37,878 bases of DNA. Origin: Flavobacteriales bacterium (GTDB lineage Bacteria > Bacteroidota > Bacteroidia > Flavobacteriales_D > Cryomorphaceae). The translations under genes and the position numbers were made by a program. The notes under the pieces are model-generated. The model did no database searches, was not told where the DNA came from, and was given only the letters and a program-made list of their open reading frames with translations. Numbering within the stretch: position 1 is the stretch's first letter; the number at the start of each line of letters is the position of its first letter. Where the stretch lies: the NCBI GenBank assembly GCA_022448105.1, contig JAKVAV010000017.1:17995-55872 (forward strand), in the 5' to 3' direction. Positions 1 to 37,878 of this stretch are shown here, one piece after another.

Positions 1-762
1 TTGAGACATACAGACGGGCATTTTACGGAATGGGGCGGAGCTATTCACGCCACTGATCTTGGTTTTGATGTACGATTGAACAGAATGGTCAGATCTATTT
101 GGGCAGACGGCTTGGGCGGATGGTGGCAAGGAAGATTATGGATCGCAATAATAACCAGCTTTTCGTTTGTGGGAGCTTGGGCCTTCGGACTTGTTAAAGC
201 CACCAAGCTAAAAAGAATGAATCCAATGATTTGGCTCCTCATTTCTTTTACTCTGGTTTATGCTGTATGGGCTTATTTTTTCCAAAACATTGCCTACAAG
301 CCAAGGCACATCATGCCAATTCTTATTCCTCTCCTGCTCCTGACTGTCTATGGCGCTTTGAATTTAAAGAGGCCACCACAGTATGTATTACTTGGGTTCT
401 TAGCTCTTCCTCTAATTTGGACCACGGGAAGTCTGGCACTTGAACATCTCGAACCTTCAGCAATTTCTCAAGCAAAAACCACTCTCGGGACTAAACTTCA
501 GAAAGATCAAGTCAAGATAGTGGCGAACGATCTTGACAAATATTATTTGTCTCAACACAAGCAGTTTATGGATGCTGAAATCATAGGTGTCTCGGAAAAA
601 GGTCACCTACGGGAATATCTAGTGAATGGTGATACGCTTTATTCTCTCTCCCGATTAGACGAGAAAGTCTTTGGGCAACCAAATGGAGAAGAAAAATTCT
701 TCCACAACCCTTATGTCAATCGTTTGTGGAGCACCAGATTCATTTACCGATACGATCCATAA
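1..762 (+). CDS. C-terminal part of a polytopic membrane protein, probable GT-C type glycosyltransferase (5' end outside window)
   Basis: The frame is open from the first base, so the TTG at position 1 is probably an internal codon and the gene starts upstream. The 253 visible residues begin with a polar loop (HTDGHFTEWGG), followed by about four hydrophobic helices at roughly residues 45-66, 76-95, 104-121 and 126-146, then a soluble tail of about 100 residues. A periplasmic loop, a run of helices and a C-terminal soluble domain fit the C-terminal half of GT-C glycosyltransferases (ArnT/PMT/DUF2723-like), which move sugars from polyprenyl-phosphate donors. The catalytic N-terminal region is not in the window, so family and substrate are inferred. 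The TAA stop abuts the ATG of the next gene, which points to translational coupling. Confidence 0.5.
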   Translation: MRHTDGHFTEWGGAIHATDLGFDVRLNRMVRSIWADGLGGWWQGRLWIAIITSFSFVGAWAFGLVKATKLKRMNPMIWLLISFTLVYAVWAYFFQNIAYKPRHIMPILIPLLLLTVYGALNLKRPPQYVLLGFLALPLIWTTGSLALEHLEPSAISQAKTTLGTKLQKDQVKIVANDLDKYYLSQHKQFMDAEIIGVSEKGHLREYLVNGDTLYSLSRLDEKVFGQPNGEEKFFHNPYVNRLWSTRFIYRYDP

Positions 763-2082
763 ATGTCTGGGAAGGAAATTACCATTGCAGGAGGAGGGCC
801 AGCAGGATTGGCAGTTGCGCATTATGCTTCGCAGAGAGGAATTCCCTTTGAACTCTTCGAGGCTGGTCATAAAGTTGGCGGCAATTGCAGCACTTTCAAA
901 AAAAATGCATTCTACTATGATTCTGGTGCACATAGACTCCATGATAAGCACCCAGAAACGACTAGTATTTTCAAGGAGCTGCTAGGTAGTGATTTGCAAA
1001 AAATTGAGGTGCCGAGTCAGATATATCGAGACGGTCAGTTTATTGACTTCCCACTTTCTCCTTTAAATCTACTCCGCTTTTTAGGAGCACAGCGTTTTGG
1101 TAAGGCTGCGGGGCAAATCATTAAGAATAAACTGCTTACTAAGGAGCAACCTCGTGACTTTCAGGCTTTGGCAGAAAAGTCATACGGACATACGATAGCC
1201 GAACTATTTCTTTTGGAATACACCGAGAAACTTTGGGGCTTACCATCAAAAGAACTATCGACTGAAGTAGCGGGAAAAAGGTTGAAAGGTCTTGATCTAA
1301 AGACCTTTATCATCGAAACATTCAAGAATTCAGAATCAAAAACGGAGCATCTCGATGGATCATTTTACTATCCAAAGCTTGGGATTGGAACTCTCTTCGA
1401 AAAGTTAGCCGAAAACTCTAAAGGGTCTATTCACTTAAACAGTCCAATAACTAAAATTCACCACGAATCAGGTAGGTTGAATTCTATTTCATTTGGACAA
1501 GAAACACATGAGGTCAGCCAATTGGTTAACTCTCTCCCTTTAGGCTTGACCTTAAAGCTATTGAATCCAAAACCACCTCAAGAAATACTTCAGCTCGCTT
1601 CGGACATCAAGTTCAGAAATGTAATTCTCTTTGTTCTCTTTCTTGACAAGTCAAGTGTAAACGGAAACGGGTCAATGTATTTCCCTGATGGGAAATATCC
1701 ATTTACGAGAGTGTACGAACCTCGAAACAGAAGCAGGGACATGGCTCCAAATGGAAAAACTTCATTGATCGCCGAGGTGCCTTGTCAAAAGCAAGATTCA
1801 ATCTGGACCAACCCGAAAGGCTTGTCAGAAAAAATCAAAGAACAACTCATGCAAATTGGTTTTTTCAAAGAGTCTGAATTACTCGATATGGATATCCAAA
1901 AACTTGGCCATGCTTACCCTATATTGGAGGTCAATTACCAGAGCAAAATCAAACCAATTTTTGAGTATCTAAATTCATTTCAGAATTTATATCTCACAGG
2001 CAGGAATGGACTGTTTGCTTATTCACATATTCACGACCATATGCAGAATGGAAAACGAATTGTGGATGAGCTGAAATTTTAA
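763..2082 (+). CDS. FAD-dependent oxidoreductase, protoporphyrinogen oxidase / UDP-galactopyranose mutase-like
   Basis: This is a 439-residue protein. The N-terminus carries a dinucleotide-binding Rossmann motif (IAGGGPAGLAVAHYA, residues 7-21) followed by an acidic residue at the end of beta-2 (FELFEAG) and the GGNCSTF stretch seen in amine-oxidase-like flavoproteins. The C-terminus has the second FAD-contact signature (LYLTGRNGLFAYSHIHDHM), similar in position to that of UDP-galactopyranose mutase and protoporphyrinogen oxidase relatives. Length fits that superfamily. The ATG follows the previous stop with no gap, so the two are probably one operon. With a putative membrane glycosyltransferase next door, a role in glycan or lipid-linked sugar modification is reasonable, but this is context only. 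I cannot name the substrate. Confidence 0.75.
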   Translation: MSGKEITIAGGGPAGLAVAHYASQRGIPFELFEAGHKVGGNCSTFKKNAFYYDSGAHRLHDKHPETTSIFKELLGSDLQKIEVPSQIYRDGQFIDFPLSPLNLLRFLGAQRFGKAAGQIIKNKLLTKEQPRDFQALAEKSYGHTIAELFLLEYTEKLWGLPSKELSTEVAGKRLKGLDLKTFIIETFKNSESKTEHLDGSFYYPKLGIGTLFEKLAENSKGSIHLNSPITKIHHESGRLNSISFGQETHEVSQLVNSLPLGLTLKLLNPKPPQEILQLASDIKFRNVILFVLFLDKSSVNGNGSMYFPDGKYPFTRVYEPRNRSRDMAPNGKTSLIAEVPCQKQDSIWTNPKGLSEKIKEQLMQIGFFKESELLDMDIQKLGHAYPILEVNYQSKIKPIFEYLNSFQNLYLTGRNGLFAYSHIHDHMQNGKRIVDELKF

Positions 2083-2128
2083 TTTCTGATGGGTTAATTG
2101 TTAACTAGCATTCAATGATTGGTCAAAA

Positions 2129-3931
2129 TCATTCAAAAACGATATCGTCGATGTAAATGTCGAAGGGAGTACCTATACCATTAGAAAAAATCACAAAGCC
2201 AGAACGTATGCAACTTAAGTCGAGGTCCCTAACGTCGTAGGTAAACTTCGTCCATTCTGTTGAGATATTGCGTTCTTTCATTTTTATAGCTGTATCATAA
2301 AATTTATTGTCTGGCTTTATCAGACCAAAGCCCATATTGGCTCGCACTCCTACTCTACTGGCTCTTGCCCAAAAACTAAAGGTCTTGGCTCCTTCAATAT
2401 TGTAGCCACCTAGCATATCGCCCCAATCGTTTGGTGGATCGACGTATCCAAGACCGAACCAATTATCAACAGCGCTGTAGCTGATCTTCACAGCAGTTTC
2501 TCCAGAATGAACATTTTCGCTATGGTTGAAGTCCACCTCCATGGCATCGTAATTCCCCATGTATCCTGAAAATGTATAAGGCAAATTTCCAGCATCTTTA
2601 TAAACCTCAAAAGGAAGCTCAACTTTTGGAACTAAAAACTTCAACTCAGCAGCATCTTCATCTTTGATAGAAATATTGGTCGTCCAGATACCCAGATTAT
2701 CGTAAGAATCAGCTACCATCGCGTAGATTTTTACTCCTCCGTTCTCTTTTGGCAGCTTTATTTCAAAACCAGAACTTAGATTTCCCCTGGAATGAAGCGG
2801 AAGAATTTGATCTCTTCTTTTTCGACTTCCCTCTCGATGATTGTAGTAAAACTGGACCCTCAAATCGTCGCGTTCAATATCAGTAACAGCCAGTTCAACA
2901 GGGTGCCAGTCCTCTCCTCTAAAATCATTTCCAGTTAATTGGAATTTCTCAATCGATGGAACATTATTGATCGGTTTTTCTCCAGTATAAGCTTCCCGAA
3001 TCGCCCAATACTGAGGCCGCTTTTTACCGTCAACGTGAGTAAACAACCATGGACTAAGATGTGTGAAATCGTCTGAATAATGAAAGACATAAACACCCAG
3101 ACAGGTAAGTTTAGGTTTAATCCAATCATTGTATCCATTCACGATGGCATTAAACTTCTCTTGATCCGAGGGTTCTGGAACTACACCATTTTTGTCTTTC
3201 TGAATATCCCATTCACCCATCACACCGTATTCGGTAATGACATAAGGTTTCTTCGCACCGAGCTTGATGAGCTCCTGGTCAATAACGCTGGCACCTCCAC
3301 CGTAGGTATTGATTCCATAAACATCCAATGAGGGGACATACTTCTCCCACCATTTGATCCCAAATGTCCAAGCTTCGACAGACGCAACAGGATGATTTGG
3401 ATCGAGCTTTTGTATTTTCTTGCAGATCTTTTCGAGAAGTTTGGAGTAAACTTTTTTTTCGTCATCCGTAGCCATATTGAGGTAAACCTCGTTTCCAATT
3501 CCCCACATCAATAATGCCGGATGATCTTTGTACTTCTCAACCGTTTCTAGAGCATCCTCGTACATCTTAGTCTTTCCTGCTGTGTCTGTGAGGTAATCGA
3601 AACTATCGTCGGCCTCCATCCCTGGCCGACCATGCCGCATCCAAATACCGAGCATCACTTTGATTCCGTGACGATGCGCTGCGTCAAGCAAAAGCGGAGT
3701 TGAACTAGTGGTCCCCCAGGTTCGAATGGAGTTCACTCCCATCCATTGGAGTTCCCTGAAGTGCTTATCGTAATTGGCAGTATCGGCGTCGAATCCGAAA
3801 GTCGCTCCTTTTATTGGAAAGGGCTCACCGTTGTTTTCAACCAACCACTTGCCGTTCGTTTCTGCAATGGTAGTTTGAGCAAAAGGAGTCAAGTAGACCG
3901 TAAAAAACGCGGTAAAAAAAAAGGCCCTCAT
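2129..3931 (-). CDS. Secreted glycoside hydrolase, clan GH-A (GH2-type TIM barrel) with C-terminal beta-sandwich
   Basis: The 600-residue protein starts with a signal peptide (hydrophobic residues 2-20). Residues about 25-330 form a TIM-barrel glycosidase domain. GNE with Glu148 matches the clan GH-A acid/base at the end of strand 4, and ITEYG with Glu234 matches the strand-7 nucleophile, so retaining hydrolysis or transglycosylation is expected. The pair GNEV...TEYG also resembles beta-1,3-glucan-active families, which makes laminarin-type glucan a plausible but unproven substrate. After a middle beta-rich segment, residues about 440-600 look like a carbohydrate-binding beta-sandwich ending in YIDDIVFE, typical of CBM-like lectin folds. 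It is convergent with the FAD gene (46 nt between stops) and divergent from the TonB receptor, which suggests but does not prove a polysaccharide-use link. No T9SS tail is seen. Confidence 0.8.
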   Translation of the reverse strand: MRAFFFTAFFTVYLTPFAQTTIAETNGKWLVENNGEPFPIKGATFGFDADTANYDKHFRELQWMGVNSIRTWGTTSSTPLLLDAAHRHGIKVMLGIWMRHGRPGMEADDSFDYLTDTAGKTKMYEDALETVEKYKDHPALLMWGIGNEVYLNMATDDEKKVYSKLLEKICKKIQKLDPNHPVASVEAWTFGIKWWEKYVPSLDVYGINTYGGGASVIDQELIKLGAKKPYVITEYGVMGEWDIQKDKNGVVPEPSDQEKFNAIVNGYNDWIKPKLTCLGVYVFHYSDDFTHLSPWLFTHVDGKKRPQYWAIREAYTGEKPINNVPSIEKFQLTGNDFRGEDWHPVELAVTDIERDDLRVQFYYNHREGSRKRRDQILPLHSRGNLSSGFEIKLPKENGGVKIYAMVADSYDNLGIWTTNISIKDEDAAELKFLVPKVELPFEVYKDAGNLPYTFSGYMGNYDAMEVDFNHSENVHSGETAVKISYSAVDNWFGLGYVDPPNDWGDMLGGYNIEGAKTFSFWARASRVGVRANMGFGLIKPDNKFYDTAIKMKERNISTEWTKFTYDVRDLDLSCIRSGFVIFSNGIGTPFDIYIDDIVFE

Positions 3932-3953
3932 TACCTGAATATAATCAATAAAC

Positions 3954-3967
3954 GGAGAAATTTCCCC
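3954..3967. promoter_or_regulatory. Near-perfect 14-bp palindrome between divergent genes
   Basis: GGAGAAATTTCCCC is a palindrome with one mismatched pair. It lies 23 bp upstream of the glycosidase ATG in the 202-bp gap shared with the TonB-receptor gene. It could be an operator, but no regulator is identified and a chance occurrence is possible. Confidence 0.2.
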
Positions 3968-4133
3968 ACCAGGGATTTACTATGATTTCAGGTCACAATT
4001 TCTCAGTAACAACCGAAACAGTCTATCTAAATCGGAATATCATCAGACTTCAAAAAAGAAAACATGTGCACCAGTGCAAAACAATCTCGTTTTGGAGAAG
4101 TTAAGCATCGGAAACCTAATGACCACTTTTTAA

Positions 4134-6494
4134 ATGAATCTCTTTCGGATCTCATTCTCTCTTTTATTAATATCTCTTTGCAACACCATATTCTCCCAAA
4201 CAGCAAAACTGGAAGGCTACGTGAAAGACAACAAAGGTTTGCCCTTAATTGGGTCAACTGTTTATTTGGAAGGTACCACTATCGGGGCTTCCGCCAATGT
4301 GGACGGATATTATGTGATTGAGAATATCGAACCCGGAACCTATAATCTTGTCGCAACATTTATTGGATACGAGTCACAAACTCAATACAATATCCCTGTA
4401 AAATCAGCCGGTAACCAGCCCTACAATTTCGTCTTAGAAGAAAACGCTACTGGTCTTGATGAAGTGGTGGTAACCGCTGGTGAAAGTCAAATTTCCCGCT
4501 CCAAAGAAAATCCGGTTTCTGTACAGACTTTATCTGCTAACGAAATCGCCACGTATCCAGGAGGAAACAACGACGTAGTGCGTGTGGCGCAATCCCTACC
4601 TGGCGTTTCACCTTCGGTGGGTGGATTCAGAAATGATTTGATCATCAGAGGTGGAGCTCCGAATGAATCGGTGTATTATCTCGACGGAATGGAAATTCCA
4701 AACATTAACCATTTCAGCACTCAAGGAGCTGGCGGTGGACCTGTTGGACTACTCAATGTTTCTTTTATAGAAAACGTAACCTTGTCGGCTTCTTCTTTTG
4801 GTGCACAATACGAAAATCCACTTTCAGGTGTTCTCCAATTTGAGCAGCGCGAAGGAAACTTTAGAGACTATAATGCCAATCTCAGAGTAAGCGCCAGCGA
4901 AACGGCTTTGACGGTAAATGGACCATTATTTAAAAACGAAAAAGAAGAGAGCAAAACTAGTTTTATCCTTTCAGGAAGAAGGAGTTATCTCCAATTTCTT
5001 TTCGATTTGATTGGCCTCCCAATTCGGCCAGACTATTATGATTATCAGTATAAAATCACGCATAAGATTGACAAGTACAATACTCTGAATCTGCTTGGGG
5101 TGGGCTCGATTGATGACTTCACGGTAGAACCGAGTGATGATTTTGAACCATCGGCTCAATCTACCTTTGAGCAAGTTCCCTTCATTGTCCAGCAATCCAA
5201 CGCAATCGGTTTGAGCTGGCGGCATTTACTCAAAAATGAGCGTGCCTTCATGACGACCACCATTAGCAATAACTTTCTCGACAATCAATTTTCCCGATAC
5301 TCAGATAACGAAAACCAGGAAGGTCGTTACTTTTTGAATGATGCTCGCGAGATGGAAACCAAGTTGAGGTATGCCTTCAACTACTTTAGCAACGGATGGA
5401 AATGGACCACAGGATTTAATCTACAGCGAAGTGATTACGAAAACCTCACAGAGGATTTGAACCGGGAATTTCGGTACAAGACAGAGATTGACTTCATCAA
5501 ATATGGTGTTTTCACGAATGTGACAAAATCTTTCTTCAGCAATAGATTTGATGTATCGGCGGGTGTTCGCGCTGATGGTGATTCCTTCACGGAGGACAAT
5601 AACCTCGGACAAACCATTTCACCAAGAGTTGGACTCTCTTATAGCCTCACAGAAAAATGGAAGTTGAACGCGACCATTGGAAGATATTTCAAGATAGCAC
5701 CCTACACGATTCTAGGTTATCAGGAGAACGGCAAGTTTGTGAATCAGAACGCTGATTATACCGAAAGTGACCACTACGTTTTTGGAATTGAAAGAATTCT
5801 TGGACCTGCCTCAAACATTACCCTTGAAGGATTCTATAAAGAATACTCTGACTACCCGGTATCAGTAAGAGACAGCGTTTCGCTGGCCAATAAGGGAGCA
5901 GGATTTGAAGTACTCGGAAATGAGGCCGTTAAGACCGTAGGACGCGGTCGTAGTTATGGCGTAGAATTGCTTTTCCAGCAAAAGCTGACAAAAAACTTTT
6001 ACGGAATTTTCTCCTACACCTACTTTTATAGTGAATTCACAGGATTTGATGCTGACGAATACTTGCCATCCGTTTGGGACAGTAGACATCTTGTATCATT
6101 TACTGGAGGATACAAGCTTCCAAAGGAATGGGAACTGAGCGCGCGTTGGCGTTTTGCTGGAGAAACTCCTTTCGTGCCAGTTGACACTGAAATTTCAGCC
6201 ATCACCTATCCAGAATTGGTGCTAGATTATCAGAGACTGGGTGAGGAAAATCTAGGTGCTTTTAGTCAACTCGATGTCAGAATCGACAAGAAGTGGAACT
6301 TTAAAAATCTGTCTTTGAACGTGTTCTTTGAGATCCAAAACCTCTTAGCTCAGCAAGCTCCGGAACCGCCTTCATATGTACTGGCCACCGATATGGATGG
6401 AAATATTGTCCAACCTCAGCAACTCGAAGAGCTTCCAACAGAAGATGGATCGATCATTCCGACCATTGGTCTCGTGGTAGATTTCGGTTGGTGA
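4134..6494 (+). CDS. TonB-dependent outer-membrane receptor with N-terminal carboxypeptidase-regulatory-like domain
   Basis: The 786-residue protein has a signal peptide ending near FSQ (residue 22). Residues about 25-105 form a CarboxypepD_reg-like beta-sandwich (LEGYVKDNKGLPLIGSTVYL ... GYYVIENIEPGTYNL). A TonB plug follows (about 115-230; DEVVVTAG, then IIRGGAPNESVYYLDGMEI), then a 22-strand-type barrel to the C-terminal aromatic FGW. It should import a large ligand across the outer membrane using TonB-ExbBD energy. The N-terminal extra domain is typical of Bacteroidota SusC-like and siderophore receptors. No SusD homologue is adjacent, so this is not a standard polysaccharide utilisation locus. 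The start used is the only Met that places the signal peptide at the N-terminus. Confidence 0.9.
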   Translation: MNLFRISFSLLLISLCNTIFSQTAKLEGYVKDNKGLPLIGSTVYLEGTTIGASANVDGYYVIENIEPGTYNLVATFIGYESQTQYNIPVKSAGNQPYNFVLEENATGLDEVVVTAGESQISRSKENPVSVQTLSANEIATYPGGNNDVVRVAQSLPGVSPSVGGFRNDLIIRGGAPNESVYYLDGMEIPNINHFSTQGAGGGPVGLLNVSFIENVTLSASSFGAQYENPLSGVLQFEQREGNFRDYNANLRVSASETALTVNGPLFKNEKEESKTSFILSGRRSYLQFLFDLIGLPIRPDYYDYQYKITHKIDKYNTLNLLGVGSIDDFTVEPSDDFEPSAQSTFEQVPFIVQQSNAIGLSWRHLLKNERAFMTTTISNNFLDNQFSRYSDNENQEGRYFLNDAREMETKLRYAFNYFSNGWKWTTGFNLQRSDYENLTEDLNREFRYKTEIDFIKYGVFTNVTKSFFSNRFDVSAGVRADGDSFTEDNNLGQTISPRVGLSYSLTEKWKLNATIGRYFKIAPYTILGYQENGKFVNQNADYTESDHYVFGIERILGPASNITLEGFYKEYSDYPVSVRDSVSLANKGAGFEVLGNEAVKTVGRGRSYGVELLFQQKLTKNFYGIFSYTYFYSEFTGFDADEYLPSVWDSRHLVSFTGGYKLPKEWELSARWRFAGETPFVPVDTEISAITYPELVLDYQRLGEENLGAFSQLDVRIDKKWNFKNLSLNVFFEIQNLLAQQAPEPPSYVLATDMDGNIVQPQQLEELPTEDGSIIPTIGLVVDFGW

Positions 6495-6642
6495 AGACGT
6501 TGAAAAGAGTTAAACTTTTCGGGGGACGCGAAATTGGTATTGGGCTAATTCATTGAATTATGCTTTCTTCATGCTACCACTTCTTCTAACTTGTAAATTC
6601 GTCTATCACTAATTCTGATTAAGAAAGCCAAGAAATAGTTAT

Positions 6643-7650
6643 ATGTCTAATTCTTTTTCAGCTTATGGTTTAGCGAATTTATCTCTTAAGCTGTTTCTAT
6701 TCCAGCTGTTTTGGATAGGAACCTCAATAAGCATATATTCTCAACCACTATTTGTAAAAGAGGAGGATGATCCTGATTTTGCACAATTCATGCTTCAAGT
6801 TGGCTTTGGTCTCGAAACGGATTTTAATTTTAGAACAGAAGTTCCCATATACCTCAGGGGATATTATGATTTTGAAAATAAGCCGTTCGCGCTAGAATTA
6901 AACCTTATCGGAAGTGTATTTAGTGAAAGAAAGAATTTTTTGTTTAGAGATAATTTATCGGATAATGAATATCAATCATACAGTAATGTGGAAGCTGGAT
7001 TTATCTATAACTTTTCGACGAAAACCTCTGCTGAACAAGTAGGGGTAGTTTATGACAGAAAGTCGAAATACTCTCATATTCTCGACTCATGGTTTTCGAC
7101 AGAATATCGTGTTTACCCAACTGCCCAGGTGAAACGCAGATGGGGTTTAAGGCTTGGTGGATTTAGGTATGCTCAGTCTATCACGGACTACGACGCTGTA
7201 GGGAAATCTATTGAATTTTCAGATGGTACCACGTTTCCAGATGCTGAAAATGCTTGGGAAGAAAAACCTACTACCGATGACAATTTTTTTTTCACTGCTG
7301 AAAGACATTTTGCGGCTTATTTTGGAATTATTTTTCAAAAATCTTTCGGTACAATTTTAGATGTTAAGGGCTATGGAATTAGAAACGGAAAAAGCAATTT
7401 CTTTATTTATTTAGATGGCTTCCTAAATATCGCCTCAGACGTTCAAAAACTCAGTTTTCAAGGTCAATTATGGGACCTCAATGATGCGACGGGTGGGGTG
7501 AATTTGAACAATTCAGGTTTCCGATTGGGAATGAAGAAAGTCGGATCAAAAGTATTTATATCTGCTGAAGTAGGAATCAGACCACAATATCTCGACGCGA
7601 AGTTTTACTCACAGTTCCTCATGGGCTACTCGTTTAACAAAAATCACTAA
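6643..7650 (+). CDS. Exported beta-rich protein, probably outer-membrane associated
   Basis: This 335-residue protein is not recognised as a named family. The N-terminus has a hydrophobic segment (about residues 14-31, LSLKLFLFQLFWIGTSISI) and a likely cleavage after YSQ (34). The remainder is rich in alternating aromatic/polar strands (LEVNLIG-like, FGIIFQKSFG, FRLGMKKVG) and ends in an aromatic-rich strand (QFLMGYSF), as expected for an outer-membrane barrel or a surface beta-protein. It lies 148 nt after the TonB receptor and 10 nt before a small lipoprotein gene. The three may work together at the cell surface, but only position supports this. Confidence 0.65.
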   Translation: MSNSFSAYGLANLSLKLFLFQLFWIGTSISIYSQPLFVKEEDDPDFAQFMLQVGFGLETDFNFRTEVPIYLRGYYDFENKPFALELNLIGSVFSERKNFLFRDNLSDNEYQSYSNVEAGFIYNFSTKTSAEQVGVVYDRKSKYSHILDSWFSTEYRVYPTAQVKRRWGLRLGGFRYAQSITDYDAVGKSIEFSDGTTFPDAENAWEEKPTTDDNFFFTAERHFAAYFGIIFQKSFGTILDVKGYGIRNGKSNFFIYLDGFLNIASDVQKLSFQGQLWDLNDATGGVNLNNSGFRLGMKKVGSKVFISAEVGIRPQYLDAKFYSQFLMGYSFNKNH

Positions 7651-7660
7651 AGTGAGCCAA

Positions 7661-8176
7661 ATGAGAAAAGCGTTTGCAATAGTGTTGACTTTAATGATTT
7701 TCTTCTCTCTTTGCAATGGTTGCATAAAATTTGACGATCCACCCGTTGATGAATCATTCATTGAGGAAAGCTTTGAGTCTCCTTGTTCAGACTCACTGGT
7801 AAACAATGAAGTAACTCTTTTATTTTCCGACGGTAGCTTCTATCAAAATTTTGAAATCGATAGCACTAACTGCTCTGCAGATGGACTTGAGTTCAATTTT
7901 ACTCTGCCCGATCTCAAGATTAGACTGATCGGAGGTGTTCCGGCCGAGAGTAGAACATACCAAGTTGGCGTTTTTAACTCAGATACAGATGCAAGAATGG
8001 AGTTAAAGACTCAAGGAGGTCAATTTGGAATAGAATACGATGCCGTCGATGGAGAACTGTTCGTGATTGTTTCCGACGATGGTCAGATAACCTATGAATG
8101 GTGCGATGTCAGGTTTGTAGGAACTACTTCGAGCAATTTTGTGAGTCTCTCGAAAGGTAGAGTCGTCTGCGACTAA
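7661..8176 (+). CDS. Small exported lipoprotein-like protein, function unknown
   Basis: I take ATG 7661 as the start (171 residues). A GTG nine bases upstream at 7652 is possible but adds nothing to the signal. The N-terminus (MRKAFAIVLTLMIFFSLCNGC) is a signal sequence with Cys21 at the position expected for lipidation. The residues before it (L-C-N-G) are a weak lipobox. The mature part is acidic and predicted beta-rich. It lies 10 nt after the preceding exported-protein gene, so the two are probably co-transcribed. Its TAA directly abuts the stop of the convergent PLP-enzyme gene with no room for a terminator. Confidence 0.65.
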   Translation: MRKAFAIVLTLMIFFSLCNGCIKFDDPPVDESFIEESFESPCSDSLVNNEVTLLFSDGSFYQNFEIDSTNCSADGLEFNFTLPDLKIRLIGGVPAESRTYQVGVFNSDTDARMELKTQGGQFGIEYDAVDGELFVIVSDDGQITYEWCDVRFVGTTSSNFVSLSKGRVVCD

Positions 8177-10024
8177 CTAAGCAGGAACTGATTTGATATA
8201 CTTCTCTACAAAGCTGGTGAATACCTCCTGGTGCTTCGTCAAATTCACATCTGGAGATACTGCCACCCGTGCGATATAATCTTTGTCCTCCTCTTTGGTG
8301 GTTCCTTGAGTAGATGTCGCTGGAACCGTCCAATAAACTCCCTTTAGTTGACCGTAACTCACACAATGCTTACTTTCCTCAGGAATCTCAGTAATCATCA
8401 TATTGATCAGAGTAAGATTAAGCCCGCGCTTATGCTCTTCTCTGGCTTCTGGGGTCTCGCCTTTTGCAGGTAAGTCAAGCGAAAAAACAGAAGGAGTAAA
8501 TCCTTGAGCTGCCAATTCTTCTGAGACAAAATTGATCTTTGCATCAGGCAATATCTCTTCAATAAAGGAGACAAAATCTCTTGTGTTTCGATAGGCACGG
8601 TGCACACGTGAAATCATTGAAGGCATCTGCTCTGAGAGTATTGCCCACTGATGCCTAGTAGCCTCGTTATTGCACAACACCAGATGGCTTTCTATGAAGG
8701 GAATCAAGTGCTGCCCTTTCGAGTTAGCCACACAATACCCAGCAATACATCTTCCTCCGCTGGGAAATTTTGATCCGCTTACATAGGAAATGACGGTGCA
8801 AGTTGCGAGTGTATTTGCTTCGCTGCAAAAAGGAACATTTGGACAAAAAGTCTGATCTAAAATGAAAACTGGTTTTACTGCTTCTTGATGGTCTTTCGTT
8901 TGTCTTGATTTGGTCAATACCTTTTCCAATTCCTCCAAATCTGGAACCTCGACTCTGGGATTAGTTGGGATCTCTGCAATAACAAGCGGAACTGCATTGG
9001 TGTCCGCAACATTGGCAAGAACTCGATCAAGACTTCGAACCATATCGTACTCACCGTCTACATGCCAATCGACCACCTGTACTTTTGAATGACTAGCCGC
9101 CACTCTCCTAGCCTGATCATTGGTGCCACCGTAACAGTTTGTCGGAACGATGAACCTTATCTCTTTATTTGGATATTGAGTCATAGCCTGATCTATCAAT
9201 CCCATAGTGATCGCGTACTGGATTGAGAGTCCACTCGAAGCCAGAGAAGTGGAAGAGTCGGTTTGGGTGCTTTCCCTGATTACCTTTCGAACGAGTTCCT
9301 TCTCGTCATCAAGATTAGCGTCGATACCAAAATCAAAGGGTTGACCAATCAGCTTCTTCAAACCTATCAAACAGTTCTGAGGAGTCATCGCGATGCTTTC
9401 TCTTCTTCTCACATGTTGAATTTCGGGAATACAGTCATGATCATTCGCCACCACTACACTACCCAAATATTTATTTAGAGTGACATAAAAATCGACACCT
9501 TGACCACTTGAGAGTGATTCCATATCGTTTCTCTCACTCACCAATATTACTGACCCATCAAAATCTGGAACTTCAGAAATATTCTCGATTTCAATGGTCT
9601 CAAATTGATAACCATAAACTCTTCTGAGAAGATCGATATCAAACCGAAGTTCATCGAAATGAGCAATCAAAGAGTTCTTGCCTTCCATGGTATTCCTGCG
9701 AAGGATTGCAAAAATCGGCATGGTCGCACTGCTGAAAGCAATGAGCTGTGAAGGATCAAGATTATTCAATTTTGCCAATGTCCATTCAAATACACAAGAC
9801 AGCGGATGACCTAATCTTATATAGTCATAAGCCGTTGGCAAGTCGCTTAGTGAATCTCGATCGCTTTGATGGTTCTCATAAAACTTTTCCACCTCTAACA
9901 AAAACTCGCGCTTGGCTTGATTTTCGCGATAAATATCTAGACGGTGAGTGGTGAGCTTGAGCCAGTCCTCTGGCATATTTGCAATAACCTCAGCAACAAA
10001 TTTTTTGATCTTGTTTACTTCCAT
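8177..10024 (-). CDS. PLP-dependent enzyme of the Cys/Met metabolism family (cystathionine gamma-synthase-like), enlarged
   Basis: The 615-residue protein has family hallmarks in its C-terminal part: NCYGGT (297-301), EIPTNP (351-356), the cofactor-contacting Asp390 in FILDQTF and the likely Schiff-base Lys419 in SGSKFPSGG. These place it with cystathionine gamma-synthase, beta-lyase and methionine gamma-lyase, which act on sulfur amino acids through a PLP aldimine. Usual family length is about 380-430, so about 200 residues are extra. The N-terminal part (about 62-230) itself resembles the first half of such an enzyme: HPLSCVFEWTLAKLNNL, then FSSATMPI, then VTLNKYLG with Lys185 and a following LKKL helix. 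A degenerate duplicated fold is a real possibility. Substrate is unknown. It stands alone, divergent from the trp operon. Confidence 0.8.
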   Translation of the reverse strand: MEVNKIKKFVAEVIANMPEDWLKLTTHRLDIYRENQAKREFLLEVEKFYENHQSDRDSLSDLPTAYDYIRLGHPLSCVFEWTLAKLNNLDPSQLIAFSSATMPIFAILRRNTMEGKNSLIAHFDELRFDIDLLRRVYGYQFETIEIENISEVPDFDGSVILVSERNDMESLSSGQGVDFYVTLNKYLGSVVVANDHDCIPEIQHVRRRESIAMTPQNCLIGLKKLIGQPFDFGIDANLDDEKELVRKVIRESTQTDSSTSLASSGLSIQYAITMGLIDQAMTQYPNKEIRFIVPTNCYGGTNDQARRVAASHSKVQVVDWHVDGEYDMVRSLDRVLANVADTNAVPLVIAEIPTNPRVEVPDLEELEKVLTKSRQTKDHQEAVKPVFILDQTFCPNVPFCSEANTLATCTVISYVSGSKFPSGGRCIAGYCVANSKGQHLIPFIESHLVLCNNEATRHQWAILSEQMPSMISRVHRAYRNTRDFVSFIEEILPDAKINFVSEELAAQGFTPSVFSLDLPAKGETPEAREEHKRGLNLTLINMMITEIPEESKHCVSYGQLKGVYWTVPATSTQGTTKEEDKDYIARVAVSPDVNLTKHQEVFTSFVEKYIKSVPA

Positions 10025-10143
10025 TTACAGATGGCATAAAAAGGGTTGCCAAGATGAGGCATTTTTAAGGAATTTGAAAGTTTAAATAAGCACTTCGTTA
10101 GACTTATTGCGACAAGAGAATTTTCGCTTTTTGCAATTTTCTG

Positions 10144-10174
10144 TTTGCAATCAGAAATCTTTCACCTACATTTG
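10144..10174 (+). promoter_or_regulatory. Promoter of the trp operon, Bacteroidota type
   Basis: TTTG at 10144-10147 and TACATTTG at 10167-10174 are separated by 19 bp. This matches the -33 TTTG / -7 TAnnTTTG consensus described for the primary sigma factor of Bacteroidota. Transcription should start about 5 nt after the box (about 10179-10181), only a few bases before the leader-peptide ATG at 10184. Confidence 0.75.
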
Positions 10175-10183
10175 AGATTAGTA

Positions 10184-10246
10184 ATGACCAAGAGAGTACA
10201 AAATACATGGTGGTGGTCTTCCTTCCAAAGCGGAACGAAGCTCTAG
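10184..10246 (+). CDS. trpL: trp operon leader peptide (20 residues, three consecutive Trp)
   Basis: An ATG at 10184 opens a 20-codon frame, MTKRVQNTWWWSS..., ending with TAG at 10244-10246. Codons 9-11 (10208-10216) are TGG TGG TGG. Trp is the rarest residue, and three in a row immediately upstream of a terminator in front of trpE is the signature of a ribosome-mediated attenuation leader. The predicted transcript start is only about 3-5 nt upstream, so the peptide would be translated from an almost leaderless mRNA with no ribosome-binding site. The peptide itself probably has no function beyond sensing charged tRNA-Trp. Confidence 0.88.
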   Translation: MTKRVQNTWWWSSFQSGTKL

Positions 10247-10302
10247 TACCATTTTGTACCAAATAGATATTCAAGCTCCGCAAATATTGCGGAGCTTTTT
10301 TT
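10218..10302 (+). terminator. trp attenuator: pause hairpin, antiterminator and intrinsic terminator
   Basis: Segment 1 (CTTCCTTCC, 10218-10226) pairs with segment 2 (GGAACGAAG, 10232-10240): 8 bp, one C-C mismatch, 5-nt loop. Segment 2 can instead pair with segment 3: 10230-10234 GCGGA with 10277-10281 TCCGC, and 10240-10242 GCT with 10274-10276 AGC. Segments 3 and 4 form a perfect 11-bp stem, AAGCTCCGCAA (10273-10283) with TTGCGGAGCTT (10287-10297), loop ATA, running into seven T's (10296-10302). Segment 1 starts one base after the Trp codons, so a ribosome stalled there would cover it, free segment 2 and prevent the terminator. A ribosome reaching the TAG would cover segment 2 and allow termination. 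trpE starts 10 nt after the T-run. Confidence 0.87.
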
Positions 10303-10312
10303 ATGCCCAAGA

Positions 10313-11728
10313 ATGAAGAAGATTAAAATACATCGAACCTACGAACGGCTCCTGGCTGACACCTTGACACCGGTGGGGATATATCTCAATCTGCGAGATC
10401 ACTACCCGGGAAGTCATTTGCTGGAAAGCTCAGATTATCACTCCAAAGCCGATAGTCTCAGCTTTATTTGTCTTGAGCCTATCGCTGGTTTCGAAGCAAA
10501 AGGCTGTGAATACAATGTTCAGTTTCCTAGCAATAAGACGGATTCTTTCAAGGTGAATGAACTCGGAGAAATTCTCCCAGCATTTCAGAACTACATAGAC
10601 TCTTTCACCTACGCAAAGGATAACCTTCCCTTTCGGACAGCCGGACTTTTTGGCTATTCCTCTTTTGAGGCTTTTCAATACTTTGATGACTTAGAGCTCA
10701 CCGAAAAGCGCTGTGAGATCAAGTCTAATCCTGATCTGATTTATCACCATTTTAAGTATGTGATCGTCATCGATCACTTCAAGAATGAACTCTTCATTGT
10801 AAAGCATGATACTGAACCTTTGGAAGAAAATGACAAAGACATTGCCCATTTGAAGTCGTTGATCGCAGTAAACCATATTGCTCAGTTTTCCTTCAAGATA
10901 ACAGGAGACGAAACCAGTTCAACTCAGCCCGAAGAGTTCAGATCAATGGTGGAAAAGGGAATAGCTCACTGTCAACGAGGAGATGTATTTCAAGTGGTGC
11001 TCTCTCGAGAATTTAACCAGCCGTTCAAAGGTGACGACTTTAACGTGTATCGAAGTCTACGGAATGTAAATCCTAGTCCTTACCTCTTCTATTTCGACTA
11101 CGGCAAGTTCAAGATATTCGGTTCTTCTCCAGAATCTCAACTACAGGTTAATGAAGGTCGTGCGTTCATAGATCCAATTGCAGGAACGGCCAGAAGAACT
11201 GGTGATGCTGAGAAGGATATGATGGCAGCTGAAGAGCTGAAAGCGAATCCCAAAGAGTACGCTGAACACATCATGCTCGTTGATTTAGCTAGAAATGATT
11301 TATCGAGGCATACCAATGAAGTGGAAGTAGAAGAATGCGCGGAGATTCAATACTTTTCGCACGTCATTCACATGGTGAGTAAAGTAAGCGGAGAATTAAT
11401 AGATGAAAGAAGTGGACTGCAAATTTTTGCCGATACTTTTCCTGCTGGTACGCTTTCAGGCGCGCCCAAATACAGGGCAATGCAGATTATTGATGAGCAA
11501 GAGAATCAACCTCGAAATTTCTACGGCGGAGCGATCGGATTCTTTGGGTTCGACGGTTCGGTAAATCACGCAATCATCATACGCTCTGTATTGAGCAAAA
11601 ACAACAAACTGACCTACCAAGCCGGAGCTGGTGTAGTGGTAGAAAGCAGTCCACAAGGAGAATTAGACGAAGTAGATAATAAGGTAGCCGCAATGCGCCG
11701 AGCTATTGCAAAAGCAGAAGAAATATGA
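10313..11728 (+). CDS. trpE: Anthranilate synthase component I
   Basis: This 471-residue subunit converts chorismate plus ammonia to anthranilate. The N-terminal half holds the LLESS motif (36-40), which in characterised enzymes forms the tryptophan feedback site, so allosteric inhibition is expected on top of attenuation. The C-terminal chorismate-binding domain shows CQRGDVFQVVLSREF, NPSPYLFYF, GSSPE, GTARR, LVDLARNDL and GTLSGAPK, and ends with a normal glycine-rich GAGVV segment. Length is in the usual range. It is the first structural gene after the attenuator. Its TGA overlaps the trpG ATG (ATGA, 11725-11728). Confidence 0.97.
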   Translation: MKKIKIHRTYERLLADTLTPVGIYLNLRDHYPGSHLLESSDYHSKADSLSFICLEPIAGFEAKGCEYNVQFPSNKTDSFKVNELGEILPAFQNYIDSFTYAKDNLPFRTAGLFGYSSFEAFQYFDDLELTEKRCEIKSNPDLIYHHFKYVIVIDHFKNELFIVKHDTEPLEENDKDIAHLKSLIAVNHIAQFSFKITGDETSSTQPEEFRSMVEKGIAHCQRGDVFQVVLSREFNQPFKGDDFNVYRSLRNVNPSPYLFYFDYGKFKIFGSSPESQLQVNEGRAFIDPIAGTARRTGDAEKDMMAAEELKANPKEYAEHIMLVDLARNDLSRHTNEVEVEECAEIQYFSHVIHMVSKVSGELIDERSGLQIFADTFPAGTLSGAPKYRAMQIIDEQENQPRNFYGGAIGFFGFDGSVNHAIIIRSVLSKNNKLTYQAGAGVVVESSPQGELDEVDNKVAAMRRAIAKAEEI

Positions 11729-12294
11729 GCACATTGGTTTTAGACAATTACGACAGTTTCACTTTCAATCTTGTACACATTTTGAGGGAACTCGAAGTGC
11801 CTCACGAAGTACATCGTAACGACAAAATTGACGTTTCCGAAGTGGAAAGATTCGATAGAATACTCTTCTCTCCAGGTCCTGGAATTCCTTCCGAAGCGGG
11901 CAATATGCCTGAGATCATAGAGACTTTCATCGGTAAAAAACCGATGTTGGGAATCTGTCTCGGCCATCAAGCCATTGCCGAACATCTCGGCGGGAAGATT
12001 GAGAACATGTCGAAGGTTTATCACGGGATCAGCACTCCAATTTTTCAGAAGGAATCTTCAAAACTTTTCAAGGATGTTCCTAAAGAGTTTGAAGCAGGGC
12101 GCTACCATTCCTGGAAGGTGAGTAAAGAGAATTTGCCAGAAAGCATTCGAATTACCTCGGAAGACGAACACGGCGACATCATGTCTTTTGATGCCAAGGA
12201 ACTCATGGCTTTCGGGATTCAATTTCATCCGGAGAGTGTGATGACGCCGGAGGGAAGCAAGATGATTCAAAACTTTGTAGAACTAGGAAAATGA
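11725..12294 (+). CDS. trpG: Anthranilate synthase component II (glutamine amidotransferase)
   Basis: This 189-residue class I glutamine amidotransferase subunit supplies ammonia to TrpE. The nucleophile Cys78 lies in GICLGHQ, and the His168/Glu170 pair in FHPES completes the triad. The oxyanion-site PGPG is at 50-53. The closing motif (HPESVMTPEG) is that of a stand-alone TrpG/PabA protein, not fused to TrpD as in enterobacteria. As in many bacteria, such a subunit might also serve aminodeoxychorismate synthase; no pab gene is visible here. The start ATG overlaps the trpE stop and the stop overlaps the trpD start, each by 4 nt. Confidence 0.96.
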   Translation: MSTLVLDNYDSFTFNLVHILRELEVPHEVHRNDKIDVSEVERFDRILFSPGPGIPSEAGNMPEIIETFIGKKPMLGICLGHQAIAEHLGGKIENMSKVYHGISTPIFQKESSKLFKDVPKEFEAGRYHSWKVSKENLPESIRITSEDEHGDIMSFDAKELMAFGIQFHPESVMTPEGSKMIQNFVELGK

Positions 12295-13280
12295 AGGAGA
12301 CCTTAGAATATCTTTTTGCACACAACACACTCACTCAAGACGAGGCAAAGCAAATGCTCACGGAGATTTCTGAAGAGCGTTTTGATCCTTTTCAGGTGGC
12401 TGCTTTTCTCACCATTTTCCGTGTAAGAGGAATAACGGTTGAAGAATTGAGCGGATTTAGAGAAGCACTATTAGAGTTATCTCGTCCGGTAGATTTGGAT
12501 GATTTCAACCCTGTCGACCTTTGCGGTACGGGCGGTGACGGTAAAGACACATTCAATATTTCCACCCTCGCATCATTTGTGACGGCAGGTGCTGGAGTGA
12601 AAGTCGCCAAGCATGGAAATTACGGAGTTAGCTCGTCATGCGGTTCTTCAAATGTAATGGAAGCGCTAGGCTATACTTTCTCGGGAAACGAAGACGATCT
12701 TAAGCGACAGATTGACAAGGCAGGCATTTGTTTTCTGCATGCTCCCCTCTTCCATCCCGCGATGAAAGCGGTGGCACCCATTCGCAGAAGTATCGGTGTG
12801 AGAACCTTCTTCAATATGCTCGGTCCGATGGTAAACCCATCAAGACCCAAAAATCAGCTGGTCGGGGTTTTCTCGATGGAACTACTTCGTTTTTACAATT
12901 ACATCTATCAAGAGACGGACATCAATTACCGCATAGTGCATTCACTCGATGGTTATGATGAAATCTCCCTGACATCTGATACCAAAGTACTCAGCCCAGA
13001 GAAGGAAGAAATGCTCGACGCAAAAGCCTTCGGAGTAAAAGAGCTCACTCAAGAATCGCTGTACGGAGGAAGCACCGTCCAAGAAGCTGCCAGGATCTTC
13101 ACCAATGTTTTAAAAGGAGATGCCACGACAGAGCAGAGAGCAGTGGTTTGTGCAAATAGCGGAATGGCCATTTCCTGCGCAAGAACTGATTTATCTCTCC
13201 AGGAAGGAATCGGATTAGCCAAAGAATCACTAGATAGTGGCAGCGCTTACAATGCTCTAGAAACCCTGATCGAACTATGA
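12291..13280 (+). CDS. trpD: Anthranilate phosphoribosyltransferase
   Basis: This 329-residue enzyme joins anthranilate to PRPP, giving phosphoribosyl-anthranilate. The glycine-rich PRPP site CGTGGDGKDTFNIST is at residues 78-92, and KHGNYGVSSSCGSSNVMEALG (about 104-124) is the second signature. It is followed by the LGPMVNPSRPK segment that lines the anthranilate channel. A small N-terminal helical domain precedes the alpha/beta domain, as usual for the family. It is a free-standing protein, not a TrpG-TrpD fusion. It overlaps both neighbours by ATGA. Confidence 0.97.
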   Translation: MKETLEYLFAHNTLTQDEAKQMLTEISEERFDPFQVAAFLTIFRVRGITVEELSGFREALLELSRPVDLDDFNPVDLCGTGGDGKDTFNISTLASFVTAGAGVKVAKHGNYGVSSSCGSSNVMEALGYTFSGNEDDLKRQIDKAGICFLHAPLFHPAMKAVAPIRRSIGVRTFFNMLGPMVNPSRPKNQLVGVFSMELLRFYNYIYQETDINYRIVHSLDGYDEISLTSDTKVLSPEKEEMLDAKAFGVKELTQESLYGGSTVQEAARIFTNVLKGDATTEQRAVVCANSGMAISCARTDLSLQEGIGLAKESLDSGSAYNALETLIEL

Positions 13281-14071
13281 CGATACTCGAAGAAATAATG
13301 GCGCACAAGCGTAAAGAAGTGGCGCAAGCTGAAGAACTGCGACCAATCAAATTACTAGAGAAAAGCATTTTCTTCGAAACGCCGTCAGTCTCGATGAGTG
13401 AATACCTAAAACGGGAAGACAAGGTGGGCATCATCGCAGAAATAAAGAGGGCCTCTCCTAGCCTCGGTATGATACACGAATATGCCGACGTTGAACAACT
13501 GAGTATCGGATATATGCAGGCTGGCGCGTCTGCTCTAAGTGTTCTCAGCGATACGAAGTATTTCGGTGGAACACTAAAGGATATTGAAATAGCGCGAAAG
13601 TTTAACTACTGTCCCATTCTCCGGAAGGACTTTATGCTGTCAGAATATCAGCTCATTGAAGCCAAGAGTCATGGCGCTGATTGTATCTTATTGATTGCCG
13701 CTGCTCTTGATTCGCAAACATCGAAGGGTCTTTCTCGAACCGCGAAACAGCTCGGGTTAGAGGTTTTACTAGAAGTTCATAACAAAGAAGAAATTGATGA
13801 ATATGCTTCGGAAGATGTAGATGTGATTGGCGTGAACAATCGAAATCTTCATGACTTCACGACCAATATTCAAACGAGTATTGATCTATCTGATAATATC
13901 CCGTCAGAGTTCGTGAAGATTAGCGAAAGTGGCATTTCAAATCCAGAAGCAATTCAGCAACTCAAAGAAGTAGGATTCGATGGTTTTCTGATTGGAGGGT
14001 ATTTCATGGAGCACGCTCAACCGGAAGAGGCTTGTGCCAACTTAATTAAAGCGGTAAAGGAGAAGAAATGA
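13277..14071 (+). CDS. trpC: Indole-3-glycerol-phosphate synthase
   Basis: This 264-residue (beta/alpha)8 enzyme closes the indole ring with loss of CO2. IIAEIKRASPS (52-62) carries the catalytic Glu55 and Lys57, PILRKDFM holds the catalytic Lys near 117, and VIGVNNRNL and ISESGI are the later phosphate and product contacts. The common PSKG motif reads PSLG here. It is a single-function protein, separate from TrpF, unlike the enterobacterial TrpCF fusion. It overlaps trpD and trpF by 4 nt each. Confidence 0.96.
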   Translation: MTILEEIMAHKRKEVAQAEELRPIKLLEKSIFFETPSVSMSEYLKREDKVGIIAEIKRASPSLGMIHEYADVEQLSIGYMQAGASALSVLSDTKYFGGTLKDIEIARKFNYCPILRKDFMLSEYQLIEAKSHGADCILLIAAALDSQTSKGLSRTAKQLGLEVLLEVHNKEEIDEYASEDVDVIGVNNRNLHDFTTNIQTSIDLSDNIPSEFVKISESGISNPEAIQQLKEVGFDGFLIGGYFMEHAQPEEACANLIKAVKEKK

Positions 14072-14724
14072 AGGTTAAGATTTGTGGCATGAGAGAATTG
14101 GAAAACGTGAGGGATGTGGCTGCACTTCAACCTGATTACATGGGATTTATATTTTATAATAAATCAAAAAGATATGTTTTTGAGAAAGAAACGGCATCTC
14201 AACTACCTGCCCGTCCTTCAGGCGGACGCTCGATGACCTTGGATCTCGGAGAGATCGAAAAAGTCGGTGTATTCGTAAATGAAGAACCTGCGGAGGTCAT
14301 TCGAATATGCAAGGATTATGGCCTCAATTATGCTCAGCTACACGGAAGTGAGTCTACTGAAGACTGCATAGCCATAAGAATAAAAGGAATCAACGTTATT
14401 AAAGCCTTTTCGGTATCCAACGAAATTGATTTCGAAGAACTGAAAGAGTACGAAGGCAAGGTTGACTTCTTTCTTTTCGATACAAAAACCAAAGACCACG
14501 GAGGAAGCGGAAGACAGTTTGACTGGAACCTTCTCAAATCTTACCCACTGAGTACTCGTTATTTTCTAAGTGGAGGTATCGGAGTCCATGATATTATTAA
14601 AATAATTGAATTAGAACTACCTCAATGTGAAGGAATAGATGCCAATAGTAGATTGGAAATCAGACCTGCACTGAAGGACATAGAAGCAACAAGAGAATTA
14701 ATCTCACAAATAAGGAATAGATGA
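14068..14724 (+). CDS. trpF: Phosphoribosylanthranilate isomerase, with an insertion
   Basis: This 218-residue (beta/alpha)8 enzyme performs the Amadori rearrangement to CdRP. KICGM at the N-terminus (Cys6), [30 protein letters not shown] with the catalytic Asp, and the FLSGGI phosphate site are all present. Between the first loop (KSKRYV) and VGVFVN there are about 28 residues, where E. coli PRAI has about 16-17. The extra piece, around [12 protein letters not shown], is encoded by a stretch containing an inverted repeat (CGTCC 14212-14216 / GGACG 14224-14228). It lies in a surface loop next to a conserved strand, so activity is probably kept. It overlaps trpC and trpB by 4 nt each. Confidence 0.94.
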
Positions 14725-15887
14725 GTTTGAAAATTGATGAACAGGGTTTTTACGGAGAGTTTGGAGGAGCATATATTCCTGAGATGCTCTACCCGAACGT
14801 GGAAGAGTTGAAGGAGAGTTATCTCAAAATCATTCATTCAGATGAGTTCCAAAAGGAATTTCAAGCGCTCCTGAAAGACTATGTGGGAAGACCAACACCA
14901 CTTTATCTGGCAGAAAGACTAAGTGAGCATTACAGCGCAGAAATCTGGTTGAAGAGAGAGGATCTGTGCCATACCGGAGCTCACAAGGTAAACAATACCA
15001 TTGGTCAGATACTCCTTGCTGAAAGACTTGGGAAAAAGAGAATCATTGCTGAGACCGGAGCCGGTCAGCACGGTGTGGCCACGGCCACTGCATGCGCTCT
15101 TAAAGGACTTGAGTGCATCGTGTACATGGGCGAAAAGGATATTGCCCGTCAAGCACCAAATGTTTCTCGCATGCGCATGCTAGGAGCCGAAGTACGACCA
15201 GCTATGAGCGGAAGCCGCACATTGAAAGACGCGACTAACGAGGCTATCAGAGATTGGATTAACAACCCAACAGATACTCACTACATCATCGGATCAGTTG
15301 TTGGGCCACATCCCTACCCTGACCTGGTAGCTCGACTTCAGGCAGTGATCTCCGAAGAAATTAAAGCTCAGCTTGACGGAAATCCAACGCACATCATGGC
15401 TTGTGTTGGTGGTGGTTCAAATGCCATCGGAGCATTCTATCATTTCCTAGACGATGAGGATGTAGAACTCATCGGCTTGGAGGCAGCAGGTCACGGTATC
15501 AATACCGATAAATCAGCTGCTACCATGGCTTTAGGCACTCCCGGAGTTCTTCATGCAAGCATGACTTTAGTGATGCAAACACTAGATGGACAGGTTACAG
15601 AGCCACACAGCGTATCGGCTGGACTCGATTACCCAGGAGTTGGACCTTGGCATGCTCACCTTCACAAAGAAGGTAGAGTTAGGTACGAAAGCGTTACCGA
15701 TCAGGAAGCGCTCGACGCGGTACTCCTACTTTCTAGAAAAGAGGGTATCATTCCTGCGCTAGAAACGGCTCATGCTTTTGCTCATCTCGAAAAGATGGAT
15801 TTGAAGCCAACAGATCGTATTGTAATCAATCTGAGCGGACGCGGAGACAAAGACCTTTCTACTTACATCGAATTTCTGGACGTATGA
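14721..15887 (+). CDS. trpB: Tryptophan synthase beta subunit
   Basis: This 388-residue PLP enzyme condenses indole with serine. The PLP lysine is Lys89 in HTGAHKVNN, the catalytic Glu111 lies in ETGAGQHG, and [10 protein letters not shown] is the phosphate-binding loop. The start ([15 protein letters not shown]) and the closing LSGRGDKD segment are typical of the TrpB1 type that works with TrpA in the same operon, not the stand-alone TrpB2. Length is normal. It overlaps trpF and trpA by 4 nt each. Confidence 0.98.
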
Positions 15888-16663
15888 AGAAGCTAAAAGA
15901 AATACTCATCAGCAAACCGAATGGTCTCCTAAACATCTACTGCACCGCTGGCTATCCAAATTTGAATGATCTGCCGACCATCGTGAATTCACTTCATGAA
16001 GCCGGTGCAGATATGATTGAAATTGGTATGCCCTACTCTGACCCGATCGCCGATGGACCGACTATTCAAGAGAGTAATGGTGTCGCCCTTGGAAATGGGA
16101 TAAGCATCGAAAAGATCTTCGAGCAGCTAGAGCTCTGCAAACCAAAGATTCCAAAAATTTTAATGGGCTATATCAATCCAGTCATGCAATTTGGATTGGA
16201 GAAATTCTGCTCTCGATGCGAAGAAACAGGAATTGATGGCCTCATCCTGCCCGACCTTCCAATAGAGATTTACGAGAGCAAGTACAAGGCGCTTTTTGAG
16301 AAGCACAGATTGAGCAATATCTTTCTGATTACTCCCCAAACGGCTTTGGAACGAATTCAGAAAATTGACAATTTGAGCTCAACCTTCATCTACGCAGTAA
16401 GTTCAGCTAGTACCACTGGCAAAGGCAATGGTCTGGCTGCAGCCAATGATTACCTCGAAGGTTTGAAGTCCCTGCCGATTGATCATCCAATTCTTGTGGG
16501 ATTCAACATTTCTAAACCGGAAGATTTAGCGCTAGTCCACAAACATGCCAATGGTGGAATTATAGGATCTGCATTTATCAAGTATCTCAAAGACAAACCT
16601 GAAGTGGGACAAGCCAGCAAAGACTTCGTTGATTATATCACCAATAGTGCTCCAGTATCATGA
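15884..16663 (+). CDS. trpA: Tryptophan synthase alpha subunit
   Basis: This 259-residue (beta/alpha)8 subunit cleaves indole-3-glycerol phosphate and passes indole to TrpB through the alpha-beta tunnel. The catalytic acids are Glu46 ([11 protein letters not shown]) and Asp57 (IADGP), corresponding to E. coli Glu49 and Asp60. LPDLPIE and the SSASTTGKG loop (here in place of the more common SRAGVTG) bind the substrate phosphate side. [10 protein letters not shown] and [12 protein letters not shown] are the closing phosphate site. It overlaps trpB and aroF by ATGA. Confidence 0.97.
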
Positions 16664-17664
16664 TCATTCAAATCGAACAAGACATTTCCAAAAGTGAAGA
16701 AGAAGCGATTCAGAATGCCCTGGCCAATCTGAATATTGAATGGTATCCAGTAGAAACCCAAATGGGAAGATATTTGGTTTGCGTTTGCAAAAGTGAATTT
16801 GACATCCGAACCATTGGCGCTCTTCCGGGTGTGAAAGATCTTCATCGCGTAAGCGGAAAACACAAACTGGTGAGTAGTAAGTGGAAAGTTGGACGCACGG
16901 CTGTCGACATCGGAGGAGGTGAAAGTATCGGTGCGAACGGACTAACCGTCATGGCGGGACCTTGCAGCATCGAGAGCGAAGAGCAAATCGAGAAGGTCGT
17001 TGAGCAGCTGGTGAAACACGGAGTGACCGTCATGCGCGGCGGTGTCTATAAGCCTCGAACGAGTCCTTACTCTTTTCGCGGATTGGGAATTGAGGGGTTG
17101 AAAACCTTTCACCGAATTTGTCGAGCAAACGGAATAAAGATCATCACCGAAGTGATGGAAGCCGCTCAGATTGAAGACATGTTCGACTATGTAGACATCT
17201 ATCAGGTTGGAGCACGGAATTCTCAGAACTTCAACTTGCTTGATGAGCTTGGGAAAGTAGACAAACCGGTAATGCTCAAAAGAGGCATCAGCGGAAGCAT
17301 TGACGAACTGCTTTACTCAGCCGAATACGTTTTCAAAAATGGAAATGAAAAAGTAATCCTCTGCGAGCGAGGAATAAGGACCTTTGAGACAGCGTCTAGA
17401 AATACCCTCGACCTCAACGCAGTTCCGATTTTGCAAGAAAAGTCCCACTTACCCGTAGTGGTAGACCCTTCTCACGGAATCGGGATCAGAAAGCACGTTA
17501 TCCCGATGGCATTGGCAGGAGTTGCATCAGGGGCCGATGGAATCATCGTCGAAATTCACGAAAAACCAGAGAAGGCAGCTACCGATGGACAACAGACCTT
17601 GGACTTTGCACAGTTTGGAGAGATGATGAGGAAGGTGAGGGCGGTTGAAGGGGTGTTGGTTTAA
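16660..17664 (+). CDS. aroF: 3-deoxy-7-phosphoheptulonate (DAHP) synthase, type I-beta with N-terminal regulatory domain
   Basis: This 334-residue enzyme makes DAHP from PEP and erythrose-4-phosphate, the first step of the shikimate pathway. Residues 1-70 form a ferredoxin-like (ACT-resembling) domain as in the Thermotoga-type enzyme, where it mediates allosteric control by aromatic amino acids. The barrel begins at about residue 85 and carries MAGPCSIES, RGGVYKPRTSPYSFRGLG, QVGARNSQNF, LKRGI, LCERGIRTFE and VDPSHGIG (metal and substrate ligands). Its ATG overlaps the trpA stop, so pathway entry flux is under the same trp attenuator. It is the last gene of the operon. Confidence 0.95.
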   Translation: MIIQIEQDISKSEEEAIQNALANLNIEWYPVETQMGRYLVCVCKSEFDIRTIGALPGVKDLHRVSGKHKLVSSKWKVGRTAVDIGGGESIGANGLTVMAGPCSIESEEQIEKVVEQLVKHGVTVMRGGVYKPRTSPYSFRGLGIEGLKTFHRICRANGIKIITEVMEAAQIEDMFDYVDIYQVGARNSQNFNLLDELGKVDKPVMLKRGISGSIDELLYSAEYVFKNGNEKVILCERGIRTFETASRNTLDLNAVPILQEKSHLPVVVDPSHGIGIRKHVIPMALAGVASGADGIIVEIHEKPEKAATDGQQTLDFAQFGEMMRKVRAVEGVLV

Positions 17665-17790
17665 AACGATTCCCTTAATATTTCATTTCCATCATGCCGC
17701 AGGGTTGCAACTTAGCGAAGCGATCTCACTCAGCGAAGCAAGTAAACCCAGTGGAGCAGAGAGATCAGCCCGTCAGCCTTTGTAAAGGTG

Positions 17791-17810
17791 TCCTAAAACG
17801 TGTTTTGGGA
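17791..17810 (+). terminator. Possible stem-loop downstream of the trp operon
   Basis: TCCTAAAACG/TGTTTTGGGA folds into a stem of about 8-9 pairs with a very short loop and is followed by CTTCTC, only weakly T-rich. It is the best candidate for a terminator in the 220-bp gap after aroF but is not a canonical one. The same gap holds two copies of AGCGAAGC, at about 17714 and 17733. Confidence 0.3.
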
Positions 17811-17884
17811 CTTCTCATTCGCGATTTGAGTCGCACGTCTATTTCCATCTACCCATTTTTGCTCCGTATTCAAAACACAAATAG

Positions 17885-18400
17885 ATGAAAACAAAAACAA
17901 TCACCGTTCTCTTCTTTCTATTGATCTGCTCCACCGCATGTACGGCGCAAGAGGTATGGACCAATAAGTCGAGAATTCTCCCAGATAAACTCAGAAAAGT
18001 TCTCACCATTTTGACCTTAAGTCATAGTCCAAACCCAAACTATCCAGAACTAGCTAATGAGCCAGGAATTGAAACCAAATACGTTTGGAAACACAGCACT
18101 TCAGTTTGCTCTCCTTACCAAGATCTCGAAGTGGTAGAAGCTGGCTCTTTTATCTGGTACGACAAAACGGGTTGGAAGGAAAATATGCAACTCAACAAGC
18201 GAGAATTTATAAAGCGCTTCAACTGTCCAAAAGGCAAATTGAAGAAAGGACAATGCTACACCTATGAAAAGAACTATCGCTACGGAAATAACCTGTACGG
18301 AGGAGATGCCATGTGGTATGTAATTGCCAAAGATGCAGGAGGAAATCTTGTGAAGGGATTCGGAATACTAGAAACTGAGGCGGAACTTAAAAAAGACTAA
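17885..18400 (+). CDS. Small exported protein, probable lipoprotein, function unknown
   Basis: This 171-residue protein begins with a signal sequence (MKTKTITVLFFLLICSTAC); STAC around Cys19 fits a lipobox. Mature residues include two Cys-containing segments (VCSPYQDL, FNCPKGKLKKGQCYTY) and a C-terminal region with many aromatic residues (YRYGNNLYGGDAMWYV). No named family is recognised. It lies 2 nt before the YceI gene, so the two are very likely co-transcribed. Confidence 0.65.
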   Translation: MKTKTITVLFFLLICSTACTAQEVWTNKSRILPDKLRKVLTILTLSHSPNPNYPELANEPGIETKYVWKHSTSVCSPYQDLEVVEAGSFIWYDKTGWKENMQLNKREFIKRFNCPKGKLKKGQCYTYEKNYRYGNNLYGGDAMWYVIAKDAGGNLVKGFGILETEAELKKD

Positions 18401-18402
18401 AA

Positions 18403-18954
18403 ATGACAAAGGTATTACTCGCTGCTGCAGCAGCATTGACAATAACTTTTCTTAATGCTCAAAGCTTTGAGGTTGACACCAAAAACTCTATTTTGAATTG
18501 GACAGGATACGCCGAAGTGGGCGGCTACAGCCAAAGTGGAACCATCAATCTCTCGAGAGGAAATATGGTATTGGGTGAGGGAGAACTCTTAGAGCTAGAT
18601 GTGACGGTTGATGTCAAGTCCATCACTAGCGAAGAAAAGGATTTAGAAAGTCACCTGAAGGAGAAAGACTTCTTCTACGTCAAGAAATATCCCGAGGCCA
18701 GTTTGGTCTACAAAGAGAAGAATAACGATGAATTTCTATTTGATTTGACAATAAGAGGAATGACTCATACCATTCCAGTTCCTGTAAATCTCGAAAAGAC
18801 CGACCAAGGATACAGGGCAACAGGTGAGGTAACCATCGATAGAACCAAATTTGAAATCAAGTACAATTCCACCTCATATTTTCAAGATTTGGGAAACTAT
18901 GCAATCAAGAATGAATTTGATTTGGAGTTCGAACTTCAATTTAGAGGAAGCTGA
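18403..18954 (+). CDS. YceI-family periplasmic lipid-binding-like protein
   Basis: The 183-residue protein has a signal peptide ending near LNAQ (residue 20) and a single YceI domain over the rest: FEVDTKNSILNWTGYAEVGGY, the KDFF..KKYPEAS segment and the closing ATGEVTIDRTKFEIKYNS...F are diagnostic. YceI proteins form a lipocalin-like barrel that binds polyisoprenoids or other amphiphilic ligands in the periplasm. The physiological role is not known in most species. It is co-directional with, and 2 nt from, the preceding lipoprotein gene. About 140 bp separate it from the next gene. Confidence 0.88.
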   Translation: MTKVLLAAAAALTITFLNAQSFEVDTKNSILNWTGYAEVGGYSQSGTINLSRGNMVLGEGELLELDVTVDVKSITSEEKDLESHLKEKDFFYVKKYPEASLVYKEKNNDEFLFDLTIRGMTHTIPVPVNLEKTDQGYRATGEVTIDRTKFEIKYNSTSYFQDLGNYAIKNEFDLEFELQFRGS

Positions 18955-19094
18955 TTGAGCTCTTTGTCATTCATAATTACAAAGATTTCGATTATACGAC
19001 TAGCAGAGAACGGTTATTCTGAAATTTATAAGTAGAGCGTTCACCTTTCCAAACAATCTCGATGCATAGATGAATTTGATTTCTATTTCCTACC

Positions 19095-20657
19095 ATGAAA
19101 AAGTTGATTTTATCCATTGTATCTGTCTTCGGTTGTGCTTCACTTGTCCTTGCACAAACTGGAGAATTTGATCTAGATTTTGCGTCCAACGGAGTATTCA
19201 CTTCTCAAATATCCGATACGCCCGATGAGGCGAAGGCTATGGCCATTCAATCTGATGGAAAGATTGTTACCTCTGGTTATATCGGTCGTAGTGGACCTGA
19301 AAACCCTACCGCTGAAGATTTCTACTTAAGAAGATTCAATGCTGATGGAACTCCAGATTTGACATTTGGAACTGACGGAATAGTGATCCAAGATGTGTCA
19401 GGTGGACTCGACGCTTCTTGGGATGTAGAAATTCAGCCTGATGGAAAAATAGTGGCTGCTGGTTTTGATTGGCAAAGCTGGGAAAGAGCAGTTGTAATGC
19501 GATTTAACCCTGATGGAAGTATTGACAATAGCTTCTCGAGTGATGGTATTGCGATAATCGAAATTGGAGGGTTCAGCGATCGCATTTGGGATATCGAATT
19601 GCAAGATGATGGAAAAATAGTGGGCTGCGGCACCTGTTTCGTCAGCGGAAGCGATAGCGACTGGTGTTCATTAAGATGAAATCCCGATGGAACCTTAGAC
19701 TCTTCCTATGGCCAAGGAGGTTTCTTCACGTTAGATCTCGGAATTACTCAAGTTTCAGCAGAAGCCCTGAAAATACTCGATGATGGACGGATTCTGATGG
19801 CGGGCTATGGAGTTCCTAATGGAACTTACCTCATGCAATTTGCCATGTTTAACAGCGACGGAACCCTTGACGAATCCTGGGATGAAGATGGCTTAGTGGA
19901 GGTGATTATTTCCAACGCCGATGATGCCGTAAAATCCCTCGCCATTCAAGATGATGGCAAAATTCTCGCTGCTGGCTACGGGTGGAACGGATCCGACTAC
20001 GACTTTGCTCTCACTCGACTCAATCCGGACGGGAGTCTTGATCTGACTTTCGACGGCGATGGAAAAGAGCTCACCTCGATTGGAGAGTCAAATGATTTTA
20101 TCGAAAGTATTTACCTAAGAAGTAATGGAGATATACTCGTTGGAGGAAATGCATTCACCGATGAGAATGGAATAGAATTTGCGCTTGCGATGTACAATTC
20201 TGACGGCAGTTTGCAAGCAGATTTTGGAGACGATGGTAAGGTGATTAGCAATCTCTCACAAGGAGCAGATTTAATTTTCGGTATCGCAGAAGCTCCAGAT
20301 GGAAATATCCTAGCGGTGGGCACAATTGATCCATCTCCAAATGGGATGGAGAACTACGATCTTGCAATGGCAAAGTATATTGATCAATTTGACTTAAGTG
20401 CTGAAAACCCAAACAAAAGACAAATAATAATCTTTCCAAACCCGAATCAAGGCATTTTTAACTTAAAACTTGAAGGGGTCATAGGGGCATTTGCATTGCA
20501 AATTTTTGACCTTAAAGGGAGATTAGTTTGGCAAAATCAAGTACTCCACAATGCTGAAAGCACTCTCATAAACCTTAGTAATATTAAATCCGGAGTTTAT
20601 TTTCTCACCGTAAGAAGTCCTGAGCAGGTTGTGAAGAAGAAAATAATTATCGAGTAA
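19095..20657 (+). pseudogene. Delta-60 repeat (DUF5122) beta-propeller protein with T9SS sorting domain, interrupted by an in-frame TGA
   Basis: One continuous frame of 521 codons carries a signal peptide (MKKLILSIVSVFGCASLVLAQ), seven to eight delta-60 repeats of the form DGKI..AG....RFNPDGSID..F...G, and a type A Por C-terminal sorting domain (IFPNPNQGIFNLKLEG ... SGVYFLTV). Codon 195 (19677-19679) is TGA, inside the fourth repeat, where neighbouring repeats have F, L or M (RFNPDG, TRLNPDG). The frame is intact on both sides, so a single base change explains it. If made, the protein would stop at residue 194 without its sorting domain and could not be T9SS-exported. Recent nonsense mutation, base-call error and readthrough are all possible. 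Confidence 0.85.
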
Positions 20658-20691
20658 ATATGGAGATATGATAAATAACAGCCAGTTGTTT

Positions 20692-22356
20692 TTATTTGTC
20701 TCTTTTCTTCTTTTTCTTCTTGCCCTTCTTGTTTCTCTTCTTTTGAGAATTGAGAATGATTTTGGCTGAATTTGTCGGAACAATCTCCATGATGCCTTCC
20801 ATTGCACTTTGAACTATGAACTGAAAGGGAGCGCGAAATACATTGCGCTCAGAGATGTACTCTGCTTCTCGATAGCGTTTAGTACCTGGTAAATTTTTAT
20901 TCCTGACTGCGACTTTAGCCAAACTGCTCGCCAATTCATTTTTTGCGAGGCCCTTTCCATCGAGCTCTTTGAGCACAATAAGATTAAGGCTATCATACTG
21001 CATAGACAAATTGTTCCATGATCTTCGGCTATCGGCTCTCATAGAAAATTTAAGTTCGTGGAGATGCCCTTTTTGGACTTCAACTCCTGCAAGAGGAATG
21101 AGGCTAGAATTTAGTCTTTTCATATTTCGCATCGACAATCTCACGTCTAAGCTAAAAACCTCTTCATCATAAGGTATAGACAAATTTACCCTCATTGGTG
21201 CAGCCCGATTCAAAGATGCAGTGAAGCTGGAGTTTACCTTCTCAATACCGTCTTTCTCGTCTTTCGAAGTATTCAAATCGACAACCCTGCCGTTGATGTC
21301 TCCTATATTGATGGTACCTGGATGGTCTTTTCCTCTAGAAATCTCTGAATAGCTAACATTTGAGTTGATCACCTCCACAGTATCAATAATAAGTGTAAAA
21401 GGAATCAAGTCGATCATTCCTTTAAACATGGGTTTAACTTCATCTGGAGGGCGTCTAAAATTCTTATTTCGCTGAACACGAAGATCTAGGCCTTCAATGG
21501 ACATTCTTCCTGCTTTGATATCCAAATCGCTCAAGATAGAACTGTAAAAATCCATTTCTGAAATGCTTAATTTTTCCAATTCAAAATCGATCACGTCATT
21601 CTGGATTCGTCTCTCCTGACTAATCGCGATCCAAGATCTGTCAAATCCCAAACTCAAGCCTTCTAGAATGAGCTCTCCCTTTTTTAGGTCATAAGCCAAG
21701 TGAGTCATATTGGCTTGAGTGAACTTATCTATATTGAACAATACCGAATCGAGTTTCACCCTTAAATTGCCTAACTCAAACGGCACAATATTTTTAAACT
21801 TCACCGAGTCAGTTTGTATTTCCTCTGCCCAAACATTTATGTTTTTTGTTCTGGCCTTGAGCTCTCCGCTAAGCCCGTCTTTTATGGAGACGGTGCCATC
21901 TTTTAAAACAAAATCTTGCAGATCAGCTCGAGCAATTACGTCAGCAAAAAGCTCTTGTAGTGCACTTTCTTGCGCCTTTTTCTTAATCTTTTTCTCTGAT
22001 TTTTTCTCAAATAATTTAACCTCAAATTGAGGCTTCTCGAAAACCAAACGCTCGAGGTGAAGACGTCGAGAAAACAGAAGATCGGACCATACTAGTCCAG
22101 ATAATTCGGCCTTTGAAACCACTCCTTCAGCCACAGTCCCACTATCTCTTCTGAGCGGAATAATAGAAATATCCATCAGCGTTACCCCGCTGTAAAATGT
22201 ATGAAGTTTAAAATCGGAGTACTGAATATCGTAAGCCCGGTCTGGGTTTTCATTAATCACTTTTCCAAAATTCTCCTCGGCCCAATAGCGAAATCCCAAA
22301 AGAAGCGCCGCTAAAAGCGATGATAGTATGATCAGTCCGACGAGAAGTTTACGCAT
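20692..22356 (-). CDS. AsmA-like / DUF748-like membrane-anchored protein
   Basis: The 554-residue protein has one N-terminal transmembrane helix (about residues 4-26) and a long beta-rich periplasmic region. It includes the AsmA/DUF748-type pattern of short strands around FEKPQFEVK, LQDFVLKDGTVSIKD, GLSLGFDRSW and ISEMDFYSSILSDLDIKAGRMSIEGLDL. Proteins of this group form lipid-conducting or lipid-organising beta-taco structures between the membranes. A short charged coil (KKSEKKIKKKAQE, about 118-130) interrupts the domain. The C-terminus is very basic, with 13 of the last 17 residues Lys or Arg, an unusual tail for a periplasmic protein. It converges with the preceding pseudogene (34-bp gap). 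Confidence 0.65.
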   Translation of the reverse strand: MRKLLVGLIILSSLLAALLLGFRYWAEENFGKVINENPDRAYDIQYSDFKLHTFYSGVTLMDISIIPLRRDSGTVAEGVVSKAELSGLVWSDLLFSRRLHLERLVFEKPQFEVKLFEKKSEKKIKKKAQESALQELFADVIARADLQDFVLKDGTVSIKDGLSGELKARTKNINVWAEEIQTDSVKFKNIVPFELGNLRVKLDSVLFNIDKFTQANMTHLAYDLKKGELILEGLSLGFDRSWIAISQERRIQNDVIDFELEKLSISEMDFYSSILSDLDIKAGRMSIEGLDLRVQRNKNFRRPPDEVKPMFKGMIDLIPFTLIIDTVEVINSNVSYSEISRGKDHPGTINIGDINGRVVDLNTSKDEKDGIEKVNSSFTASLNRAAPMRVNLSIPYDEEVFSLDVRLSMRNMKRLNSSLIPLAGVEVQKGHLHELKFSMRADSRRSWNNLSMQYDSLNLIVLKELDGKGLAKNELASSLAKVAVRNKNLPGTKRYREAEYISERNVFRAPFQFIVQSAMEGIMEIVPTNSAKIILNSQKKRNKKGKKKKKKRDK

Positions 22357-22522
22357 GTATCGAATATATCGAGAAGGTACAATATAAGCCGTTCAGAAAA
22401 TTTTAGAAGGTGGTGTAGTATTGAAATGAAAAAAATGTTGCGAAGCGACTCTGCAACTAAATCAAATCAGCTTCTTAGAACGGTGCCTCTTGTCGTTTAT
22501 GCCTTAAGTGGGCATCTCCCTT

Positions 22523-22530
22523 TATGTTTG
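22523..22530 (+). promoter_or_regulatory. Possible -7 promoter element (TATGTTTG)
   Basis: An exact match to TAnnTTTG lies 100 bp upstream of the MORN/TonB-C gene. No clear -33 TTTG occurs at the normal distance, so support is limited to one element. Confidence 0.35.
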
Positions 22531-22629
22531 AAGTCCGTTGAAGTAAATTCCATTTGTTTTTAGGTTAGCGTCAGAAGAGGACCTCCTTAGAAATAAGTTT
22601 TTCCTTTATTTGATTTTAAAACTCATACG

Positions 22630-23523
22630 ATGAACGAAAAACTATTCAGGCTCATATTACTCATTTTCGTAAATATTGAGATTGTCCAAGCACAGGATAC
22701 TTTGAGTTATTGGATAGATTACAACAATAAAGAGGTAGTAAAAGAAAATGCGAGATTTCGCAGGACCGTTTGGAAGGAAGGCGAAGTCTGGAGGGTTAAT
22801 GATTACTGGCCAAATGGCAGACTGCAAATGATTGCGGCATACCTCACTGACTCTTTAATCGATCTGAATGGAGATTATCAATCCTTCTTCGAAAATGGAA
22901 ACCCAGAGCTCAAAGCAAGTTACCGGAATAATGAACTCATTGGCGAATTCCAGAAATGGTATGAAAATGGAAATCCGAGTGTATACGGGTTATATGCAAG
23001 TAATTATGTGAGAGAAATAGATCTCAGAAACACCTCAAATGCCTTTTCAAATAATGCGAATAAAATCATTCCTGATGATTCACTCAGTATAAAATTGGGT
23101 GTTTGGACTTATTATCACCCAAACGGTAAACCAAGTGCTATTGAAGAGTTTGATACCATAGGAAATACCATGGGCGTGAAGTATTTCGATCCAAACGGAG
23201 ACCCCAGCAGAGATGATGCTATTACCAACCAACTCCCCATCTACCCTGGCGGAGAACGCGCTCTTGTGAGATTTTTGAGCAAAAATGTCAAGTATCCAAA
23301 AAAAGAAAAGAAGAAGGGTGCTGAAGGACTTGTAAGAATTGTCTTTGAGGTTGATCGGCAAGGATATGTCACTAAGGTTCGAATAAAAGATTCTGCGTCA
23401 GAGCTTTTTGATGCCGAAGCACTTAGAGCGATTCATCTAATGCCGAGATGGACGCCTGGAAGGTTTTACAATAGAGAAGTTTCAGTTGAGTATATACTTC
23501 CTGTCCTTTTCTCAATAAGATAG
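22630..23523 (+). CDS. Secreted MORN-variant repeat protein with C-terminal TonB-like domain
   Basis: The 297-residue protein starts with a signal peptide cleaved near VQAQ (residue 22). Residues about 45-180 hold MORN_2/YwqK-type repeats (YWPNGRLQMIAAY, FFENGNPELKASY, WYENGNPSVYGLY, YYHPNGKPSAIEEF, YFDPNGDPS). Residues about 200-297 form a TonB C-terminal domain (YPGG...LVRFL...VKYP, then GLVRIVFEVDRQGYVTKVRIKDS...FDAEALRAIHLMPRWTPG). True energy transducers are anchored in the inner membrane with a proline-rich linker. This one has a cleavable signal and no linker, so coupling to ExbBD is unlikely and the domain may act as a binding module. Confidence 0.8.
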   Translation: MNEKLFRLILLIFVNIEIVQAQDTLSYWIDYNNKEVVKENARFRRTVWKEGEVWRVNDYWPNGRLQMIAAYLTDSLIDLNGDYQSFFENGNPELKASYRNNELIGEFQKWYENGNPSVYGLYASNYVREIDLRNTSNAFSNNANKIIPDDSLSIKLGVWTYYHPNGKPSAIEEFDTIGNTMGVKYFDPNGDPSRDDAITNQLPIYPGGERALVRFLSKNVKYPKKEKKKGAEGLVRIVFEVDRQGYVTKVRIKDSASELFDAEALRAIHLMPRWTPGRFYNREVSVEYILPVLFSIR

Positions 23524-23678
23524 TTGTACAACTCTTCTCCTACTTCTGAGGATCTTGCCACAGCAGACAATTTCCCTACACTAACTTGGCAAAAATGTAG
23601 ACCAATTTGCACTCCGTTAAATGAAGAGTCAAATGTTTGCCAATTTCCCATTTTATCGATGTACTCGAAAGCAACTTC

Positions 23679-25129
23679 ATGAAAAAAATCCTACTCCTTC
23701 TTTTTGCCGCAACCTCTTTCTTGGTCTCGGCTCAACTTCCAACTTTCGATTATGCATTCTCCTTTAGAGGAGACTCGCGGGAAGAGAAGATTATGCATAG
23801 TCCTAACGGCAATTATCTAGTAGTTGGGAATACAACAGCACATTGGATCTGGATCCTTCAGAAAGCGAGTTCAGCAAAACTTCCATAGGCAGTCAGGACA
23901 TCTTTGTTTCTGCTCATTCTTCGGATGGCAGTTTCTTATGGGGCGATTCTTAGGGAAGTATGGGGTACGAGGACTTGGTAGATCCTAGAATTGCAAGTGA
24001 TGGAAGTATCTATGTGTTCGCCTCTTTTGAAGGATTCGTTCAATGGGGAGGCGGAACCTACTCTTCTAATGGTAGTCTCGATATTGCTTTCGCCAAGCTT
24101 AGGGCGAATGGTGAGGTAGAATGGGTAAAAATCATTGGGGGTGATGACACTGACTTTGTAAGTTCTTTCGAAATAACCGAAGATGGAAACCTACTGCTCT
24201 GGGGACAATTTCTTTCTACGGTTGATTTTGACCCAAGCATACAGGGCACCTTCTATATGACATCTGATGGTGAAGGCTTCGGTGAAGGCAATCTATTCCT
24301 GGCAGCCTATTCTACCGATGGAGATTTTCAATTGCCAAATCTACCAGTGGATATGGATTCGTAGAGTCTATGGAAATAGTAAAAATGCGAGGAGATAAGT
24401 TTTTGCTTTCAGCTGGATTCAATGAAGGTATTGATATTGATTTCAATTCAAGTTCAGAAGAAGTCTTAACTACAAATAATTCATTTGATGTCTTTTTGGC
24501 GCAGATAGATAATCAAGGAAACCTTCTTTGGGGCGGACAGACAGAAGGAAGCAGCGAAAATGACAACGACGGTGGAAGATGCATTCTTCACTTTATTTCT
24601 GTTTCTAATGACGGTGAGATATATCTCTGGAGCATTCGATCATACGGTAGATTTTGATCCGAGCGAAGGCGTTTTTAGAATACACAAAAAATGATCCAGG
24701 TACCGACTTCTTTCCAAGAGATGGCTTCCTGATGAAGCTGAGTGAGAATTTAGATTTTGAATGGATGAAATACATCAACGGCTATATGCAAGGTTCTGCC
24801 ATGGAATCTTCGAACTCAGTGCCGAAGATGATCTTAAGGATGCCTTCGTCCTAAGTGTGGATGGAGATCCATTAGTGCTTTCCACCATTTTGGCAAAAAA
24901 TGAATCATTAAACGATGCATACCCCAATCCAGCAGCTACTTCCTTTAGGCTTGACCTTGAGCCAATGTCGATGAACGGAATTCGCCAGACCCACCTCAAT
25001 GGCGGAACAGTAAAACTCTGGCGACAAGCTCAAAGCGAATATCGTATTAAGGATCTGCCGAGAGGTATTTATTTAATTAACTGGAGAGGTGGTGTTCAGT
25101 TTGGGAGTCAAGTTCTAGTGAAGAATTAG
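23679..25129 (+). pseudogene. Decayed T9SS-secreted protein gene with several frameshifts and a nonsense codon
   Basis: The start is ATG 23679 with a good signal peptide (MKKILLLLFAATSFLVSAQ). The protein can be followed only by changing frame: GNTTAH continues as LDLDPSESEFSKTS after about 23843; a TAG at 23951-23953 lies in that frame; a one-base loss near 24333 joins LFLAAYSTDGDFQ to AKSTSGYGFVESMEI; further shifts are needed near 24628, 24676 and about 24780. The last frame ends in a type A Por sorting domain (NDAYPNPAATSFRLDLEP ... DLPRGIYLINWRGG). Motifs such as VDFDPS are typical of large secreted repeat proteins of Bacteroidota. With at least five lesions this is a dead gene unless the sequence itself is poor here. 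Confidence 0.85.
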
Positions 25130-25164
25130 AATTTGCTCTTGTTGACATTTTCCTCGATGGAATC

Positions 25165-25198
25165 TTTGTTCAACAAGAGCGTCTTAGATGTATCTTTG
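25165..25198 (+). promoter_or_regulatory. Promoter of the FKBP gene
   Basis: TTTG (25165-25168) and TATCTTTG (25191-25198) are 22 bp apart. The -7 box ends 24 bp before the ATG at 25223. This also argues for that ATG over the in-frame upstream codons at 25133 and 25157, which would lie before the transcript start. Confidence 0.55.
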
Positions 25199-25222
25199 GG
25201 CAAATTCCATTTGCAAAGATCA

Positions 25223-25684
25223 ATGAAACATGTCCTTTTATTCCTGCTCATCTCACTTACCTCTCTGCATTGCGCAAAGGATGAAGAGGAAGACGGTCCG
25301 AACCAAGCTCAAATTGACGACGAAATCATCCAGAAGTACATTGCTGATAATGAACTAGAAGCAATGAATATTGGAAGCGGTTTGTATTACGTGAATGAAG
25401 AAACAGGTGAGGGTGAAAACCCCTCTCCTTCTTCCTCAGTCCGCGTAGCTTACCGTGGATACTTCACTAATGAAGAAGTATTCGACCAGAGCAGTGAAGC
25501 TGGAATTACCTTTGGTCTCAATCAGGTAATCCAAGGTTGGAAAATGGGCATCCCCTTTTTCAAAGAAGGTGGACGCGGTAAACTGCTTATCCCTTCAGGA
25601 CTGGCATACGGAGATAGACCTAGAAGTGGCATCCCTGCCAATAGCGTCTTGATTTTTGATATTCATTTGATTGAGGTGCTTTGA
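25223..25684 (+). CDS. FKBP-type peptidyl-prolyl cis-trans isomerase, exported
   Basis: I use ATG 25223 (153 residues) because it places a signal sequence (MKHVLLFLLISLTSLHC) at the N-terminus and follows a promoter match. Earlier in-frame starts give an odd 30-residue leader. Cys17 could be lipidated, although SLHC is a poor lipobox. After an acidic linker (KDEEEDGP), the FKBP domain spans about 50-153: VRVAYRGYFTNEEVFDQS, FGLNQVIQGWKMGIPFFKEGGRGKLLIPSGLAYG and the closing IPANSVLIFDIHLIEVL. The core Tyr, Asp, Phe, Val-Ile-x-Gly-Trp and Tyr-Gly residues of the active site are present, so proline isomerase activity and a periplasmic folding role are likely. Confidence 0.88.
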   Translation: MKHVLLFLLISLTSLHCAKDEEEDGPNQAQIDDEIIQKYIADNELEAMNIGSGLYYVNEETGEGENPSPSSSVRVAYRGYFTNEEVFDQSSEAGITFGLNQVIQGWKMGIPFFKEGGRGKLLIPSGLAYGDRPRSGIPANSVLIFDIHLIEVL

Positions 25685-26458
25685 GAATAGCCAACAGAAA
25701 TCGATACTTCAACGCTGCTCAGTGTCCTTAAAATGTCAATTTTAAACTAAACAATGGTGGTTGAGCGGCCCATTGAGTGAAGTCAAAACACCAATTCTAA
25801 TACCATAGCTTTCCCTCTCACGACTCGGCCGTGATTTGCCTGAGGAGCGCTAAAGCTGAGTTTAGTTGTTTCCAAAAGAACTAGTGAGATGGTTTGTTGG
25901 ACCTGTTATTCGGTAAGAATCTAAATGTGCATGGGCCCGAACCAAAAAGCGAGCGTGCACTGACTGTGAATAATACAAATCGTCAAAATCACTTGAAAAA
26001 GCTTGTACTTTCGATTGAACAATCGACTACTTCGGGATGATTTTAGAATTGCTTTTGAACGAGAACAAGCATTTTTCAGTTATTCACTTTTGACTCACTT
26101 TTTGTCGAGAAAAAGTGGAATCAATGAGCATCTTAAATATCCAGAGTAAAAGTTTTGCTTTGCTCTGTTTTCAGTCGATAAAAAGGAACCCAAATCTCTT
26201 GGGAAAGCAAAGGTGATTTTACTCTTCACTCCGGGGATTGCGAGGGCAAACCGAATACGTCAATTGTGATGAACACGAAGGCAAGGTTCCGTTGTGAAGT
26301 GCAATCAGAATCAACTATCCATATGGTTGTTCACTTCTCCAGTTTTATCGCTGCAGCTTTCCCGCTAAGGCCGATGGCGTGGCAATCACATAGTAAGCAC
26401 AATACATTTCCCGTTTTAAAAAATTCCAACCAAATTAGAACCCCAATTACAAACACAC
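25685..26458. other. 774-bp gap without a convincing gene; repeat-containing
   Basis: No frame has coding character. The gap holds the 132-bp dispersed repeat (26248-26379) and small inverted repeats such as TCGATTG-AA-CAATCGA (26011-26026). Segments near 25880-25960 (GTTTGTTGGAC, CAAAAAGCGAG) resemble pieces near 34370-34410, which suggests the repeated region is longer than the well-conserved 132 bp. Confidence 0.6.
26248..26379. repeat. Dispersed 132-bp repeat, copy A
   Basis: The segment runs from AAACCGAATACGT to CCGATGGCG and aligns without gaps with 34543-34674, about three-quarters identical by eye. The central AATCAACTATCC and TGTTCACTTCTCC blocks are almost unchanged. An inverted repeat GAAGTG...CACTTC with inner CAAC...GTTG could fold into a hairpin in this copy. 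There are no target-site duplications, no coding frame and no named family that I recognise. Confidence 0.7.
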
Positions 26459-27136
26459 ATGATTCACCTTGATCCTGCTGTTCTTACCTTCCTTCAGAAA
26501 CTCGAGAAAAACAACAACCGAGACTGGTTTGCCAAAAACAAATCGGAATATGTGACAGCCCATGAAAACTTCAAGGCCTTTGCCAACAGCCTGCTCGAGT
26601 CTATTCAGAAGAAAGACAACATCGAGAAGATGAAACTTTTCCGCATCTATCGAGATGTACGCTTCTCCAAAAATAAAGACCCTTACAAGAGTAGTTTCTC
26701 AGGTGGGTTTAGTCGAGCGACGAAAGCCTTGCGCGGCGGGTACTACTTTCACATCCAACCAGGCGGACGCTCTATGGTTGGCGGTGGTTTCTGGCAGCCC
26801 GAGTCACGGGACCTTAAGCGCATCCGGGAAGAGATTGCCATGGATGCACTACCTCTACGCAAGATCATCAACGCTGCTTCTTTCAAAAAACACTTCGGAC
26901 AACTGGAAGGTGACCAGGTAAAGACTGCCCCCAAGGGATACCCCAAAGACCATCCCGATATTGACCTCTTACGCTACAAGTCCTACATCGTCTCTCATCA
27001 CTTTACGGATGAAGAGGTGACGAGCCCCGGCTTTGATAAAGAGATCCTAAAGTACTTCAAAGCCCTCCGCCCCTTCTTCGACTACATGAGCGAAGTTTTG
27101 ACCACGGATTTAAATGGAGTGAGTTTGATTGATTGA
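26459..27136 (+). CDS. DUF2461 domain protein
   Basis: The 225-residue protein matches DUF2461 (TIGR02453) over its whole length: LEKNNNRDWFAKNKSEY near the N-terminus, KLFRIYRDVRFSKNKDPYKSSFSGGF (about 61-86), the GYYFHIQPGGRSMVGGGFWQP block, and the C-terminal HHFTDEEVTSPGF. The family is a conserved cytosolic protein of unknown function; no signal peptide or membrane helix is present. The coding sequence looks more GC-rich, with more CCC and GGC codons, than its neighbours, and the upstream gap contains a dispersed repeat. Both are weak hints of a different history. Confidence 0.88.
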   Translation: MIHLDPAVLTFLQKLEKNNNRDWFAKNKSEYVTAHENFKAFANSLLESIQKKDNIEKMKLFRIYRDVRFSKNKDPYKSSFSGGFSRATKALRGGYYFHIQPGGRSMVGGGFWQPESRDLKRIREEIAMDALPLRKIINAASFKKHFGQLEGDQVKTAPKGYPKDHPDIDLLRYKSYIVSHHFTDEEVTSPGFDKEILKYFKALRPFFDYMSEVLTTDLNGVSLID

Positions 27137-27218
27137 AAAGCTCTCTTTTCGGTTAGGCATGGAATTGTTGCTGAGTGCAGCCTTCTCCACCAGTAACAGA
27201 AGTAAAGCCGCCGAAGAG

Positions 27219-27243
27219 AAAAAATACTGGAATACTGTCCAGT
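27219..27243 (-). terminator. Intrinsic terminator of the DEAD-box helicase gene
   Basis: On the minus strand ACTGGA-CAGTAT-TCCAGT, a 6-bp stem, is followed by A and six T's. It begins 6 nt after the helicase stop codon. Confidence 0.65.
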
Positions 27244-27248
27244 CAGGC

Positions 27249-28538
27249 TTATCTTCTTGAACTGTTCTTTTTACCGCGTTTTCGTCCACTATTGGTACCA
27301 CCCTGTTGCCTTTTTTTGTTGCGATTGGCAAAAAACTCTCTTTTCCTTTTCTGCTTCTCTCTTTCAAATTCCTTTTTCTCCTCCGCCGTCATTGGCTTAT
27401 CGGTTTGAGGAAAGGGATGGTCGTGAACAACTTCGATCTTTTGGCCTATAAGTTTTTCAATATCAAGCACATAAGCATTCTCCTCTGGTTCACATAGTGA
27501 AATAGAAAGCCCCTCCTCTCCTGCTCTTCCGCATCGACCAATTCGATGAACATAGGTCTCCGACTCATTTGGGACGTCGTAATTGATCACATATTTCAAT
27601 TTGTCAATGTCAATACCGCGAGCGGCAATATCAGTAGCGACTAGAAGACGAATTCTGCTTTCTTTAAACTCATTCAGTGCGCGCTGTCTCTGATGTTGGC
27701 TTTTATCGCCATGAATGGCACCGCATTCAATTTTGTTTTTTCGCAAGTCCTTTACGATACGGTCTGCGCCGCGTTTGGTGCGTGAAAAGACCAATACCTG
27801 ATCCATGTCTGGATCTTCTAACAAGTATAGAAGGAGCTTTAGCTTGAGTTTCCTATTGGTGGTGTAGAGTTTTTGCGTGATGGTCTCAGCTGTCGAAGAG
27901 ACCGGAGTCACTTCCACCCTCTTGGGTTTGTACAGTATCTCCTGCGAAAGCTTAAGTATCTTCTTTGGCATCGTGGCAGAGAAAAAGAGCGACTGACGCT
28001 TTCTTGGAAGCAGCTTGATAATACGCTTTATATCATTGATGAAGCCCATATCGAGCATTCGATCTGCTTCATCGAGCACGAAATACTGGATATCAGTGAG
28101 GCGGATAAATTCTTGATCAAGAAGGTCAAGAAGTCTACCCGGTGTGGCAATGACCACTTGTGGTCGACGGCGAAGCGCCTGAGTCTGCGCATTTTGTTTT
28201 ACTCCACCAAAGATGACCGTACTTTTTACTGGTGTGTACTTTCCGTAAATATTGAAGCTCTCACCGATCTGTATGGCCAACTCTCGTGTTGGGGTGACGA
28301 TTAGAGCTAGGGGATTTTTCTGATCAGCATTTCGTTCTGAATTTTTTACTATTTGCTGTATGACCGGAATAGCGAAAGCCGCTGTTTTTCCCGTTCCCGT
28401 TTGAGCTCCACCCAATACATCTCGCCCATGGAGAGCGGCAGGAATAGCCTGGGTTTGAATGGGTGTAGGTCTTTCATATCCTTCTTCTTGCAAAGATTGA
28501 AGGATTGAGGGTATCAATTCTAGTTCTTTAAATGTCAT
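27249..28538 (-). CDS. rhlE: DEAD-box ATP-dependent RNA helicase, RhlE type
   Basis: The 429-residue protein shows all core motifs in order: Q motif (GYERPTPIQTQAIP, 20-33), Walker A AQTGTGKT (45-52), PTREL, TPGRLLDL, DEADRMLDMGF, SAT, VFSRTK, ATDIAARGID and HRIGRCGR. The C-terminus (about 370-429) is a short basic tail rich in Lys, Arg and Asn, as in RhlE-like helicases, probably for RNA binding. It unwinds short RNA duplexes in ribosome assembly or RNA turnover. It converges with the DUF2461 gene and is transcribed alone. Confidence 0.94.
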   Translation of the reverse strand: MTFKELELIPSILQSLQEEGYERPTPIQTQAIPAALHGRDVLGGAQTGTGKTAAFAIPVIQQIVKNSERNADQKNPLALIVTPTRELAIQIGESFNIYGKYTPVKSTVIFGGVKQNAQTQALRRRPQVVIATPGRLLDLLDQEFIRLTDIQYFVLDEADRMLDMGFINDIKRIIKLLPRKRQSLFFSATMPKKILKLSQEILYKPKRVEVTPVSSTAETITQKLYTTNRKLKLKLLLYLLEDPDMDQVLVFSRTKRGADRIVKDLRKNKIECGAIHGDKSQHQRQRALNEFKESRIRLLVATDIAARGIDIDKLKYVINYDVPNESETYVHRIGRCGRAGEEGLSISLCEPEENAYVLDIEKLIGQKIEVVHDHPFPQTDKPMTAEEKKEFEREKQKRKREFFANRNKKRQQGGTNSGRKRGKKNSSRR

Positions 28539-28894
28539 ATTCTAATTTGGCAATTCAACAATCCGGGGACCCGAATTTTCTTCTTTTGAGAGTGGTAAGT
28601 ACGATCAAAGAATTTGATTTGTACTGTGATGTTGGTCTTACTCTTTAATGAGTGGTGAAGGTAGTGGTTTTTTGGAGAGAGATGGTCAAAACCCTGCTTG
28701 ACCATGTAATAAAGAGGTTATCAACCCATACTTTCTAGCGAGAAACATTCTTCTACTATTAGGTTTCAGAAGAGCAATCTTCTGACTTATTCAAGTTATA
28801 GGACGTACCCGTTGAGCAAACGACGCACAAAAAAAGCCATCCCGAATCGTAGGATGGCTTTCTTATAAGTTTTGTTAAGATTAAATAATGGCTG
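28539..28894. other. 356-bp gap between helicase and pseudogene
   Basis: No gene is visible. The gap contains the minus-strand terminator at 28829-28861 and must carry the helicase promoter, but I find no exact TAnnTTTG box on that strand. Confidence 0.5.
28829..28861 (-). terminator. Intrinsic terminator downstream of the duplicated-domain pseudogene
   Basis: On the minus strand the perfect 10-bp stem AAAGCCATCC / GGATGGCTTT with a 9-nt loop runs into seven T's. It lies 33 nt past the last codon of the 28895-29722 gene, so that gene had its own transcript. Confidence 0.85.
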
Positions 28895-29722
28895 TCAGTT
28901 ATACATTGCCATAACAAGGTAATCGAACCCCAATGGATCATTTAAATTTTCAAATTTCATGGTATCAGCGTCTGCAGTCATCAGTTTCCATTCCTGACTC
29001 AAGGCATCGAGCAGGACCGATGAAGGATTAAATCGGAGGGTAAGCCCAATCCCACTTTCATCTTCGCTGGCGTTCCATAGTCTATTTCGCTGTTGACCAC
29101 CACGCACAAGAGTCACCATCCCGTTGGGCTCAAAGTCAAACTTCTCATTATTGAAGTTGCTCGTGCCGTCATTGCCTTGTAAAATAAACTCGTCAACTTC
29201 CCATAAGCTATCCACTAGGTTGGTGGTGAAGTTCTCTACCTCGGCCGACATTACGGGACATCCAGATGGGGTGAATGCTCGCACGTCGCCGTCGTTATCA
29301 ATGAATACTGCATTACTCGGGTTAAGGCTCTCTCTATCGTAGATACCTGAGAGTGCAACAATTAGCGAAGGCAAGGTATCATCCCAGTTTATTGAGAGCT
29401 TTTGGGCACCATCAAGGAATCCTACATTCCAGCTGCCCGGTCATTCGTGCATAAGCGAACGAGAAATCACCATACCGTTGTTCTTAAAGGTTCAAGTGAT
29501 TTCTTCATAGTTTAAGGTTTGGTCTTTGCCTTGAACAGTGAACTCCATGAGGTCAAAGCAACGCTGACCTTGTGGTGAATCAATTTTAGGATCACCCATG
29601 GTAAACTTTGTTTGATGGCCTGGTTCATCCAATTCTGGAGCGTAGAAAGTGTGGAAGGCGTAAAAGCTCCAAGCTAAAATGCCTAGTCTAAAGATGGAAC
29701 AAAATCTTTTAGTTGTCATCAT
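28895..29722 (-). pseudogene. Secreted protein with two tandem copies of one domain, interrupted by two in-frame TGA codons
   Basis: One minus-strand frame of 276 codons runs from ATG 29722 to 28895, broken by TGA at 29494-29492 and 29443-29441. The two halves are homologous to each other: IDSPQGQRCFDLMEFTVQGKD...FKNNGMV in the first and LVDSLWEVDEFILQGND...FEPNGMVTL in the second. This gives a tandem repeat of a lipocalin-like domain of about 120 residues. Both stops could come from TGG by one G-to-A change. The N-terminus is hydrophobic but not a clean signal peptide, perhaps damaged as well. No family name is offered. A single intact terminator follows. Confidence 0.7.
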
Positions 29723-30068
29723 AATTTATTGGTTCGCGTTTCTAAATCCTAAAAATGAATGTAGATTTCGATGAGCTCTTCACCCACATGGGTAATTTTT
29801 GATTAAGTGGCTTGTAATTGATCATACTCCCCCTCCAAGAGGGGGATACCAGATCAACCATATTTGTAGTTCGACACATCAAAATCAACTTCTATTCACT
29901 TCAGAATTTTGTCATTCTTTGAAGGAGGTGGCTTCGAACAACAAAGTGAAGCGAAGTCGGAATAAGAAATTCTTGAAACTACTATTCTGGCCCCGCCTGA
30001 GGTGGCCACTCGCCGTAACAATTGCGCTATAGCTCAATTCACAGAACTATACCTTGCGGTGCAAAGAC
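29723..30068. other. 346-bp gap with stem-loops
   Basis: No gene is visible. It contains a perfect 8-bp GC-rich hairpin, TCCCCCTC-CAA-GAGGGGGA (29828-29846), without a T-run, and the imperfect hairpin AATTGCGC-TATA-GCTCAATT (30020-30039), 30 nt after the sigma operon end, which may mark its 3' end. Confidence 0.5.
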
Positions 30069-31028
30069 CTACTTCTCTCTCAAATAGATCTTTCCATAAC
30101 CCGAATCCAGCTTCATCTTTACCTTTCCGTCGTTCAACTTCAGGTTCATTTTCTTACTGTTACTAAACCAATCTGTTTCTTGTGAGGTCACTTCAAAGTC
30201 CATATCGCTAAGTACCTTATGGCCTTTTGCGTCAATGCTGAGGCTAGCTTCAGCAGGCAGTTCAATATTGATGTAGCCATTCTCGGTGATGAGTGAATAC
30301 AATTTGGTCGGCAGTTCATCGTCAAACTCCACGTTGATGTTCCCACCTATCGTGTTAGCAATGACTGGACCGGTAACATTAGTCAATCTGACTGAGCCAT
30401 ACGTTAACGATATTTCGGCTTCACCGTCAAAATCTATCAGCTCTGAGGGATCACCACCCGTAGAGATAAAAAATGAATTAGAGTTCTTCTTAGAGCAATT
30501 ATCTGAATTCCACAACAACTTAACGGAGTTTGGCACCATGATTTCGTACTTACTATCGAAGGCCCAAAAACGGAACATGTCTTGTGAACTGTCAGGTTGA
30601 TAATCGTTGATGATCAGCTCTCCTGGTTTTTCAGCAATATTTAAAAATAAATCATCCGCTGCATCTTCAGGTTCCTCACCAAGGGGTTCCAAACCCTTTT
30701 CTAATTGCTTCTCCTCCTCTCCCGTGCACCAGTATCGCAAACCTCCCACATCTGCAGAATCAAAAGCATGCACTTGGTCTGAGATACTGACAAAAGCCTC
30801 GGTCATCTCATTGATTTCGTGCAAGTTGTTGGTGTAACGCGTATTCTCATTCAAGCTTTTGATGATCACCTCATCTCCATTGTAGCCACTGATTTTAAGA
30901 TTGGCTTGAGTACAGAGCTTTATCGTTCCAGAATTAAACTTGATACGCTTTTCATTGTCCTGTGCTTCGCTGAAGTTAACAAAGAAAAAAGCGATAATTA
31001 TAGCTGCTAGTCCTTTCATAATGTTCAT
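30069..31028 (-). CDS. Exported DUF4097-like (putative adhesin beta-solenoid) protein
   Basis: The 319-residue protein has a signal peptide cleaved near SEAQ (residue 23). The rest is a strand-rich repeat pattern with short turns (ISGYNGDEVIIKS, LTYGSVRLTNVTGPVIANTIGGNINVEF, ENGYINIELP, LNDGKVKMKLDSGYGKIYL) characteristic of DUF4097/DUF4098 beta-solenoids. An acidic insertion (about 110-135, EEEKQLEKGLEPLGEEPED) is unusual. It is the third gene of the sigma operon, 1 nt after the HEAT gene, so it is likely an effector or sensor in that envelope-stress circuit. A decayed relative lies at 34707-35005. Confidence 0.75.
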   Translation of the reverse strand: MNIMKGLAAIIIAFFFVNFSEAQDNEKRIKFNSGTIKLCTQANLKISGYNGDEVIIKSLNENTRYTNNLHEINEMTEAFVSISDQVHAFDSADVGGLRYWCTGEEEKQLEKGLEPLGEEPEDAADDLFLNIAEKPGELIINDYQPDSSQDMFRFWAFDSKYEIMVPNSVKLLWNSDNCSKKNSNSFFISTGGDPSELIDFDGEAEISLTYGSVRLTNVTGPVIANTIGGNINVEFDDELPTKLYSLITENGYINIELPAEASLSIDAKGHKVLSDMDFEVTSQETDWFSNSKKMNLKLNDGKVKMKLDSGYGKIYLREK

Positions 31029-31029
31029 T

Positions 31030-31659
31030 TTATTTATTGTTTAACATGGCCAGAGTGGCGTGTGCATTTTCCTTTACCACAGGTAAGGTTTCGGTGTCAT
31101 TGATAATTTCTTGAAGTGATTCTTCTGCGCGTCGCTCCCTTAAAATGGTCACAGACTTAATAAGTTTCAGCTGCACCAAAGGTTCTTTTTCGGTGGCTAA
31201 AGCTTCGATGATGTTTTCTCTCACTGCCTCATTTTCTGGAAAGGCCATCAAGGCATCGATGACAGCTATTTTGGAATTGCTGTCTGAATCGTCTTTCAAA
31301 ATCTTGAAGAAAGCTGCTAAGATTTGCTCATCTTCCTTCTGGCGTCTGCTCAAATCCTCGATCTCATAAATGGCTTCCAAACGAGTGCTATTGGTTTGGT
31401 CCTCTCCTAGTGCCACTACTAGTTGATCCCTTCTCTCAATCTCTTCCATTCGATCAATCGTAAAGACTGCCCCAACCGCGACTATTGCGACAATAGTCGC
31501 AGCGATGGATAGCGCCCAGAGTCTTTTGCGCTGAATAGGCTGAGCAGAATGGTGCAACTCACTTTTCAGTCGAGCCTCAAACTCATGATCTCGGTAGTCT
31601 GGCATTCTCTTGTCGTCCAGCTTGCTTCGGTTTTGTCTTATGTATTTCTCTAAGCTCAT
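31030..31659 (-). CDS. Membrane HEAT-repeat protein, probable anti-sigma factor
   Basis: The 209-residue protein has a charged cytoplasmic N-terminus of about 45 residues, one transmembrane helix (about 47-67, LWALSIAATIVAIVAVGAVF), and a helical C-terminal part with about three HEAT-like repeats (LEAIYEIEDL, KIAVIDALMAFPENEAVRENIIEAL, LVQLKLIKSVTI). Its place one nucleotide after an ECF sigma gene, together with this topology, supports an anti-sigma role: the N-terminus binding the sigma factor and the HEAT part sensing outside the membrane. No zinc-binding HxxxCxxC motif is present. Confidence 0.7.
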   Translation of the reverse strand: MSLEKYIRQNRSKLDDKRMPDYRDHEFEARLKSELHHSAQPIQRKRLWALSIAATIVAIVAVGAVFTIDRMEEIERRDQLVVALGEDQTNSTRLEAIYEIEDLSRRQKEDEQILAAFFKILKDDSDSNSKIAVIDALMAFPENEAVRENIIEALATEKEPLVQLKLIKSVTILRERRAEESLQEIINDTETLPVVKENAHATLAMLNNK

Positions 31660-31660
31660 T

Positions 31661-32188
31661 CTAGTGTATTATATTCAGTTCGCGCTGCAATTGCATTTTT
31701 CCTCTGCGGTATTGATTGCGCACAGTACTCTCTTTCAATCCTAGTTGCTGCGCTATTTCTTTATGGGTATAGTCTTCGATCAAGTAGAGCACCAGGGTAA
31801 TCCGCGATCGTTCGTTTAGCCTGTTGATGGCTCTTTTTACTACTTCCGCCTTCAGCGTTATGTCTTCCATTGCCTCTGTTTCGTCTTCATCTTCTAGATC
31901 TATGGACACATCCCAGCGCACTATTCTTTTGTGCTTTTTCAAAAAGTCCAAGGAACAGTTCACGACAATTCTCCGCAACCAGGCACCCAGATTTAAGTTA
32001 TCATCCACATTTACGATGGCTTTGAACGCCTTGATAAATGCATCGTGAACGGTATCCTGAGCATCTTCGCTATCGCCTAGTATTCTGTAGCTCGCATTGT
32101 ACATCATGTCTTTGTGCAATTGATAAACCTGCATCTGAGCCCGCAAGCTATTATTCTTGCATGCCTGTATGAGTGTCGAGTCTTCCAA
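31661..32188 (-). CDS. ECF-type RNA polymerase sigma factor, TTG start
   Basis: The 175-residue protein has sigma region 2 (MYNASYRILGDSEDAQDTVHDAFIKAF, with the usual DAxDxxxxxF pattern), a short acidic linker (EDEDETEAMED) and region 4 with a helix-turn-helix (YTHKEIAQQLGLKESTVRNQYRRGKMQLQREL). It directs RNA polymerase to a specific promoter set, probably envelope related. The first in-frame start is TTG at 32188; an in-frame TAA lies about ten codons upstream with no ATG between, so TTG initiation is required. That weak start may keep the level low. It heads a three-gene operon with 1-nt spacings. Confidence 0.9.
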   Translation of the reverse strand: MEDSTLIQACKNNSLRAQMQVYQLHKDMMYNASYRILGDSEDAQDTVHDAFIKAFKAIVNVDDNLNLGAWLRRIVVNCSLDFLKKHKRIVRWDVSIDLEDEDETEAMEDITLKAEVVKRAINRLNERSRITLVLYLIEDYTHKEIAQQLGLKESTVRNQYRRGKMQLQRELNIIH

Positions 32189-32488
32189 AGTGATTTTCAG
32201 CGGTTTCGTTTATTATCTAACTGCAGTTTCGCGAAAGTGTCTCAAAAAAAATGGGAATTGGCAAAAATTGGGAAATCGGTGGTTCGATGAGGAGGGTGAC
32301 CATTGACTACTAAAGTCAATAATCAGAGTTAGATCAAACAAGAGCTTAAGTCCAAGATGAGCTAGTTTTGCAGCATGAAGAAGAAAGGCATAAACTGCGT
32401 TACGGGGTAAAACAGAATTTTTCAAATATTTTACCTAAATCTTCATCTCTCAACATTTATTAAAGAGTCAGAAACTTATATTTGAAAA
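32189..32488. other. 300-bp divergent intergenic region
   Basis: This region separates the sigma operon from the AraC-type gene. It holds the TATATTTG box for the latter. I find no exact TAnnTTTG match in the direction of the sigma gene, which is consistent with autoregulation from an ECF-type promoter, but that is inference. Confidence 0.4.
32477..32484 (+). promoter_or_regulatory. -7 promoter box of the AraC-type gene (TATATTTG)
   Basis: An exact TAnnTTTG match ends 4 bp before the GTG start codon at 32489. Transcription would begin at or next to that codon, giving a leaderless mRNA. No clear -33 TTG is present at the usual spacing. Confidence 0.5.
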
Positions 32489-33616
32489 GTGGAGTTGCCG
32501 TCGGTTTTCTTTTTAATCATCTATTCGCTTGGCGCTATCCAAGGCCTTTTCTTTGGGGTAATATTGTATAGAGGAATTGATAGTCAAAATAAGACAGCTA
32601 ACAAGATTCTGTCCTTCATACTTTTTGCGCTTTCGTATCGCCTTATCATCCAGTGTCTGAAAATTTTCGGTATTGGCCATTACGATACCTGGTATTATTT
32701 CATGATCGATGTGAATTGGGTCTTTGGGCCTTTGCTATTCTTTTACACCAGAGCCATCGTCGTTCCAGGTAAAAAACTCAGCAAAGGAGATTGGATTCAC
32801 TTTTTGCCACTCCTTATCCAAATAGGCATTAGCGAATTCGTTCGGCTCCAAAACCTCTATTGGGACGGTGCCCGTGAGAGTCTCTCCTGGCTGGGCTATT
32901 GGGGATATGTGGCCTGGATGAATATGCCTACGGTGAATTTAGTGGCAAGTGCAATCATCGTGATCTATTCCATAAAATCGCTCCGATTACTAGCCCGCCA
33001 AAAAGCCCTGCCAACCGTTAAAGAGGACAATTCTCTTTGGATCAAAAGAATCATCATTTCATTCGCGATCTATTTCAGCGTTATACTTGGAATCCTCGTC
33101 ATCGACCTCAGTTCTGCCAAAGACTTGCCTTGGTATTTTCACTTCGAACAGTTTTACTACTACCCTTACTTTATTGGATTGGCCATCCTCACCTATTGGC
33201 TCGGTTTTGAAGGGTACAAGCGCAGAAACCAAGTGGGTTTCCTATTTCGTTCTGAACTCTCCAGTACCGATAAAACACAGCTGGATAATATTTTGAGTAC
33301 GGTCAAAGAGGCCATGGTAAAGGAGCAGCTCTTTAAAGATCCTGAGCTTTCGCTCAATTCGCTTGCAGAAAAAGTAGGTGTGAAAGCTTACCTCATCACT
33401 AAGAGTTTGAGCGAAATTGAAGGAACAAGTTTCAGGGACTTCTTGAATTTATACAGACTCGAAGAATTCAAGAGAATGATGAATGCACCGGAAGCCAAGA
33501 ATTTCGATCTGCTGAGTTTGGCTTTAGAAGTAGGCTTCAACTCCAAGTCTTCATTCAATCGCGCGGTTAAAAAACACTACGGTTTGCTGCCAAGTGAATT
33601 AAGGGCCTCTTCATAG
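32489..33616 (+). CDS. Membrane-bound AraC-family transcriptional regulator
   Basis: The 375-residue protein has an N-terminal half of about six to seven hydrophobic helices (residues about 5-245) and a C-terminal AraC-type double helix-turn-helix (about 265-372; LSLNSLAEKVGVKAYLITKSLSEIEG...FRDFLNLYRLEEFKRMM, LSLALEVGFNSKSSFNRAVKKHYGLLPSELR). This architecture is common in Bacteroidota and is thought to sense a membrane or extracellular signal. The start is GTG 32489: the codon two before it is TGA, so only GTG 32489 or TTG 32495 can begin the frame. The next gene, an exported protein in the same direction, is a natural candidate target. Confidence 0.88.
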   Translation: MELPSVFFLIIYSLGAIQGLFFGVILYRGIDSQNKTANKILSFILFALSYRLIIQCLKIFGIGHYDTWYYFMIDVNWVFGPLLFFYTRAIVVPGKKLSKGDWIHFLPLLIQIGISEFVRLQNLYWDGARESLSWLGYWGYVAWMNMPTVNLVASAIIVIYSIKSLRLLARQKALPTVKEDNSLWIKRIIISFAIYFSVILGILVIDLSSAKDLPWYFHFEQFYYYPYFIGLAILTYWLGFEGYKRRNQVGFLFRSELSSTDKTQLDNILSTVKEAMVKEQLFKDPELSLNSLAEKVGVKAYLITKSLSEIEGTSFRDFLNLYRLEEFKRMMNAPEAKNFDLLSLALEVGFNSKSSFNRAVKKHYGLLPSELRASS

Positions 33617-33700
33617 TTTCAATTCTGTTTTTGACATGTCAAACTAACCAAGAAGAAGTGTCAATTCTCAAAACGAATCGCCTGGGAGACTCCTCTGGCA

Positions 33701-33708
33701 TAGGTTTG
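33701..33708 (+). promoter_or_regulatory. -7 promoter box of the small exported-protein gene (TAGGTTTG)
   Basis: An exact TAnnTTTG match lies 17 bp upstream of ATG 33726. A -33 TTTG is not seen at 17-23 bp, which would fit a promoter that needs an activator such as the adjacent AraC-type protein. Confidence 0.45.
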
Positions 33709-33725
33709 CTAAAAAATCAAATCAC

Positions 33726-34121
33726 ATGAAAACTATTATTTCTTTTACATCAGTACTACTCTTTTTTATTGCCAATTTGAATCTTGACGGCGAATATTCG
33801 GAAGCCAATCCTCAAGAACTTATAGGAACGTGGAAGCTAGATATGACACCCCACAAACCAGATGACGATCAATTTGCGATGATGGAAATCGTCAAGATCA
33901 AGGACAATGAATTTAAAGGCACCTTTTACCGTGAAGGAGTAAAAATCCAGAACGGACAGCTCAACAGTTTAACTGGAAGGGTTTACGGTGCCCTGGTTTC
34001 AAGCGACAATTCAGGATCTTATAATTCAAGCTTCTATTTAGAGGATGGCAAACTTTACGGTTCTACCCACGCCATCGATAGAAACTTCCTTTCGGTATGG
34101 GTGGCCTCGAAAGTGGAATAA
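33726..34121 (+). CDS. Small exported protein, function unknown
   Basis: The 131-residue protein has a hydrophobic N-terminus (MKTIISFTSVLLFFIANL), then a beta-rich domain starting with ELIGTWKLDM, a lipocalin-like opening motif, and containing FKGTFYREGVKIQNGQL and GSYNSSFYLEDGKLYGSTHA. Many small Bacteroidota lipocalin-like proteins begin this way, but no specific family is claimed. It follows the AraC-type regulator by 109 nt and has its own promoter box. Confidence 0.6.
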   Translation: MKTIISFTSVLLFFIANLNLDGEYSEANPQELIGTWKLDMTPHKPDDDQFAMMEIVKIKDNEFKGTFYREGVKIQNGQLNSLTGRVYGALVSSDNSGSYNSSFYLEDGKLYGSTHAIDRNFLSVWVASKVE

Positions 34122-34231
34122 GCCCGTCTAACTAATTCGGAAGTGGTTAGTGATTCCCAGGAATGATTTTAAGGTCTGCCGAAAAACGCTTTTGGCAGCG
34201 AGAAAGCCACATCCTTTTCCTACCAATGATC

Positions 34232-34268
34232 TGCCATACCTTCGTGATCTATGCACGTAGGTATGGTA
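34232..34268. repeat. Strong imperfect palindrome / stem-loop
   Basis: CCATACCT (34234-34241) pairs with AGGTATGG (34259-34266), and CGTG (34243-34246) with CACG (34254-34257) inside one T-T mismatch; loop ATCTATG. One flanking G-T and one T-A pair extend it. It lies 111 nt after the exported-protein gene and is followed by TATCTTTATG, so it could act as a 3'-end or weak terminator structure. Confidence 0.55.
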
Positions 34269-34436
34269 TCTTTATGAGGTGTCTAGAATGAGTTGCTAAA
34301 GTACTTTGAAGGCCCCCTCACTTCTTGGACTAGTTGAGTCATATGCTGGACTGCAGAACTAATGAAGTGAGTTTGTTGGGTGAAGAATAATTCAAAAAGC
34401 GAGTGGTGACGTAACCTGGGCAACGGAGGACCTCAC

Positions 34437-34477
34437 AAACCGAATACGTCGGTAGCGATTTTCAGCAAGGCAAGGTT
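34437..34477. repeat. Dispersed repeat, partial copy C
   Basis: AAACCGAATACGT, then 17 nt, then AAGGCAAGGTT, at exactly the same spacing as in copy A (26248 and 26278). Similarity then fades into GTCTCAAAAG. Confidence 0.55.
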
Positions 34478-34542
34478 TTGTCTCAAAAGATCAATAAATC
34501 TAAGTAACCTATTTCGCTTTTCACTACTTCGGTCGGGAGCGT

Positions 34543-34674
34543 AAACCGAATACGTTAATCGCAATGTATACACGGTTGTGGTCTTGTTGTGAAGTACGAT
34601 CAGAATCAACTATCCGTATCGCTGTTCACTTCTCCGATTTTATCGATACAGCATTTCTGGTCAGGCCGATGGCG
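34543..34674. repeat. Dispersed 132-bp repeat, copy B
   Basis: The segment has the same length and ends as copy A (AAACCGAATACGT to CCGATGGCG), with about 30 differences over 132 positions by eye and no gaps. It lies 66 bp downstream of partial copy C, in the same orientation. Confidence 0.7.
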
Positions 34675-34706
34675 CAGCTTTGGCGGATAATTAACCCGTT
34701 TAAAAC

Positions 34707-35005
34707 CTACTTCGCCCCCAAATAATTCTTCCCATAACTCGAATCTAGCTTCACCTTTCCGTAGTCCAATTTCAAATTCATCTTTTTGCTTTTGCTAAAT
34801 CGATCCATCCCCTTGGAGGTTACTCAAGTTCCAAATCGATGGGCATCTTCTGATCCTTCTCATCGATTATCAAGTTGGCCTTAGCCGTCATTTCAATGAT
34901 CATTCATACATTCTTTCAGTAATGAGTAAATACAGCTTGCTAGGCATTTCATCATCAAACACTGCGTGAATGTCCCCTCCTATGGTATTGGCGATAACGG
35001 GTCTT
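34707..35005 (-). pseudogene. C-terminal relic of a DUF4097-like gene paralogous to 30069-31028
   Basis: Read on the minus strand from about 35003, RPVIANTIGGDIHAVFDDEM corresponds to GPVIANTIGGNINVEFDDEL of the intact protein. MIIEMTAKANLIIDEK corresponds to INIELPAEASLSIDAK in a shifted frame, and DRFSKSKKMNLKLDYGKVKLDSSYGK to WFSNSKKMNLKLNDGKVKMKLDSGYGK in a third segment, ending in TAG (34709-34707). Two frameshifts and internal stops make it non-functional. Homology ends abruptly near 35005; the first two-thirds of the gene are missing. Confidence 0.85.
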
Positions 35006-35071
35006 TTAGGATTCTATTGAAAATAAACCCTGCTTGAAAGCCTAAACATATAGTGGACCTTTAAAAGGAGT

Positions 35072-35131
35072 ATGGATTCATTTCAATTCAGGGCCATTGT
35101 TTTTGATCTAGATAGGTTTCCTCTTTTATAG
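35072..35131 (+). pseudogene. Possible N-terminal relic of a HAD-like hydrolase gene
   Basis: After AAAGGAG, an ATG opens MDSFQFRAIVFDLDRFPLL followed by TAG. IVFDLD is the motif-I nucleophile signature (DxD) of HAD phosphatases, which normally continues FDLDGVL or FDLDGTL. Nothing clearly HAD-like follows in any frame except a vague IIDAFLHHSKA. The match is short and may be chance. Confidence 0.3.
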
Positions 35132-35478
35132 CGATCATTATTGATGCATTCCTCCATCATTCTAAAGCCATATTTCCCAGAGTCCAATAAACTTTAAAGC
35201 AGCTGCTCAGGTGAATTATACTACGCGAAGCACAAAACTATTGAGTAGAATATGCGTCCCTGCAACAGCTGTAAAACCTCACCAATTCGGTATGGTCTTA
35301 AAGGAGCCACGGAAAAAAACGAAACAAAAAATCGTGTGAGAAACCAAATATTGTAATCAATGAAGCATTTAAAAATAATGGCACATAACACTAAAGTTCA
35401 TTACTGATGGAGGCACAAAAACATTCTTCGGTCAGGTGAAACTCCTTTTCATTAGCGTCCTTGCTAGGGACATTGCTG

Positions 35479-36936
35479 CTATTCCACCATTTGAACATCA
35501 GGCATTTTCCAAGACTTATCATAATAAGTTTCAAGTGGTCCATAAAGTCTGAGATAAACGAAAAACCCCTTTTTAGAATTCGTTTGGACCCAATTATTCT
35601 CATAGCCACTGGGAGCAGATGGACCCGCATAAACTTTTATGTTGCCGTTTTCCTCTATCTTCAAACCCTCCATAACTGAGCTTATATCAGATTTCCCTTG
35701 GTCGTTTTGTATTATACAACGCGTGTCATTGTCATAAAATGTCAAAGACCAAAATTGATTAGCAGGAGCATCTTTTGGCACTACAATTTCGTAAGTATTT
35801 TTTCCGTCTAACCAGTTTCCTTCTTTGTCTACGTACGCACCTAGATATTTAGACCCACTACCCACATTGTTGAGTATCATTCCTTTGGAAGTTGTTATGG
35901 CTTCATATGTGTACGAAGCAATTTCTTGCACTTCGTAATAATTGGGGTGCAGATGATCCAGATACTCCATATTTAAAACATACAACCAATTACGATCTGG
36001 CCAGTGTTTTTCTTTGTATGACTCTCTGCTAAAGGTATTCACCATAGCAATTGCATTGCCCATTTCCTCTGCTTCTAATAAGACATGTTTCTGTGATTCA
36101 CTTGGTGAAAATTCCTTACCCTTTTCAATACCGGTACCACGCAATTGTGTCAAAATGAATCTATTTCTATCCACTACCGGTTCATTCTGCAAAACCCTAT
36201 TCAAGTCTTCCCAATATTCAAGGCCATGTGGTTGATTTCCCATCCATGTCGGGCTTTCGGTTGCCTCAATGAACTTTTGATGGTCACCAGATTCAGTAGT
36301 TTTATAAATCTTATGCTTTTTCAAAGCCCTTTCATAGGCCTCCCCATCCAATCCAATTATTCTAGTACCCAAAAAAACTAGATTACTAGTTGATTTCACA
36401 ATGAAATCACCATCATGGTTTTCTGGAATATTTGAATCTGGGCCAACCAATAGGTATTTTCCACCTTGTCCTTTATCGGGTCCGACAACTCCTAAATCAC
36501 ATAATGGTGATTGATAAATGTCGATCACCAGACCTCCAATTGGCCCTTCAGGAATTTCTACATAATAATTAGATTTTGCCAAATCTAACAGAGATACCAC
36601 ATACGGTGTGGTTGTGTTTGCAGTAATTATGGGAATTTTTGCTGACCGGTTGCTGTAAACAAGCCAATCACCGTGTTTTGCTTCTTTCAAAAAACCCTTG
36701 TGCCATTGCTCAATGCCAACGATAGGCAACGCATATTCATAAGCCGAGATGGCCTTAATTTTCATTTGTTCTATTCGCAAATCATCAACAACGTCTTGAT
36801 TCAAATAACCATTGGACTCATAGTTTATTAATAGTTGATCAGAGGTTGAATTTACTTGCACTTCTTTTTCCAAATTCGAGCATCCGAATAAAAGCAGGAC
36901 TGTGATGATTGAAACAATTGATTGGATGATCTTCAT
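35479..36936 (-). CDS. DUF1254/DUF1214 domain lipoprotein
   Basis: The 485-residue protein has a lipoprotein signal (MKIIQSIVSIITVLLLFGC, Cys19 after LLFG). Residues about 60-180 match DUF1254 (AYEYALPIVGIEQWHKGF, NTTTPYVVSLLDLAKSNYYVEIPEG) and about 360-475 match DUF1214 (YLGAYVDKEGNWLDGKNTYEIVVPKDAPANQFWSLTFYDNDTRCII, NWVQTNSKKGFFVYLRLYGPLETYYDKSWKMPDV). Such proteins are widespread and exported, with unproven enzymatic function. Base composition here looks more AT-rich than in the trp region. The next gene on the same strand lies 149 nt upstream. A near-match promoter element (TATGTTTA on the minus strand, about 37010-37003) precedes it. Confidence 0.88.
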   Translation of the reverse strand: MKIIQSIVSIITVLLLFGCSNLEKEVQVNSTSDQLLINYESNGYLNQDVVDDLRIEQMKIKAISAYEYALPIVGIEQWHKGFLKEAKHGDWLVYSNRSAKIPIITANTTTPYVVSLLDLAKSNYYVEIPEGPIGGLVIDIYQSPLCDLGVVGPDKGQGGKYLLVGPDSNIPENHDGDFIVKSTSNLVFLGTRIIGLDGEAYERALKKHKIYKTTESGDHQKFIEATESPTWMGNQPHGLEYWEDLNRVLQNEPVVDRNRFILTQLRGTGIEKGKEFSPSESQKHVLLEAEEMGNAIAMVNTFSRESYKEKHWPDRNWLYVLNMEYLDHLHPNYYEVQEIASYTYEAITTSKGMILNNVGSGSKYLGAYVDKEGNWLDGKNTYEIVVPKDAPANQFWSLTFYDNDTRCIIQNDQGKSDISSVMEGLKIEENGNIKVYAGPSAPSGYENNWVQTNSKKGFFVYLRLYGPLETYYDKSWKMPDVQMVE

Positions 36937-37085
36937 AATTTCTATTTTTATTCTGACGGCCTAGTATAAGAACAATAGTGGATTTCTAAGCACGAACTTT
37001 TTAGTTAAACATAGACGATTTTAAGGTTTGCTTACTTTCGTTCTAGAGATTGAGCCCCTATCATTTATATAAATTCTTGTCTAAA

Positions 37086-37878
37086 TTATTCAATTTCTAT
37101 TATTTCCACCATTCCATGTTCTACCTGTCTAAGGCCATCTGGTGCTGTAACATTGCTGAAAAACACCCACCTCCCTGCATCAAATTCAGCTTTAATATAT
37201 GATTCTAATCCTGGAGCAAGACTGCTTAGTCCTTGAGAAGGTGATTCAACAACTGGGGGAATATCTTGAAATGTTTTCGCCCATTGAATTAAGTCATTTT
37301 TATTCTTTTCAGGAGCCATTTTTCCTATTGTCATTTCGTGCGGTTCGTTTCCAATGTTTTTAACCTTTAACCAATGAGTTCCTTTCGTTAGCGATTTATT
37401 GAATTTGTACGAATATTCATCAAGCTCTACTTTGAAGGAAAAATTTGGTAGTTTAATATCATTAACCTCTTCACCTACGATAAAAGTTTTTGTTAAACCA
37501 TTAAAGAGATTAAATAAATCATATAGCGCATACTTGCCTGGTTCAAAATATTGATAAAAAGTTAAAGTGTCTTTAGGAGCTGTGGGGGAAGCGCCGCCAT
37601 ATCGGATGGCATAATCTGGTCGAGGGTTACCAGTATCTATGACTTTACTAAAATCCTCCAAATAATCATTCAAGGATTTATTATTTTTGAGTAGTAAGAA
37701 TTGACCATTGTGCTCAGTATTACCCAAGTTTACAAATTGTATTTTATGCCATCCTGATTTTAACGTTTCAGGCATATTTATTTTTTCCTCATCAATCTTA
37801 ATAGTCAAAATATTTTCTGCTACTACTTTTTTCTGTTCAAAATCAGGGTACTTTTTATCAGTTTCGTTTTTACATGAT
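37086..37878 (-). CDS. Lipoprotein with two tandem cupredoxin-like/beta-sandwich domains (5' end outside window)
   Basis: The minus-strand frame is open to the end of the window. Upstream of the apparent TTG start at 37808 it continues through SCKNETDKKYPDFEQKKVVAENIL, so the gene starts beyond 37878, and the Cys next to the edge fits a lipobox Cys with the signal peptide cut off. The visible protein has two similar halves: LKSGWHKIQFVNLGNTEHNGQFLLL and LTKGTHWLKVKNIGNEPHEMTIGKM, each followed by a helical segment ending in F (DYLEDF, QWAKTF) and a later FEPGKYALYD or FDAGRWVFFS strand. The layout recalls cupredoxin folds, with His in N.GN..H, but copper ligands are not established. Function unknown. 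Confidence 0.75.
   Translation of the reverse strand, partial: SCKNETDKKYPDFEQKKVVAENILTIKIDEEKINMPETLKSGWHKIQFVNLGNTEHNGQFLLLKNNKSLNDYLEDFSKVIDTGNPRPDYAIRYGGASPTAPKDTLTFYQYFEPGKYALYDLFNLFNGLTKTFIVGEEVNDIKLPNFSFKVELDEYSYKFNKSLTKGTHWLKVKNIGNEPHEMTIGKMAPEKNKNDLIQWAKTFQDIPPVVESPSQGLSSLAPGLESYIKAEFDAGRWVFFSNVTAPDGLRQVEHGMVEIIEIE

Follow-up and report, generated by a model that had tools for sequence, protein, structure and literature searches.

Attenuators listed by Vitreschak in 2004 reportedly also included candidates in Bacteroidetes/Chlorobi. The Bacteroid-trp motif (Rfam RF01692), a trp leader in Flavobacteriaceae and others, was put forward as a probable cis-acting regulatory RNA in Bacteroidetes (Weinberg 2010, PMC2864571). 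It was later likened to the E. coli trp leader in a study of F. psychrophilum and read as a trp attenuator (Rochat 2019, PMC6414381), and the transcriptome of the same species hinted strongly that amino-acid operons are preceded by leader-peptide attenuators (PMC9723704). In S. meliloti, a leaderless Trp leader is already known (PMC7298713).

Here, we analysed a stretch of 37,878 nucleotides (the window) from the 3.5-Mb draft genome of a Flavobacteriales bacterium, in which a Bacteroidota promoter is followed by a leader ORF and then by an eight-gene operon composed of trpEGDCFBA and a DAHP synthase gene (Table 1). We propose, with a probability of about 0.94, that a ribosome-mediated attenuator at this locus controls the transcription of all eight genes by sensing charged tRNA-Trp, its response to tryptophan being what sequence and folding models lead us to expect.

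Table 1. Features of the putative attenuator and of the operon behind it (positions in the window).
Feature	Coordinates	Strand	Basis
Bacteroidota sigma-A promoter	10144..10174	+	TTTG 10144-10147, 19-base spacer, TACATTTG 10167-10174 (sequence)
Predicted 5'UTR of ~5 nt, start site ~10179	10179..10183	+	-7 box to ATG gap of 9 nt
Leader ORF MTKRVQNTWWWSSFQSGTKL, 20 codons, ATG 10184, stop TAG 10244-10246	10184..10246	+	Sequence, homologous leaders
Three consecutive Trp codons (regulatory codons)	10208..10216	+	Sequence, ribosome-masking folds
Extended 1:2 hairpin: outer 10196-10202/10253-10259 and 10207-10212/10247-10252; inner 10218-10226/10232-10240	10196..10259	+	MFE fold
Segment 2, antiterminator arm, partner of segment 3	10230..10242	+	Duplex AGCGGAACGAAGCTC x AAGCTCCGCA
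Segment 3, terminator 5' arm	10273..10283	+	Terminator scan, masking folds
Segment 4 (10287-10297) and U-run (T's 10296-10302)	10287..10302	+	11 pairs, 6 GC
trpE	10313..11728	+	Pfam PF00425, PF04715
trpG	11725..12294	+	PF00117
trpD	12291..13280	+	PF00591, PF02885
trpC	13277..14071	+	PF00218
trpF	14068..14724	+	PF00697
trpB	14721..15887	+	PF00291 and position in operon
trpA	15884..16663	+	PF00290
DAHP synthase, eighth and last gene of the operon	16660..17664	+	PF00793; TIGR01361 and NF006421 above cut-off

The promoter (TTTG-N19-TACATTTG) and the 20-codon leader with TGG TGG TGG described in the initial annotation were both recovered from the sequence, and a short Trp-codon leader ORF thus stands between a promoter and the first trp gene, as is characteristic of this functional class. 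A scan for sigma-70-type promoters was uninformative in this phylum. Since the -7 box of F. psychrophilum lies at -12 to -5 (PMC9723704), the length of a 5'UTR can be approximated as the gap between box and start codon minus 4, which predicts about 5 nt at the window leader. Downstream, each of the seven ORFs that follow trpE overlaps the preceding one by 4 nt. As trpE to trpA and the DAHP synthase gene are part of one operon, the switch would govern the whole pathway together with its entry enzyme. On the other side, the minus strand encodes a divergent 615-aa protein (8177-10024) that is weakly similar to Cys/Met-metabolism PLP enzymes (PF01053, E = 5e-9; NCBIfam scores far below the cut-offs).

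The leader region is strongly structured, as the folding energy of 10180-10312 (-41.9 kcal/mol, z = -5.5) was equalled by none of 200 shuffled sequences. The inner stem of the 1:2 hairpin is made of 8 bp and one C-C mismatch, as first described; the extent originally given was too small, however, because in the MFE fold the hairpin runs outward through the Trp codons and those preceding them (10196-10212/10247-10259). Without a ribosome, this extended hairpin forms with probabilities of 0.88-0.99. Duplex and masking folds bore out the competing 2:3 pairing as real though short and interrupted: GCGGA (10230-10234) pairs with TCCGC, a short second block flanks an internal loop, and the duplex reaches -10.1 kcal/mol with a modest single-sequence p value of 0.035. 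The 3:4 terminator is the perfect 11-bp helix with seven T's that had been announced (loop ATA), the first two T's lying within the stem, and its pair count is the highest in a terminator scan of 9900-18000. The 2:3 antiterminator and the 3:4 intrinsic terminator are mutually exclusive.

Folding with and without a masked ribosome footprint revealed that the choice between 2:3 and the terminator depends on ribosome position. In a simulated partial transcript cut at 10283, where segment 3 has emerged and segment 4 is yet to be made, the probability of the 2:3 pairing was 0.98-0.99 whichever of the three Trp codons occupied the A site of the masked ribosome, and 0.00 with the ribosome at the stop codon or without ribosome. 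A stall on the Trp codons hence favours 2:3 and a ribosome at the stop codon favours 3:4 in silico, as expected of this class of attenuators. When the full-length RNA was folded at equilibrium, the terminator won in every case (~0.93), indicating that the choice must fall during transcription and that antitermination would be kinetic, as in E. coli. The same masking calculation returned the expected pattern for E. coli trpL, used as a positive control (~0.07 / 0.56-0.73 / 0.07). Of 53 leaders of relatives, 27 had the terminator 5' arm more sequestered at the stall than at the stop, 2 showed the reverse (Wilcoxon p = 3e-7), and about half gave no clear difference, so that this simple footprint model is not decisive copy by copy.

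The arrangement is widely conserved. Our survey covered 65 trpE loci drawn from numerous families of the class Bacteroidia, and counted as leaders those ATG ORFs within 300 nt that span 8-35 codons and contain WW or WxW. Such leaders were present at 55 of the 65 loci, and a first-order Markov null yielded 1.08 on average (at most 3 in 50 runs), which excludes chance. A terminator accompanied 53 of the 55. The closest relative, a metagenome-assembled 'Bacteroidia bacterium' (L042) with a TrpE 73% identical and the leader MLGQNTYTSWWWTSFNLEKKH, keeps the same parts with a changed sequence. It was the sole close relative returned by the scan of named genomes, the window genome being assigned to Bacteroidota, class Bacteroidia, through its relatives. 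As the two-sequence alignment was too sparse for a covariance test, we exchanged segments between species instead. The mean energy of the 2:3 pairing thereby weakened from -12.85 to -9.78 kcal/mol and that of the outer stem from -11.71 to -8.61 kcal/mol, the true pairing being reached in 0 of 5000 permutations in either case; for relatedness, these counts were corrected only by keeping 44 distinct terminators. The initial annotation had proposed to look upstream of trpE in relatives for conserved Trp-codon leaders and compensatory stem changes; Trp-codon leaders do recur there, and the pairings are stronger within than between species.

Ten loci fell outside our definition. One leader has a non-ATG start (L049), one WWW leader lies further upstream, in front of trpB (L069), four leaders carry a single Trp codon (L044, L045, L057 and L084), and at two loci a Bacteroid-trp match was located upstream of an intervening gene (L079 and L082). 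Only at L064 and L089, two of the 65 loci inspected, was no leader found upstream of trpE. The leaders with one Trp codon, such as MKLWQKYYSPKPLLIKGMG in L045, are retained across three genomes belonging to a single genus and are possibly weaker or altered sensors. A genus neighbour of the window genome (G267) has no trpE match at 1e-60 and is for that reason not a counter-example.

Two further observations were made in the course of this survey. In the order to which the window belongs (families f2 and f3), the majority of the genomes sampled, G267 included, lack a strong TrpE match, the matches found being only at the level of related chorismate enzymes, and the presence of the trp operon is patchy. 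Moreover, in addition to the Flavobacteriaceae sequence type, a second one recurs at eight loci from several families (L043, L051, L053, L060, L081 and L086-L088): segment 2 is here a GAACAGC-like stretch that coincides with or adjoins the stop codon, and its partner is a GCTGTTC in the 5' arm and loop of the terminator.

Our results establish the anatomy of the locus, its conservation and, in silico, a switch that responds to ribosome position. The attenuator may operate as follows. RNA polymerase would start near 10179, and a ribosome translating the leader would load almost at the RNA 5' end, on the ATG at 10184. When tryptophan is scarce, this ribosome would stall on the codons at 10208-10216 and cover segment 1, allowing segment 2 to pair with the emerging segment 3 and transcription to read through, provided that 2:3 is kinetically trapped. 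When tryptophan is plentiful, the ribosome would reach the stop codon at 10244 and cover segment 2, the 3:4 terminator would form, and the transcript would end near 10302. Without any ribosome, the long 1:2 hairpin would hold segment 2 and make termination the default.

The position of the promoter suggests that the leader ORF begins nearly at the RNA end, and we observed the same in most homologues. A 6/6 match to the -7 box was found at most 25 nt from the leader start for 40 of the 55 homologous leaders, compared to none of 220 shifted positions. In an unbiased scan of the 150 nt upstream, the predicted 5'UTR was shorter than 10 nt in 40 of the 50 Trp leaders with a strong promoter (median gap, 7.5 nt) and in 18 of 22 His leaders before hisG, one of them in the window genome. 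Ordinary genes of that genome, examined by the same scan, gave 10 of 105 and a median gap of 54, this control relying on longest-ATG starts that may misplace starts and tend to widen the spread. In published maps, leaderless mRNAs account for 5.5% in F. psychrophilum (PMC9723704), and 5'UTRs shorter than 10 nt for about 3.7% in B. thetaiotaomicron. A near-leaderless start is thus a strong and apparently general trait of these attenuators, as predicted from promoter position.

The His leaders deserve separate mention. Short His-rich ORFs were found upstream of hisG at 24 of 31 loci (L093-L122 and the window genome), mostly with a predicted 5'UTR below 10 nt. In the window genome, a probable his attenuator precedes hisG (L123:821-880, reverse-complemented locus, G000:C15). 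Its His-codon leader ORF, MRNHTHQHHAFSSVHPEER, has a -7 box at a distance of 7 nt upstream of the ATG, and a GC-rich terminator is present as well.

We lean, with some reserve, towards a broader interpretation: in the class Bacteroidia, where only a small share of mRNAs is devoid of a 5'UTR, amino-acid attenuators would systematically use leaderless or near-leaderless leader ORFs. Translation would then be coupled to transcription by ribosomes that enter at the 5' end of the RNA, and not through a Shine-Dalgarno site or an A-rich 5'UTR, and control of this type would extend to almost all trp operons of the class. Taken singly, the locus is ordinary biology; of more interest are the occurrence of the arrangement at nearly every sampled trp operon of the class and the near-leaderless leaders. 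A common layout is suggested, in which the leader ORF starts only a few bases from the end of the RNA; it would offer a concrete handle on how ribosomes that do without Shine-Dalgarno sites can load quickly enough to couple transcription and translation.

Other explanations of the locus were weighed against attenuation alone. The leader peptide or the terminated leader RNA could also act in trans, like peTrpL and rnTrpL of S. meliloti, attenuation then being one of two roles. The near-leaderless leader ORF does resemble S. meliloti trpL (PMC7298713), but outside the Trp block the homologous leader peptides are free to vary, which speaks against the peptide having a conserved function; we consider a second role of this kind highly unlikely. 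We give even less credit to the idea that the locus regulates nothing, the intergenic terminator being constitutive and the Trp-rich ORF a product of chance. Short W-rich ORFs can arise randomly, and a perfect terminator would work without any leader; yet leaders recur far above the number expected from chance, both competing pairings co-vary between species, the promoter stands directly in front of the leader, and the operon would be silent if the terminator ahead of trpE were unconditional.

Tryptophan could finally be sensed by a TRAP-type protein or a T-box and not by a ribosome, since in other phyla these systems end in the same choice between terminator and antiterminator. However, only about four (G/U)AG triplets occur between 10180 and 10272, not a series of about eleven, the window yielded no T-box match in Rfam, and a conserved Trp-codon leader needs a ribosome. 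Such control seems barely conceivable here, and ribosome-mediated attenuation remains our preferred reading.

A covariance-model search against known Trp leaders was used to place the locus among described families. For RF01692 (cut-off, 49 bits), no match at E <= 10 was obtained in 10000-10450 or anywhere in the window genome, so the window copy does not reach the score required for membership; its context, upstream of trp genes in a Bacteroidota genome with a Trp leader and a terminator, is nevertheless that of the family. Only 5 of the 159 class genomes pass this cut-off, and trpE is present in 52 of the 159, suggesting that trp attenuation in Bacteroidota reaches far beyond the copies found by present Rfam models. 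The homologues collected here provide many natural variants from which a better RNA model could be built. The enterobacterial Trp_leader model (RF00513) scored 32.4 bits on the window copy, below its cut-off of 41 bits, and passed in none of the 159 class genomes, in agreement with the claim that such models do not cover this attenuator. A sub-threshold RF00513 match is weak as a sign of homology to E. coli, as matches at E <= 0.01 occurred in 65 of the 159 genomes, mostly away from trpE. The view that the logic of E. coli is carried here by an unrelated sequence stood up to the masking folds and to class-wide conservation, while the novelty attached to it was overstated in light of RF01692 and the F. 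psychrophilum papers.

Compared to RF01692 elements, the attenuator shares its position upstream of trp genes in Bacteroidota, and the copies at L002, L008, L009, L011, L074 and L077 have a WWW leader and a GC-rich terminator with the parts in the same order. The best-scoring RF01692 members are of the Flavobacteriaceae type, with an NNTWWWxNLRQTS leader and a GGCTTGTC...GACAAGCC terminator, whereas the window copy is unmatched. With E. coli trpL, it has in common a Trp-codon leader, the 1:2, 2:3 and 3:4 pairings and the same simulated response to the ribosome. It differs by its unrelated sequence, the absence of a Shine-Dalgarno site, three Trp codons instead of two, a 1:2 hairpin that extends upstream of these codons, and a start predicted to be near-leaderless, while the 5'UTR of E. 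coli trpL is longer (26 nt). S. meliloti trpL-trpE(G) is likewise a Trp attenuator, with a leader mRNA that begins at the leader ATG (PMC7298713), but its sequence and promoter are alphaproteobacterial, whereas about 5 nt are predicted before the ATG in the window and a complete trp set with a DAHP synthase gene is controlled. The window attenuator is therefore a member of neither existing model and is of the same kind as the RF01692 elements and E. coli trpL.
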